Positions 1 through 64,000 of a DNA stretch of 64,000 nt are shown here, piece after piece. The position numbers and the translations under genes are program-made. The DNA comes from Pseudoxanthomonas suwonensis. Lineage in GTDB: Bacteria; Pseudomonadota; Gammaproteobacteria; Xanthomonadales; Xanthomonadaceae. Under the pieces are notes generated by a model. That model saw only the letters and a list, made by a program, of their open reading frames with translations, was not told the origin of the DNA and ran no database searches. How positions within the stretch are numbered: position 1 is the first letter of the stretch; each line of letters begins with the position of its first letter. Where the stretch lies: contig NZ_PDWP01000002.1 in the NCBI RefSeq assembly GCF_010093235.1, positions 1-64,000 on the forward strand, read 5' to 3'.

Positions 1-1190
<1,190 letters not shown>

Positions 1191-1292
1191 GCCCCCTGCG
1201 GGATCCCGGCGACGGGCTCGCCGGACAGCGCGAGGGCGGGCCGGAACCCCGGTCCGCCTTTGCCGTCTAAGGGAAGGTCGAGGTTCACGCGT

Positions 1293-1368
<76 letters not shown>

Positions 1369-1435
1369 CTTTCCCCGCGTCGCGGGCCCGTCCACCCGGT
1401 CCCCGCGCCGCAACAGTCAAGAGAGCGACAGCGAC

Positions 1436-1849
1436 TTGAACAGCAAGATCGATCCGGCACAGACCGCCACCAGTGGCGGCGACATGGTCAAGTACGCGCT
1501 CGCGGCGCTGCTGGTGCTCGGCGGGCTGTTCGTCTGGTTCTGGTTCGGCGATGCGACCCGCGCGGCCCAGCTGGGCCAGTGGGCCCCGCAGCTGCGCGGC
1601 CTCGCCGTCGTCGCCGGCTTGGTGGCCGGAACCGTCGTATTCATGCTCAGCGCCAAGGGCCGCGGTGTCCGCGAGTTCCTGTCCGAGTCGCGCTTCGAGC
1701 TGCGCAAGGTGGTGTGGCCGACCCGCCAGGAAGCCACCCGCATGACCTGGGTCGTGGTCGCCGTGGTGGTGGTGCTGAGCCTGATCCTTGCTGGCTTCGA
1801 TTTCTTCGTTAAGTGGGCGATCGAGCTGTTCCTGAACTTCGGCCGCTGA
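1436..1849 (+). CDS. secE: Preprotein translocase subunit SecE
   Basis: SecE is the small clamp subunit of the SecYEG channel in the inner membrane. The 137-residue product begins at a TTG codon ([16 protein letters not shown]), has two hydrophobic stretches in its first half and the conserved amphipathic plus final membrane segment [15 protein letters not shown]...[20 protein letters not shown]. Length matches the three-helix E. coli type (127 aa). It lies between tRNA-Trp and nusG; the secE stop is 13 bases before the nusG GTG. A shorter start at ATG 1484 is possible but would remove the usual N terminus. Confidence 0.93.
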
Positions 1850-1862
1850 GGAGAATGTCCAA

Positions 1863-2420
1863 GTGAAGCGTTGGTACGTGGTCCACGCCTATTCCGGCTT
1901 CGAGAAGTCCGTCGCCCAGGCCCTGCGCGACCGCATCGCCATGCACGGCATGCAGGACCGCTTCGGCGACGTGCTGGTGCCGACCGAGGAAGTGGTGGAA
2001 ATGCGCTCCGGCCAGAAGCGCCGTTCCGAGCGCAAGTTCTTCCCGGGCTACGTCCTGGTCCAGATCGAGACCCACGACGAGAACGGCATCCCGCGCATCG
2101 ACAGCGAGAGCTGGCACCTGGTCAAGGAAACCTCGAAGGTGATGGGCTTCATCGGCGGCACCGCCGACCGCCCGCTGCCGATCAGCGACAGCGAGGCCGC
2201 GGCCATCCTGGACCGCGTCCAGGAAGGCGTCGAGAAGCCGCGCCCGAAGGTGCTGTTCGAGCCGGGCCAGATGGTCCGCGTCATCGACGGCCCGTTCAAC
2301 GACTTCAACGGCGTGGTCGAGGAAGTCAACTACGAGAAGAGCCGCCTGCGCGTGGCCGTGCTCATCTTCGGTCGCTCCACCCCGGTGGAGCTGGAATTCG
2401 GCCAGGTCGAGAAGGCCTGA
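1863..2420 (+). CDS. nusG: Transcription termination/antitermination factor NusG
   Basis: NusG binds the RNA polymerase clamp, reduces pausing and links transcription to Rho or ribosomes. The 185 residues show the NGN domain ([17 protein letters not shown], then FFPGYVLV near residue 60) and the C-terminal KOW domain ([18 protein letters not shown]). The start is GTG at 1863, about 9 bases after the strong GAGGAG Shine-Dalgarno. An ATG at 1855 in another frame opens only a four-codon reading frame that ends across the GTG. secE and nusG form one operon as in most bacteria. Confidence 0.97.
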
Positions 2421-2450
2421 GCCGCCGGCCCCGCGGCGGGCCGGCAAACC

Positions 2451-2517
2451 TGATATACTGCGCGGCTTCCCGTCCGGAAAGCCGGGCAGCCCCGACGGCC
2501 GCCGCCAGGCGGCCTTT
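2451..2517 (+). promoter_or_regulatory. Promoter and 5' leader hairpin before rplK
   Basis: An extended -10 (TGA then TATACT, 2454-2459) lies between nusG and rplK, with no clear -35. About 40 bases downstream is a GC hairpin, GGCCGCC (2497-2503) with GGCGGCC (2508-2514) and a short T run, resembling an attenuator. The promoter-then-hairpin layout resembles those before rpsL and rpsJ. Feedback by L1 on the rplKA mRNA is known in E. coli, but I cannot point to the L1 site here. Confidence 0.5.
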
Positions 2518-2622
2518 CGCGCGGACGGGGGCCAGAAGTTCAACGCGATGCCGGGACGCGTGATTTTCCCGGACCGATGGGGAGCCTGCGGCGCAGGCGT
2601 CAGCACCCGGAGATAAACAGAA

Positions 2623-3051
2623 ATGGCAAAGAAAGTCGTCGGTTACATCAAGCTGCAGGTGAAGGCCGGTCAGGCCAACCCCTCGCCGCCGGTCGGTCCT
2701 GCGCTGGGTCAGCGCGGCCTGAACATCATGGAGTTTTGCAAGGCGTTCAACGCCGCCACGCAGAAGCTCGAGCCCGGTCTGCCGATCCCGGTGGTCATCA
2801 CCGCCTACTCGGACCGTACCTTCACCTTCATCACCAAGACGCCGCCGGCGACCATCCTGCTGAAGAAGGCCGCGGGTATCACCTCCGGCTCCAAGCGCCC
2901 GAACACCGAGAAGGTGGGCAAGGTCACCCGCAAGCAGCTCGAGGAGATCGCCAAGGCGAAGGAACCCGACCTGACCGCGGCCGACCTGGATGCGGCGGTT
3001 CGTACCATCGCGGGCTCCGCCCGTTCGATGGGTCTGGTGGTGGAGGGCTGA
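2623..3051 (+). CDS. rplK: 50S ribosomal protein L11
   Basis: L11 binds 23S rRNA in the GTPase-associated centre and is needed for RelA activation. The 142-residue protein starts [20 protein letters not shown] and contains the proline-rich [13 protein letters not shown] motif near residue 20 and the C-terminal RNA-binding domain. Length is the usual one. The rplA start follows 4 bases after the stop, so the two are co-transcribed and probably translationally coupled. Confidence 0.99.
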
Positions 3052-3055
3052 GCAC

Positions 3056-3754
3056 ATGGCACTGAACAAGCGACAGAAGGCGATCAAGGCGGCGGTCGAG
3101 CCGGGCAAGGCTTACGCCATCGATGAGGCGCTGAAGATCATCAAGGGCTTCACCAAGGCCAAGTTCGTCGAGTCCGTCGACGTGGCCGTGCGCCTGGGCG
3201 TGGACGCCAAGAAGTCCGACCAGCAGGTCCGCGGTTCGACCGTGCTGCCGGCCGGTACCGGCAAGAGCGTGCGCGTGGCCGTGTTCGCCCCGGCGGGCGC
3301 CAAGGCCGACGAGGCCCTGGCCGCCGGCGCCGAGGCCGTGGGCATGGACGACCTGGCCGAGAAGATGCTGGCCGGCGACCTGAACTACGACGTGGTCATC
3401 GCCACCCCGGACGCCATGCGCGTGGTGGGCAAGCTGGGCCAGGTCCTGGGCCCGCGCGGCCTGATGCCGAACCCGAAGGTCGGAACCGTGTCCCCGAACC
3501 CGGCCGAGGCGGTCAAGAACGCCAAGTCGGGCCAGGTGCGCTACCGCACCGACAAGGCGGGCATCATCCACGCCACCATCGGCAAGGCCGACTTCGCCGA
3601 CGAGGCCCTGAAGTCGAACCTGCAGGCGCTGCTGCTGGACCTGATCAAGGCCAAGCCGGCGACCTCCAAGGGCCAGTACCTGCAGAAGATCTCGCTCAGC
3701 TCGACCATGGGCCCGGGCGTGACCGTCGACCAGGGCTCGCTGTCCCTGAAGTAA
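3056..3754 (+). CDS. rplA: 50S ribosomal protein L1
   Basis: L1 forms the mobile L1 stalk that moves deacylated tRNA out of the E site and, in E. coli, represses its own L11-L1 mRNA. The start at ATG 3056 ([20 protein letters not shown]) gives 232 residues, the family length; an in-frame extension to 2990 would overlap rplK and is rejected. Conserved [14 protein letters not shown] and the final [13 protein letters not shown] segment are visible. Confidence 0.98.
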
Positions 3755-4119
3755 TGCAGTAACCCCGGGCCGACGGGTGGCCCGGGTGCACGTTTTGAGG
3801 GCAGTCGGGGCCGGCGCGGACCGACAGCCGTCAAAGACCGCAGGTGCGGTCGGCGCACATCGACGACGGGCACGGATGCTCGCTATGGCAGGGAATCGCC
3901 GTCGGTGCAGCGGGGCTGCTTAATCGGGTCCCCACGGGGCCTGGCCTGCGTAGATGGTGCCGCCTTCTGGATGTTTCCCCGGCACGACCGATCCTTCGGG
4001 CGTACGGGTCAGAAAGGCCAGCACCGGGATGCCACGGGCATCCCCGGCGCGCACGGAAGGGCGCCGCCCAGGACCGCAAGCGGCAGGAGCCGCGAGCGGA
4101 GTTCATACGGAGGAGTGTT
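3755..4119 (+). promoter_or_regulatory. L10 (rplJL) mRNA leader region
   Basis: A 365-base gap separates rplA from rplJ. It opens with a strong hairpin, CCCGGGCC (3764-3771) with GGCCCGGG (3779-3786), which may limit read-through from rplKA. The rest is GC-rich with several possible stems and ends in GGAGGAG before rplJ. In E. coli the long leader here binds the L10-L12 complex to repress translation, and its place and length fit that. I have not folded it, so the individual elements are inferred. Confidence 0.55.
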
Positions 4120-4650
4120 ATGGCTCTCAATCTGTCCCAGAAGAAGGAAGTCGTCGCCGAACTGGCCGACGTCGCCGCCAACGCGCACTCCCTGATCGCC
4201 GCCGAGTACGCTGGCACCACGGTCGAGCAGATGACCGCGATGCGCAAGAAGGCCCGCGAAACCGGCGTGTTCCTGAAGGTTGTCAAGAACACGCTGGTCG
4301 CGCGCGCCGTCGAAGGCACGGAATACGAGTGCGCCAAGGATGCGCTCGTGGGTCCGCTGCTTTACGCGTTCTCGACCGAGGAGCCCGGCGCCGCCGGTCG
4401 CCTGATCAAGGAGTTCGCCAAGACCAACGACAAGCTCAAGCCGAAGGTGGTCGCCGTCGGCGGCCAGCTGTACCCGGCGAGCCACGTCGAGGTCCTGGCC
4501 TCGCTGCCGACCCTCGACCAGGCCCTGGCCATGCTGGCCCGCGTCCTGGCCGAGCCGGCCACCATGTTCGCCCGCGCCGTCAAGGCCGTCGGCGAGCAGC
4601 AGGGTGGCGGCGAAGCCGCGCCGGCCGAGGCAGCCGCCGAGACCGCGTAA
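4120..4650 (+). CDS. rplJ: 50S ribosomal protein L10
   Basis: L10 anchors L7/L12 dimers to the ribosomal stalk and, in E. coli, regulates its own operon. Start ATG 4120 follows CGGAGGAG and gives 176 residues beginning [19 protein letters not shown]. The RNA-binding N-terminal domain and the C-terminal helix that carries L12 dimers ([18 protein letters not shown]) are seen, ending in an Ala/Glu-rich tail. An open frame extends upstream into the leader but has no support as coding. Confidence 0.98.
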
Positions 4651-4704
4651 GCGTATCGACGATTTCCGAAACCCTTTCCAGAAAACATTCAGAAGGTAAT
4701 CACA

Positions 4705-5079
4705 ATGTCCCTTACCAACGAGCAGATCGTCGAAGCCATCGCCGGCAAGACCCTGATGGAAGTGATGGAGCTGGTCAAGGCCATCGAAGAGAAGTTCGGC
4801 GTCTCCGCCGCCGCCCCGGTCGCCGTGGCCGCCGGCCCGGTCGCCGCTGGTCCGGCCGCCGAGGAGCAGACCGAGTTCACCGTCGTCCTGAAGTCGGCCG
4901 GCGAGAAGAAGGTCGAGGTCATCAAGGCCGTCCGCGCCATCACCGGCCTGGGCCTGAAGGAAGCCAAGGACCTGGTCGAAGGCGCCCCGAAGGACGTCAA
5001 GGAAGGCGTGTCGAAGGAAGACGCCGAGAAGTTCAAGAAGGAACTGGAAGCCGCCGGCGCCACCGTCGAGCTCAAGTAA
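4705..5079 (+). CDS. rplL: 50S ribosomal protein L7/L12
   Basis: L7/L12 forms the flexible stalk that recruits translational GTPases. The 124-residue acidic protein has the N-terminal dimerisation domain ([20 protein letters not shown]), an Ala/Pro/Val hinge at about residues 35-55, and the globular C-terminal domain with [21 protein letters not shown]. It is downstream of rplJ by 54 bases with its own AGAAGG ribosome site, consistent with the higher synthesis of L12. Confidence 0.99.
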
Positions 5080-5352
5080 GCAGTACCTTGCATCGCCGGC
5101 ACGCTCGGTGATGCGCCAAAGGCTGGGGGCGAAAGCCCCCGGCCTTCGGTCGTTTCCGGGGCCCTCGGCCCTGAAGGGGTCCGCAAGGGCCTGGCAACAT
5201 CGCAAAACCCAGTTCCACACAGGGGAGCTGGTAGTCGGAAGTAGCGGGAGATGGCGTGCTGGTGCCGGCAATACCAGCGACTACCGACTGACAGCTTCAT
5301 GTTCCCCCGGGTCCGCGGACGCGCGGCCCGCACTGCCAAAGGTGGTACACCC
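5080..5352 (+). promoter_or_regulatory. rplL-rpoB intergenic attenuator region
   Basis: The 273-base gap has a tight hairpin, GGCTGGGGGC (5121-5130), GAAA loop, GCCCCCGGCC (5135-5144). In E. coli the corresponding gap holds a partial terminator that lowers rpoBC expression relative to rplJL and an RNase III site; this hairpin is a fair candidate for the attenuator, but lacks a long T run. Confidence 0.5.
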
Positions 5353-9540
<4,188 letters not shown>

Positions 9541-9548
9541 GGCGCGCG

Positions 9549-9573
9549 GCGCGGCCCGCCTCGCGGGCCGCGC
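9549..9573 (+). other. Hairpin between rpoB and rpoC
   Basis: GCGCGGCCCG (9549-9558) pairs with CGGGCCGCGC (9564-9573) across a 5-base loop. There is no T run, so it is more likely an mRNA-processing or stability element than a terminator, since rpoC must be read from the same transcript. Confidence 0.5.
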
Positions 9574-9623
9574 AACCCCCGAATCGCCCGATCGACCGCC
9601 TTTACTCCTGACGGAGACAAGAA

Positions 9624-13850
<4,227 letters not shown>

Positions 13851-13853
13851 TGA

Positions 13854-13881
13854 CCCCGCCCGCCGGCAACGGCGGGCGGGG
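13854..13881 (+). terminator. GC hairpin after rpoC
   Basis: CCCCGCCCGCC (13854-13864) and GGCGGGCGGGG (13871-13881) form a perfect 11-bp stem just past the rpoC stop. The T run is missing, so it may be an inefficient terminator or a 3' end stabiliser. It separates the rpoBC transcript from the new rpsL promoter at 13971. Confidence 0.6.
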
Positions 13882-13970
13882 GTGACGGCGGGGCAGGGAA
13901 GCCCCGCCGCCCCCGGGAACCCGGCGGCCCCTTCGGGACGGCCGGGCGCCGGGCCAGGGAAGGGGGTCGG

Positions 13971-14038
13971 TTGACGCGGTTTTTACCGGCCCGCTATACT
14001 TTCATGTCTCGGCAGGCCGTCCTTCGGCCTGCCGTCGT
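13971..14038 (+). promoter_or_regulatory. str operon promoter with leader hairpin
   Basis: A strong sigma-70 type promoter, TTGACG (13971-13976), 18-base spacer, TATACT (13995-14000). Ten bases later a perfect 10-bp hairpin, CGGCAGGCCG (14010-14019) with CGGCCTGCCG (14025-14034), is followed by TCGTTTT. The whole block closely resembles the one before rpsJ (18626-18697), including TTGACGCG, TATACTTT and GGCAGGCCG. It looks like a shared attenuator or leader element of ribosomal operons. Confidence 0.8.
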
Positions 14039-14087
14039 TTTCACGTCCGGCCCCGATTGGCGGGGCCCCAAGCAGAAGAACCTTAGA

Positions 14088-14462
14088 ATGGCGACGATCA
14101 ACCAGCTGGTCCGCAAGCCGCGGCAGGCGGAAACGTACAAGAGCGCCTCGCCGGCACTTGAGAAGTGCCCGCAGCGCCGCGGTGTCTGCACCCGCGTCTA
14201 CACCACCACCCCGAAGAAGCCGAACTCGGCCCTCCGCAAGGTTGCCAAGGTCCGCCTGACCAACGGCTACGAGGTCATCTCGTACATCGGCGGCGAAGGC
14301 CACAACCTGCAGGAGCACTCCGTCGTGCTGATCCGCGGCGGCCGCGTCAAGGACCTGCCGGGCGTGCGTTACCACACCGTCCGCGGTTCGCTGGATGCCG
14401 CCGGCGTCACCAAGCGTCGCCAGGGCCGTTCGAAGTACGGCGCCAAGCGCCCGAAGAGCTAA
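14088..14462 (+). CDS. rpsL: 30S ribosomal protein S12
   Basis: S12 sits at the decoding centre and controls fidelity. Start ATG 14088 gives 124 residues ([20 protein letters not shown]). The streptomycin-related loops are wild type: [11 protein letters not shown], and [17 protein letters not shown]. First gene of the str operon, 16 bases before rpsG. Confidence 0.99.
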
Positions 14463-14477
14463 TCGAGGAAGCCCGAC

Positions 14478-14945
14478 ATGTCCCGTAAAGGTTCCACCCC
14501 CCAGCGCTCCGTCCTGCCCGATCCCAAGCACGGGAGCGAGACCATCGCCCGCTTCATCAACATGGTGATGAAGAGCGGCAAGAAGTCGATCGCCGAGAAC
14601 ATCGTGTACGACGCGATGGACGTCATCGGCCAGAAGAACCCCAACGCCATCGAGCTGGTGCAGAAGGCGCTGGACAACGTGTCCCCGGCGGTCGAGGTCA
14701 AGTCCCGCCGCGTCGGCGGCGCGACCTACCAGGTCCCGGTCGAGGTGCGCCAGTCCCGCCGTCTGGCCCTGGCCATGCGCTGGCTGATCGATTCCGCCCG
14801 CAAGCGCGGCGAGAACACCATGGCCCGCAAGCTGGCCGGTGAGCTGCTGGACGCGGCCGAGAACCGCGGTGGCGCGATCAAGAAGCGCGAAGAAACCCAC
14901 CGCATGGCCGAGGCCAACAAGGCCTTCGCCCACTACCGCTGGTAA
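14478..14945 (+). CDS. rpsG: 30S ribosomal protein S7
   Basis: S7 nucleates assembly of the 30S head and contacts E-site tRNA; in E. coli it represses the str mRNA. The 155-residue protein begins [20 protein letters not shown] and includes [16 protein letters not shown] and the C-terminal [21 protein letters not shown] hairpin (CGCGGGTCC 14951-14959 with GGACCCGCG 14965-14973) follows, in the gap before fusA. Confidence 0.99.
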
Positions 14946-15077
14946 CAGCACGCGGGTCCCTTGCGGACCCGCGCGACCAGCCCGGGCGGCGCGGCATGTT
15001 CCGCGCCCTCCGCATTTCAGGGGGTGCCGCGCAGCCGGCCCCCGCATCCGAAACGCCAAGCTAACGAGAGGCTCCCC

Positions 15078-17207
15078 GTGGCCCGCACTACTCCCATCGA
15101 GCGTTACCGCAATTTCGGCATCATGGCCCACATCGATGCCGGCAAGACCACCACGTCCGAGCGCATCCTGTTCTACACCGGCAAGAGCCACAAGATCGGT
15201 GAAGTGCACGACGGCGCCGCGACCATGGACTGGATGGAGCAGGAGCAGGAGCGTGGCATCACGATCCAGTCCGCCGCCACCACCGCGTTCTGGAAGGGCA
15301 TGGACAAGTCCTTCCCGGAGCACCGCTTCAACATCATCGACACCCCCGGGCACGTCGACTTCACCATCGAAGTCGAGCGCTCGCTGCGCGTGCTGGACGG
15401 CGCGGTGTTCGTGCTGTGCGCCGTCGGCGGCGTGCAGCCGCAGTCGGAGACCGTGTGGCGCCAGGCCAACAAGTACCACGTGCCGCGCATCGCGTTCGTC
15501 AACAAGATGGACCGCACCGGCGCGAACTTCTTCAAGGTCCGTGACCAGCTGAAGAGCCGCCTGGGCGCCGTTCCGGTGCCGATGCAGATCCCGATCGGCG
15601 CCGAGGACAACTTCGTCGGCGTGGTCGACCTGGTCAAGATGAAGGCCATCCACTGGGACGAGAAGAACCAGGGCATGACCTTCGAGTACCGCGACATCCC
15701 GGCCGAGCTGCAGGCGCAGGCCGAAGAGGCGCGTTCGTACATGGTCGAGTCCGCGGCCGAGGCCAACGAAGAGCTGATGGACAAGTACCTGGGCGGCGAG
15801 GAGCTGACCGAGGACGAGATCTACTCGGCTCTGCGCGCCCGCACCCTGAACACCGAGATCGTGCCGATGTTCTGCGGCTCGGCGTTCAAGAACAAGGGCG
15901 TGCAGGCCATGCTCGACGGCGTGATCAAGCTGCTGCCGTCGCCGATCGACGTGCCGGCGGTGAAGGGCGTCGACATGGACGACGAGACCAAGGAGATGAC
16001 CCGCGAGTCCTCCGACAAGGCTCCGTTCTCGGCGCTGGCGTTCAAGATCATGACCGACCCGTTCGTCGGTTCGCTGACCTTCTTCCGCGTCTACTCCGGC
16101 ACCCTGAGCGCCGGCGACCAGGTGCTGAACTCGGTCAAGAACAAGAAGGAGCGCATCGGCCGCCTGCTGCAGATGCACTCCAACAACCGCGACGAGATCA
16201 AGGAAGTGCTGGCCGGCGACATCGCCGCCGCCGTGGGCCTGAAGGACGTCACCACCGGCGACACCCTGTGCGCCATCGACGCCCCGATCGTCCTCGAGCG
16301 CATGGCGTTCCCGGAGCCGGTCATCTCGATGGCCGTCGAGCCGAAGACCAAGTCCGACCAGGAGAAGATGGGCAACGCCCTGAGCCGTCTGGCCCAGGAA
16401 GACCCGTCGTTCCGCGTCCGCACCGACGAGGAGTCCGGCCAGACCATCATCTCCGGCATGGGCGAGCTGCACCTGGACATCATCGTTGACCGCATGAAGC
16501 GCGAGTTCAACGTCGAGGCCAACGTCGGCAAGCCGCAGGTGGCCTACCGCGAGACCATCCGCTCCAGCGACGTCAAGTCGGACTACAAGCACGCCAAGCA
16601 GTCCGGCGGTAAGGGCCAGTACGGCCACGTCGTGATCGAGCTGTCGCCGATGACCGCCGAGGACCGCGAGAAGTACGCCGACCTGATCAAGGACGACTTC
16701 CTGTTCCTCAACGAGATCACCGGTGGCGTGATCCCGAAGGAATTCATCCCCTCGGTCGAGAAGGGCCTGCGCGAGACCATCACCAGCGGCCCGCTGGCCG
16801 GCTTCCCGGTCGTCGGCGTCAAGGTCAAGCTGGTCTTCGGTTCGTACCACGACGTCGACTCGTCGGAAATGGCGTTCAAGCTGGCCGCCTCGATGGCGTT
16901 CAAGCAGGGCTTCGCCAAGGCCAACCCGGTGCTGCTGGAGCCGATCATGAAGGTCGAGATCGTCAGCCCCGAGGACTACCTGGGCGACGTCATGGGCGAC
17001 GTGAGCCGTCGTCGCGGCGTGCTGCAGGGCCAGGACGACAGCCCGTCGGGCAAGATCATCAACGCGATGATCCCGCTGGGCGAAATGTTCGGCTACGCCA
17101 CCTCGCTGCGTTCGATGACGCAGGGCCGCGCCACCTTCTCGATGGAGTTCGACCACTACGAGGAAGCGCCGAACAACATCGCCGAGACGGTGATCAAGAA
17201 GGCGTAA
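15078..17207 (+). CDS. fusA: Elongation factor G
   Basis: EF-G catalyses ribosomal translocation and recycling using GTP. The likely start is GTG 15078 ([20 protein letters not shown]), giving 709 residues. GTPase motifs [17 protein letters not shown] and NKMD, domain II and the domain IV loop are present. The frame stays open further upstream (to 14961), but this has no conserved sequence. Position between rpsG and tuf is typical. Confidence 0.98.
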
Positions 17208-17240
17208 CCGGCGGCGCCCCCGGGCGCGCACATATCGGGC

Positions 17241-17263
17241 GGGGCCATCCCCTGGGTGGCCCC
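17241..17263 (+). other. Hairpin between fusA and tuf
   Basis: GGGGCCATCC (17241-17250) pairs with GGGTGGCCCC (17254-17263), with one G-U pair and a short loop. No T run. It may mark processing or partial termination between fusA and the more highly needed tuf. Confidence 0.45.
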
Positions 17264-17303
17264 GTCTTCCAGGAAAAATCCAAGTTCAAGAGGTTTTGCA
17301 CCA

Positions 17304-18494
<1,191 letters not shown>

Positions 18495-18508
18495 TTCAGG
18501 TTTATTAA

Positions 18509-18536
18509 CCCCCTGTCCGCCTGGGCGGGCAGGGGG
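18509..18536 (+). terminator. Terminator-like hairpin after tuf
   Basis: CCCCCTGTCCGC (18509-18520) pairs with GCGGGCAGGGGG (18525-18536), one G-U pair and a 4-base loop, 15 bases after the tuf stop. It probably ends the str operon although the T run is poor. Confidence 0.7.
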
Positions 18537-18625
18537 CTTACCGCGAAAAGAGGTGCAGGAAGCGCCTCGTGTTCGCCAGACAGGGAAAAGTCGCGTGACG
18601 CAGAGCGCGGGACAGCCATTGGCTG

Positions 18626-18697
18626 TTGACGCGCCGTTTTACGCGTTCTATACTTTTCCGTCTGGGCAGGCCGGCTCGCTGGTCTGCCCGCGCTTTT
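18626..18697 (+). promoter_or_regulatory. S10 operon promoter with leader hairpin
   Basis: TTGACG (18626-18631), 17-base spacer, TATACT (18649-18654). Ten bases later GGGCAGGCC (18664-18672) pairs with GGTCTGCCC (18681-18689), followed by GCGCTTTT. In E. coli the S10 leader senses L4; this leader is shorter and shares its first part with the rpsL leader, so the regulation may differ. Confidence 0.8.
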
Positions 18698-18814
18698 GGG
18701 GGTCGCCTGGAGCGGCTTCCAGTCCGGAGCGGGACCGGCCGGACGAACTGAACCATACCGGGGCAGGCATCCCAGAGGCCGCGCCCGTCGCTCTTTTAAC
18801 GAAGGAACTCCGTC

Positions 18815-19126
18815 ATGGCGGACCAAAAGATCCGGATTCGGCTCAAGGCGTTCGATCATCGTCTGATCGACCGTTCGGCCAGCGAGATCGTCGAGACGGC
18901 CAAGAGGACCGGCGCGCAGGTGCGTGGCCCGATCCCGCTGCCGACCAAGATCGAGCGTTACACCATTCTCGTCTCCCCGCATGCCGACAAGGATGCGCGT
19001 GACCAGTACGAGACCCGCACGCACAAGCGCGTGCTCGACATCGTCGACCCCAACGACAAGACCGTGGACGCGCTGATGAAGCTCGAGCTCGCGGCTGGCG
19101 TCGACGTCCAGATCAAGCTCGCCTGA
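18815..19126 (+). CDS. rpsJ: 30S ribosomal protein S10
   Basis: S10 (NusE) is part of the 30S head and also links NusG/NusB to antitermination. The 103-residue product begins [20 protein letters not shown] and has the family length. It opens the S10 operon (rpsJ-rplC-rplD-rplW-rplB-rpsS-rplV-rpsC-rplP-rpmC-rpsQ). Confidence 0.99.
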
Positions 19127-19137
19127 GGACTGCCGAC

Positions 19138-19788
19138 ATGACGAAGAAGTATTCGTTGGGTCTGGTCGGCCGCAAGGCCGGCATGAGCCGCGTCTTCACC
19201 GAGGATGGCCGTTCCATCCCGGTGACCCTGATCGAGGCCACCCCTAACCGCATCACCCAGATCAAGACCGTCGAAGTCGACGGCTACAGCGCCGTCCAGG
19301 TCACCACTGGCGCGCGCCGCGCCTCGCTGGTCAACAAGCCGCTGGCCGGCCACTACGCCAAGGCCAAGGTCGAAGCCGGCCGCGGTCTGTGGGAGTTCCG
19401 CGTCGCCGACGAGAAGATCGGTGACTTCGCCGTTGGCGGCGAGATCAAGGCCGACATCTTCGAGGTTGGCCAGATCGTCGACGTCCAGGGCGTGACCAAG
19501 GGCAAGGGCTTCCAGGGCACGATCAAGCGCCACAACTTCACCATGGGTGACGCTACCCACGGTAACTCGCTGTCGCACCGCGCCCCGGGCTCGATCGGCC
19601 AGCGCCAGACCCCCGGTCGCGTGTTCCCCGGCAAGAAGATGGCCGGCCACATGGGCGCCGAGCAGCAGAGCACGCAGAACCTGGAAGTGGTTCGCGTCGA
19701 TGCCGAGCGCGGCCTGATCGCCGTTCGCGGCGCCGTCCCGGGTGCCCCGGGTGGCGACGTGATCGTGCGTCCGGCGAGCAAGGCGTAA
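19138..19788 (+). CDS. rplC: 50S ribosomal protein L3
   Basis: L3 initiates 50S assembly and reaches the peptidyl transferase centre. 216 residues, starting [20 protein letters not shown], with the central extension around [23 protein letters not shown] that contacts 23S rRNA and holds the glutamine methylated in E. coli. 11 bases separate it from rpsJ and from rplD. Confidence 0.99.
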
Positions 19789-19799
19789 GGAGAAGCACG

Positions 19800-20405
19800 A
19801 TGGAACTCACCATTACGGGTAGCGCCAACAAGCTGTCGGTTTCCGACGAAGTGTTCGGCCGCGAATTCAGCGAGGACCTGGTCCACCAGGTCGTGGTGGC
19901 CTACCAGGCCGCCGGTCGCGCCGGCACCAAGGCGCAGAAGACCCGCGCCGAGGTCAACGGCACGACCAAGAAGTCGAAGAAGCAGAAGGGCGGCGGCGCG
20001 CGTCACGGCGCCCTGACGGCCCCGATCTTCGTCGGCGGCGGCCGGGCCTTCGCGGCCAAGCCGCGCAGCTTCGAGCAGAAGGTCAACCGCAAGATGTACC
20101 GCGCGGCCATCGCCGCGATCCTGTCCGAGCTGAACCGCCAGGGCCGCCTGAAGGTCGTCGAGTCGTTCGACATCGACGCCCCCAAGACCAAGGGCCTGGT
20201 CGAGAAGCTGGCCGGTTTCGAGCTGGGCAAGCGCCCGCTGATCGTCACCGAGGACGCTTCGGAGAACCTGTTCCTGTCCGCCCGCAACCTGCCGTACGTG
20301 CAGGTCCGCGACGTGCAGGGCCTGGATCCGGTCGCCCTGGTCGGCGCCGATTCCGTGCTGATCACCGCCGATGCGGTCAAGAAGGTCGAGGAGTGGCTGG
20401 CATGA
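19800..20405 (+). CDS. rplD: 50S ribosomal protein L4
   Basis: L4 lines the exit tunnel and is the autogenous repressor of the S10 operon in E. coli. 201 residues; the tunnel loop region [21 protein letters not shown] is present near residues 60-80. Its TGA overlaps the rplW ATG (ATGA), so translation of L23 is coupled. Confidence 0.98.
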
Positions 20406-20701
20406 GCACCAACGAGAAAGTTTTCAGCGTACTGCTCGCGCCGCGCGTGTCCGAAAAGACCGCTCGCCTGCAGGAAGTGAGCAACCAGTACGTGTTCGAA
20501 GTTTCGAACGACGCCACCAAGGCCGACGTCAAGGCCGCCGTGGAGCAGCTGTTCGACGTCAAGGTCGAGTCGGTCAACGTCGTCAACGTGAAGGGCAAGA
20601 ACAAGTCCTTCCGCTTCCGTTCCGGTCGCCGTGGCGACTGGCGTAAGGCGTACGTGCGCCTGGCCGACGGCCAGAGCATCGACGTGTCCGCGAAGGCCTG
20701 A
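20402..20701 (+). CDS. rplW: 50S ribosomal protein L23
   Basis: L23 sits at the exit tunnel and docks trigger factor and SRP. ATG 20402 overlaps the rplD stop by 4 bases and gives 99 residues ([20 protein letters not shown]), with the conserved extended loop [21 protein letters not shown] start 9 bases upstream is open but less likely. Confidence 0.97.
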
Positions 20702-20711
20702 GGGTGATCCC

Positions 20712-21539
20712 ATGCCATTGATGAAGTTCAAGCCCACCTCTGCCGGCCGCCGCTCCGCGGTCCGCGTGGTCACCCCGGATCTGCACAAGGGTGCCCCGCA
20801 CGCCGCGCTCGTCGAGAAGCAGAGCAAGGCCGGCGGCCGTAACCCCCACGGCCGCATCCCCCCCCGCCACGTCGGCGGTGGCCACAAGCAGCACTACCGT
20901 CTGATCGACTTCAAGCGCAACAAGGAAGGCATCGCGGCGCGCGTGGAGCGGATCGAATACGATCCGAACCGCACCGCCCACATCGCCCTGCTGTGCTACG
21001 TCGACGGCGAGCGCCGCTACATCATCGCCCCGAAGGGCCTGAAGGCTGGCGACCAGGTGATCGCCGGTTCCGACGCCCCGATCAAGGCCGGCAACACCCT
21101 GCCGCTGCGCAACATCCCGGTCGGCACCACGGTGCACTGCATCGAGCTGAAGCCGGGCAAGGGTGCCCAGATCGCCCGCGCCGCCGGCGCCGGCGTGCAG
21201 CTGGTCGCCCGCGAGGGTTCCTACGCGCTGCTCCGCCTGCGTTCGGGCGAGATGCGCAAGGTTCCGGCCGAGTGCCGCGCGACCATCGGCGAAGTCGGCA
21301 ACGACGAGCACAACCTGGAGAAGCTGGGCAAGGCCGGTGCCAAGCGCTGGCGCGGCGTTCGTCCGACCGTCCGCGGTGCGGCGATGAACCCGGTTGACCA
21401 CCCGCACGGTGGTGGTGAGGCCAAGGCCGGCCAGGGTAACCCGCATCCGGTCACCCCGTGGGGTGTCCCGACCAAGGGTTACAAGACGCGCAAGAACAAG
21501 CGCACCCAGCAGTTCATCGTCCGCGATCGTAGGGGCTAA
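20712..21539 (+). CDS. rplB: 50S ribosomal protein L2
   Basis: L2 is needed for subunit joining and peptidyl transfer. ATG 20712 gives 275 residues ([20 protein letters not shown]). The conserved C-terminal [16 protein letters not shown] with the functionally important His is intact. Ten bases after rplW, six before rpsS. Confidence 0.99.
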
Positions 21540-21545
21540 TCGACC

Positions 21546-21812
21546 ATGCCACGTTCTCTCAAGAAAGGCCCGTTCGTCGATCACCACCTCATCAAGAAGG
21601 TGGAGGCCGCGGGCGGCACCAAGAAGCCGATCAAGACCTGGTCGCGCCGTTCCATGATCCTGCCGGAAATGGTGGGATTCACCATCGCTGTGCACAACGG
21701 CAAGAACCATGTTCCGGTTCTCATCAACGAGAACATGGTCGGCCACAAGCTCGGCGAATTCGCTGTCACCCGGACCTTCAAGGGTCACGGCGGCGACAAG
21801 AAGTCGAAGTAA
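21546..21812 (+). CDS. rpsS: 30S ribosomal protein S19
   Basis: S19 forms part of the 30S head with S13. 88 residues, [20 protein letters not shown], with the conserved [22 protein letters not shown] core. The stop overlaps the AAGGAG ribosome site of rplV. Confidence 0.99.
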
Positions 21813-21822
21813 GGAGATGACC

Positions 21823-22158
21823 ATGGAAGCGAAAGCCATCCTGCGCACCGCGCGCATCTCCCCGCAGAAGGCCCGCCTGGTCGCCGACCAGGTGCGTGGC
21901 CTGCCGGCCGAGCGTGCCGTCAACCTGCTGAAGTTCTCCGACAAGAAGGCCGCCGCCCTGATCAAGAAGGTCGTCGAGTCCGCCATTGCCAACGCCGAGA
22001 ACAACAACGGCGCCGACGTGGACGCCCTGAAGGTCAAGACCATCATGGTCGACGAGGGCCCGACCCTGAAGCGCTTCATGGCGCGTGCGAAGGGCCGCGG
22101 CACCCGCATCCTCAAGCGGACCAGCCACATCACCGTCGTCGTGGGAGAGGGCAAGTAA
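21823..22158 (+). CDS. rplV: 50S ribosomal protein L22
   Basis: L22 lines the exit tunnel; its beta hairpin is a known macrolide-resistance site. ATG 21823, 6 bases after AAGGAG, gives 111 residues ([20 protein letters not shown]) with the loop [20 protein letters not shown]. An ATG two codons upstream (21817) is also possible. Confidence 0.97.
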
Positions 22159-22159
22159 T

Positions 22160-22888
22160 ATGGGTCACAAAGTTCATCCCACCGGCATCCGCCTGGGCAT
22201 CGCCAAGGACTGGAACTCGAAGTGGTACGCGGGCAAGGGCGAGTACGCCGACTACCTGGCGGCCGACCTGAAGGTCCGCAAGATGCTGCGCAAGAAGCTG
22301 GCCCAGGCCGGCATCAGCCGCATCCTGATCGAGCGTCCGGCCAAGACCGCCCGCGTCACCATCCACACCGCCCGCCCGGGCGTGGTGATCGGCAAGCGTG
22401 GCGAGGACATCGAGAAGCTGCGCAAGGAAGTCAGCGAGATGATGGGCGTCCCCGCCCACATCAACGTCAGCGAGGTGCGCAAGCCCGAGCTCGACGCGCA
22501 GCTGGTCGCCGAGTCCATCGCCCAGCAGCTGGAGCGCCGCATCATGTTCCGTCGCGCGATGAAGCGCGCCGTGGGCAACGCGATGCGCCTCGGCGCCCTG
22601 GGCATCAAGGTCAACGTCGCCGGCCGCCTGAACGGCGCCGAGATCGCCCGTTCGGAGTGGTACCGCGAAGGCCGCGTGCCGCTGCATACCCTGCGCGCGG
22701 ACATCGACTACGGCTTTGCCGAGGCTCACACCACCTACGGCGTGATCGGCATCAAGGTATGGGTCTACAAGGGCGAGATCTTCGACTTCGCCCAGGTTGG
22801 ACAGGAGAAGCAGGAAGAAGCCAGCAGCCCGCGCGGCGAGCGTGGCGACCGCGAGCGTCCCTCCCGTCCGGCACGTGAAGCGAGGTAA
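22160..22888 (+). CDS. rpsC: 30S ribosomal protein S3
   Basis: S3 lines the mRNA entry channel. ATG 22160 gives 242 residues starting [20 protein letters not shown]. The KH domain motif [14 protein letters not shown] is visible near residue 75; the C-terminal tail is charged ([18 protein letters not shown]). One base after the rplV stop. Confidence 0.98.
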
Positions 22889-22893
22889 CGGCG

Positions 22894-23307
22894 ATGTTGC
22901 AACCCAAGCGAACCAAGTACCGCAAGCAGCACAAGGGCCGTAACGAGGGCCTGAGCTGGAGCGCCAACGCCGTGTCCTTCGGCGAGTACGGCCTGAAGGC
23001 CACCGCCCACGGTCGCCTGACCGCGCGCCAGATCGAGGCGGCCCGCCGCACGATCAGCCGCTACGTCAAGCGCGGCGGCAAGATGTGGATCCGCGTGTTC
23101 CCGGACAAGCCGATCACCCAGAAGCCCATCGAAGTCCGTATGGGCTCCGGTAAGGGTAACGTGGAGTACTGGGTGGCCCAGATCCAGCCGGGCCGCATGA
23201 TCTATGAAATCGAGGGCGTGTCGGAGGAGCAGGCGCGCGAGGCGTTCCGCCTGGCGGCCGCCAAGCTCTCGGTCACCACCACCTTCGTGACCCGCACGGT
23301 GCGCTAA
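22894..23307 (+). CDS. rplP: 50S ribosomal protein L16
   Basis: L16 helps place tRNA in the A site. 137 residues, [20 protein letters not shown], with the conserved [17 protein letters not shown]. Arg81-type segment [14 protein letters not shown] is intact. The TAA overlaps the rpmC ATG by one base. Confidence 0.99.
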
Positions 23308-23495
23308 TGGCTACGATCAACGAACTCCGTGAAAAGTCGGCCGACGAACTGAAGGCTCACCTGCTGGACCTGCGCAAGGAGCAGTTCTCCCTGCGCATGC
23401 AGCGGGCGACCGGCCAGCTGACGAAGACCCACGAAACCCGCCGGGTGCGCCGCGAGATCGCTCGTGTCAAGACCCTGCTCGGCAGCAACAAGTAA
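23307..23495 (+). CDS. rpmC: 50S ribosomal protein L29
   Basis: L29 is a small helical protein at the exit tunnel near L23. 62 residues, beginning [20 protein letters not shown] and containing [20 protein letters not shown]. Its ATG uses the last A of the rplP stop, so the two are coupled. Confidence 0.98.
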
Positions 23496-23507
23496 GGGAT
23501 CGCAGCG

Positions 23508-23774
23508 ATGAGCGAGAACAACAACAAGCCGCTGCGCACGGTCGAAGGCCGGGTGATCAGCAACAAGATGGACAAGACGGTAACCGTCCTGGTCGAGCGT
23601 CAGGTCAAGCACCCGCTGTACGGCAAGTACATCAAGCGCTCGACCAAGCTCCACGCCCACGATGCGGACAACAGCTGCAACGAGGGCGACGTGGTGCGCG
23701 TGACCGAGATCGCACCGATGTCCAAGACCAAGAACTGGCGCGTGGTTGAAGTCGTCACCCGCGCGGCCGAATAA
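23508..23774 (+). CDS. rpsQ: 30S ribosomal protein S17
   Basis: S17 is a primary 16S rRNA-binding OB-fold protein. 88 residues, with [20 protein letters not shown] and the [13 protein letters not shown] motif. In E. coli this is the last gene of the S10 operon; here rplN follows after 14 bases without an obvious terminator. Confidence 0.99.
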
Positions 23775-23788
23775 GGGAGATCTGAATC

Positions 23789-24157
23789 ATGATCCAGATG
23801 CAGAGCTACCTTGACGCCGCCGACAACTCCGGCGCCAAGGAACTGATGTGCATCAAGGTGCTGGGCGGCTCCAAGCGCCGTTACGCCGGCATCGGTGACA
23901 TCATCAAGGTGACCGTCAAGGACGCGATCCCGCGTGGCAAGGTGAAGAAGGGCGAGGTCTACGACGCCGTCGTGGTCCGTACCCGCAAGGGCGTCCGTCG
24001 TGCCGACGGCTCGCTGATCCGCTTCGACGGCAATGCCGCCGTCCTGCTGAACAACAAGCAGGAGCCGATCGGCACCCGTATCTTCGGACCGGTGACCCGT
24101 GAACTGCGTTCCGAGAAGTTCATGAAGATCGTCTCGCTCGCGCCTGAAGTGCTCTGA
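23789..24157 (+). CDS. rplN: 50S ribosomal protein L14
   Basis: L14 lies at the subunit interface and binds RsfS. 122 residues starting [20 protein letters not shown], with the conserved loop [20 protein letters not shown]. First gene of the spc set; no separate promoter is evident in the short gap. Confidence 0.99.
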
Positions 24158-24172
24158 GCGGAGGAAGCAGAC

Positions 24173-24490
24173 ATGGCAAACCGTATCAAGAAGGGTGACC
24201 AGGTCGTGGTCATCACCGGCAAGGACAAGGGCAAGCAGGGCGAGGTTGTGCGCGTGGAGGGCGACCGCGTGGTCGTCGCCAACGTCAACCTGGTCAAGCG
24301 GCACACCAAGCCGAACCCGCAGGCGGGCATCGCCGGCGGCGTGGTCGAGCGCGAAGCCTCGATCCACATTTCCAACGTGATGCCGCTCAACCCCGCCACC
24401 GGCAAGGGCGAGCGCATCGGGTACAAGGTCCTGGAGGATGGACGCAAACTGCGTGTGTTCCGCTCCAGTGGTGAGGCGCTCGACGCCTGA
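24173..24490 (+). CDS. rplX: 50S ribosomal protein L24
   Basis: L24 is an assembly initiator of 50S with a KOW fold. 105 residues: [20 protein letters not shown], then [20 protein letters not shown]. Regular length; 11 bases before rplE. Confidence 0.99.
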
Positions 24491-24501
24491 GGAATGAAGC
24501 A

Positions 24502-25044
24502 ATGACCACGCGGCTCGAAAAGATCTACAAGGAACAGGTTGTGCCGGCTCTCATGGAGAAGTTCGGCTACACCAATCCGATGGAAGTGCCCAAGCTCGTC
24601 AAGATCACCGTGAACATGGGTGTCGGCGAGGCGGCGACCAACAAGAAGGTGCTGGAAAACGCCGTTGCCGACCTGGCCAAGATCACCGGCCAGAAGCCGG
24701 TGACCACCAAGGCCCGCGTCTCGGTGGCCTCGTTCAAGATCCGCGACGGCTGGCCGATCGGCTGCAAGGTCACGCTGCGCCGGAACCAGATGTTCGAGTT
24801 CCTGGACCGCCTGATCAGCGTCGCGCTGCCGCGCGTGCGCGACTTCCGTGGCGTGTCCGGCCGTTCGTTCGACGGCCGTGGCAACTACAACATGGGCGTG
24901 AAGGAGCAGATCATCTTCCCGGAAATCGACTTCGACGCCGTCGACGCGATCCGCGGCATGGATATCGCCATCACCACGACCGCCAAGACCGACGCCGAAG
25001 CCAAGGCGCTGCTCGAGGCGTTCAAGTTCCCGTTCCGCAACTAA
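24502..25044 (+). CDS. rplE: 50S ribosomal protein L5
   Basis: L5 binds 5S rRNA and touches P-site tRNA. 180 residues, [20 protein letters not shown], with [20 protein letters not shown] and the C-terminal [20 protein letters not shown]. Family length. Confidence 0.99.
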
Positions 25045-25056
25045 GGGATATCGACC

Positions 25057-25362
25057 ATGGCTAAGACCTCCATGATCAACCGCGACGCGAAGCGGGAAAA
25101 GCTGGCCAAGAAGTACGCCGCCAAGCGCGACGCGCTGAAGAAGGTGATCGCCAGCCAGACCGCCTCGTACGAGGAGAAGCTGGACGCCGCCACCAAGCTG
25201 CAGAAGCTGCCGCGCGACTCCTCGCCGAGCCGCCAGCGCAACCGCTGCGAGCTGTCGGGCCGTCCGCGTGGCGTCTACCGCAAGTTCGGCCTCGGCCGCA
25301 ACATGCTGCGCGAAGCCACCATGCGTGGCGACGTGCCCGGCCTGCGCAAGGCCAGCTGGTAA
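25057..25362 (+). CDS. rpsN: 30S ribosomal protein S14, zinc-independent type
   Basis: S14 completes the 30S head. The 101-residue long form without CXXC zinc ligands: [20 protein letters not shown] and the C-terminal [20 protein letters not shown]. It is followed by a hairpin and a candidate promoter, which is not the case in E. coli. Confidence 0.98.
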
Positions 25363-25396
25363 GAAGGCGAGGGCGGCCCTGGTCGCCCCCGCAAGG

Positions 25397-25432
25397 AAAC
25401 CGGCCCCCATGGGCCGGTTTTCCTGCTATTAT
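25397..25432 (+). terminator. Intrinsic terminator within spc cluster, then a -10-like box
   Basis: AAACCGGCCC (25397-25406), CCAT loop, GGGCCGGTTT (25411-25420) ending in TTTTCC is a good intrinsic terminator. It is followed at once by TATTAT (25427-25432), a possible -10 without a good -35, and then by a GC palindrome (25442-25459). Together they suggest the spc cluster is divided into two transcripts before rpsH. Confidence 0.7.
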
Positions 25433-25536
25433 TCGCCGCTTGCCCGGCCCGGCCGGGCGTGGCAAAGGGCCCCGGCCCATCCCGGGACAATACAGATTTC
25501 GCGAAAGCGGATATCGGTGCACTCAAGGAACCACTC

Positions 25537-25935
25537 ATGAGCATGACTGATCCCATCGCCGACATGCTGGTCCGCATCAAGAATGCGGCCGCCGTCGGCA
25601 AGCAGACGGTGAAGCTGCCGTCCTCCAAGATCAAGGTCGCCATCGCCACCGTGCTGAAGGACGAGGGCTACATCTCGGACCTGCGCGTCATCCAGGGCGA
25701 GAACAACAAGGCCGAGCTTGAAATCGTGCTGAAGTACTTCGAGGGCCGTCCGGTCATCGAGCAGCTGAAGCGCGCCTCGCGCTCGGGCCTGCGCATGTAC
25801 CGCGGCAAGAACGAGCTGCCGAAGGTCCTCGGTGGCCTCGGCGTGGCCATCATCTCCACCTCCCAGGGCATCATGACCGACAAGCAGGCGCGCAACGCCG
25901 GCGTCGGTGGCGAAGTCCTGTGCTACGTGGCCTAA
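25537..25935 (+). CDS. rpsH: 30S ribosomal protein S8
   Basis: S8 is a primary 16S binder and in E. coli the repressor of the spc operon. ATG 25537 gives 132 residues ([20 protein letters not shown]) with the conserved C-terminal [20 protein letters not shown]. The leader upstream carries its own promoter-like region. A start two codons downstream is an alternative. Confidence 0.98.
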
Positions 25936-25954
25936 TCGAAGGAGTACGACGACC

Positions 25955-26482
25955 ATGTCCCGCGTAGCCAAGAAGCCGATTGCCCTGCCGAAGGGCGTCG
26001 AACTGAATATCCAGGACACCAGCGTCAGCGCCAAGGGTCCGAAGGGCACCCTGAGCCTGGCCAAGCCGGCCGGCGTGCAGATCGCCATACAGGACGGCAA
26101 CGCCGTCCTGTCGGCCAACGATCCCTCGCTGATCCCGCTGACCGGCACCGTGCGCGCCATCCTGGCCAACATGGTCAAGGGCGTGTCCGAGGGCTTCGAG
26201 CGCAAGCTCGACCTCGTCGGCGTCGGTTATCGCGCCGCGATGCAGGGCAAGGACCTGAGCCTGTCGCTCGGTTTCTCGCACCCGGTCGTGTTCCAGGCGC
26301 CGGAAGGCATCACCCTGTCCACCCCGTCCCAGACCGAAATCCTGGTGCAGGGCGCTGACAAGCAGCGCGTCGGCGAAGTCGCGGCCAAGATCCGCGCCGT
26401 GCGTCCGCCGGAGCCCTACAAGGGCAAGGGCGTGAAGTACTCCGACGAAGTCATCATTCGCAAGGAAGCCAAGAAGGCCTAA
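25955..26482 (+). CDS. rplF: 50S ribosomal protein L6
   Basis: L6 supports the sarcin-ricin loop at the factor-binding site. ATG 25955 (after AAGGAG) gives 175 residues, [20 protein letters not shown], with the C-terminal [20 protein letters not shown] motif. Confidence 0.98.
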
Positions 26483-26556
26483 GGCCGTCCTGGCCGCCCG
26501 CATCCAGCGGGTGGCCGGGCAGACCGATAGCCGATCCGCTTTCCGAGGACAAGAAA

Positions 26557-26913
26557 ATGAGCATCAAGAACGACGCCCGCCTGCGCCGCGCCAAGTCCAC
26601 CCGTTCGCACATCCGCAAGCTCGGCGTTCCGCGCCTGTCGGTCCTGCGTACCGGCCAGCACCTGTACGCCCAGCTGTTCACCGCCGATGGCTCGAAGGTG
26701 ATCGCGGCCGCCAACACCCTGCAGGCCGACGTCAAGGAAGGCCTGAAGAACGGCAAGAACATCGACGCTGCCGCCAAGGTTGGCAAGGCCATCGCCGAGC
26801 GCGCCAAGGCCGCCGGCATCGAGAAGGTCGCCTTCGACCGCTCGGGCTACCGGTTCCACGGCCGCATCAAGGCCCTGGCCGACGCCGCCCGCGAGGGTGG
26901 CCTGCAGTTCTGA
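26557..26913 (+). CDS. rplR: 50S ribosomal protein L18
   Basis: L18 binds 5S rRNA with L5. 118 residues, [20 protein letters not shown], ending [26 protein letters not shown] in two conserved parts. The gap to rpsE is unusually long (151 bases) and has a hairpin. Confidence 0.98.
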
Positions 26914-26918
26914 TCCTG

Positions 26919-26940
26919 CGGGCCCGCTTCGGCGGGTCCG
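26919..26940 (+). other. UUCG-capped hairpin between rplR and rpsE
   Basis: CGGGCCCGC (26919-26927), TTCG loop, GCGGGTCCG (26932-26940), 6 bases past the rplR stop. No T run. It could stabilise the upstream mRNA or reduce read-through; the remaining part of the 151-base gap shows nothing else I can name. Confidence 0.5.
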
Positions 26941-27064
26941 TCCTGCCGGCGCAGGTTGCGCCGGGCGCCGCCCCCCTTCTGCGGGGGCGTGACGCAACAC
27001 CGCGGTAGACCACAACGACAAGCGGCGCACGAGCCGTACATATCCAACCAACCAGGAAATAGAA

Positions 27065-27607
27065 ATGGCAGAAGAGCGTCAGCCGCGGGGTCGCGATCGC
27101 GACCGCAACCGCGAAGAGAAAGTCGACGACGGCATGATCGAGAAGCTGATCGCGGTCAACCGCGTCAGCAAGACCGTCAAGGGCGGCCGCCAGTTCACCT
27201 TCACCGCGCTGACCGTGGTCGGCGACGGCGAGGGTCGCGTCGGCTTCGGCTACGGCAAGGCCCGCGAGGTCCCGGTGGCCATCCAGAAGTCGATGGAGTA
27301 TGCGCGCAAGGGCATGCTGACCGTCGAGCTGAACAACGGCACCCTGTGGCACCCGGTCAAGGCCGGCCACGGTGCGGCCCGCGTGTTCATGCAGCCGGCT
27401 TCCGAGGGTACCGGCGTGATCGCCGGTGGTGCCATGCGCGCCGTCCTGGAAGCGGTCGGCGTGAAGAACGTGCTGGCCAAGGCCGTCGGTTCGCGTAACC
27501 CGATCAACCTGGTCCGCGCCACCCTGAAGGGCCTGGAAGCCATGCAGTCCCCGACCCGCATCGCGGCCAAGCGCGGCAAGAAGGCGGAGGAACTCCTCAA
27601 TGGCTAA
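27065..27607 (+). CDS. rpsE: 30S ribosomal protein S5
   Basis: S5 works in decoding fidelity and mRNA unwinding. 180 residues with an Arg/Asp-rich N terminus ([20 protein letters not shown]), then [20 protein letters not shown] and the spectinomycin loop region [14 protein letters not shown]. Overlaps rpmD by 8 bases. Confidence 0.98.
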
Positions 27608-27791
27608 CGAGTCCAACAAGACCGTCAAGGTGCGCCTGGTGCGCGGCCTGCGCGGCACCCAGGCCCGTCACCGTCTGTCGGTCCGCGCCCTGGGCCTCAA
27701 CAAGCTCAACGACGTCCGCGAGCTGAAGGACAGCCCGCAGGTCCGCGGCCTCATCAACCAGCTCCACTACCTGGTGCGGGTCGAGGAGTAA
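27600..27791 (+). CDS. rpmD: 50S ribosomal protein L30
   Basis: A 63-residue protein, [20 protein letters not shown], with the L30 motif [18 protein letters not shown]. It starts 8 bases inside rpsE, giving translational coupling. Confidence 0.97.
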
Positions 27792-27801
27792 GGAGAAACC
27801 C

Positions 27802-28239
27802 ATGCGTCTGAATACTCTCAAGCCCGCAGAGGGCGCCCGCAAGGAGCGCACCCGCGTCGGTCGCGGCATCGGCTCCGGCCTCGGCAAGACCGCCGGCCGC
27901 GGCCACAAGGGTTCGTTCGCCCGCGCTGGCAAGGGCAAGATCAAGGCCGGCTTCGAAGGCGGCCAGACCCCGATGCAGCGTCGCCTGCCGAAGATCGGCT
28001 TCCGCTCGATGACCGCCAAGGACACCGCCGAGGTGCTCCTGTACAAGCTCGAGCTGGTCGAGGGCGATACCGTCGACTTCGCGGCCCTGAAGGCCGCCAA
28101 GCTGGTTCCGTCCACCGCCAAGCGCGCGAAGATCGTCAAGAAGGGCGAGCTTTCGCGGAAGCTGGTCATCAAGGGCATCGCCCTGACCGCCGGCGCCAAG
28201 GCCGCGGTCGAGGCTGCCGGCGGCAGCATCGAGGAGTAA
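27802..28239 (+). CDS. rplO: 50S ribosomal protein L15
   Basis: L15 is a late 50S assembly protein. 145 residues; the Gly/Arg-rich N-terminal extension [20 protein letters not shown] and [17 protein letters not shown] are conserved. secY starts 7 bases after its stop. Confidence 0.99.
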
Positions 28240-28246
28240 GTCGCAC

Positions 28247-29599
28247 ATGGCGCAAGCTGGCATCGGCAATCTCGGCAGTGGCCTGGGCAAGTTCACCGAA
28301 CTGCGCCAGCGCCTGCTGTTCGTGCTTGGAGCGTTGGTCGTCTACCGCATCGGCTGTTTCGTGCCGGTGCCGGGCGTCAACCCCGATGCCATGCTCGCCA
28401 TGATGCAGGCGCAGGGCGGCGGCATCGTGGACATGTTCAACATGTTCTCGGGCGGCGCCCTGCACCGTTTCAGCGTGTTCGCGCTGAACGTGATGCCGTA
28501 CATCTCGGCGTCCATCGTGATGCAGCTGGCCGTGCACATCTTCCCGGCGCTGAAGGCGCTGCAGAAGGAAGGCGAGTCCGGCCGCCGCAAGATCACCCAG
28601 TATTCGCGCATCGGCGCCGTTGGCCTGGCGATCGTGCAGGGCGGCAGCATCGCCCTTGCGCTGCAGAACCAGACCGCGCCGGGCGGCATGCCGGTGGTGT
28701 ACAGCCCGGGCATGGGCTTCGTCCTGACCGCCGTGGTCGCGCTGACCGCCGGCACCATCTTCCTGATGTGGCTGGGCGAGCAGGTCACCGAGCGCGGCAT
28801 CGGCAACGGCGTCTCGCTGATCATCTTCGCGGGCATCGTGGCCGGCCTGCCGGGCGCGGTGATCCAGACCTTCCAGGCGTTCCAGAACGGAACGATGAAC
28901 TTCCTGAGCCTGCTGATCATCGCCGCGGTGGTCGCCGGTTTCACCTGGTTCGTGGTGTTCGTCGAGCGCGGCCAGCGCCGGATTACGGTCAACTACGCGC
29001 GCCGCCAGGGTGGCCGCAACGCGTACATGAACCAGACCTCGTTCCTGCCGCTGAAGCTCAACATGGCGGGCGTGATCCCGGCGATCTTCGCCTCGTCGAT
29101 CCTGGCCTTCCCGGCGACCCTGAGCATGTGGTCCGGCCAGGCCACCTCGGCCACCTGGCTGCAGCGCGTGTCCAACGCCCTGGGCCCGGGCGAGCCGCTG
29201 CACATGATCGCCCTGGCGGGCCTGATCACCGGCTTCGCGTTCTTCTACACGGCGCTGGTGTTCAACTCGCAGGAAACCGCGGATAATCTCAAGAAGTCGG
29301 GCGCCCTGATCCCGGGCATCCGCCCCGGCAAGGCCACCGCCGACTACATCGACGGCGTGCTGACCCGGCTGACCGCCGCGGGCGCGGCCTACCTGGTGAT
29401 CGTCTGCCTCCTGCCGGAGCTGATGCGCACCCAGCTGGGCACCTCGTTCTACTTCGGCGGCACCTCGCTGCTGATCGTGGTGGTCGTGGTCATGGACTTC
29501 ATCGCGCAGGTCCAGGCCCACCTGATGTCGCACCAGTACGAGAGCCTGCTGAAGAAGGCCAACCTGAAGGGCGGTTCGCGCGGCCTGTCGCGCGGCTGA
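28247..29599 (+). CDS. secY: Preprotein translocase subunit SecY
   Basis: SecY forms the protein-conducting channel in the inner membrane. 450 residues with ten hydrophobic segments; visible landmarks are [20 protein letters not shown] in helix 1/plug region and the cytosolic loop [20 protein letters not shown]. Length is normal. rpmJ, which usually follows, is missing. Confidence 0.99.
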
Positions 29600-29929
29600 C
29601 CGAAGCAAGATCCAAGTCCGGCGGACCCATTCCGCCGGCAGGCCGGCCCCACGGGCCGGTTCTTCCAGAAATGGGCGGCCCGTGCGACGTCTCGCGCGCG
29701 GGTGAGACCTTGCGGTGCTGCGCTGGAGTAGCGCGGCCGGTCCCGGGAAACCGGGGCCAGCGGGGTCCGGCGCCGGAGCATGGGCACACTCCCCATGCCG
29801 GGTTCAGGGTCGCAAGGCCTTGGACTTCCAAGCAATCCGGGACATTGATAGAATTCGCAGTTCACTTTTGAACCATTCCTGTCGGGTACGCCCTGGGGCG
29901 CCCCGACCCTCAAGTTTGGAGATCGCGTC
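29600..29929 (+). promoter_or_regulatory. secY-rpsM gap with alpha-operon promoter candidate
   Basis: This 330-base gap has no L36 (rpmJ) reading frame and no tRNA. Hairpin-forming GC repeats occur at 29640-29665. An extended -10, TGA followed by TAGAAT (29849-29854), lies 75 bases before rpsM with no good -35; it is the best candidate for the alpha-operon promoter. Confidence 0.4.
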
Positions 29930-30286
29930 ATGGCGCGTATTGCAGGCGTCAACCTGCCGACCCACAAGCACGTGTGGGTGGGGTTGCAGAGCATCTATGG
30001 CATCGGCCGCACCCGGTCGAAGAAGGTTTGCGAGGCCGCCAACGTGGCCCCGACGACCAAGATCCGTGACCTGTCCGAGCCGGAGATCGAGCGCCTGCGC
30101 GCCGAGGTCGGCAAGTACATCGTCGAGGGCGACCTTCGTCGCGAAGTCGGCATCGCCATCAAGCGTCTGATGGACCTGGGCTGCTACCGCGGCCTGCGCC
30201 ACCGTCGCGGCCTGCCGCTGCGTGGCCAGCGTACCCGTACCAACGCCCGCACCCGCAAGGGTCCGCGCAAGGCGATCAGGAAGTAA
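29930..30286 (+). CDS. rpsM: 30S ribosomal protein S13
   Basis: S13 bridges the 30S head to the 50S subunit. 118 residues, [20 protein letters not shown], with the C-terminal [20 protein letters not shown] tail. First gene of the alpha operon (rpsM-rpsK-rpsD-rpoA-rplQ). Confidence 0.99.
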
Positions 30287-30300
30287 GGGATATATAGACC

Positions 30301-30693
30301 ATGGCCAAGCCAGCTGCTGCCAAGACCAAGAAGAAGATCAAGCGAGTCGTCACCGACGGCATCGCCCACGTCCACGCTTCTTTCAACAACACCATCGTCA
30401 CCATCACCGATCGCCAGGGCAATGCGCTGTCGTGGGCGACTTCGGGCGGCGCGGGTTTCCGCGGTTCGCGCAAGTCGACCCCGTTCGCCGCGCAGGTCGC
30501 CGCCGAGAAGGCCGGCAAGGCCGCGCTCGACTACGGCGTGAAGTCGCTGGAAGTCCGCATCAAGGGCCCGGGCCCGGGCCGCGAGTCCGCCGTGCGCTCG
30601 CTGAACAACGTGGGCTACAAGATCACCAACATCATCGACGTGACGCCTATCCCGCACAACGGGTGCCGTCCGCCGAAGAAGCGTCGCGTCTAA
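30301..30693 (+). CDS. rpsK: 30S ribosomal protein S11
   Basis: S11 lies on the platform near the Shine-Dalgarno helix. 130 residues with [20 protein letters not shown] and the C-terminal [17 protein letters not shown] motif. Confidence 0.99.
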
Positions 30694-30707
30694 GGGGGCG
30701 ATAAGAA

Positions 30708-31334
30708 ATGGCTCGTTATATCGGTCCTACCTGTAAGCTCGCGCGCCGCGAAGGCGCCGACCTGTCCCTCAAGAGCCCGGCCCGTGCGCTGGACTCCAAG
30801 TGCAAGCTGGAGCAGAAGCCCGGCCAGCACGGCGCTGCGCGCAAGGGCAAGCTGTCCGACTACGCCACCCAGCTGCGCGAGAAGCAGAAGGTCAAGCGCA
30901 TCTACGGCCTGCTGGAGCGCCAGTTCCGCAACTACTACAAGAAGGCCTCGACCAAGAAGGGCAACACCGGCGAGAACCTCCTGCAGCTGCTGGAGACCCG
31001 CCTGGACAACGTCGTCTACCGCATGGGCTTTGCGGTGACCCGTCCTTCGGCCCGCCAGCTGGTCTCGCACCGCGGCGTGCTGGTCAACGGCAAGCCGGTG
31101 AACCTGCCGTCGTATCAGGTCAAGGCCGGCGACTCGATCGCCCTGTCCGAGAAGGCGCAGAAGCAGCTGCGCGTCCAGGAAGCCCTGACCATCGCCGAGC
31201 AGCACGACCTGACCCCGTCGTGGATCGAAGTCGATGCGAAGAAGTTCGCCGGCGTGTTCAAGGCCGTGCCTGACCGGGCCGACCTGCCGGCCGACATCAA
31301 CGAAGCGCTGATCGTCGAGCTGTACTCGAAGTAA
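30708..31334 (+). CDS. rpsD: 30S ribosomal protein S4
   Basis: S4 nucleates 30S assembly and represses the alpha operon in E. coli. 208 residues, [20 protein letters not shown], with the S4 RNA-binding fold ([38 protein letters not shown]). Confidence 0.99.
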
Positions 31335-31492
31335 CAAGTAGTGGCAGGCAGCCGCGCCCTCCGGGGCGCGGCGCCGCATCCCACCCCCGGCCGGATCGCG
31401 TCGCCCCGCCTTCCGGCCGTCCCCGGATAAGGGGCCACACACCAGGGCCGGCGCTTTCCCGATCGTCGGCCCATTGCAGGAGAATCCGCAAC

Positions 31493-32491
31493 ATGACGGT
31501 TACCGCCAACCAGGTCCTGCGTCCCCGCGGACCGCAGATCGAACGCCTCAATGGCAATCGCGCCAAGATCGTGATCGAGCCGCTCGAGCGCGGCTACGGG
31601 CACACGCTGGGCAACGCCCTGCGTCGCGTCCTGCTGTCCTCGATCCCGGGCTTCGCGATCACCGAGGTCGAGATCGACGGCGTGCTGCACGAGTACACCA
31701 CGGTCGAGGGCCTGCAGGAAGACGTGCTGGAAGTCCTGCTGAACCTGAAGGACGTCGCCATCCGCATGCACAGCGGCGAGAGCGCCACCCTGAGCCTGAC
31801 CAAGCAGGGCCCGGGCGTGGTCACCGCCGGCGACATCAAGACCGACCACAGCGTCGAGATCCTGAACCCCGAGCACGTGATCTGCCACCTGACCAAGGAC
31901 ACGGCGCTGAACATGCGCCTGAAGATCGAGCGCGGCTTCGGCTACCAGCCGGCCACCTCGCGTCGCCGTCCCGACGAAGAGAGCCGTGCGATCGGCCGCC
32001 TGATGCTGGACGCCTCGTTCTCGCCGGTCCGTCGCGTCGCCTACTCGGTCGAAGCCGCGCGCGTCGAGCAGCGCACCGACCTGGACAAGCTGGTCATCGA
32101 CATCGAGACCAACGGCACCATCGACGCCGAGGAAGCCGTGCGCACCGCCGCCGACATCCTGAGCGACCAGCTGTCGGTGTTCGGCGACTTCACCCACCGC
32201 GACCGCGGTGCGGCCAAGCCGGCCCAGGCGGGCGTGGATCCGGTGCTGCTGCGCCCGATCGACGACCTGGAGCTGACCGTGCGTTCGGCCAACTGCCTGA
32301 AGGCCGAGAGCATCTACTACATCGGCGACCTGATCCAGAAGACCGAGGTCGAGCTGCTCAAGACCCCGAACCTGGGCAAGAAGTCGCTCACCGAGATCAA
32401 GGAAGTGCTCGCCCAGCGCGGCCTTTCGCTCGGCATGAAGCTCGAGAACTGGCCGCCGGCCGGCGTCGCCGCCCACGGCATGCTCGGCTGA
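31493..32491 (+). CDS. rpoA: DNA-directed RNA polymerase subunit alpha
   Basis: Alpha dimerises to start polymerase assembly and its C-terminal domain contacts UP elements and activators. 332 residues: the N-terminal domain carries [20 protein letters not shown]; the C-terminal domain carries [20 protein letters not shown] and [16 protein letters not shown]. The 158-base gap before it contains no extra gene. Confidence 0.99.
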
Positions 32492-32501
32492 TGAGCCCGC
32501 A

Positions 32502-32531
32502 ACGGCTGGCGTCCCCCGGGGCGCCGGCCGT
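32502..32531 (+). other. Hairpin in the rpoA-rplQ gap
   Basis: ACGGCTGGCG (32502-32511) can pair with CGCCGGCCGT (32522-32531), one G-U pair, shortly after the rpoA stop. The gap to rplQ is 233 bases, much longer than in E. coli, so rplQ may be partly uncoupled from rpoA. No clear promoter was recognised in it. Confidence 0.45.
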
Positions 32532-32724
32532 CGCTATTGCAGTACCGCAGTACCAGCAGGACGGCCCCTGGCGACGGGGGCAACAGCGCCGACGGACCCG
32601 TAAGGTCCGCGGCGACTATCCGGCCAGGGAGGCCGGTCGGACCAGCGCAGTCCATGCTCCAGCGCCAGTGGATGGCGACAGCGAAGTACACAGACCCAAC
32701 ATTCATCGATAAAGGAACAACGCC

Positions 32725-33099
32725 ATGCGCCACCAGAAAGCCGGCCGCAAGTTCAGCCGCACCAGCGCCCACCGCGAAGCCATGTTCAAGAACATGGCCG
32801 CCTCGCTGTTCAAGCACGAGCTGATCAAGACCACCCTGCCGAAGGCCAAGGAGTTGCGCCGCGTCGCCGAGCCGCTGATCACCCTGGCCAAGGTCGACTC
32901 CGTCGCCAACCGCCGCCTGGCCTTCGCCCGCCTGCGCGACAAGGAAGCCGTGGGCAACCTGTTCACCAAGTTCGGCCCGCGTTACCAGGACCGTCCGGGT
33001 GGCTACCTGCGCATCCTGAAGTGCGGCTTCCGCGCCGGCGACAACGCCCCGATGGCGTACGTCGAGCTGGTCGACCGCCCCGAAGCCGCCGCCGAGTAA
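32725..33099 (+). CDS. rplQ: 50S ribosomal protein L17
   Basis: L17 lies at the exit tunnel side of 50S. 124 residues, [20 protein letters not shown], then [20 protein letters not shown]. It ends the ribosomal block and is followed by an intrinsic terminator. Confidence 0.98.
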
Positions 33100-33124
33100 T
33101 CGCGCAGCAGGCAGTATCTGGAGA

Positions 33125-33146
33125 CCCCGGCCCCGGCCGGGGTTTT
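33125..33146 (+). terminator. Intrinsic terminator after rplQ
   Basis: CCCCGGCC (33125-33132) and GGCCGGGG (33135-33142), effectively with a 4-base loop when the inner pairs open, followed by TTTT and CCG. It ends the alpha operon. Confidence 0.85.
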
Positions 33147-33224
33147 CCGTTTCAGGTGTCACGCTTTTTCCTGTTCGGCGTCCCGATGCGGAATAATCGG
33201 CGGATCGTTTCCAGGCATCGCCCG

Positions 33225-33743
33225 ATGAATCCGTTCGACTGGAGTTTCCGCGCCCGCTTCCTGGCCGGCTTCCTGGCCTGCGTGGCCCTGCTGGGCTACG
33301 CCATCTACACGCAGCTCTACCAGGGGCTGGAGCCGTGCCCGCTGTGCATCTTCCAGCGCATCGCCTACGCCGCGCTGGCCTTTGTCTTCCTGGTCGGCGG
33401 CCTGCACGCGCCCAAGGGCATCGGCGCGCGCCGCGCGTATGCGGTGCTGGTGGCGCTGGCCGGCCTGGCAGGCATCGGCATCGCCGGGCGGCACGTGTGG
33501 CTGCAGACCCTTCCGGCCGACCTCGCGCCTTCCTGCGGTCCGCCGCTGTCCTTCCTGCAGGAGACGATGGGCCCGATGCAGCTGGTGCGCCGGGTCCTGA
33601 CCGGCACCGGCAACTGCGGCGATGTCGACTGGACCTTCCTCGGCCTGAGCATGCCCGCATGGAGCCTGGTCGGCTTCGTCGTACTCACCGGCTGGGGCCT
33701 GCTGGCGGCCCTGCGCCGGCCCAAGGGCCGCAACCGCTACTGA
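33225..33743 (+). CDS. dsbB: Disulfide bond formation protein B
   Basis: DsbB is an inner-membrane protein that reoxidises DsbA and passes electrons to quinone. The 172-residue product from ATG 33225 ([20 protein letters not shown]) has four hydrophobic segments, the first periplasmic pair CPLC (Cys38, Cys41) and the second pair Cys104 and Cys131, matching the family layout. An upstream ATG at 33186 would add 13 residues. It follows the rplQ terminator, so it needs its own promoter in the short gap; none is obvious. Confidence 0.93.
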
Positions 33744-33777
33744 GCCCGCCGGGCTCCTCCTCCTCCCGGAACCTCCC

Positions 33778-35175
33778 ATGAGCACCCCCGAACGCAGCCT
33801 GCACCCCGTCAACCTGCCCGCCGGATGGGCCCCGGACAGCTGGCGTGCCCGTCCCGCGCTGCAGATGCCTACCTATCCGGACGCCGCCGCGCTGGACAAG
33901 GCGCTGGCCGAGTTGAGCAACCTGCCGCCGCTGGTGACCTCGTGGGAGATCTTCGCGCTCAAGCGCCAGCTGGCCGAGGCGCAGGAAGGAAGGCGCTTCC
34001 TGCTGCAGGGCGGCGACTGCGCCGAGAACTTCGCCGACTGCGAGTCCGGCACCATCTCCAACCGCCTGAAGGTGCTGCTGCAGATGAGCCTGGTGCTGGT
34101 CCACGGCCTGCGCCTGCCGGTGGTGCGCGTCGGGCGCTTCGCCGGCCAGTACGCCAAGCCGCGTTCGGCGGACATGGAGACCCGCGGCGAGGTGAGCCTG
34201 CCCAGTTACCGCGGCGACGTGGTCAACGGCCCGGAATTCACCGCCGAAGCCCGCGTACCGGACCCGCAGCGCATGATCACCGCGCATGCGCGTTCGGCGA
34301 TGACCATGAACTTCGTCCGCGCCCTGATCGACGGCGGCTTCGCCGACCTGCACCACCCTGAGTACTGGAACCTCAGCTGGGTCGGCTGCTCGCCGCTGGC
34401 CGACGATTACCAGAAGATGGTCAACTCCATCGGCGACGCCGTGCGCTTCATGGAGACGCTGGCCGGCGCGGAGGTGCACAACCTCAACCGCATCGACTTC
34501 TACACCTCGCACGAAGCACTGCTGCTGCCGTACGAGGAGGCGCTGACCCGGCAGGTGCCGCGGCAGTGGGGCTGGTTCAACCTGTCCACCCACTACCCGT
34601 GGATTGGCATGCGCACCGCCGCGCTGGACGGCGCGCACGTGGAGTATTTCCGCGGCATCCGCAACCCGATCGCGATCAAGGTCGGCCCGTCGGTGCAGCC
34701 GGACCAGCTGCTGCGCCTGATCGACGTGCTCAACCCCGAGGACGAGCCGGGCAGGCTGACCTTCATCCACCGCATGGGCGCGACCCAGATCGCCGCGAAG
34801 CTGCCGCCGCTGCTGGACGCGGTCAAGCGCGACGGCCGTCGCGTGCTGTGGGTGTGCGACGCCATGCACGGCAACACCGAGAGCACCAGCAACGGCTAAA
34901 AGACCCGCCGCTTCGCCAACATCCTCGGCGAGGTCGAACAGAGCTTCGACCTGCATGCCGCCGCCGGCACCCGCCTGGGCGGCGTGCACCTGGAGCTGAC
35001 CGGCGAGGACGTCACCGAGTGCACCGGCGGCGCGCGCGAGCTGAAGGACGCGGACCTGGAGCGCGCCTACCGCTCCACGGTCGATCCGCGGCTCAACTAC
35101 GAGCAGTCGCTGGAAATCGCGATGGCGATCGTGCGCAAGCAGGGCCAGCAGCGCGCCGCCGAAGCGCGAGGCTGA
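33778..35175 (+). pseudogene. Class II (plant-type) DAHP synthase, interrupted by an in-frame stop
   Basis: The enzyme joins phosphoenolpyruvate and erythrose 4-phosphate in the first step of the shikimate pathway. A single frame of 465 codons matches the family: metal ligand Cys81 in GGDCAENF, VRVGRFAGQYAKPRS, and MHGNT with the His ligand near residue 363. Codon 374 (34897-34899) is TAA where the family has Tyr (SNG-stop-KTRRF in place of NGYKTR). After it the frame goes on unbroken through HLELTGEDVTEC and DPRLNYEQSLE, which hold the remaining Glu and Asp metal ligands. The truncated product would lack these, so it should be inactive. One base change from TAC or TAT would restore it. It is a very recent loss or a sequence error; the intact flanking frame favours one of these over long decay. 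Confidence 0.88.
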
Positions 35176-35321
35176 GGCCGCGGCTCGGGCAGTGCCGCGT
35201 GGGGCGCGCTTGCGCGCGCTCCTCACGCCGGCATCGGCAGCATGGGGCATCGACCGGTGCGCCATGCCGAGGAACACCGCACGGCATGGCTGCCACTCAC
35301 GGCAACGCGAGGAGCAGACAG

Positions 35322-36497
35322 ATGCCCGATCCGCACTTCCTGATCGCCGGCGTGCCGGTGCCCGACTGGCGCCTGGCTGCCGCCTACGCCATCCCGATCG
35401 GCGCGGCCCTGCTGCTGGGCCTGCTGGTGCACTACGTGCTGCGCCGCTACGCGCGCCGCATCGCGCAGAAGGACTCCAGCCGCGCGCGCGTGGCGCACGC
35501 GGTGATCCTGCCGCTGGCCTTCGCCCTGCCGTTGGTCTTCCTGGGCCAGGCCCTGCGTGCGGTGCCGATGCCGGAGGACCACCTGGCCAACTGGCTGCAC
35601 CTGCTGCGGCTGGCGGTATTCGGCTGCTTCACCTGGCTGCTGGTGCGCATCGTCGGCGCGGTGGAGGCATCGATCCTGCGCCACAACCCGATGGAGGTCG
35701 CCGACAACCTGCACGCGCGCCGGATCCAGACCCAGACCCGGGTGCTGAGCCGGGTGATGCAGGGCGGGATCATCCTGCTGGGCGCGGCGCTGGCGTTGAT
35801 GACCTTCCCGGCGGTACGCCAGGTCGGCGCCACCCTGCTGGCCTCGGCGGGCATCGCCGGCCTGGTCGCCGGTATCGCAGCGCGTCCGGTGTTCGGCAAC
35901 CTGATCGCCGGCCTGCAGATCGCCCTGGCCCAGCCCATCCGCCTGGACGACGTGGTGATCGTGGAAGGCGAGTGGGGGCGGATCGAGGAGATCACCAGCA
36001 CCTATGTCGTGGTGCGCATCTGGGACGAGCGGCGGATGGTGGTGCCGCTGTCGTGGTTCATCGAGAACCCGTTCCAGAACTGGACCCGGCGCACCGCGCA
36101 GATGCTCGGCACCGCCTTCCTGTGGCTGGACTACCGCACGCCGATGGACGAGGTGCGCGCCGAGCTGGAGCGCATCTGCAAGGAGGATCCGCGCTGGGAT
36201 GGCCGGGTCTGCATCGCCCAGGTCACCGAGACCGCCGAGCACGTGATGCAGGTACGCCTGCTGGTGAGCGCGCGCGATTCCGGCGAGGCTTTCGACCTGC
36301 GCTGCGCGGTGCGCGAGCGCATGATCGACTTCCTCGCCCGCCACCATCCCTATGCGCTGCCACGGCTGCGCGCGCAGATCGACGTGGCCGGCGAGGAGCC
36401 GATGCGGCGCCGCCACGACGCCGGTACCGAGGTGCCCGACTCGCCGCGCGCCGAGGACGGGGAAATGCCGATCGCGCCCCCGCCGCCGCCGGCCTGA
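35322..36497 (+). CDS. MscS-family mechanosensitive ion channel
   Basis: A 391-residue inner-membrane protein from ATG 35322 (MPDPHFLIAGVPVPDWRLAA), after a GAGGAG-like site. Four hydrophobic segments (about 20-40, 58-78, 92-112, 145-190) are followed by the MscS pore and beta domain: AGIAGLVAGIAARPVFGNLI, then PIRLDDVVIVEGEWGRIEEI. These are typical of the YbdG/MscM-like group. It would relieve osmotic pressure; the exact substrate or gating is not visible. The C terminus is charged and Pro-rich. Confidence 0.9.
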   Translation: MPDPHFLIAGVPVPDWRLAAAYAIPIGAALLLGLLVHYVLRRYARRIAQKDSSRARVAHAVILPLAFALPLVFLGQALRAVPMPEDHLANWLHLLRLAVFGCFTWLLVRIVGAVEASILRHNPMEVADNLHARRIQTQTRVLSRVMQGGIILLGAALALMTFPAVRQVGATLLASAGIAGLVAGIAARPVFGNLIAGLQIALAQPIRLDDVVIVEGEWGRIEEITSTYVVVRIWDERRMVVPLSWFIENPFQNWTRRTAQMLGTAFLWLDYRTPMDEVRAELERICKEDPRWDGRVCIAQVTETAEHVMQVRLLVSARDSGEAFDLRCAVRERMIDFLARHHPYALPRLRAQIDVAGEEPMRRRHDAGTEVPDSPRAEDGEMPIAPPPPPA

Positions 36498-36516
36498 GCC
36501 GGGCAGGGCATGCTCC

Positions 36517-36550
36517 AAACGAAGAACGCCGGCCACGGGGCCGGCGTTCT
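36517..36550. terminator. Bidirectional terminator between mscS-like gene and typA
   Basis: A perfect 15-bp stem, CGAAGAACGCCGGCC (36517-36531) with its complement (36536-36550), 4-base loop. A-rich and T-rich ends on both sides suit termination of the plus-strand channel gene and the minus-strand typA. Confidence 0.85.
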
Positions 36551-36592
36551 TCGTCGTCCAGCCGGGACGCGGACGCATCCGCGCCGGCAGGA

Positions 36593-38422
36593 TCAGGCGG
36601 CGCGCGAGGCGCGCTTGCGGTCGCTCTCGGTCAGCAGCTTCTTGCGCAGGCGGATTTCCTTCGGGGTGACCTCGACCAGCTCGTCGTCCTCGATGAAGTC
36701 CAGCGCCTGCTCCAGGGTGAACTTCAGCGCCGGGGTCAGCTTGATCGCATCGTCCTTGCCCGAAGCGCGCATGTTGGTCAGCGGCTTGGTCTTGATCGCG
36801 TTGACGGTCAGGTCGTTGTCCTTGGAGTGGATGCCGATCAGCTGGCCCTCGTACACCTGGTCGCCTTCGGCGGCGAACAGGCGGCCGCGCTCTTCCAGCG
36901 GGCCCAGGGCGTAGGCCGGGGTCGGGCCAGCGGCATTGGCGATCATCACGCCGTTCGGACGCTTGGCGATCGCGCCCTGTTCCTTCGGGCCGTAGTGGTC
37001 GAACACGTGGAACAGCAGGCCCGAGCCCTGGGTCAGGGTCTTGAACTCGTTCTGGAAGCCGATCAGGCCGCGCGCCGGGATTTCATAGTCCAGGCGCACG
37101 CGGCCCTTGCCGTCCGGCTCCATGTTCTTCAGCTGGGCCTTGCGGATGCCCAGCTTCTCCATCACGCCGCCCTGGTGCTGCTCCTCGATGTCCACCACCA
37201 GCTGCTCGATCGGCTCCATCAGCTGGCCGTCGATCTCCTTGATGATGACCTCGGGGCGCGACACGGCCAGCTCGTAGCCCTCGCGGCGCATGTTCTCGAT
37301 CAGCACCGACAGGTGCAGCTCGCCGCGGCCGGAGACCAGGAACTTGTCCGCGTCCTCCAGCTGCTCGACCTTCAGCGCCACGTTGTGCACGGTCTCGCGC
37401 TCCAGGCGCTCCTTCAGCTGGCGGCTGGTGAGGAACTTGCCGCCGGACAGGTCCTTGTTGCCGGCGAACGGCGAGTTGTTGACCTGGAAGGTCATCGAGA
37501 TGGTCGGCTCGTCGACGGTCAGCGGCGGCAGCGCCTCCGGGCAGTCGATCGCGCACACGGTGTCGGAGATGGTCAGCTCGGCGATGCCGGAGATGGCCAC
37601 GATGTCGCCGGCGTGGGCGACTTCCTGCTCGATGCGCTCCAGGCCGAGGAAGCCCATGACCTGCAGCACCTTGCCCTGGCGCTTCTTGCCCTCGCGGTCG
37701 ATCACGACCACCGGCTGGTTCTTGCGCAGGGTGCCGCGCTGGATGCGGCCGATGCCGATCACGCCGACGAAGCTGTTGTAGTCCAGCTGGCTGATGCGCA
37801 TCTGGAACGGGCCGTCCGGATCGACCGGCGGGGCCGGCACGTGCTGCATGATCGCCTCGTACAGCGGGGTCATGTCGCCGGAGCGCACGTCGTCGGTCAG
37901 GCCCGCGTAGCCGGCCAGGCCGGACGCATAGATGATCGGGAAGTCCATCTGCTCGGGGGTGGCGCCCAGGCGGTCGAACAGGTCCCACACCTGCTCCACG
38001 ACCCACTCGGGGCGGGCGCCGGGGCGGGCGACCTTGTTCACCACCACGATCGGCTTGAAGCCCATCGCGAAGGCCTTCTGGGTCACGAAGCGGGTCTGCG
38101 GCATGGGGCCGTCCATCGCATCGACCAGCAGCAGCACCGAGTCCACCATCGACAGCACGCGCTCCACCTCGCCACCGAAGTCGGCGTGGCCGGGGGTGTC
38201 GACGATGTTGATGCGGTTGCCGCGCCAGGTGATGGCGGTGTTCTTGGCCAGGATGGTGATGCCGCGCTCCTTTTCCTGGTCGTTGCTGTCCATGACCCGC
38301 TCGGCCAGCACGGTGCGCTCGGAAAGGGTGCCGGACTGCTTCAGGAGCTGGTCGACAAGGGTGGTCTTGCCATGGTCGACGTGGGCGACGATGGCGATAT
38401 TGCGCAGGTTCTCGATGGACAT
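36593..38422 (-). CDS. typA: Ribosome-associated GTPase TypA/BipA
   Basis: TypA is a translational GTPase related to EF-G, needed for ribosome assembly and stress or cold growth. The 609-residue protein begins [20 protein letters not shown] (P loop), followed by [12 protein letters not shown] and NKV; domains II, III, V and the BipA-specific C-terminal domain ([20 protein letters not shown]) are seen. A perfect TATAAT -10 on the minus strand occurs at 38507-38502, in the short gap divergent from the cyclophilin gene. Confidence 0.97.
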
Positions 38423-38547
38423 GATTTCTGGGATCGGGAAAGACGCACCCGGCTGCCAGAAGGAGGACAGGGCGCGGAGATGGTGGGCGGACGAACGGGC
38501 TATTATAGCCGGTCTACTGCCCGTTCCGGGTGCCTGGAGATGAACCG

Positions 38548-39042
38548 ATGACCGTCACCGCCGTCTTTGACACCGCCAAGGGCGTGATCAAGGTGGACCT
38601 GCTGGCCGACAAGGCCCCCCTCACCGTGGCCAACTTCGTCAACCTCGCCAGGCGCGGTTTCTACGACGGCCTGAACTTCCACCGGGTCATCGCCGACTTC
38701 ATGATCCAGGGCGGCTGTCCCGAGGGCACCGGCCGCGGCGGCCCGGGCTACCGGTTCGAGGACGAGACCAGCAACGGCGTGGCCCACGAGCGCGGGGTCC
38801 TGTCCATGGCCAATGCCGGCCCGAACACCAATGGCAGCCAGTTCTTCATCACCCACGTGAAGACCGACTGGCTGGACGGCCGCCACACCGTGTTCGGCAA
38901 GGTCACCGAGGGCATGGAGGTGGTGGACGCCATCGCCCAGGGCGACAAGATCAACTCGGTGAAGATCGAAGGCGACGCCGATGCCGTGCTGGCCGCCAAG
39001 GCCGACCGCGTCGCCGAGTGGAACCGCCAGCTCAGCGCCTGA
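38548..39042 (+). CDS. ppiB: Peptidyl-prolyl cis-trans isomerase, cyclophilin B type
   Basis: A cytoplasmic prolyl isomerase (no signal peptide). ATG 38548 gives 164 residues: [34 protein letters not shown] (catalytic Arg), [20 protein letters not shown]. These match cyclophilin B in order and length. An in-frame GTG at 38530 is less likely because the TGGAGA ribosome site lies just before 38548. Confidence 0.95.
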
Positions 39043-39172
39043 TCCCCTGCGGGGCCGGACCGGCCCCGTACCCCTCCGGACGACAGTCTGCGCCAATGGT
39101 TCCGATTGGCACCGTCCGGAGCCCGCCCGGGGCCGCGTGATAAAATCTCCGGCCCCTGAGCGACGGATCCCC

Positions 39173-39532
39173 ATGCGTATCCTCGGCTTACTGATGATCA
39201 TCGGCCTGGCCGGCGGCCTGCATGCCCTGTGGTCGCAGCATCCGGCCGATGACCTGCATCCGGACGACCCGCGCCTGGCCACGGGCGAAGACGGCATCGT
39301 GATGCTGGCCGCCGAATGGTGCGGCTACTGCCGCCGCCAGCAGGGCGATTTCGAGCGGGCCGGGGTCCGCTACCGCGTGCTGGACATCGACCAGGAGGAA
39401 GGCGACCTGGCCATGCGCGCCCTGCGCGCCCGCGGCGTGCCGGTCACCGTCATCGGCCAGGCCGTGGTCCACGGCTACGACACCGCCTCCTTGGACCAAA
39501 GGCTTACCCCGCTGGGGTACGACGTCTATTAA
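39173..39532 (+). CDS. Membrane-anchored or exported glutaredoxin-like protein
   Basis: 119 residues starting MRILGLLMIIGLAGGLHALW, a hydrophobic N-terminal segment that may be an anchor or signal. A thioredoxin-fold domain follows with the redox pair Cys50-Gly-Tyr-Cys53 and the cis-proline region ARGVPVTVIGQAVVHGYD. Monothiol/dithiol specificity is not certain. A -10-like TAAAAT is at 39141-39146. Likely a thiol-disulfide exchange protein at the cell envelope. Confidence 0.8.
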   Translation: MRILGLLMIIGLAGGLHALWSQHPADDLHPDDPRLATGEDGIVMLAAEWCGYCRRQQGDFERAGVRYRVLDIDQEEGDLAMRALRARGVPVTVIGQAVVHGYDTASLDQRLTPLGYDVY

Positions 39533-39607
39533 CCTGCGCGGCGCCGCACGGCCCGCCGTCGACGCCTTCCCATTACCCGCAACACACACACCGAAGGACC
39601 TCCACCG

Positions 39608-40594
39608 ATGAAGACCCCCGTTCGAGTTGCCGTGACCGGTGCCGCCGGCCAGATCGGCTATGCCCTGCTGTTCCGCATCGCTTCCGGCGAGATGCTCGGC
39701 AAGGACCAGCCCGTGATCCTGCAGCTGCTGGAGCTGCCGATGGAGAAGGCCCAGGCCGCGCTCAAGGGCGTGATCATGGAGCTGGAGGACTGCGCGTTCC
39801 CGCTGCTGGCCGGCATCGTCGGCACCGACGACCCGGAAGTGGCGTTCAAGGACGCCGACGTGGCCCTGCTGGTCGGCGCGCGTCCGCGCGGCCCGGGCAT
39901 GGAGCGCAAGGACCTGCTGCTGGAGAACGCCAAGATCTTCACCGCCCAGGGCGCCGCGCTGAACAAGGTCGCCAGCCGTGACGTGAAGGTGCTGGTGGTC
40001 GGCAACCCGGCCAACACCAACGCCTACATCGCGATGAAGTCGGCGCCGGACCTGAAGCCGGAGAACTTCACCGCCATGCTGCGCCTGGACCACAACCGCG
40101 CCCTGAGCCAGCTGGCCGCCAAGGCCAACGTCGCCGTCGGCGACATCGAGAAGCTGGTCGTGTGGGGCAACCACAGCCCGACCATGTACCCCGACTACCG
40201 CTTCGCCACGGTCAAGGGCGAGTCGCTGAAGGACAAGATCAACGACGCCGACTGGAACGCCAACGAGTTCATCCCGAAGGTCGGCAAGCGCGGCGCCGCC
40301 ATCATCGAGGCCCGTGGCCTGTCCTCGGCCGCCTCGGCCGCCAACGCCGCCATCGACCACATCCGCGACTGGGTGCTGGGCAGCAACGGCAAGTGGGTCA
40401 CCATGGGCATCCCGTCCGATGGTTCCTACGGCATCCCGGAGGGCGTGATCTTCGGCTTCCCGGTGACCACCGAGAACGGCAAGTACACCCTGGTGAAGGA
40501 CCTGCCGATCGACGAGTTCAGCCAGAAGGCCATCGACAAGACCCTGGCCGAGCTGGAAGAAGAGCGCGCCGGCGTCGCCCACCTGCTGGGCTGA
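39608..40594 (+). CDS. mdh: Malate dehydrogenase
   Basis: Oxidises malate to oxaloacetate with NAD+ in the TCA cycle. The 328-residue form ([20 protein letters not shown]) carries the dinucleotide-binding GAAGQIG, the catalytic loop [15 protein letters not shown], and the active-site His in [12 protein letters not shown]. This 328-residue type is common in xanthomonads and betaproteobacteria. Own terminator downstream. Confidence 0.97.
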
Positions 40595-40614
40595 TCCTGC
40601 CCGCGGTGGTGCAT

Positions 40615-40646
40615 GGAAAGGGCGGCTCCGGCCGCCCTTTCCTTTT
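40615..40646 (+). terminator. Intrinsic terminator after mdh
   Basis: GGAAAGGGCGGC (40615-40626), TCCG loop, GCCGCCCTTTCC (40631-40642), then TTTT. A textbook intrinsic terminator. Confidence 0.92.
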
Positions 40647-40720
40647 GTGCAGGGCCGGGTGGGGTTGGGGCGCTGGGCGGGCTCCGCTGCGTGGCCCCCG
40701 GTCCCGTTTGGGGGGAGGGC

Positions 40721-40833
40721 GTAGCCCGGACAAGGCCGCAGGCCGCATCCGGGATCGGGCACGCCGCTGCCCGACAACCCGCGCGGTGCCGTGGCACCCG
40801 GCCCCGGGTGCGCTTTGCCTGCCCGGGCTACGG
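40721..40833. repeat. Composite REP-like element
   Basis: Left arm GTAGCCCGGACAAGGCCGCA... (40721-40753) and inverted right arm ending CCCGGGCTACGG (40802-40833) around about 48 bases. The same arm pair is found at 49318-49451 and 49528-49630, and a right part at 52581-52671. Layout matches REP/BIME-type intergenic repeats of proteobacteria; it runs into the 3' end of the sensor kinase gene. Confidence 0.8.
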
Positions 40834-42177
40834 CGGGGTGTCGAAGCACACGACGAAGCGGGCGCCCGGACGGGAGTCCTGGTCCAGCCCGATGCTCCAG
40901 CCGTGGGCCACGCAGATCTCGCGGCAGATCGCCAGGCCCAGGCCGGCACCGTTGCCGCCGGTGCGGCCACGCCAGAAGCGCTCGAACAGGTGCGGGCGGT
41001 CGGCCATGGCCACGCCCGGGCCTTCATCGCGCACCGCGAAGCAGCCGGCGCCGAGCTCCACCCGCACCACGCTGCCGGGTGGGGCGTGGTGCACCGCGTT
41101 CTCCAGCAGGTTCTTGGCCAGCACGAATACCGCCGAGCTGTCGGCCTCCACGGCCGCGCCATCGTCGGCCTGGTCGTCCAGCACGATGCACACGCCGTGG
41201 CGGGACGCCAGCCGCTGCAGGTAGTCGGCCGCGTCCGCCAGCACGGGGCGCAGCCGCAACGGCGCGAAGCTGTAGTTCTGCCCCTCGCTGGCTTCGGCCA
41301 GGTGCAGCAGCTGGTGCACCTGGCGGGCCATCACCGCGGTGTCGCGCAGCAGCACCTCGCGGTTGGCCGCGCCCAGCTCGATCTCCGCCTGCAGCAGCGC
41401 CAGCGGCGTCTTCAGTTCGTGCGCGGCCGAGGCGAGGAAGTCCTGCTGCACGCGGTAGCCGTTCTGCAGGCGCGCCAGCGTCGCGTTGAACGCGTCGATC
41501 AGCGGTTCCAGCTCTCGCGGCAGGTCGCGGCTGTGCAGCCGCGTGCCGAGGTTGCGCGGCCCGATGCCGGACGCCACGCGCGAGACCTCGTTCATCGGCC
41601 GCACCAGGCGCCGGGTGGTCAGGTAGGTGGAGACGGCGAACGTCAGCAGCGCCAGGATCGCGGTGATGCCGCCGGCCTTGAGGTAGAGCTCGCCGGCATG
41701 GTCGTGCAGGGTGCTGACCAGGCGGCGGCTGTGCGCCACCTGCACCCAGTACTCCTGACTGCCGACCTGCACTGGTGCTTCGGCGACTTCCAGGACGATT
41801 TCGTCGGCGCCCTCCTGCCAGGAAGGGACGCGCTGGCCGTGGGGGCGCCTGCCGGCGAGCGTGTCCAGGGCGTGGCCGGGACGGCTGGAGGCGACCACGC
41901 GTCCGTCCCGGGACACCACCCGGTAGGCGGCATCGGCGGGCATGGCGTCGTAGAGGGTGGCCACCTGCAGGGGCAGGGACATGGCCACGCCGCCGTCGCT
42001 GGTGGGGCGCAGGCCCGCGCCGACCTGCGCGACCTCGTGTTCCAGCTCCGCGCGCAGCAGGTAGCCGGAGGCCAGGAACAACGATGCGGCCATCACCACC
42101 ACCGCGGCGCAGGCGGCCGGCAGCAACGCCATCAGGCTGGCCAGCACCAGCCGGCCGGCGAGGCTACGCGGCAACAT
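40828..42177 (-). CDS. Sensor histidine kinase
   Basis: A 449-residue inner-membrane kinase. Membrane segments lie at about 11-37 and 168-187 with a periplasmic sensor region of about 130 residues between, then HAMP, the dimerisation/phosphorylation motif ASAAHELKTPL with His253, the N box LLENAVHHAPPG and ATP lid DEGPGV...NGAGLGLAI. It resembles the QseC/PhoQ-like group. Its start overlaps the response regulator by 14 bases; partner and gene order indicate a mipA-RR-HK operon. Signal unknown. Confidence 0.93.
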   Translation of the reverse strand: MLPRSLAGRLVLASLMALLPAACAAVVVMAASLFLASGYLLRAELEHEVAQVGAGLRPTSDGGVAMSLPLQVATLYDAMPADAAYRVVSRDGRVVASSRPGHALDTLAGRRPHGQRVPSWQEGADEIVLEVAEAPVQVGSQEYWVQVAHSRRLVSTLHDHAGELYLKAGGITAILALLTFAVSTYLTTRRLVRPMNEVSRVASGIGPRNLGTRLHSRDLPRELEPLIDAFNATLARLQNGYRVQQDFLASAAHELKTPLALLQAEIELGAANREVLLRDTAVMARQVHQLLHLAEASEGQNYSFAPLRLRPVLADAADYLQRLASRHGVCIVLDDQADDGAAVEADSSAVFVLAKNLLENAVHHAPPGSVVRVELGAGCFAVRDEGPGVAMADRPHLFERFWRGRTGGNGAGLGLAICREICVAHGWSIGLDQDSRPGARFVVCFDTPP

Positions 42178-42871
42178 CGACGCGCCGCAGGGCGAAGCCG
42201 AGGCCGCGGATGTTGACCAGGGACAGCTGCGAGCCGATTGCCTCCAGCTTGCGCCGCAGGCGGTGCAGGGCCACGTCCAGCGCGTTGGGCGTGACCGCCT
42301 CGTGCGAGCCCCAGGCCGCCGCTTCCAGCGAGGCGCGGCGCACCACGTTGCCTTCCGCGCGCACCAGGCAGATCACGATCTGAAGCTCGGCCGGCGCCAG
42401 GCCGACCCGCTCGCCGCCGCATTCCAGCGACGCCGACTCCGGCGATACGACCAGGTCGCCATGCACCAGCTGCAGGTCGCGCAGCTCCGGCGGCCGCCGC
42501 ATCAGGGCCCGCACGCGCGCGACCAGTTCCTCCATCGCGAATGGCTTGGGCAGGTAGTCGTCGGCGCCGGCTTCAAGTCCGGCCACGCGGTCGTGCAGGG
42601 CGTCGCGGGCGGTGAGCATCAGGCAGGGCATCTGCTGTCCCGCCGCGCGCAGGCGGCGTACCAGGCCCAGGCCGTCGCCATCGCCCAGGCCGCGGTCGAT
42701 GATGGCCAGTGCGTAGCCACCCGTGCGCAGTCCGTACCAGGCCGAGGCCTGGGTCTGGAAGACATCCACCGCCACGCCGGACATGGCCATCGCGCGCTGG
42801 ATGAGCGCGGCCATGCGCTCGTGGTCTTCCACCAGGGCGATGCGGTAGGAGAGCTGGCTGTTCCGGGACAT
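42164..42871 (-). CDS. OmpR-family response regulator
   Basis: 235 residues from ATG at 42871 (MSRNSQLSYRIALVEDHERM). Receiver domain with phospho-acceptor Asp59 (LAIIDRGLGDGDG) and Lys109 (YLPKPF), then a winged-helix DNA-binding domain (LAPAELQIVICLVRAEGN...TPNALDVALHRLRRKL). The Asp is followed by RGLGDGDG instead of the more usual LxLP, a feature of a subset of regulators. It lies 11 bases after mipA and overlaps the kinase. Confidence 0.93.
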   Translation of the reverse strand: MSRNSQLSYRIALVEDHERMAALIQRAMAMSGVAVDVFQTQASAWYGLRTGGYALAIIDRGLGDGDGLGLVRRLRAAGQQMPCLMLTARDALHDRVAGLEAGADDYLPKPFAMEELVARVRALMRRPPELRDLQLVHGDLVVSPESASLECGGERVGLAPAELQIVICLVRAEGNVVRRASLEAAAWGSHEAVTPNALDVALHRLRRKLEAIGSQLSLVNIRGLGFALRRVDVAA

Positions 42872-42882
42872 CGGGGACTGCC

Positions 42883-43692
42883 TCAGAAACTGCGGAAGAA
42901 GGCGATGCTCAGGCGCGGCACGCCGCTGGTGTCCGGATCGAGCAGCGGGCTGTCGCTGATGCGGTCCGGCAGGAACTCGTAGCTCAGTGCGCCGATCGCG
43001 CGCCACTTCCCGCCGATTGCGCGGGAGAACCCGATGCTGGCGTGTGGCGTCGCCACCGATCCGGGGCGGTAGGCGGGAACGCCGCGCGCGACTTCCGAAC
43101 CGAGGGTTCCATAGTAGTAGTTGGCAAGGTCGCTGGACATCCAGCTGACGCCCACGCCCGGGACGACGACGGTGCGGCCCCAGTGCAGGGCGTAGCGGTA
43201 GTCCAGCGTGACCTCGTGGCCACCGCTGGCGTCGGTGATGTCGGTGCGCGCCTCCAGCTCCAGTTCGCCGGCGCGGCCGTGCACGGACAGGGCGAAACCG
43301 GCATCCAGGCCATCGTCGCGGTCCTCCATCAGGTCCGGGTCCAGGCCGTTGGCGAGCAGCTGGCGGCGGCCGAGGTCGTCCTTGATGTCGAAGCCGTCCA
43401 GGCGCGCGACCAGCACCGCGTCCAGGGTGAACGGGCCCTTCTCGAGCAGGTGTACGCCACCGTACCGTCCACGCCAGAAGAAGCGCTCGCCCTCGTAGGT
43501 GAGCACCGGCAGCGGACGGACGCGCAGGTCCTCGCCGGCATACGGACTGTCGCGCACCCCGAGGCCGATGCCGATGCTCCAGCTCGAAGCCTGGCCATCG
43601 GACTCGAACAGTTCCGCGGGCGGGGTGGGCGTGGTCTCGGCATGGACCGTCGCGGGAAGCAGCAGGGAAGCGAGCAGGGCAGGACGCAACAT
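42883..43692 (-). CDS. MipA/OmpV-family outer membrane protein
   Basis: 269 residues from ATG at 43692 (MLRPALLASLLLPATVHAET) with a signal peptide cleaved near residue 18. The rest is rich in alternating beta strands and ends in a C-terminal Phe (SIAFFRSF), typical of barrels. GLGVRDSPYAGEDLRVRPLP is the MipA/OmpV family start. It heads an operon with a two-component system, which probably controls it or senses a related envelope signal. MipA in E. coli binds murein enzymes; role here is not proven. Confidence 0.85.
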   Translation of the reverse strand: MLRPALLASLLLPATVHAETTPTPPAELFESDGQASSWSIGIGLGVRDSPYAGEDLRVRPLPVLTYEGERFFWRGRYGGVHLLEKGPFTLDAVLVARLDGFDIKDDLGRRQLLANGLDPDLMEDRDDGLDAGFALSVHGRAGELELEARTDITDASGGHEVTLDYRYALHWGRTVVVPGVGVSWMSSDLANYYYGTLGSEVARGVPAYRPGSVATPHASIGFSRAIGGKWRAIGALSYEFLPDRISDSPLLDPDTSGVPRLSIAFFRSF

Positions 43693-43863
43693 GCGCGGTG
43701 AAACCTCTGGGGAAGGAGCGGATCCAGTGTCGGCATCCCGGCTTACCCAGGTCTTACGGACCGCCGGGCAACGCATGACCGATGGCCTGGCCGCGCCGCA
43801 TGCCTGCGGAACGCGGCGTACTGCGTGGTACGTTCGCACCATCCCTCCAACCGGTACCGGAAC

Positions 43864-46389
43864 ATGCTGCAGACGTGGAATCCCAGGGGCCTGCCGCTGC
43901 TGGTGGCCGGCGCGTTCGTCGCGCCGGCGCTGGCCGCCGACGGCGGATACCTGCAACCGCCCGAGCCGTTGCTGGGCGTCATGCGCGCACCGCTGAACCC
44001 GGTGCCTTCGCTCGATCCCACCGCCACCCGCGCGCTGCTGGTGCGGCAGTCGCAGTACCCGCCGGTGGAGCGCGTGGCCGAGCCGTACCTGAAGCTGGCC
44101 GGCGTGCGGGTGGAGCCGCGCAACCACAGTCGCCACGATCGCTCCAACGGTTACGGCATCCGCACCTGCCTGGAAGGCTTCAGCGTGCTGGACCTGGCCA
44201 GCGGCGCCGAAACGCCCGTGCAGCTGCCCGCAGGCGCCTGCCCGGGCATGCCGTCCTGGTCGCCCGATGGCCTGCGCTTCGCCTTCGACAACACCACCGA
44301 CACCGGCGTGGAGCTGTGGGTCGGCGAGGCCGCCACCGGCATGGTGCGGCGGATCGAGGGAGTGAAGGTCAACACCGTGCTCGGCAACTGGATGCAGTGG
44401 CTGGGCAGCCAGCCGAGGCTGCTGGTCAAGACCGTGCCGGCCAGCCTTGGCCCGGCGCCGCGCAAGGCCGCGGTGCCGCCGGGGCCGGAGATCAAGGAGG
44501 CGATCGGCGGCAAGGGCGAGAGCAGCACCTACGAGGCGCGCGACACCCTTTCCGGTCCGGAGGACGAGGTCCTGTTCGACTACTACGCCACTTCGCAGCT
44601 GGCGACCGTCGACCTGGGCAGCGGCGCGGTGGCCGCCGTGGGCGCGCCGGCGGTGCTGGGCAACGTCGATGTCGCACCGGACGGCCGCCATGTGCTGGTG
44701 GAGACGATCAGGCGCCCGTACTCCTACATCACTACCTGGCGCCGTTTCGCCCGCGACGTGGCGGTGCTCGACCTGGCCGACGGCCGCGTGCGCACCCTTG
44801 CCAGCCTGCCGGTGGCCGACCGCGTGCCCGTGCATGGCGTGCCGACCGGTCCGCGCGAGCACCAGTGGCGCGCCAACCAGCCGGCCACCCTGGTCTGGGC
44901 CGAGGCCCTGGACGGTGGCGACTGGAAGGCCGAGGTGCCGCACCGCGACCGCGTGCTGATGCTGGCCGCGCCGTTCACCGGCAAGCCGCGCGAGGTCCTG
45001 CGGACGAAGCAGCGCTTCGCCGGCCTGGACTGGTTCGCCGGCGGCGGTCGCGCCCTGGCGCACGAATACGACGCCAACCGCAACTGGCAGACCACCACCC
45101 TGGTCGACATCGACCGTCCGGGCACCCCCGGCCGGGTGCTGTGGGACCTGTCCACCGACGAGCTCTACGCCCATCCCGGCGAGCCGGTGCAGCGCCGCCT
45201 GCCCAACGGCGCATACGTCCTGCGCGAGGACGCCGGCCACCTGTACCTGGACGGGAAGGGCTCCAGCCCGCAGGGCGACCGCCCGTTCCTCGACCGCTAC
45301 GAGCTGGCCAGCGGCCGCACCACCCGCCTGTTCCGCAGCGCCCCGGACGCCTACGAGACCTTCGTCGGCTTCGCCGGCGGCGACTCTTCGCGCCTGCTGA
45401 CCTGGCACCAGTCGCCGTCCGATCCGCCCAACCTGCACCTGCGCACGCTGGGCCAGCCGCTTGCCGGCGCCGCCGAAGGCGAGGCTGTGGTCGCATCCGC
45501 CGCCACCGCGGTGACCCGCTTCCCCGATCCCACGCCGCTGGTGCGCGGGGTGAAGAAGCGGCTGGTGACCTACAAGCGCAAGGACGGGGTGGACCTGTCG
45601 TTCACCCTGTACACCCCGCCGGGCCATGTCGAAGGCACGCGCGTGCCGGCGATCCTCTACGCCTATCCGCTGGACTATGCCGACCCGACCAAGGCCGGCC
45701 AGGTCAGCGGCTCGGAGCAGACCTTCACCCGCCTGGCCAACTACCGCCTGCTGTTGCTGGCCGGCTACGCGATCATCGACAACGCCGCCTTCCCGATCGT
45801 GGGTGACCCGAGGAATGCGTACGACACCTACCTCGAGCAGCTGGTCGCCAATGCCGAGGCGGCGATCGACAAGGCCGTGGAACTGGGCGTGGTCGACCGC
45901 GACCGCATCGGCGTCACCGGCCACAGCCATGGCGCGCTGATGACCGCGAACCTGCTGGCCCACACCGACCTGTTCCGCGCCGGCGTGGCCTCCAGTGGCG
46001 GCTACAACAAGACCCTGACCCCGTTCGGCTTCCAGAGCGAGCGGCGCTCGTTCTGGGCCGCGCCCGGGGTGTACGACCAGGCCTCGGCGTTCTTCCACGC
46101 CGACAAGATCAACGAGCCATTGCTGCTGGTGCACGGTGCCGACGATGCCAACCCCGGCACCGAGGCCACCCAGTCGCCACGCCTGTTCCAGGCCATCCGT
46201 GGCAACGGAGGCACCACCCGGCTGGTGATGCTGCCGTTCGAGCCGCACTGGTACGCTGCGCGGGAATCAAACGAGCATTTCGTGGCCGAGATGCTGGCCT
46301 GGTTCGACCGCTACGTGAAGAACCCCGGGGCGGACGGGCAGGGGGACGCCGGCGGCGTGAAGAGAGCCAGCCGCGGCGCCGCGCATTGA
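43864..46389 (+). CDS. Exported S9-family (prolyl oligopeptidase-type) serine peptidase
   Basis: 841 residues from ATG 43864 (MLQTWNPRGLPLLVAGAFVA) with a signal peptide ending near APALAADG. A beta-propeller region (about 50-570) is followed by the alpha/beta hydrolase domain with the triad Ser688 (GHSHG), an Asp near 760 (HGADDANPG) and His795 (PFEPHWY). The order and the E-P-H-W-Y context recall the S9D glutamyl endopeptidase group more than prolyl oligopeptidase proper. Likely hydrolyses peptides in the periplasm. Divergent from mipA. Confidence 0.9.
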   Translation: MLQTWNPRGLPLLVAGAFVAPALAADGGYLQPPEPLLGVMRAPLNPVPSLDPTATRALLVRQSQYPPVERVAEPYLKLAGVRVEPRNHSRHDRSNGYGIRTCLEGFSVLDLASGAETPVQLPAGACPGMPSWSPDGLRFAFDNTTDTGVELWVGEAATGMVRRIEGVKVNTVLGNWMQWLGSQPRLLVKTVPASLGPAPRKAAVPPGPEIKEAIGGKGESSTYEARDTLSGPEDEVLFDYYATSQLATVDLGSGAVAAVGAPAVLGNVDVAPDGRHVLVETIRRPYSYITTWRRFARDVAVLDLADGRVRTLASLPVADRVPVHGVPTGPREHQWRANQPATLVWAEALDGGDWKAEVPHRDRVLMLAAPFTGKPREVLRTKQRFAGLDWFAGGGRALAHEYDANRNWQTTTLVDIDRPGTPGRVLWDLSTDELYAHPGEPVQRRLPNGAYVLREDAGHLYLDGKGSSPQGDRPFLDRYELASGRTTRLFRSAPDAYETFVGFAGGDSSRLLTWHQSPSDPPNLHLRTLGQPLAGAAEGEAVVASAATAVTRFPDPTPLVRGVKKRLVTYKRKDGVDLSFTLYTPPGHVEGTRVPAILYAYPLDYADPTKAGQVSGSEQTFTRLANYRLLLLAGYAIIDNAAFPIVGDPRNAYDTYLEQLVANAEAAIDKAVELGVVDRDRIGVTGHSHGALMTANLLAHTDLFRAGVASSGGYNKTLTPFGFQSERRSFWAAPGVYDQASAFFHADKINEPLLLVHGADDANPGTEATQSPRLFQAIRGNGGTTRLVMLPFEPHWYAARESNEHFVAEMLAWFDRYVKNPGADGQGDAGGVKRASRGAAH

Positions 46390-46414
46390 TCGCAACGATC
46401 AACCTGTGAACGAC

Positions 46415-46441
46415 GGAAAGGCCGGGCAAACCGGCCTTTCC
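46415..46441 (+). terminator. Terminator-like hairpin after the S9 peptidase
   Basis: GGAAAGGCCGG (46415-46425), GCAAA loop, CCGGCCTTTCC (46431-46441). Perfect 11-bp stem; weak T run. Confidence 0.75.
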
Positions 46442-46531
46442 TGTACCTGCCGCACATGTTTTCGACCAAGGTCGCACGCCCTCCCCGACGGGGCGGGTCT
46501 ATGCTCGGCCCATCTCCGGGAGGGGCCAGCC

Positions 46532-48424
46532 ATGGGTTACGAAGACTTTTACCGGCGCTCGATCGAGCAGCCGGAGGAATTCTGGGCCGAAGCCGCTCGC
46601 GCCATCGACTGGAAGGACCAGCCGCAGCGCATCCTCGACTACGACAAGCCGCCGTTCCGGCGCTGGTTCGTCGGCGGCACCACCAACCTGTGCCACAACG
46701 CGGTCGACCGCCACCTGGCCGAACGCGGCGACCAGCTGGCCCTGGTCGGCTGGTCCACCGAGACCGGCCAGGTGCGCGAACTCACGTTCCGACAGCTGCA
46801 CCGCGAGGTGAACACCTTCGCCGCCGTGCTGCAGTCGCTGGGCGCGCGCAAGGGCGAGCGCGTGGTGATCTACATGCCGCACACCGTCGAGGCGGCGATC
46901 GCGATGCTGGCCTGCGCCCGCATCGGCGCGATCCATTCGGTGGTGTTCGGCGGCTTCGCCGCACTCAACCTGGCGCTGCGCATCGACGACGCGAAGCCGG
47001 CGGTGCTGGTATGCGCCGATGCCGGCATGCGCGGCGGCAAGGTCATCCCGTTCAAGCCGCTGGGGGACGAGGCGCTGTCGCGCGCCGGTTTCCCGCCGGC
47101 GCACGTACTGGTGGTCAACCGCGGCCTGGCCGGCGAAGTGCCGATGCAGGATGGCCGCGATGTCGAATACGGTCCGCTGGCCGCGCGGTACGCAGAGGCC
47201 GAAGTGCCCGTGGAGTGGCTGGAGTCCAACGAACCCAGCTACATCCTCTACACCTCCGGCACCACCGGCAAGCCGAAGGGCGTGCAGCGCGATGTCGGCG
47301 GCTATGCCGTGGCCCTGGCCCTGTCGATGTGGTCGATCTACGACGTGCGCGCCGGGCAGGCGATGTTCTCCACCTCCGACATCGGTTGGGTGGTGGGCCA
47401 CTCGTACAACGTCTACGGCCCGCTGATCGCCGGCGCCACCTCGATCCTCTACGAAGGCCTGCCGACCTGTCCGGATCCGGGTATCTGGTGGCGCATCTGC
47501 GAGAAGTACGGCGTGCGCCCCATGTTCTCCTCGCCCACCGCCGTGCGCGTGCTGAAGAAGCAGGATCCCCAGTGGCTGGGCAGCGCCGACCTGTCGCAGC
47601 TCAAGTACCTGTTCCTGGCAGGCGAGCCACTGGACGAGCCCACGGCCGAGTGGATCACCAGTGCCCTGGGCAAGACGGTGATCGACAACTACTGGCAGAC
47701 CGAGACCGGCTGGCCGGTGCTCCCCCTGATGCCGGGCGTGGAGCTGAAGCCGGTCAAGCTCGGCTCGCCGGGCCTGCCATCGCCGGGCTACCGCCTGCGC
47801 GTGATCGACGAGAACACCGGCGAGGATGTTGGCCCGGGCCAGAAGGGCGTGCTGGCGATCCAGCCGCCGCTGCCGCCGGGTTGCCTGAGCACGGTGTGGG
47901 GCAACGACGACCGCTTCATCGCCAGCTACTTCAGCCATTTCAAGGAACTGCTGTACAGCTCGCTGGACTGGGCGATCCGCGACGAGGACGGCTACACCTT
48001 CATCCTCGGCCGCACCGACGACGTGATCAACGTCGCCGGCCACCGACTGGGCACGCGCGAGATCGAGGAATCGGTGGCCAGCCACCCCGACGTGGCCGAG
48101 GCCGCGGTGGTCGGCGTGCACGACGAGGTCAAGGGCCAGGTGCCGGTGGTGTTCGCCACCCTCAAGCGTGGCGACGCCGACCCGGCCGGTGCCGCCAGCG
48201 CGATGCTGCAGACCGTTGCCAGCCAGCTTGGCGCGGTGGCCCGCCCGCAGCGCGTGTACGTGGTCAGTGCCCTCCCCAAGACCCGCTCAGGCAAGCTGCT
48301 GCGCCGCTCGCTGCAGGCTCTGGCCGAACACCGCGACCCCGGCGACCTGTCGACCCTGGACGATCCCAACGCGCTGGAGGAAGTGAAGCGCGCGCTGGAA
48401 CGCGGCGCCGACGCGGGCAGCTGA
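46532..48424 (+). CDS. prpE: Propionate-CoA ligase (acyl-CoA synthetase)
   Basis: 630 residues from ATG 46532 (MGYEDFYRRSIEQPEEFWAE). It has the acetyl-CoA synthetase N-terminal domain, the AMP-binding motif YTSGTTGKPKG near residue 240, YWQTETGWP, and the C-terminal catalytic Lys588 in SGKLLRR. RRWFVGGTTNLCHNAVDRHL and the CDAG/CADAG segment resemble PrpE more than Acs. It would activate propionate for the methylcitrate cycle; no prp cluster is next to it, though a citrate synthase-family gene lies 14 kb away. Acetate or other short acids are possible substrates. Confidence 0.85.
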   Translation: MGYEDFYRRSIEQPEEFWAEAARAIDWKDQPQRILDYDKPPFRRWFVGGTTNLCHNAVDRHLAERGDQLALVGWSTETGQVRELTFRQLHREVNTFAAVLQSLGARKGERVVIYMPHTVEAAIAMLACARIGAIHSVVFGGFAALNLALRIDDAKPAVLVCADAGMRGGKVIPFKPLGDEALSRAGFPPAHVLVVNRGLAGEVPMQDGRDVEYGPLAARYAEAEVPVEWLESNEPSYILYTSGTTGKPKGVQRDVGGYAVALALSMWSIYDVRAGQAMFSTSDIGWVVGHSYNVYGPLIAGATSILYEGLPTCPDPGIWWRICEKYGVRPMFSSPTAVRVLKKQDPQWLGSADLSQLKYLFLAGEPLDEPTAEWITSALGKTVIDNYWQTETGWPVLPLMPGVELKPVKLGSPGLPSPGYRLRVIDENTGEDVGPGQKGVLAIQPPLPPGCLSTVWGNDDRFIASYFSHFKELLYSSLDWAIRDEDGYTFILGRTDDVINVAGHRLGTREIEESVASHPDVAEAAVVGVHDEVKGQVPVVFATLKRGDADPAGAASAMLQTVASQLGAVARPQRVYVVSALPKTRSGKLLRRSLQALAEHRDPGDLSTLDDPNALEEVKRALERGADAGS

Positions 48425-48949
48425 CACCCCGCGGCGGCCACGCCGCGTCGGCCGGACGCGGGCGTGACCGCCGCGATGTCTCCCCCTCCTGCTGCCGGGC
48501 GCATCCGGCCGCACGTGCCTGCCGATGGAGACGGGCACGTAGGTAGTGATGCGCCCGGTGGGCAGGAACCTTCGCCGCGACCGCACGGGCGCGCAGCCGG
48601 CGGAGCGGGCGAGGCGGATGGAATATCCAGGGGAAGGGGAACGGAAGTGATGGGAGGGACCGGGCTGCCAGGAGGCTGGCGGCTGGCCATCATCAGGGAG
48701 TGGATCCGGGGCATGCATCAGGGGCGCGACCGGTGCCGGGAGCCAGGGGCGGGGCGATCCCACTGGAACAAGCGCCGCACCGGCGGGCAGGCACGCCGGA
48801 TATCCGGTTACAACCGCCTGTCGGGAGGCCCGGGCTTGTTCTCCGTACCTTGGTATCTTCGTGCGCGGCCCTGCGCCTCCCATGCGGGGTGCGCCCTGGC
48901 CCCCGTCGCAGCCGTGGCCGCGCGTCCCGCTGCGATCAGGCGCCTGCTC
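48425..48949. other. 525 bases without a recognised gene
   Basis: High-GC DNA between prpE and a small secreted protein. Open frames exist on both strands but show no conserved motif, ribosome site or codon pattern I can support. It contains several Gly/Arg-rich translations that look like non-coding GC-rich sequence. Confidence 0.5.
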
Positions 48950-49309
48950 ATGTTGCTGTTGCTGGCCTGGCTTCCGGAGGTTTTCGCCATGGAATATACG
49001 AACGGATTCGCATTGCAGACGCAGGATGGGGAGCCTGTCGGCTTCATGCTCGGCTCGCCCAGCTTCAAGGATGAGGAGGGCGACTGCATATTCATGCCCA
49101 TGCCGGGGCTGACGGACGCGGGCTCGCGCATCGGGACCCTCGTCGCCAGGCTGAAGGCGGCCGGCGAGCACCGGTGGCTGAAGCGCGAAGGTGGAGTGCG
49201 GGTAACGGCTGGCGACGCGCCCGTGCTGCAGGTGGACAGTGATGGACTGGTGCGCGACGGCACGGGTGCCGTCATAGGCAGTGCCTTGGCGATTCCGGAA
49301 CAGGACTGA
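48950..49309 (+). CDS. Small exported protein of unknown function
   Basis: 119 residues (MLLLLAWLPEVFAMEYTNGF) with a short signal-like N terminus. The mature part (TQDGEPVGFMLGSPSFKDEE, one Cys, then GVRVTAGDAPVLQVDSDGLV) has normal amino acid composition, unlike the surrounding frames, which supports coding. I do not recognise a family. The frame stays open far upstream, so the start could be earlier, for example near 48917. Confidence 0.5.
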   Translation: MLLLLAWLPEVFAMEYTNGFALQTQDGEPVGFMLGSPSFKDEEGDCIFMPMPGLTDAGSRIGTLVARLKAAGEHRWLKREGGVRVTAGDAPVLQVDSDGLVRDGTGAVIGSALAIPEQD

Positions 49310-49317
49310 CAGGCCCC

Positions 49318-49451
49318 GTAGCCCGGATAAGGCCGAAGGCCGCATCCGGGGCGCCGCCGCCTCCGGACTCTCGGTCTCACCTGCCGGCGCTAAACCAGGT
49401 GCGGATTCCGGCCTCGCGGCCCCGGGTGCGCTCCGCTTACCCGGGCTGCGG
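49318..49451. repeat. Composite REP-like element
   Basis: Left arm GTAGCCCGGATAAGGCCGAA... (49318-49351) and inverted right arm (49418-49451). The interior from CTCCGGACTC (49361) to the right arm is closely repeated at 52581-52671, so the unit is more than two REP arms. It starts 9 bases after the stop of the small exported protein. Confidence 0.85.
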
Positions 49452-49527
49452 GCCGGCGCCATTGAAGCGCGCCGGCAGGTGCCGTTGCCATGGCCGCCGC
49501 CCGCCAGAGCGCGACGCTTCGTAGCCC

Positions 49528-49630
49528 GTAGCCCGGATAAGGCAAAAGGCCGCACCGGGGGCCCCCGCCCGTTCCCCCCCCGCCATTGCCCCTTGGATTT
49601 CCCGGGTGCGCTTCGCTTACCCGGGCTACC
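49528..49630. repeat. Composite REP-like element
   Basis: Left arm GTAGCCCGGATAAGGCAAAA... from 49528, with a short duplicate GTAGCCC at 49521, and right arm GCTTACCCGGGCTACC ending 49630. The interior differs from the 49318 copy. It is directly followed by the tandem repeat array. Confidence 0.8.
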
Positions 49631-49686
49631 CCACCTCCCGGAGCCTCGCGTCGACATCCCCGCAAGCCATAAAAGGACCCGCGCGT

Positions 49687-50150
49687 AACCCTCGGAGCCT
49701 TGCGCGCAAGCCAAAAAAGCCTGCGTGCAACCCTCGGAGGCTTGCGCGCAAGCCAAAGAAGCCTTGCACGCGACCCTCGGAGGCTGGCGCGCAAGCCCCC
49801 AAGCCCCACCCGTGACCCTCCGAGCCTTGCGCGCAAGCCGAAAAGCCTTGCGGGCGAAGCTCCGAGGCTTGCCATGGCAAGGCAAAAAGCCTTGCAACCG
49901 AGGCATGGAGCCTTGCACGCAAGCCGAAAAGCCTTGCGCACGCCCCCCGGAGCCTTGCGCGCAAGGCGGAAAGCATCGAGTCGTGCCACGCAGCGTTCCG
50001 ATCACAAGGCTCCAAGCCTTGCGCCCAAGGAAAAATGCCTCACGACTGCAGCTCCGCGCCTTGTGCCCAAGCCTAATAGCCTCACGACTGCAGCTCCGCG
50101 CCTCGCGATCGGAGCTACCTCCCTTGCGGTGCAAGGCCCCAGAGCCTTGC
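49687..50150. repeat. About 42-nt imperfect tandem repeat with palindromic core
   Basis: Roughly ten to eleven diverging units. Successive copies of the motif (C)GGAGCCTTGCGCGCAAGCC begin at about 49694, 49736, 49779, 49821, 49863, 49907 and 49949, that is with steps of 42-44 bases; later copies are more degenerate. The core GGCTTGCGCGCAAGCC is a perfect 16-nt palindrome. As 42 is a multiple of three, several frames on both strands remain open and would encode 14-residue repeats rich in Ala, Arg, Leu, Lys and Pro. It sits between REP elements and an IS; no spacer pattern, so not CRISPR. Confidence 0.85.
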
Positions 50151-50157
50151 GGCTGGA

Positions 50158-50478
50158 GTGCCGGACCTCGCGGCCAAAGCCTCCCCCGGCGGCCCGTCAG
50201 GCGGCAGGCCGTCCTTTCTCCTCCTGGGCGTCGCCCTGGTCCTGGTGTTCGAGCTGATCGGCATCGGCAGGTACGCCCGACGCGCTATGTGCTGCAGCTG
50301 TCTGCTTCCTCGGTCTTTCGGCCGAGTCACTTCCTTGTCAAGCCCAGACTGCCAAGATGCTAGTCGCCCAGGGGCGCACGTTCGCTGGTGGCGGGCGGGT
50401 TTCCTGGCAAGCCTGGTCATCTCGAGCTTGGCCGGGATCTCCATTTGGCGCACCCGCAACTCCCGCGGTGCGGCCTAG
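50158..50478 (+). CDS. Possible small membrane protein, low confidence
   Basis: A 106-codon frame from a GTG with two hydrophobic stretches (FLLLGVALVLVFELIGI and GFLASLVISSLAGISIW). No family recognised. Its TAG stop lies inside the target duplication of the IS481 element, so the IS inserted right at its end. It could equally be chance or a remnant cut by the insertion. Confidence 0.3.
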   Translation: MPDLAAKASPGGPSGGRPSFLLLGVALVLVFELIGIGRYARRAMCCSCLLPRSFGRVTSLSSPDCQDASRPGAHVRWWRAGFLASLVISSLAGISIWRTRNSRGAA

Positions 50479-50479
50479 C
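50474..50479. repeat. Left target-site duplication of the IS481 element
   Basis: CCTAGC, repeated exactly at 51503-51508 on the other side of the element. Confidence 0.85.
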
Positions 50480-51502
50480 TGTGATCTCTCAGTAGGTTGT
50501 TCATCCGGGGCGTCTCTGGAAGATGGGGGTTACGAAGCCAACCCAGCCCCCAGGAGCCCCGGATGAACCTGCATCACCATGCCCGTTTGAGCCCTCGTGG
50601 TCGAGCCCTGCTTGTGGACCGCATCCTTGTTCAGGGCTTGCGCGTGGAAGAGGCCGCGCAAGCCGCTGGCGTTAGCGTGCGCACCGCCTACAAGTGGCTC
50701 AAGCGATTCAGGGAGGAAGGGGCTCCGGGGTTGTTCGACCGGTCCTCCCAGCCCCATGCCTGTCCACACGCGACGCCGCAGGATGTCGTGGACCAAGTGT
50801 TGGAGCAGCGCCGCTCGCGCCAGACCTATCGCCAGATTGCCGCGCAACTGTCCGTGGCACCCAGCACCGTGGCCCGATTGCTGCGGCGTGCCGGCCTGCA
50901 TCGATTGGCCGAGCTGGAACCGGCCCTGCCGGAGAACCGCTACGAACATCCCCAGCCCGGCGACTTGCTGCATCTGGATATCAAGAAGCTGGCTCGCTTC
51001 CGTCAGCCCGGTTATCGCGTCACCGGCAATCGCCAGATCAACTCCGACGGCGTCGGCTGGGAGTATGTCCATCTGGCCATCGACGACCACTCACGCGTGG
51101 CCTTCGGCTCCATCGAACCCGACGAACGCGGTATCAGCGCCTGCAAGGCCTTGCTGCGAGCGGTCCGCTACTACCGGGGCCTGGGCGTGCGCTTCGAGCG
51201 CGTCCTCACCGACAACGGCGCCTGCTACAGATCCCGCAGCTTCCGCCGCCTGGCCCGCCGCCTCGGCATGCGCCACCTGCGCACACGCCCCTACACCCCC
51301 CGCACCAACGGCAAGGCTGAGCGGCTGGTTCAGACCAGCCTGCGCGAATGGGCCTACGCCCGTGCCTATGCCAACTCGGCACAGCGCGCCGAGGCCTTGG
51401 TTCCTTGGCTGCACCACTACAACTGGCATCGGCCTCATGCCAGCCTCGGCTACAAGCCACCCATCTCCCGCATCCCATTGAACAACGTGCTGGGTTTACA
51501 CA
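50480..51502 (+). mobile_element. Complete IS481-family insertion sequence
   Basis: 1023 bp with 24-bp imperfect terminal inverted repeats starting TGTG (50480-50503 and 51479-51502; 17 of 24 positions match, the inner GTTGTTCA being identical) and a perfect 6-bp target duplication CCTAGC. It holds one transposase gene. Intact ends and duplication point to a recent insertion. It lies between the tandem repeat array and a DinB-like gene. Confidence 0.9.
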
Positions 51503-51507
51503 CCTAG
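50563..51507 (+). CDS. IS481-family DDE transposase
   Basis: 314 residues (MNLHHHARLSPRGRALLVDR) with an N-terminal helix-turn-helix (VEEAAQAAGVSVRTAYKWLK), a second HTH (SVAPSTVARLLRRAGLHR) and the DDE integrase core: HLDIKKL, LTDNGACYRS and GKAERLVQT, ending WHRPHASLGYKPPISRI. The IS ends at 51502, so the last codon is completed and the TAG stop (51505-51507) is provided by the target duplication; the element has no stop codon of its own in this frame. Confidence 0.95.
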   Translation: MNLHHHARLSPRGRALLVDRILVQGLRVEEAAQAAGVSVRTAYKWLKRFREEGAPGLFDRSSQPHACPHATPQDVVDQVLEQRRSRQTYRQIAAQLSVAPSTVARLLRRAGLHRLAELEPALPENRYEHPQPGDLLHLDIKKLARFRQPGYRVTGNRQINSDGVGWEYVHLAIDDHSRVAFGSIEPDERGISACKALLRAVRYYRGLGVRFERVLTDNGACYRSRSFRRLARRLGMRHLRTRPYTPRTNGKAERLVQTSLREWAYARAYANSAQRAEALVPWLHHYNWHRPHASLGYKPPISRIPLNNVLGLHT

Positions 51508-51508
51508 C
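51503..51508. repeat. Right target-site duplication of the IS481 element
   Basis: CCTAGC, identical to 50474-50479; it provides the transposase stop codon TAG. Confidence 0.85.
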
Positions 51509-51581
51509 CATTCACCCAAGCCGATGCCGTTTCGCGGCGGCATAATCCAGGCATCCGGTCTGCGTGGAGCGTCTACCTCCC

Positions 51582-52109
51582 ATGAACTCGATCACCCTCC
51601 AGGCGTTGGCTGATTTCCCCTCGTTGCTTGAGGCGCACTACGCCGCCATCCCCCAGGAATTCAAGCACTGGACTCCGCCGTCCTGGGATGGCATCCCCAG
51701 CGAGCAGCTCACCGCCATCGAACAGGTTTGCCATGTCCGCGACATCGAGGTTCTTGGCTATCACGTGCGTTTCCAGAGAACGCTCAGCGAGACCAATCCC
51801 TCGCTCGAATCCCTGGACACGTACGCGCTGGCCAAGGATTGCGCGTACGCCAGCCAGAGTGCGGAGCTCGCACTGTCCGAGTTCCGTGAAGCCTGATCGA
51901 AGACACTTGCCCTGATCGCCGGCCTGGGACCGGACCAGCTTGTCCGCACGGCAAAGTTCGAAGGCTACAGGCAGGTGTCGCTGCAAAGTCTGGTGCACTA
52001 TCTGTGCAGCCACGACCAGCAGCACCTGGCGGGCTTGCAATGGCTTCTTGGAATGATCGAGGCCGCGCATGCGTGGAGCCAGCCCGACTCTTCCATCGAG
52101 AGGGCATGA
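51582..52109 (+). pseudogene. DinB-family protein, interrupted by an in-frame TGA
   Basis: DinB-like proteins are four-helix metal-binding proteins, often thiol transferases or stress-related. ATG 51582 (MNSITLQALADFPSLLEAHY) opens a frame of 175 codons with the His of CHVRDIE and the C-terminal metal-site region VHYLCSHDQQHLAG. Codon 105 (51894-51896) is TGA, where a CGA Arg would fit; the frame then continues without change to the stop at 52107-52109. Full length with read-through is right for the family. Either a nonsense mutation or a base error. The terminal TGA overlaps the next possible gene. Confidence 0.75.
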
Positions 52110-52516
52110 ATGGCGGATCGTGGCATTCCGCTACCTGTCCTGCTCGATGCCTCCGCAAGACTCTGGCTGCGGCTTGCGCTCCTGCTGGGTCTGGGCCTGG
52201 CATTCCGGCTTTGGCCCATCAGCGGTGGAGTTGGCGCGAGGTTCTCCCGCTCGTTGTCTCGCTCGCCACTCTTTTCGCGTTCCCGTTTGCCTGTGCCGCC
52301 GTGCGAAGGAGGAGGCCGGTAGGCCTGTTCTCCCGGGCGGGGCTGCATTGCGCGGGCTTGAGCTTCGCTGCAGGTGCGGCAGCCGCGTCCATGTTCGTTG
52401 CCTCGCTTCAGGTAACACAGGGCATGCCGGCGTCGATCAGGGAATATTGCGTGGCCATGTTGTGCCTGGGGCTGGCTGGAGCGGGGCTTGCTGCGTTGCC
52501 GGGACGCGCGGTGTAG
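52110..52516 (+). pseudogene. Small hydrophobic membrane protein, apparently frameshifted
   Basis: ATG 52110 opens MADRGIPLPVLLDASARLWL and a hydrophobic segment (LALLLGLGLAFRLWPI); near 52230-52240 the membrane-like sequence continues in another frame (EVLPLVVSLATLFAFPFACA, AGLSFAAGAAAASMFVASLQ, CLGLAGAGLAALPGRAV) to a TAG at 52514-52516. Joined by one base shift it would be a protein of about 135 residues with four membrane segments. No family recognised. Confidence 0.45.
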
Positions 52517-52580
52517 CTTGTGGCCTGACGGTTCGCCCGGGCGGACGTCGCCTCGTGGCAAGGCTTCGGGGCTTCGCCAC

Positions 52581-52671
52581 CTCCGGACTCCCGGTATCAC
52601 CTGCCGGCGCTACACCAGGCCCATTCCGGCTCCGCGGCCCCGGGTGCGCTTCGCTTACCCGGGCTACGGGA
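52581..52671. repeat. Partial composite REP-like element
   Basis: 91 bases from CTCCGGACTC to CCCGGGCTACGGG that closely match 49361-49451. The left REP arm is missing or degenerate, so this is a one-armed copy. Confidence 0.75.
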
Positions 52672-52805
52672 CTGATCTTCCAGCGGGGGCTCCATAAACG
52701 CATCCCTGGAGCGGTTACGTGCCAGGATGCGGGCTGCCTTCCGCTGGCAAGCTCCTGCGAGGGGGCAAGCCTCCCGCGCAAACCCCAGACGGTGCTCGAG
52801 TCGCC

Positions 52806-53309
52806 ATGGAAATCCGACCGGCAGTCCCCTCCGGTCTTGCAGCGATGTGGGAGATCTTCCAGGAGGTCATCGTTACCGGGGACACCCTGCCGTTCCCGGT
52901 CGACTTCGACCGGGGGACGTTCCAGTCGCACTGGTTCGGCGCGCAGGCCACGTACCTTGCCGTGGATGGCTCTGATGTCCTTGGCATGTACAAGTACGGC
53001 GCCAATTACCCCGGTCCCGGCTCGCACGTTGCAAGCGCCACCTACCTGGTGCGACCCGCCGCCCAGGGCAGGGGCATCGGTCGCGCCCTGGTCGAGGACA
53101 GCCTTGCCCGGGCCCGGAGCGATGGGTATCGAGCGATGCAGTTCAACTACGTCGTAAGCTCCAACGTGGCAGCCGTCGAGCTGTACAGGAAGCTTGGATT
53201 CGCAGTCGTGGGCACGCTTCCAGGAGCCTTCAGGCACCGGCAGTTCGGCCTGGTCGACGCATACGTCATGTACAGGTTCCTGCAGCCGCAGGGCGCGGCT
53301 GGGGCCTGA
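52806..53309 (+). CDS. GNAT-family N-acetyltransferase
   Basis: 167 residues from ATG 52806 (MEIRPAVPSGLAAMWEIFQE). The acetyl-CoA site RPAAQGRGIGRALVEDSL lies near residue 93-110 and the C-terminal VAAVELYRKLGFAVVGTLPG is typical of GNAT enzymes. Substrate unknown. An upstream in-frame start at 52719 is possible but its sequence is unlike the family. Confidence 0.88.
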   Translation: MEIRPAVPSGLAAMWEIFQEVIVTGDTLPFPVDFDRGTFQSHWFGAQATYLAVDGSDVLGMYKYGANYPGPGSHVASATYLVRPAAQGRGIGRALVEDSLARARSDGYRAMQFNYVVSSNVAAVELYRKLGFAVVGTLPGAFRHRQFGLVDAYVMYRFLQPQGAAGA

Positions 53310-53869
53310 GTGACCACCTGGTACTCAATCCAGGCTGTACGCGCATGCACGGACTGCGCGCCGGTTCCGTCGCGCTGCATCGTGGACGACAGGACGCCGG
53401 CGCCAGTACCGTGGTACAGGTCCTGTTGATTCGACGGTCCAGACCAGGGATTGGTTTCCGTGAAGATCGCGTTCCTGCTTCCCGTCCTGCTCGCTGCCAC
53501 TTGCAGTTCCCTGTCCGTTCCTTTCCATGACTCGTCTGGCGGAGGGCATGCGTTCCCTGTCTTCGCGGCCGGGCGTCCAGCCACGCAATCGCTCCCCTAT
53601 GGCATCGACCGGCGGAAGATCGTTGCGTCGAAGCTGCAGCTCCATGTCGCGGAGGGGCCAGAACCATCGGGTATTGGTGCCCGGCCACGATCCCGACGGA
53701 TGGTGGTCCACGCACCACGCAGGAGTTCGACGCTGGAAGAAGCCGCGAGCCTGCATGTGCTCGGACAGGTCGCGGTTCCATCCGGACTTCGGGCGAAAAC
53801 AGGCCTGGCAGCAATGGACCGGGTGGGGCTCGATGGATCGGCGCCCTCACGAACCATCGGGCCCGGATC
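53310..53869. other. 560 bases without a confident gene; possible lipoprotein start
   Basis: A plus-strand frame from a GTG at 53460 begins VKIAFLLPVLLAATCSS, which looks like a lipoprotein signal with lipobox LAATC, but the following residues lack any conserved feature and composition looks like shifted sequence. A Trp/His-rich frame at 53620-53850 is also open. This may be one decayed gene with shifts; I cannot assign it. Confidence 0.3.
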
Positions 53870-54187
53870 ATGAAGCCGCGCAGCGTGCTCGATCCGCTGC
53901 CGAGGGATCTCCGCGCAGAGGTCTTTGAGGACATTGTCCGCTCGGAGTCGGTCCGGATCGAACGGATAGTGTCGAAGGGGCATTCCTCGCCGGTCGATGG
54001 GTGGTACGACCAGGACGAACATGAGTGGGTGATGGTCGTCCGCGGCAGGGCATGCCTGCGGTTCGAGGACGGGGCGACCTGCGAGCTTTCGGCCGGGGAC
54101 TATGTAAACATTCCGGCCCACTCCAGGCATCAGGTCGCCTGGACGGATCCGGGGATCACGATCTGGCTGGCGGTCTTCTACAGGTAG
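53870..54187 (+). CDS. Cupin-domain protein
   Basis: 105 residues from ATG 53870 (MKPRSVLDPLPRDLRAEVFE). Beta-barrel cupin motifs are seen: DEHEWVMVVRGRACLRFEDG and GDYVNIPAHSRHQVAW. Single-domain cupin with possible metal ligands His and Glu. Function unknown; it is similar to small stand-alone cupins thought to bind or protect small molecules. Confidence 0.82.
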   Translation: MKPRSVLDPLPRDLRAEVFEDIVRSESVRIERIVSKGHSSPVDGWYDQDEHEWVMVVRGRACLRFEDGATCELSAGDYVNIPAHSRHQVAWTDPGITIWLAVFYR

Positions 54188-54408
54188 TCGGTCGAGACAG
54201 GTTCCCACGACGAGGACGCAGGCATGGCAGCCAGAGGCCACAGACGGGAAGCAACGGTGGAGCCGTCCACATCGCGGTCATGTGTTCCCCGACTCCGCCA
54301 GCGGTGAACTCAAGACTGCCACCCGATGCGCTGATGCGTGCGGAGTGCATCTCGCCCGGAGGCGCCAGGATTGCGTGGCTGGAAGGAAGGTGCATCCCCA
54401 GCTTCGGA

Positions 54409-54439
54409 TTTCCCTGAAAAGTGCACTCTGACCCCGTTT
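54409..54439. repeat. Dispersed 32-nt repeat (GGGGTCAGAGTGCACTTT type)
   Basis: Contains AAAAGTGCACTCTGACCCC at 54417-54435, the complement of the copy at 62631. The arms TTTCCCTGAAAAG and CCCGTTT match the copies near 62.6-62.8 kb. It lies 11 bases before the start of the next gene and next to its ribosome site. Confidence 0.7.
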
Positions 54440-54449
54440 GGGAGGAACC

Positions 54450-54811
54450 ATGGAAGAGGACGACTACGCCAGGCTCGAAGCGCTTTGGCAGGTTTCCAGC
54501 GGCAATGGATCGCAAGCCTGCGCGACACGTTGAGGCAGCACGGGATCGGCGACGAGGTGGGCAAGTCCATCTGTGGCCACTTCAGTTTCGAGCTGTCCAT
54601 GCTGCTGGACCAGGGCGAGATCGAGTACGAGGGTCGCAACTACCGTCCGTTCGTCGCCTTCGATGCCGAGTCGGATGAGGGTGGGGAAGATGGCGGCGAG
54701 CTGATCGTCGAGCCGCTCGGGCCCCAGTTCCACGCGTACGCGTTCGGTACCACGGAGGAAGCCTACGAAGAGGACGAGGGACGCCCGCTGGGGGCTGCCG
54801 CGCGGGACTGA
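54450..54811 (+). pseudogene. Unknown acidic protein, frameshifted near the start
   Basis: ATG 54450 follows GGGAGGAACC and opens MEEDDYARLEALWQ; at about 54492 the sensible sequence moves to another frame (FQRQWIASLRDTLRQHGIGD, CGHFSFELSMLLDQGEIEYE, then an Asp/Glu-rich tail) ending at 54811. A single missing base explains it, giving a protein of about 120 residues. No family recognised. The frame of the body is also open upstream through the dispersed repeat, so a start there cannot be excluded. Confidence 0.5.
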
Positions 54812-54921
54812 AATGCCCCGCTTGGTCGCCCCGACTCCGGGGTGAAACCCTGTCGCAGCAGGCGCTTTCCTGGCCCTGGCCAGGAAGCGGTGCGGGAGCG
54901 GCGTCAGGAGTCCACTGGAGA

Positions 54922-54941
54922 AACTTGCACTCTGGCCCCGG
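54922..54941. repeat. Dispersed repeat copy (diverged)
   Basis: AACTTGCACTCTGGCCCCGG, a diverged copy in the same orientation as 54409-54439, so the two form direct repeats around the unknown acidic gene. It ends just before the stop of the GH43 gene. Confidence 0.6.
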
Positions 54942-54958
54942 TTTTTCGTCCGGGTGGC

Positions 54959-55972
54959 TCAGCCCGGCGGCGGTACCGACACGCCCGCGTCGGTCTGCAC
55001 CACCGGCTTGAGGGTGCCGTCCTCGTTGTACTGCAGGTACTCGACGGTGACGGCGCGGCGGCCGAGGGCGCCTTCCTGGTCGCCGATGCTGAGCGCGGCG
55101 TTGTGCAGGAAGATGTACCACTGGCCCTTGAACTCGGCGATGCCCGGGTGGATGGTGAAGCTGTTCTTCCCGGAGCCGGTCAGCTCGCCGCGGTACGTCC
55201 ATGGCCCCTGGATGGACGGGGCGGTGGCGTAGGAGATGCGCTCGTCGGTGTGGTCGCTGCGGTCCAGCGAGGCGTAGGTCAGGTAGTAGGTGTCGCCGCG
55301 CTTGTGCAGCCAGGGACCTTCCTCGAAGTGCGGCGGGGTGATCTCGGTGATCTCCCCGTCGAGCTCGATCATGTTGGGCTTGAGCCGGGCGATGTAGCAG
55401 TGGCGGTTGCCCCAGGCGATCCAGGTGCTGCCGTCGTCGTCAGTGAACACCGTTGGGTCGATGTCCTCCCAGCTGTGCTCGCCCTTGGGCGTCATCTGGT
55501 TGGTGATGAGCGCCGAGCCCTTCGCGTCCACGAATGGCCCGGTGGGAGAATCCGCGACGGCGACGCCGATCGCCTTGCCCGGGTGGGTGTCGTCGTGCTC
55601 CACCGCGGTGTAGAACCAGTAGCGGCCATCCTTTTCGATCACCTGCGAGGCCCAGGCATCGGCCTTGGCCCACCGGAAATCGGTGGCCTTCATGACCGGG
55701 CCGTGCTCGGTCCACTGCTTCATGTCGCTGGTGGAGTACACCAGCCACTGGCGCATGTTGAACATCTCCTCGCCGCGGGCCTCGTCGTGGCCCACGTAGA
55801 GATAGAGGCGGTCGCCGACCACCAGTGGGGCCGGGTCGGCGGTGAAGCGGTCGCGGAACAGCGGGTTCGATCCGGGCACGGGTGTGCCGGCGGCGGCCAG
55901 CGGGCCGGCCGCCAGCAGGAGCGGCAGCAACCCCGCCAGGCCCAGGCGTCGGGTGACGCGGAGGGCGCTCAT
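54959..55972 (-). CDS. Exported glycoside hydrolase, GH43-type
   Basis: 337 residues from ATG at 55972 (MSALRVTRRLGLAGLLPLLL) with a signal peptide to about residue 28. The five-blade propeller active-site residues typical of GH43 are seen: Asp46 (DPAPLVVG), Asp172 (WEDIDPTVF) and Glu near 217 (HFEEGPWL). Such enzymes cut arabinose or xylose side chains and xylo-oligosaccharides. The ATGA overlap with the upstream esterase gene suggests both act on the same plant polysaccharide. Confidence 0.88.
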   Translation of the reverse strand: MSALRVTRRLGLAGLLPLLLAAGPLAAAGTPVPGSNPLFRDRFTADPAPLVVGDRLYLYVGHDEARGEEMFNMRQWLVYSTSDMKQWTEHGPVMKATDFRWAKADAWASQVIEKDGRYWFYTAVEHDDTHPGKAIGVAVADSPTGPFVDAKGSALITNQMTPKGEHSWEDIDPTVFTDDDGSTWIAWGNRHCYIARLKPNMIELDGEITEITPPHFEEGPWLHKRGDTYYLTYASLDRSDHTDERISYATAPSIQGPWTYRGELTGSGKNSFTIHPGIAEFKGQWYIFLHNAALSIGDQEGALGRRAVTVEYLQYNEDGTLKPVVQTDAGVSVPPPG

Positions 55973-56925
55973 CGGGCGGCCCCGCGGCCGGCGGCCGGCT
56001 CCAGCCAGCCATGCATCTTCATCCACGCGGCGAAGGCCTCGAACCAGCCGGTGCTGGTGGTCGGCTTGGGGTACATGCCAAAGCCGTGGCCGCCCTGCTC
56101 GTAATAGTGGAACTCCACCGGGCGGCCCGCGGCCTGCCAGCTTTCCACCAGGCCGAAGCCGCGGCCGGCGAACAGGCCGTCGTCGGCGGCGATGGCGACG
56201 AACAGCGGCGGCGCGTCGGCAGGCACGTCCAGCGGCGCCAGCGGGCCGTAGATGTCGCCGATGAAGGCCGGCTTCGCATCCTCGACGGTGAGCGTGGTGG
56301 CCATGGTGAGCATCGCGCCGGCGGAGAAGCCGATCATGCCGATGCGGTCCGGATCCACGTTCCATTCCTGCGCACGGCTGCGCACCAGGGCGAAGGCGGA
56401 GCGCGCGTCGGCGATCTGTGGTGCCAGCGAGGCGAAGGAGGAGGCCGGCTCGATGCGGCCGGTCGGCATCGGGCCGGCGAAGATCTCACGCAGGGCCTGC
56501 GCGAACCCGTCCGGATCCGATGGGGTCTGCCTGAGCCGGTACTTGAGCACGAACGCCGCCACGCCACGGTCGGCCAGCGCCTGCGCCACCTGCCAGCCCT
56601 CGTTCTCCATCGACAGGGTGACGAAGGCGCCGCCGGGCGCGACGATCACCGCCGTCCCGGTGGCCTTGGCCGGATCGGGCAGGAAGGGCGTGAGCGTGGC
56701 CTCGGTGACGTTGCGGACGAAGGTGCTGCCGTACTGGCGATGCCAGGCCTCCGGGTGGCGTGCATCCGGCAGCGGGCCGGTCGGCAGCCTGATCGCGTTA
56801 GGCTGGGCCGGGACCGGGATCGGGGTGACGCGGTCGTCCTGCGCGAAGGCCGGCAAGGCAAGGCAGGACAGCAGGGCCGCCAGCGCGGCGGTGCGGAAGG
56901 ACAGGGCGCGGGACTCCAGTGGCAT
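55969..56925 (-). CDS. Exported alpha/beta hydrolase (acetyl-esterase-like)
   Basis: 318 residues (MPLESRALSFRTAALAALLS) with a signal peptide ending at PAFAQ. APGGAF (oxyanion), nucleophile Ser201 in GFSAG, an Asp near 250 (AIAADDGLFAG) and His in QGGHGFGMYP form the triad. The family includes acetyl xylan esterases. It is first in a two-gene operon with the GH43 enzyme, so deacetylation of xylan-type substrate is a fair inference. Confidence 0.85.
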   Translation of the reverse strand: MPLESRALSFRTAALAALLSCLALPAFAQDDRVTPIPVPAQPNAIRLPTGPLPDARHPEAWHRQYGSTFVRNVTEATLTPFLPDPAKATGTAVIVAPGGAFVTLSMENEGWQVAQALADRGVAAFVLKYRLRQTPSDPDGFAQALREIFAGPMPTGRIEPASSFASLAPQIADARSAFALVRSRAQEWNVDPDRIGMIGFSAGAMLTMATTLTVEDAKPAFIGDIYGPLAPLDVPADAPPLFVAIAADDGLFAGRGFGLVESWQAAGRPVEFHYYEQGGHGFGMYPKPTTSTGWFEAFAAWMKMHGWLEPAAGRGAAR

Positions 56926-57251
56926 TCGGTCGGGCTCCGTAGTGTCTGGTCAGGCCATCCAATGCGGCCGGGCACGAGTGTAGGCGGGCAAGGGGGCGGA
57001 AACGATTCGATGTCCGTGCCACGCCATAACCTTCCTGGCATCGGCCCGGCGCGCCACCCGCTTTTCCATGCTTGGGGATCCCGCGCGTGCAGGATCCGTG
57101 CCGCGGGATTTCACGCCCGTTTCACGACGCTTTCCCGCTAATCCGCGCGCCGACACGGCAACCGAAATCCAGTTACGCTGGCCACACAACGTGGCAGGGG
57201 GATCCGCTTGGCCGGGATCGTCCGGCTGCGCCCTCAATACAGGATCCCTGC
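56926..57251. other. Divergent gap between esterase and rsb operon
   Basis: 326 bases that must hold the promoters of the minus-strand esterase/GH43 pair and of the plus-strand rsb operon. I find no convincing -35/-10 pair and no small gene. Confidence 0.5.
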
Positions 57252-58103
57252 ATGGCTGCTCTCGACCCGCGTGCGCGCACCCTCATCGAATCCCGCCAGG
57301 CCGACATCGTCGATGCCTGGGTCGCCGGATTCGCCCATTCCGCCCAGGACGGGCGGACCTCGTCGCGCGAACTGGAAGCCCAGGTGCGCGAGTTCTGGCA
57401 GCTGTTCCTGCGCGCGATCGCCAGCGGCGACACCGCGGACCTGCAGGGCGGGGCATGGGAGGAGACACGCCACTTCCTCGAGGACCTGTCGCGCCAGCGC
57501 GTGCTCAAGGGCTTCAGCGCCGCTGAGACGGCAACCTTCGTGTTCTCGCTCAAGCAGCCGCTGTTCGACGTGGTCGAGCAGGGCTTCGCGGCCGAGCCGC
57601 AGCAGATGGCCGCGCGCCTGCGAGAACTGTCCGGTCTGCTGGACCAGCTGGGCCTGCACACCGTCAAGGTGTTCCAGAAGAACCGCGAGGACGTGATCAA
57701 GCGCCAGCAGGAGGAGATGCTGGAGCTGTCCACCCCGGTGGTGAAGCTGTGGGATGGCGTGCTGGCGCTGCCGATGATCGGCACCCTGGATTCGCAGCGC
57801 ACACAGGTGGTCATGGAATCGCTGCTGCAGCGGATCGTGGAGACCGGCTCGGAGATCGCGATCATCGACATCACCGGCGTGCCCACCGTGGACACCCTGG
57901 TCGCCCAGCACCTGCTCAAGACCGTCACCGCCATCCGCCTGATGGGCGCCGATGCCATCATCAGCGGCGTGCGTCCGCAGATCGCCCAGACCATCGTCCA
58001 CCTTGGCCTGGACCTGCAGGGCATCGTGACCAAGGCCAACCTCGCCGACGCCCTGGCGCTGGCGCTCAAGCGCACGGGCGTGTCCGTGACCAAGGCGGCC
58101 TGA
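57252..58103 (+). CDS. rsbR: RsbR-type stressosome scaffold protein
   Basis: 283 residues from ATG 57252 (MAALDPRARTLIESRQADIV). The first 150 residues form an all-helical N-terminal domain of the RsbRD kind; the C-terminal STAS domain (about 160-283) includes GVPTVDT (Thr215) and RPQIAQT (Thr247), matching the positions phosphorylated by RsbT in Bacillus RsbR. In B. subtilis RsbR and RsbS build the stressosome that sequesters the kinase RsbT. The N-terminal domain is the presumed sensor. One base after it the GTG of rsbS begins. Confidence 0.9.
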   Translation: MAALDPRARTLIESRQADIVDAWVAGFAHSAQDGRTSSRELEAQVREFWQLFLRAIASGDTADLQGGAWEETRHFLEDLSRQRVLKGFSAAETATFVFSLKQPLFDVVEQGFAAEPQQMAARLRELSGLLDQLGLHTVKVFQKNREDVIKRQQEEMLELSTPVVKLWDGVLALPMIGTLDSQRTQVVMESLLQRIVETGSEIAIIDITGVPTVDTLVAQHLLKTVTAIRLMGADAIISGVRPQIAQTIVHLGLDLQGIVTKANLADALALALKRTGVSVTKAA

Positions 58104-58469
58104 GTGGAGCGCATCCCGATCCTGCAGATGGGCGATGTCCTGCTGGTCACCATCCAGGTGGACATGCACGACCAGCTGGCCCTTGCGCTCCAGGACGACC
58201 TGGCAGAGCGCATCCGCGCCACCTCCGCGCGCGGGGTGCTGATCGAGATCTCCGCGCTGGACATCGTCGATTCCTTCATCGGCCGCATGATCGCCACCAT
58301 CTCCGCCCTGGCGGCGGTGATGGACGCGCGCACAGTGGTGGTGGGCATGCAGCCGGCGGTGGCGATCACCCTGGTCGAGCTGGGGCTCAACCTCACCGGT
58401 GTGTCCACCGCGCTCAACGTGGAGCGCGGCATGCGGCTCCTGCGCCAGGCGGGTGCGGAAGCCGGATGA
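58104..58469 (+). CDS. rsbS: RsbS-type STAS protein (RsbT antagonist)
   Basis: 121 residues from GTG 58104 (MERIPILQMGDVLLVTIQVD), a stand-alone STAS domain. ISALDIVDSFIGRM holds Ser57, equivalent to the RsbT-phosphorylated Ser59 of Bacillus RsbS, and QPAVAITLVELGLNLTGVST follows. The stop overlaps the rsbT ATG (ATGA). Confidence 0.92.
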   Translation: MERIPILQMGDVLLVTIQVDMHDQLALALQDDLAERIRATSARGVLIEISALDIVDSFIGRMIATISALAAVMDARTVVVGMQPAVAITLVELGLNLTGVSTALNVERGMRLLRQAGAEAG

Positions 58470-58864
58470 GCGCCAGCGGCCAGCTACCGGTCCGGACCGA
58501 ACAGGACGTCGTGCTCGCGCGCCAGGCGGCGAGGCAGGCGGCGGTGGCCTGCGGGTTGCGCCTGGTTGACCAGACCAAGCTGATCACCGCCGCCAGCGAG
58601 CTGGCGCGCAACGCCGTGGTCTACGGCGGCGGCGGCACCATGAGCTGGAGCACGGTGCGCGATGGAATGCGCCAGGGCGTCCGCCTGGAGTTCGTCGACC
58701 AGGGCCCGGGCATCGCCGACATCGAGCAGGCGCTCACCGACGGCTGGACCTCGGGCAACGGCATGGGCCTGGGCCTGTCCGGCTCGCGCCGGCTGGTGGC
58801 CGCGTTCGAACTGGAGAGCACGCCGGGGAAGGGGACCCGGGTGGCGATCACCAAATGGGCGTAG
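58466..58864 (+). CDS. rsbT: RsbT-type serine/threonine kinase
   Basis: 132 residues from ATG 58466 (MSASGQLPVRTEQDVVLARQ). A GHKL ATPase fold with N box ASELARNAVVYGGG (Asn49) and DQGPGI (Asp78), GMGLGLSGSRRL lid. In Bacillus it phosphorylates RsbR and RsbS and then activates RsbU; no RsbU is next to it here. Confidence 0.92.
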   Translation: MSASGQLPVRTEQDVVLARQAARQAAVACGLRLVDQTKLITAASELARNAVVYGGGGTMSWSTVRDGMRQGVRLEFVDQGPGIADIEQALTDGWTSGNGMGLGLSGSRRLVAAFELESTPGKGTRVAITKWA

Positions 58865-59871
58865 GGTTCGTCGGCCAGGCCACGCGCGCAATCGTGGTGG
58901 AGGAGGCCACCCAGGCAGGCCAGGTGCGCCGCGAGGCGCAGGAACTGGCGCGGCTGGCCGGCTTCGGCGAGCTCGACGCCGGGCGCGTGACCCTCGTGGC
59001 CATGGAGGTCGCCACCAACGTGCTGCGCCACGGGCGCGGCGGACGGGTGCTGCTGGCGCTGGTGCAGGGCCGGACCGGCCTGGGCGTGGAGGTGTGCGGC
59101 ATCGACCGCGGGCCGGGTTTCTCGCTGGCGAACTGCCTGCCGGACGGCTACTCGACCGGTGGCACGCCGGGCCAGGGGCTGGGAGCGATCAAGCGCCAGT
59201 CGCAGGTGTTCGACGCGTGGTCCGACGCGCGGGGCGCGGTGGTGCTGGCGCGGATCTACGGCGAGCGCACGCGCGACGAGGACCTCGGCTATGGCGCGCT
59301 GCGCGTGCCGATGCGCCAGGAGACGGTATGCGGCGATGCCTGGTACCTGGGTGCCGACGGCGACCGCGTGTCCGGCGCGCTGGTCGACGGCCTGGGCCAT
59401 GGCCTGCTCGCGGCCGAGGCGGCCGAGACCGGGATTGCCGCCGCCGCCGAAGCGGCAGGTCTGGACGTGGAGGAGGTGGTCGCGCGCATGCACGCGCGCA
59501 TGTCCTCCACCCGCGGCGGCGCGGCGGCGGCTTTCATCCACGACCCCGGGGCCGGAGTCGTGCGTTTCGCGGGCGTCGGCAACATCGCCGCGGCGATCCA
59601 TGAGCCGGGAATGCCGGGGCGCGGCCTCGCCTCGCATCCGGGCATCGTCGGCAGCCAGTACCGCCGCGCGCCGGCCTTCGTGGTGCCCGCGACGCCTGGT
59701 GCACTGCTGCTCATGCACAGTGACGGCCTGCAAACCCGCTGGAGCCTCGCGCAGTACGAGGGCCTGGCCTTCCGCCACCCGGCGCTGGTGCTGGCGGTGC
59801 TGCTGCGCGATTTCGACCGCGGCCGCGACGACACCAGCGCCCTTGCCGTTCGCCTCGGAGGCCGGACGTGA
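58855..59871 (+). CDS. Fused GHKL ATPase and SpoIIE/PP2C phosphatase (RsbX-like)
   Basis: 338 residues from ATG 58855, overlapping rsbT by 10 bases. Residues 1-140 are a second GHKL domain (AMEVATNVLRHG with Asn55; CGIDRGPGF), and residues 145-338 a PP2C domain (CGDAWYLGADGD, LVDGLGHG, DDTSALAV). The C-terminal part corresponds to RsbX, which removes phosphates from RsbR/RsbS and resets the switch; the added ATPase domain may bind a STAS partner or act as a second kinase. Confidence 0.88.
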   Translation: MGVGFVGQATRAIVVEEATQAGQVRREAQELARLAGFGELDAGRVTLVAMEVATNVLRHGRGGRVLLALVQGRTGLGVEVCGIDRGPGFSLANCLPDGYSTGGTPGQGLGAIKRQSQVFDAWSDARGAVVLARIYGERTRDEDLGYGALRVPMRQETVCGDAWYLGADGDRVSGALVDGLGHGLLAAEAAETGIAAAAEAAGLDVEEVVARMHARMSSTRGGAAAAFIHDPGAGVVRFAGVGNIAAAIHEPGMPGRGLASHPGIVGSQYRRAPAFVVPATPGALLLMHSDGLQTRWSLAQYEGLAFRHPALVLAVLLRDFDRGRDDTSALAVRLGGRT

Positions 59872-60731
59872 CCTGTTCCACCGACATCGAAGCCGAGCTT
59901 GGGCGCCTGCGCGCCGAGAACGCGGCCCTGCGCGCCGAACTGGACGAGACCAACCAGGGCGTGCTGGCGCTTTACGCCGAACTGGACCAGCAGGCCGAGC
60001 AGCTCAGGGAGGTTTCCGAGCTCAAGAGCCGGTTCCTGTCGTACATGAGCCACGAGTTCCGCACGCCGCTGGGCTCGATCCTGAGCATCACCCGGATCCT
60101 GGAGGACGGCCTGGACGGGCCGCTCAACACCGAGCAGCTGCGGCAGGTGAAGTTCGTCAGTGCCGCGGCGATCGAGCTGCGCGACATGGTCGACGACCTG
60201 CTGGACCTGGCCAAGATCGAGGCCGGGCGCATCTCGATCTCGCCGGCCTGGTTCGACCTGATGGACCTGTTCTCGGCCCTGCGCGGCATGTTCCGTCCGC
60301 TGGTGGAGGGTGCCGGGAACGTGGAGCTGGTGTTCGAGGAGCCACCGGCGCTGCCGATGCTCTACACCGACGACAAGAAGCTGGCGCAGATCCTGCGCAA
60401 CTTCATTTCCAACGCGCTCAAGTTCACCCCGCAGGGCCGGGTTTCGGTATCGGCGCGGCCGGAGGGCGCCGGGCACGTCCGCTTCAGCGTGCGCGATACC
60501 GGCATCGGCATCCCCGGGCACATGATCGGAGCCCTGTTCGAGGACTTCGTCCAGGTCGACTCGCCGATCCAGAAGCGCCTGCGCGGCACTGGCCTGGGCC
60601 TGGCCCTGTGCCGCCGCTTCGCCGAACTGCTCGGCGGCAGCGTCGGGGTGCACAGCGTGGTTGGCCAGGGTTCGGAGTTCCACGTGGTCCTGCCCATCGC
60701 ACTGCCGGAGGAGAAGGATGAGGGACGGTAA
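59868..60731 (+). CDS. Soluble sensor histidine kinase
   Basis: 287 residues from GTG 59868 (overlap GTGA with the previous stop). An N-terminal coiled coil (about 7-50) takes the place of a sensor domain, then His62 in YMSHEFRTPL, the N box FISNALKFTP, and DTGIGI with a GTGLGLALC lid. No membrane segment. Lacking a sensor, it probably receives its input by contact, for example from RsbT. Confidence 0.9.
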   Translation: MTCSTDIEAELGRLRAENAALRAELDETNQGVLALYAELDQQAEQLREVSELKSRFLSYMSHEFRTPLGSILSITRILEDGLDGPLNTEQLRQVKFVSAAAIELRDMVDDLLDLAKIEAGRISISPAWFDLMDLFSALRGMFRPLVEGAGNVELVFEEPPALPMLYTDDKKLAQILRNFISNALKFTPQGRVSVSARPEGAGHVRFSVRDTGIGIPGHMIGALFEDFVQVDSPIQKRLRGTGLGLALCRRFAELLGGSVGVHSVVGQGSEFHVVLPIALPEEKDEGR

Positions 60732-62631
60732 CCGGATCCTGGTGGTGGACGACAACGCCGCTACCCGTTACTCGGTGCGGCGCGTGCTCGAACACCACGG
60801 CTACAGCGTCGAGGAGGCCGGTACCGGTGGCGAGGGACTGGAGCAGCTCGCGCGCCTGCCGTTCGATGCGCTCGTGCTGGACGTGAACCTGCCGGACATG
60901 AGCGGCTTCGACCTGGTGCGCACGCTGCGCGCCGACCCGGCCACGAGCCTGCTGCCGGTGGTCCACGTCTCGGCCGCCTCCATCGCCACCGGCGACGTGA
61001 TCACGGGGCTGGACGCCGGTGCCGACGCCTACCTGGTGCATCCGGTCGACCACGGGGTCCTGCTGGCCACGCTGCGCACCCTGCTGCGCGCGCGCCGCGC
61101 CGAGGACGCCCTGCACGCCAGCGAGGTGCGTTTCCGCGAGATCTTCGAGCACGTCGGCGCGCCGATCGCGGTGGTGACCGGCGACCTGGAGGTGCGCGAA
61201 GCCAACCACGCATTCAAGCGCCTGCTGGCGGAGGCCGGCGTGGACGGCCTGGCCGCGCTGTTCGGCGAACAGCCGGTCGATGCGCTGTGCGACGCGCTGC
61301 GCCGCGGCGGCAGCTGGAAGGGCAGGTTCTGCCTGCACACGCCGCGCGGGCCGCGGGTGACCGAGTGGCGGGTGACGCCGCACAAGGATCCCGGCGCGGG
61401 GCTCCTGTACGTGGAAGACCAGACCGAGCAGCACGCGCGCGAGCAGGAGCATCGCCAGCGCCTGGATACGGCCAATTCGGAGCTGGCCGTCCAGATCGCC
61501 GAGCGCGAGCGCACCGAGATGGAGCTGCAGCAGGCGATGAAGATGGACGCGCTGGGCAAGCTCACCGGCGGCATCGCGCACGACTTCAACAACATGCTGA
61601 CCGGCATCATCGGTGCCCTGGACATGATCAACGGCGCGGTGGAGAGCGGGCGGCTGGAGCGCATCCCGCGCTTCGCGTCGGTCGCCTCGACCTCGGCGTT
61701 CCGCGCCGCGGCGTTGACCCAACGCATGCTCGCGTTCGCGCGCAAGCAGTCGCTGGACACCACCGCGTTCGAGCTCGGGCCGCGCGTTTCCAGCCTTTCG
61801 GAGCTGCTGGCCCGCTCGATCGGCGAGAACATCGCCCTGGAGTTCGACCTGGCCGATGGCCTGGTGGTGGTCGCCGACGCCAACCAGCTGGAGAGCGTGG
61901 TGCTGAACCTGGTGATCAACGCCCGCGACGCCCTGCGCGGATCGGGGCGGATCACCATCGCGGCACGCCCGGCCGGCTCGGTGCCGGCCGATCTGCCGCC
62001 GGGCGAGTACGTGAGCCTGACGGTTTCCGACGACGGCCCGGGCATCCCGCCGGAGATCGTCGGCAAGGTGTTCGAGCCGTTCTTCACCACCAAGCCGATC
62101 GGGCAGGGCACCGGCCTGGGCCTGTCGATGACCTACGGCTTCGCCCGCCAGAGTGGTGGAGCCGCACGCGTGCACAGCGTGGTCGGCCAGGGGACGACCA
62201 TCGAGCTGCTGCTGCCGCGCGGCGACAGCGCCGCGTCCGAGGCGGCGGTGGAAGATGCCCGGGCGCCGGGCGGTGCCGAGCGCATCCTGCTGGTGGACGA
62301 CAACGAGCTGGTGCGCGGCATGGCGCTGGAAGTGCTGGTGGATGCCGGCTACGAGGTGGTGGACTGCGCCGATGCGGGCGAGGCGCTGCAGGCGGTCGAG
62401 GGGCGCGAGTTCGACCTGCTGCTGACCGACGTCGGCCTGCCGGGCATCGGCGGCCGCGAGCTGGCCGATCGGGTGCGCGAGCGCCATCCGGAGATGCCGG
62501 TACTGTTCATCACCGGCTACGCGGAGAACGCGCAGAACCGGCAGAGCTTCCTCGGCGAGCGCATGGACATGCTGCTCAAGCCGTTCAACCTCAACGAGCT
62601 GCTCCGCGCCGTACGCCGCAAACTCGGCTAA
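60718..62631 (+). CDS. Hybrid kinase: REC-PAS-HisKA-HATPase-REC
   Basis: 637 residues from ATG 60718, overlapping the preceding kinase by 14 bases. REC1 (about 5-122) has Asp55 but His108 (AYLVHPVD) in the place of the usual Lys. A PAS-like domain spans about 133-240, a short coiled region leads to His288 in GGIAHDFNN, then the ATPase (NLVINARDAL, SDDGPGI), and REC2 (522-637) with Asp571 and Lys621. No DNA-binding or GGDEF output is present, so the signal must leave by phosphotransfer or binding. Confidence 0.92.
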   Translation: MRDGNRILVVDDNAATRYSVRRVLEHHGYSVEEAGTGGEGLEQLARLPFDALVLDVNLPDMSGFDLVRTLRADPATSLLPVVHVSAASIATGDVITGLDAGADAYLVHPVDHGVLLATLRTLLRARRAEDALHASEVRFREIFEHVGAPIAVVTGDLEVREANHAFKRLLAEAGVDGLAALFGEQPVDALCDALRRGGSWKGRFCLHTPRGPRVTEWRVTPHKDPGAGLLYVEDQTEQHAREQEHRQRLDTANSELAVQIAERERTEMELQQAMKMDALGKLTGGIAHDFNNMLTGIIGALDMINGAVESGRLERIPRFASVASTSAFRAAALTQRMLAFARKQSLDTTAFELGPRVSSLSELLARSIGENIALEFDLADGLVVVADANQLESVVLNLVINARDALRGSGRITIAARPAGSVPADLPPGEYVSLTVSDDGPGIPPEIVGKVFEPFFTTKPIGQGTGLGLSMTYGFARQSGGAARVHSVVGQGTTIELLLPRGDSAASEAAVEDARAPGGAERILLVDDNELVRGMALEVLVDAGYEVVDCADAGEALQAVEGREFDLLLTDVGLPGIGGRELADRVRERHPEMPVLFITGYAENAQNRQSFLGERMDMLLKPFNLNELLRAVRRKLG

Positions 62632-62800
62632 AACCGGGGTCAGAGTGCACTTTTGAGGGAAACCCCACCCGTGGGCGCGTCGTTTCCTGACCGGTGGTGG
62701 GGCAGGGCGCACTTTCCACGGCATGCGCTTGTGGCGCGCGTCAGGGATTGGTGCGCCCTGGCTTAGGCTTTTTCCTGAAAGTGCACTCTGACCCCGGTTT
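62631..62800. repeat. Inverted-repeat element (MITE-like) between convergent genes
   Basis: Perfect 23-nt inverted repeats, 62631-62653 and 62778-62800, containing GGGGTCAGAGTGCACTTT, bound a 170-bp element. The outer bases are part of the TAA stop of the hybrid kinase (62629-62631) and the TGA stop of the citrate synthase gene (62800-62802). The similarity extends inwards a few bases (GAGGGAAA / CAGGAAAA). Related single copies lie at 54409 and 54922. Confidence 0.75.
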
Positions 62801-64000
62801 CAGTCGTCGGGGGTGGTCTCGGGGGGGAGGCCTGTGTAGCTGGCGCGCGGGCGGATCAGGCGGCCCAGGGCCTGCTGTTCCAGCACGTGGGCCAGCCAGC
62901 CGGCGAGCCGGCCGGCGGCGAAGATCGACAGCGCCGGCGCGGCCGGCAGGCCGTAGGCGAAGCAGATCGCGCCAAGCATGAAGTCCACGTTCGGCCGCCG
63001 CTCGCTGGCCTGCTCGGCCGCGGCGACCACGCTGTCCAGCAGTTCGATCGTCGCCGGCGGCAGCGGCTGCTGGCGCAGCATCGCCATCAGCTCGGTCGCG
63101 CGCGGATCGCCGTCCGGATAGAGCGCATGGCCGAAGCCGGGCAGGTCCTCGCCCTGGCGCCAGCGCGCCAGGATCAGGCGCTGCACGTCGCGGCTCTGGC
63201 GCGCGTCCTCCAGCAGCGCGTACACGCGTGCCGTGGCGCCGCCGTGGCGGGGACCGGCCAGCGCGGACAGGCCGGCGCACACGGTCGCGTGCAGGTGCGC
63301 GCCGGTGGAGGCGACCACGCGCGCGGCGAACGCGGAGACGTTGAGCTCGTGGTCCGCGCACAGCACCAGCGCGGCGCGGACCAGCTCGGCGAATCCTTCG
63401 TCTCCCGGGCGCCAGGTGTCGGCCAGCAGGCGGTGCACCGGGCCGGAGGGGCGGCGCGCGACCAGCAGGCCGGCGTTCTGCCGCAGCAGGGGGGCGGCCA
63501 GGGCGCGGCGGGTGGCCTGGTCGGCCTGGAACGAATGCGGCACCTGCAGCGCCAGCAGCGGGATCACGCCCATCGCGCGGGCCAGCGGCGGCAGGTCCGG
63601 ATCGGTGGCCAGCGCCACCACGCGTGCCGGCCAGTCGCCCGGTGGATCGGCGAACGGATCCTGGGTGCCGCAGTCCCACAGCAGGCGGGCGGTGTCCTCG
63701 AGCGTGGCGCCCTCGCGCACCATCCGCACCGCCGAGCGGCCCCGGTAGTACGGCCCGTCCGGGCGGATCAGCGAGATCCGGGTCTCCAGCACCGGCAGGC
63801 CGCGGTCCAGGCTCTGCGCGGCCCCGCGGGCCGGGCCGCGGCCGAGGCGCTTGCGCTGGGCCAGCCGCTCCACGTCCTGGCGCCGGTAGACGCGGCTGCG
63901 ATGGTCGCGCCCCGGCCGGGACTCCAGCAGCCCGCGGCTGACGTAGGCGTACAGCGTGGCCGGGCTGATGCCCAGCAGGCGGCAGGCCTCGGAAGCGGGA
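62800..64000 (-). CDS. Citrate synthase-family protein with N-terminal HTH, partial
   Basis: The gene runs off the window at 64000, so the start is not seen. The visible N-terminal part (LLGISPATLYAYVSRGLLES then RVYRRQDVERL) is a MerR/excisionase-like HTH; residues after it are a citrate synthase fold with the His motifs PRHGGATA and GFGHALYPDGDPRA and Asp in RPNVDFMLGA. It may be a citrate/methylcitrate-type synthase that binds DNA or a related condensing enzyme; the substrate cannot be read. The stop touches the inverted repeat. Confidence 0.88.
   Translation of the reverse strand, partial: PASEACRLLGISPATLYAYVSRGLLESRPGRDHRSRVYRRQDVERLAQRKRLGRGPARGAAQSLDRGLPVLETRISLIRPDGPYYRGRSAVRMVREGATLEDTARLLWDCGTQDPFADPPGDWPARVVALATDPDLPPLARAMGVIPLLALQVPHSFQADQATRRALAAPLLRQNAGLLVARRPSGPVHRLLADTWRPGDEGFAELVRAALVLCADHELNVSAFAARVVASTGAHLHATVCAGLSALAGPRHGGATARVYALLEDARQSRDVQRLILARWRQGEDLPGFGHALYPDGDPRATELMAMLRQQPLPPATIELLDSVVAAAEQASERRPNVDFMLGAICFAYGLPAAPALSIFAAGRLAGWLAHVLEQQALGRLIRPRASYTGLPPETTPDD

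Follow-up and report, generated by a model that had tools for sequence, protein, structure and literature searches.

The window, a 64,000-nucleotide stretch of a Pseudoxanthomonas suwonensis contig, contains an operon of stressosome genes and two histidine kinases in place of the usual sigma factor (Table 1). The rsbR and rsbS genes abut, and the remaining junctions overlap by 4 bases (rsbS/rsbT), 10 bases (rsbT/fusion), 4 bases (fusion/kinase), and 14 bases (kinase/hybrid). The first-pass annotation had described six overlapping plus-strand genes; its coordinates and overlaps are exact, and its domain calls agree with Pfam. A Pfam scan of the six proteins identified no DNA-binding output and no c-di-GMP output protein in the operon, where the output genes encode kinase, PAS, and receiver domains only.

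Table 1. Genes, domains, and key residues of the operon (positions in the window).
Feature	Position	Strand	Description	Basis
rsbR	57252..58103	+	RsbRD_N sensor-like domain and STAS	Pfam
RsbR T215	57894-57896	+	presumed phospho-Thr	alignment
RsbR T247	57990-57992	+	presumed phospho-Thr	alignment
rsbS	58104..58469	+	single STAS domain; start codon GTG	Pfam
RsbS S57	58272-58274	+	presumed phospho-Ser	alignment
rsbT	58466..58864	+	GHKL-type switch kinase, HATPase_c	Pfam
fusion	58855..59871	+	HATPase_c_2 (RsbT-like) and SpoIIE (RsbX-like PP2C)	Pfam
RsbT-like domain	about 58903-59247	+	ATPase, N-terminal part of fusion	Pfam, PDB search, tree
RsbX-like domain	about 59359-59853	+	PP2C phosphatase of fusion	Pfam, PDB search
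soluble histidine kinase	59868..60731	+	HisKA and HATPase_c; GTG start	Pfam
coil of soluble kinase	59880..60017	+	46 aa, core ETNQGVLALYAELD (about 59940-59990); runs into HisKA helix	
soluble kinase H62	60051-60053	+	phospho-acceptor His	Pfam, alignment
hybrid kinase	60718..62631	+	REC1-PAS-HisKA-HATPase_c-REC2	Pfam
REC1 of hybrid	60733..61092	+	Asp D55 kept; H108 (61039-61041) replaces conserved Lys	
REC2 of hybrid	62284..62616	+	Asp D571 and Lys K621 kept	

As in known stressosomes, RsbR and RsbS are expected to assemble into a pseudo-icosahedral sensing shell holding RsbT, which under stress would phosphorylate both proteins and then be released. The hallmarks of such a system are encoded here, namely an RsbS with a phospho-Ser motif, an RsbR with sensor, linker helix, and a STAS domain bearing two phospho-Thr residues, and a GHKL kinase, RsbT, adjoining rsbS. 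The residues that we take to be phosphosites, assigned from the Bacillus proteins, are invariant (T215 and T247 in 15/15 aligned RsbRs, S57 in 12/12 aligned sequences), in keeping with the earlier statement that they are preserved. The AF2 model of RsbR has Listeria innocua RsbR (7b0u) as its best match, with a TM-score of 0.48 and an rmsd of 7.5 over 288 alignment columns, and the top PDB match of RsbS is Listeria RsbS (6qcm; E 3.5e-30). RsbT, whose ATP-binding motifs look intact in the alignment, returns five PDB matches at E 0.01, with SpoIIAB the best and no solved RsbT among them. A heme-globin sensor of the Vibrio kind was considered for RsbR and rejected, since residues 1-140 of the aligned RsbRs contain no invariant His.

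The fourth gene had been described as an ATPase/PP2C fusion; both domains are present, but PDB matches and the tree favor reading the protein as a fusion of another RsbT paralogue with a reset phosphatase of the RsbX type. Its phosphatase domain, for which the best PDB matches are 3zt9 (deposited as SpoIIE; E 9.4e-20) and RsbX (3w40; E 1.5e-15), is nearest RsbX and carries metal-binding Asp motifs, with GD, DGLGHG, SDG, and RDD invariant in 12/12 aligned sequences; unlike the single-domain RsbX, however, it is preceded by an N-terminal HATPase_c_2 domain. The RsbT-like domains of the fusion proteins form their own clade beside RsbT (26 rows, support 99/97), and their ATP-binding motifs, read from the alignment, are kept.

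The soluble kinase was earlier called sensorless, and Pfam bears this out, as no domain exceeds its cut-off and no folded input domain is found ahead of HisKA; RsbU_N is absent from the N-terminus at E 0.01. What precedes the catalytic core is a coil, which a profile search recovered in 17 of 398 genomes of the phylum, once in each and always within these loci (7 of the 17 contributed no row to the profile). In a second sample of 385 genomes, all five strong coil matches fall in R-S-T-fusion loci; none of them has a row in the profile, and one (G347) is common to the first sample. A weaker match (G868/L247; E 1.9e-5) lies in a kinase gene on a 9.9-kb contig without a stressosome gene. Across 48 representatives, the mean majority of the coil core is 0.92, compared with 0.81 for the catalytic ATPase domain and 0.96 for the H-box helix. 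Coil residues T28, N29, G31, L35, and Y36 of the kinase are invariant in the alignment. Of 64 pattern matches to possible viral copies of the kinase, none was confirmed. A related coil precedes a GAF-PP2C phosphatase in Streptomyces, a kinship based on position and on a profile match of 21 residues and 26 bits; a search with the Streptomyces segment returned three Streptomyces records only and did not recover the proteobacterial coil.

The HisKA domain of the hybrid kinase scores slightly below the Pfam cut-off (25.7 vs 26.9 bits). Its first receiver keeps the Asp pocket and the Ser but has His in place of Lys in 12/12 aligned sequences, and so departs from the canonical receiver set of Asp pocket, Ser/Thr, and Lys; the same substitution occurs at this position in 93 of 126 receiver-first frames. 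Assignment of the hybrid to the PRK13557 or CckA kinases was rejected, with NCBIfam scores of 367.5 vs 631 bits and 341.8 vs 1000 bits, respectively.

The first pass had reported no RsbU, RsbV, RsbW-sigma B, or DNA-binding output nearby, which holds for the neighborhood, but for RsbV does not extend to the genome, as one unlinked RsbV-like STAS protein is encoded elsewhere (G000:C66). The absence of RsbW likewise applies to the neighborhood only, there being 13 HATPase_c_2 matches in the genome, 2 of them assigned. A genome-encoded RsbU or sigma partner, which would have spoken against a kinase output, was not found: RsbU_N has no match in the genome (among 14 control genomes, B. subtilis alone was positive), and none of the five matches to the SigBFG model of sigma-B/F/G factors exceeds the cut-off. 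The genome holds just one further SpoIIE-family match, a 247-aa PP2C of PrpC/Stp type as judged by eye.

The gene set is not confined to a single lineage. It is widespread yet patchy, being present in 12/200 genomes of the order and, with genes sorted by their ends, in 74 of the 80 named loci. The identical six-gene order recurs in 12 of the 13 order genomes that match the fusion protein, which argues that the arrangement is not due to chance. In one genome (G095), an additional phosphatase-like match (37%; L055) stands apart, and no further gene of the operon was detected near it. The operon also occurs in Xanthomonas, Stenotrophomonas, Luteibacter, Pseudomonas, and Stutzerimonas; a Variovorax paradoxus plasmid has the complete six-gene set with its order unchanged (INQ48_33595-33570), and plasmid MP1 of Deinococcus radiodurans R1 encodes R, S, T, and fusion followed by two kinases (DR_RS15570-15595), the first of which, unlike the window kinase, contains a third RsbT-like domain.

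Such a domain is found at the N-terminus of the kinase immediately following the fusion gene in 9 of the 20 phylum genomes classed as having the full fusion gene. Pfam places HATPase_c_2 N-terminally in seven of the eight fused kinases scanned; the eighth, L180, has two HATPase_c_2 stretches, the reported one lying at the C-terminus, as well as a HisKA_2 core and no coil, while the ninth, L174, is degenerate and lay outside the scan. All nine kinase-fused domains fall within a single clade (99/98) that branches on the same side as RsbT. The window-type kinases form a clade of 16 rows (97/95) that joins six fused kinases in a larger clade (100/99), whereas the cores of two of the eight fused kinases in the tree (L170 and L171) are of hybrid type, and these two lie at a distance from the window kinase. 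An AF2 model of a fused kinase shows an RsbT-like fold followed by a single helix (173-259) that passes via the coil into HisKA; for L172, the range used for domain scan and model begins in frame a few residues ahead of the likely Met. The coil is common to kinases with and without the RsbT-like domain, and in the 17 coil genomes the spacing from fusion end to coil is 14-93 bases without a third RsbT-like domain and 492-548 with one. By eye, the fused domain lacks intact ATP-binding motifs in four output proteins (L174, L225, L235, and L231), which could reflect an input being abandoned.

Judged from sequence comparison, the window kinase looks like one missing its RsbT-type input domain, which would explain why it appears sensorless; the coil is therefore probably acted on in trans, by RsbT or by the RsbT paralogue within the fusion. 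Natural fusions among related bacteria suggest control of the first kinase by the stressosome's own switch protein. The RsbT-like domain of the kinase may have been lost rather than gained, a reading drawn from the shape of the trees; taken by itself, the kinase tree does not decide between the two. Convergence of window-type RsbT on the fused domains was not seen (1 column shared vs 4 the opposite way), leaving no trace of RsbT taking over the missing domain's role.

We put at roughly even odds (about 0.5) the reading that this is a stressosome operon with a histidine-kinase phosphorelay output, a coil-mediated RsbT-type input supplied in trans, and an unlinked final output. A free RsbT-type ATPase, most likely RsbT, would contact the N-terminal coil of the soluble kinase and, since the coil continues as the phospho-acceptor helix, binding would change kinase activity, much as RsbT orders the linker of the phosphatase RsbU, a precedent for helical-linker control (PMC12143880). 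The soluble kinase would then feed the adjoining hybrid, whose REC2 may hand the signal to the unlinked output, while the fusion would reset the shell, docking to the STAS proteins through its RsbT-like domain and stripping their phosphates with the RsbX-like one. Where related operons build the RsbT-like domain into the kinase, this lineage would need that input in trans. The earlier proposal that RsbT switches either the soluble kinase or REC1 is supported indirectly in its first half by the fusions and by the coil, which is nearly confined to these loci; REC1 was set aside as a target, being atypical and with no evidence found pointing to it.

It is unlikely, though the best placed of the alternatives, that the coil's partner is instead the RsbT-like domain of the fusion, making that protein a two-way switch with one role in resetting the stressosome and another in gating the kinase. 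Its separate clade and intact ATP-binding motifs would fit such a role, as would the gene order in the 17 genomes with the coil, where the fusion gene immediately precedes that of the kinase, but the kinase-fused domains cluster with RsbT rather than with the fusion domain, and an RsbX-type phosphatase is expected to work on the shell. We give a lower probability to the kinases being merely co-transcribed or upstream of the stressosome, for example controlling the reset phosphatase, with the RsbT target unlinked elsewhere. Operon position by itself gives no direction, the operon holds no DNA-binding output, and the genome does encode an unlinked RsbV-like protein; the near confinement of the coil to these loci and the RsbT-like/kinase fusions are, however, hard to explain on those terms. 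Least probable is a transient contact in which RsbT, or its paralogue, adds phosphate to Ser/Thr residues of the kinase or the hybrid, with no regulatory binding to the coil. RsbT retains its ATP-binding motifs, and such phosphorylation has been proposed for Gram-negative stressosomes without RsbU_N targets (PMC9237108), but the four fused domains without intact motifs make it unlikely as a general mechanism.

No study of the six-gene operon was found in a literature search, and we regard it as a variant of known Gram-negative stressosome-kinase operons. The reviews of RsbRST output modules by Pane-Farre (2005 and 2017) may already depict fusion architectures. The operon resembles the Bacillus subtilis RsbT-RsbU-RsbV-RsbW-sigma B pathway in its RsbR, RsbS, and RsbT, its RsbX-like reset, and a helical linker below the switch, but differs in having no RsbU_N, no sigma-B/F/G factor over the cut-off, and histidine kinases as output. 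The Vibrio vulnificus RSTX locus with VvD1/VvD2 similarly encodes RsbR-RsbS-RsbT, an RsbX-type phosphatase, and then two-component proteins, with no RsbU downstream of rsbRST and no sigma-B; its RsbR carries a globin sensor, its RsbX consists of one domain, and its output is predicted to be c-di-GMP (PMC9237108; PMC10014275), whereas the window has an RsbRD_N-type RsbR, a phosphatase fused to an RsbT-like domain, and a coil kinase with a double-receiver hybrid. An interaction between RsbT and a downstream kinase was sought in V. vulnificus and not found, according to PMC9237108, which also mentions phosphorylation of Xanthomonas campestris RsbR. The RsbU_N-type stressosome kinases of other proteobacteria share a histidine kinase downstream of RsbRST and are thought to receive RsbT through an N-terminal domain and helical linker (PMC9237108; modeled in PMC12143880); in contrast, RsbU_N is found in neither the window kinase nor its genome, and kinases of the window's operon type have the coil instead, some of them together with a cis RsbT-like domain.

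Somewhat short of an even chance, the pattern could be extended to RsbT-type ATPases as input domains of histidine kinases that act through a dedicated coil, portable among HisKA and hybrid kinases and the Streptomyces GAF-PP2C proteins, with intact, degenerate, and missing domains recording a passage from cis to trans. Most of the downstream proteins considered in the cited work lack RsbU_N, and the coil and the fusions bear on how released RsbT reaches its targets in bacteria without RsbU. Together, the coil and the natural fusions, one of them in the laboratory strain Deinococcus radiodurans R1, reduce the question of the RsbT target to a few single-protein experiments.

Pfam bore out the domain content proposed by the first-pass annotation, namely RsbRD_N and STAS in RsbR, STAS in RsbS, HATPase_c in RsbT, HATPase_c_2 and SpoIIE in the ATPase/PP2C fusion, HisKA and HATPase_c in the soluble kinase, and REC-PAS-HisKA-HATPase_c-REC in the hybrid. 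The positions of all six genes were verified: the first two abut, the subsequent junctions overlap by 4, 10, 4 and 14 bases, and the RsbR and RsbS phosphosites are kept. RsbS matches Listeria RsbS (E 3.5e-30), and RsbR matches its Vibrio and Listeria counterparts in the STAS part; the best PDB match of its AF2 model (mean pLDDT 84.7) is Listeria innocua RsbR (288 alignment columns, TM-score 0.48, rmsd 7.5). The phosphatase half of the fusion is RsbX-like, since its best matches are 3zt9 (E 9.4e-20) and RsbX 3w40 (E 1.5e-15), and its ATPase half falls in a separate clade adjacent to RsbT (26 rows, support 99/97). In two loci (L192, L193) the phosphatase is free and accompanied by two free-standing RsbT-like genes, plausibly a forerunner of the fusion gene, and in four others (L184, L185, L204, L205), which have no separate rsbT, the phosphatase is fused to an RsbT-type domain that the tree places on the side of RsbT.

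Among 200 genomes of the order Xanthomonadales, the fusion protein was matched in 13, and the co-occurrence that the annotation proposed searching for was found in 12 of these (own genome included), with all six genes identically ordered; the remaining one (G049) has R-S-T-phosphatase-kinase. Occurrence is patchy, as only one of three further listed genomes from the same genus has the operon, and all six genes are present on a 29-kb Xanthomonas vasicola plasmid. A scan of named species genomes with the kinase confirmed 375 of 415 stretches, and among the best 80 of these, which were examined, the closest kinase relative is from Pseudoxanthomonas (91%). With 12 loci from the order and 36 from a 398-genome phylum sample, they make up 128 annotated loci, of which 89 hold the complete set (11/12 order, 74/80 named, 4/36 phylum), though the loci are not independent (L069/L044, L132/L050 and L105/L186, for example, are the same contigs, judging by their length). 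Six named loci are incomplete: four (L081, L086, L116, L131) are apparently truncated at the ends of contigs, L083 has two split genes and L129 has no score with the coil model. Three phylum loci (L175, L177, L183) have the set in a form whose hybrid is more divergent. A divergent single-domain receiver gene, a possible phosphate acceptor, adjoins rsbR in 10 of the 90 loci with rsbR (91 examined), two of which (L050, L132) look like one contig; named Luteibacter are among the ten.

Coordinates of the operon, the coil and neighbouring or related features
Feature	Sequence or locus	Positions	Strand	Observation
Six-gene operon	window	57252-62631	+	
Coil of soluble kinase	window	59880-60017	+	46 aa, leading into HisKA helix
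Upstream genes	window	54962-56925	minus	genes for a family 43 glycosyl hydrolase and an alpha/beta hydrolase
Convergent gene	window	62800-63999	minus	N-terminal helix-turn-helix and citrate-synthase domain; extends past window end
RsbR in two frames	L245	10950-11831		from a draft genome; gene either broken or misassembled
Complete stressosome operon	L223, Deinococcus radiodurans R1 plasmid MP1	3591-9395		includes RsbT-like/kinase/receiver fusion; laboratory strain
Stressosome operon	L231, Streptomyces fungicidicus plasmid p1	4237-8756		last gene a GAF-PP2C phosphatase, preceded by similar coil and degenerate RsbT-like stretch
Receiver gene beside rsbR	L049, L050, L051, L106, L108, L109, L122, L127, L132, L133			

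The coil occurs once in the window's own genome, and its 46-residue profile (A5) matched 17 of the 398 phylum genomes, with one match each, at E 1e-12 or better and all within these operons. The fusion profile matched 46 of the 398, of which 38 were examined (leaving out G203, G230, G274, G282, G300, G351, G466 and G476), and 20 genomes were classed by domain models as having the full fusion. All 17 coil genomes fall among these 20 (Fisher p 3.6e-27, relatedness ignored); ten of the 17 supplied profile rows, and the independent part is the other 7/7 together with absence from 381 genomes. A second sample, 385 genomes from the class of G347, gave seven matches. Five were strong (E 2e-12 or better), one of them being G347, which both samples share; none had given a profile row, and all lie in R-S-T-fusion loci, four with an RsbT-like domain fused to the kinase; the two weak ones (E 1.9e-5 and 6.1e-4) come from stretches in which, as far as examined, stressosome genes are absent, and one of them, inside a kinase gene (L247), may be a true exception to the confinement.

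Nine of the 20 full-fusion genomes have a kinase without the RsbT-like domain, as in the window, and nine a kinase with it, while two (G242, G413) have no kinase in the stretch examined. Pfam reports an N-terminal HATPase_c_2 in seven of eight fused kinases scanned and two such stretches in the eighth (L180), the printed one being C-terminal; in the ninth (L174), and likewise in Caballeronia L225, the ATP-binding motifs are lost, as judged by eye. In the monomeric AF2 model of fused kinase L172 (mean pLDDT 86.0), the RsbT-like domain (15-145) is nearest to SpoIIAB in the PDB, and a single helix (173-259) spans the coil into HisKA. Nonomuraea and Streptomyces proteins carry only a degenerate N-terminal RsbT-like trace (the combined RsbT model scores it at 30.8 and 16.4 bits; the maximum for 500 shuffled versions of the Streptomyces segment is 3.4), and neither stands out with the fusion-type model. 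The gene after R-S-T-fusion in Streptomyces fungicidicus encodes GAF and SpoIIE with a coil stretch (26 bits over 21 residues, kinase-coil model); this segment as query recovered no proteobacterial kinases, just three Streptomyces records, of which two bear the annotation SpoIIE-family phosphatase and the third has none.

All nine kinase-fused domains form a single clade (99/98) on the RsbT side of a tree that has just 131 columns and 22 open forks and in which the domain of L180 is labelled T. Window-type kinases are likewise one clade (97/95), nested with six fused kinases in a 22-row clade (100/99), and the kinase tree alone would be compatible with either loss or gain of the domain. The remaining two fused kinases in it (L170, L171), whose core is of the hybrid type, group towards the hybrids, so that the RsbT-plus-coil head is joined to at least two kinds of kinase core. 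The RsbTs of window-type operons nest beside those of fused-kinase operons (95/81), which favours a single putative gain of the domain followed by loss in the window's lineage. In a genome of another class (G747, L244), the coil is present without the RsbT-like domain.

The annotation had named an RsbU or sigma partner of RsbT as evidence against its model. Across the window's own assembly (3.42 Mb, 66 contigs, completeness 100%), neither was found: RsbU_N has no match, and the SigBFG model gave five, none above cut-off, the best three of which are read from their length as RpoD-, RpoS- and RpoH-like. STAS matched five times, twice within this operon and otherwise in an 819-aa frame, in an RsbV-like protein and beside what appear by eye to be chemotaxis genes; the other SpoIIE-family match, 247 aa long, is read as a PP2C of the PrpC/Stp type.

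Globin RsbRs have eleven downstream types, including phosphorelays and RsbU_N proteins (Heinz 2022, PMC9237108); the same paper cites an RsbR as being phosphorylated in Xanthomonas campestris and reports no interaction between VvRsbT and VvD1. Deleting VvD1 gives phenotypes similar to those of deleting the stressosome module (PMC10014275), and stressosomes in the Deinococcus group are credited to a 2005 survey (PMC7358398). Among the titles and abstract beginnings listed in literature searches, none named the six-gene set or an RsbT-kinase fusion; such a fusion may already be depicted in the reviews of 2005 and 2017.

REC1 of the hybrid keeps its Asp pocket, and its conserved Lys is replaced by His in 12 of 12 aligned sequences and in 93 of the 126 frames that begin with a receiver; the same His occurs in the second kinases of L173, L176, L178 and L179, with Gln in that of L172 and Ala in that of L174. 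The replacement goes along with the operon type and sets REC1 apart as a specialised receiver.

The gene set, domains, motifs, conservation, fusions and near-confinement of the coil are established here. Stressosomes are known to release RsbT and to be reset by RsbX. In these operons, RsbT or its paralogue in the fusion protein would dock in trans on the kinase coil, for which RsbU offers a precedent, its linker being ordered by RsbT as a coiled coil (PMC12143880). We infer that this docking would regulate the kinase, the sign included; the kinase would then pass phosphate to the hybrid, and the output of the pathway would be unlinked.
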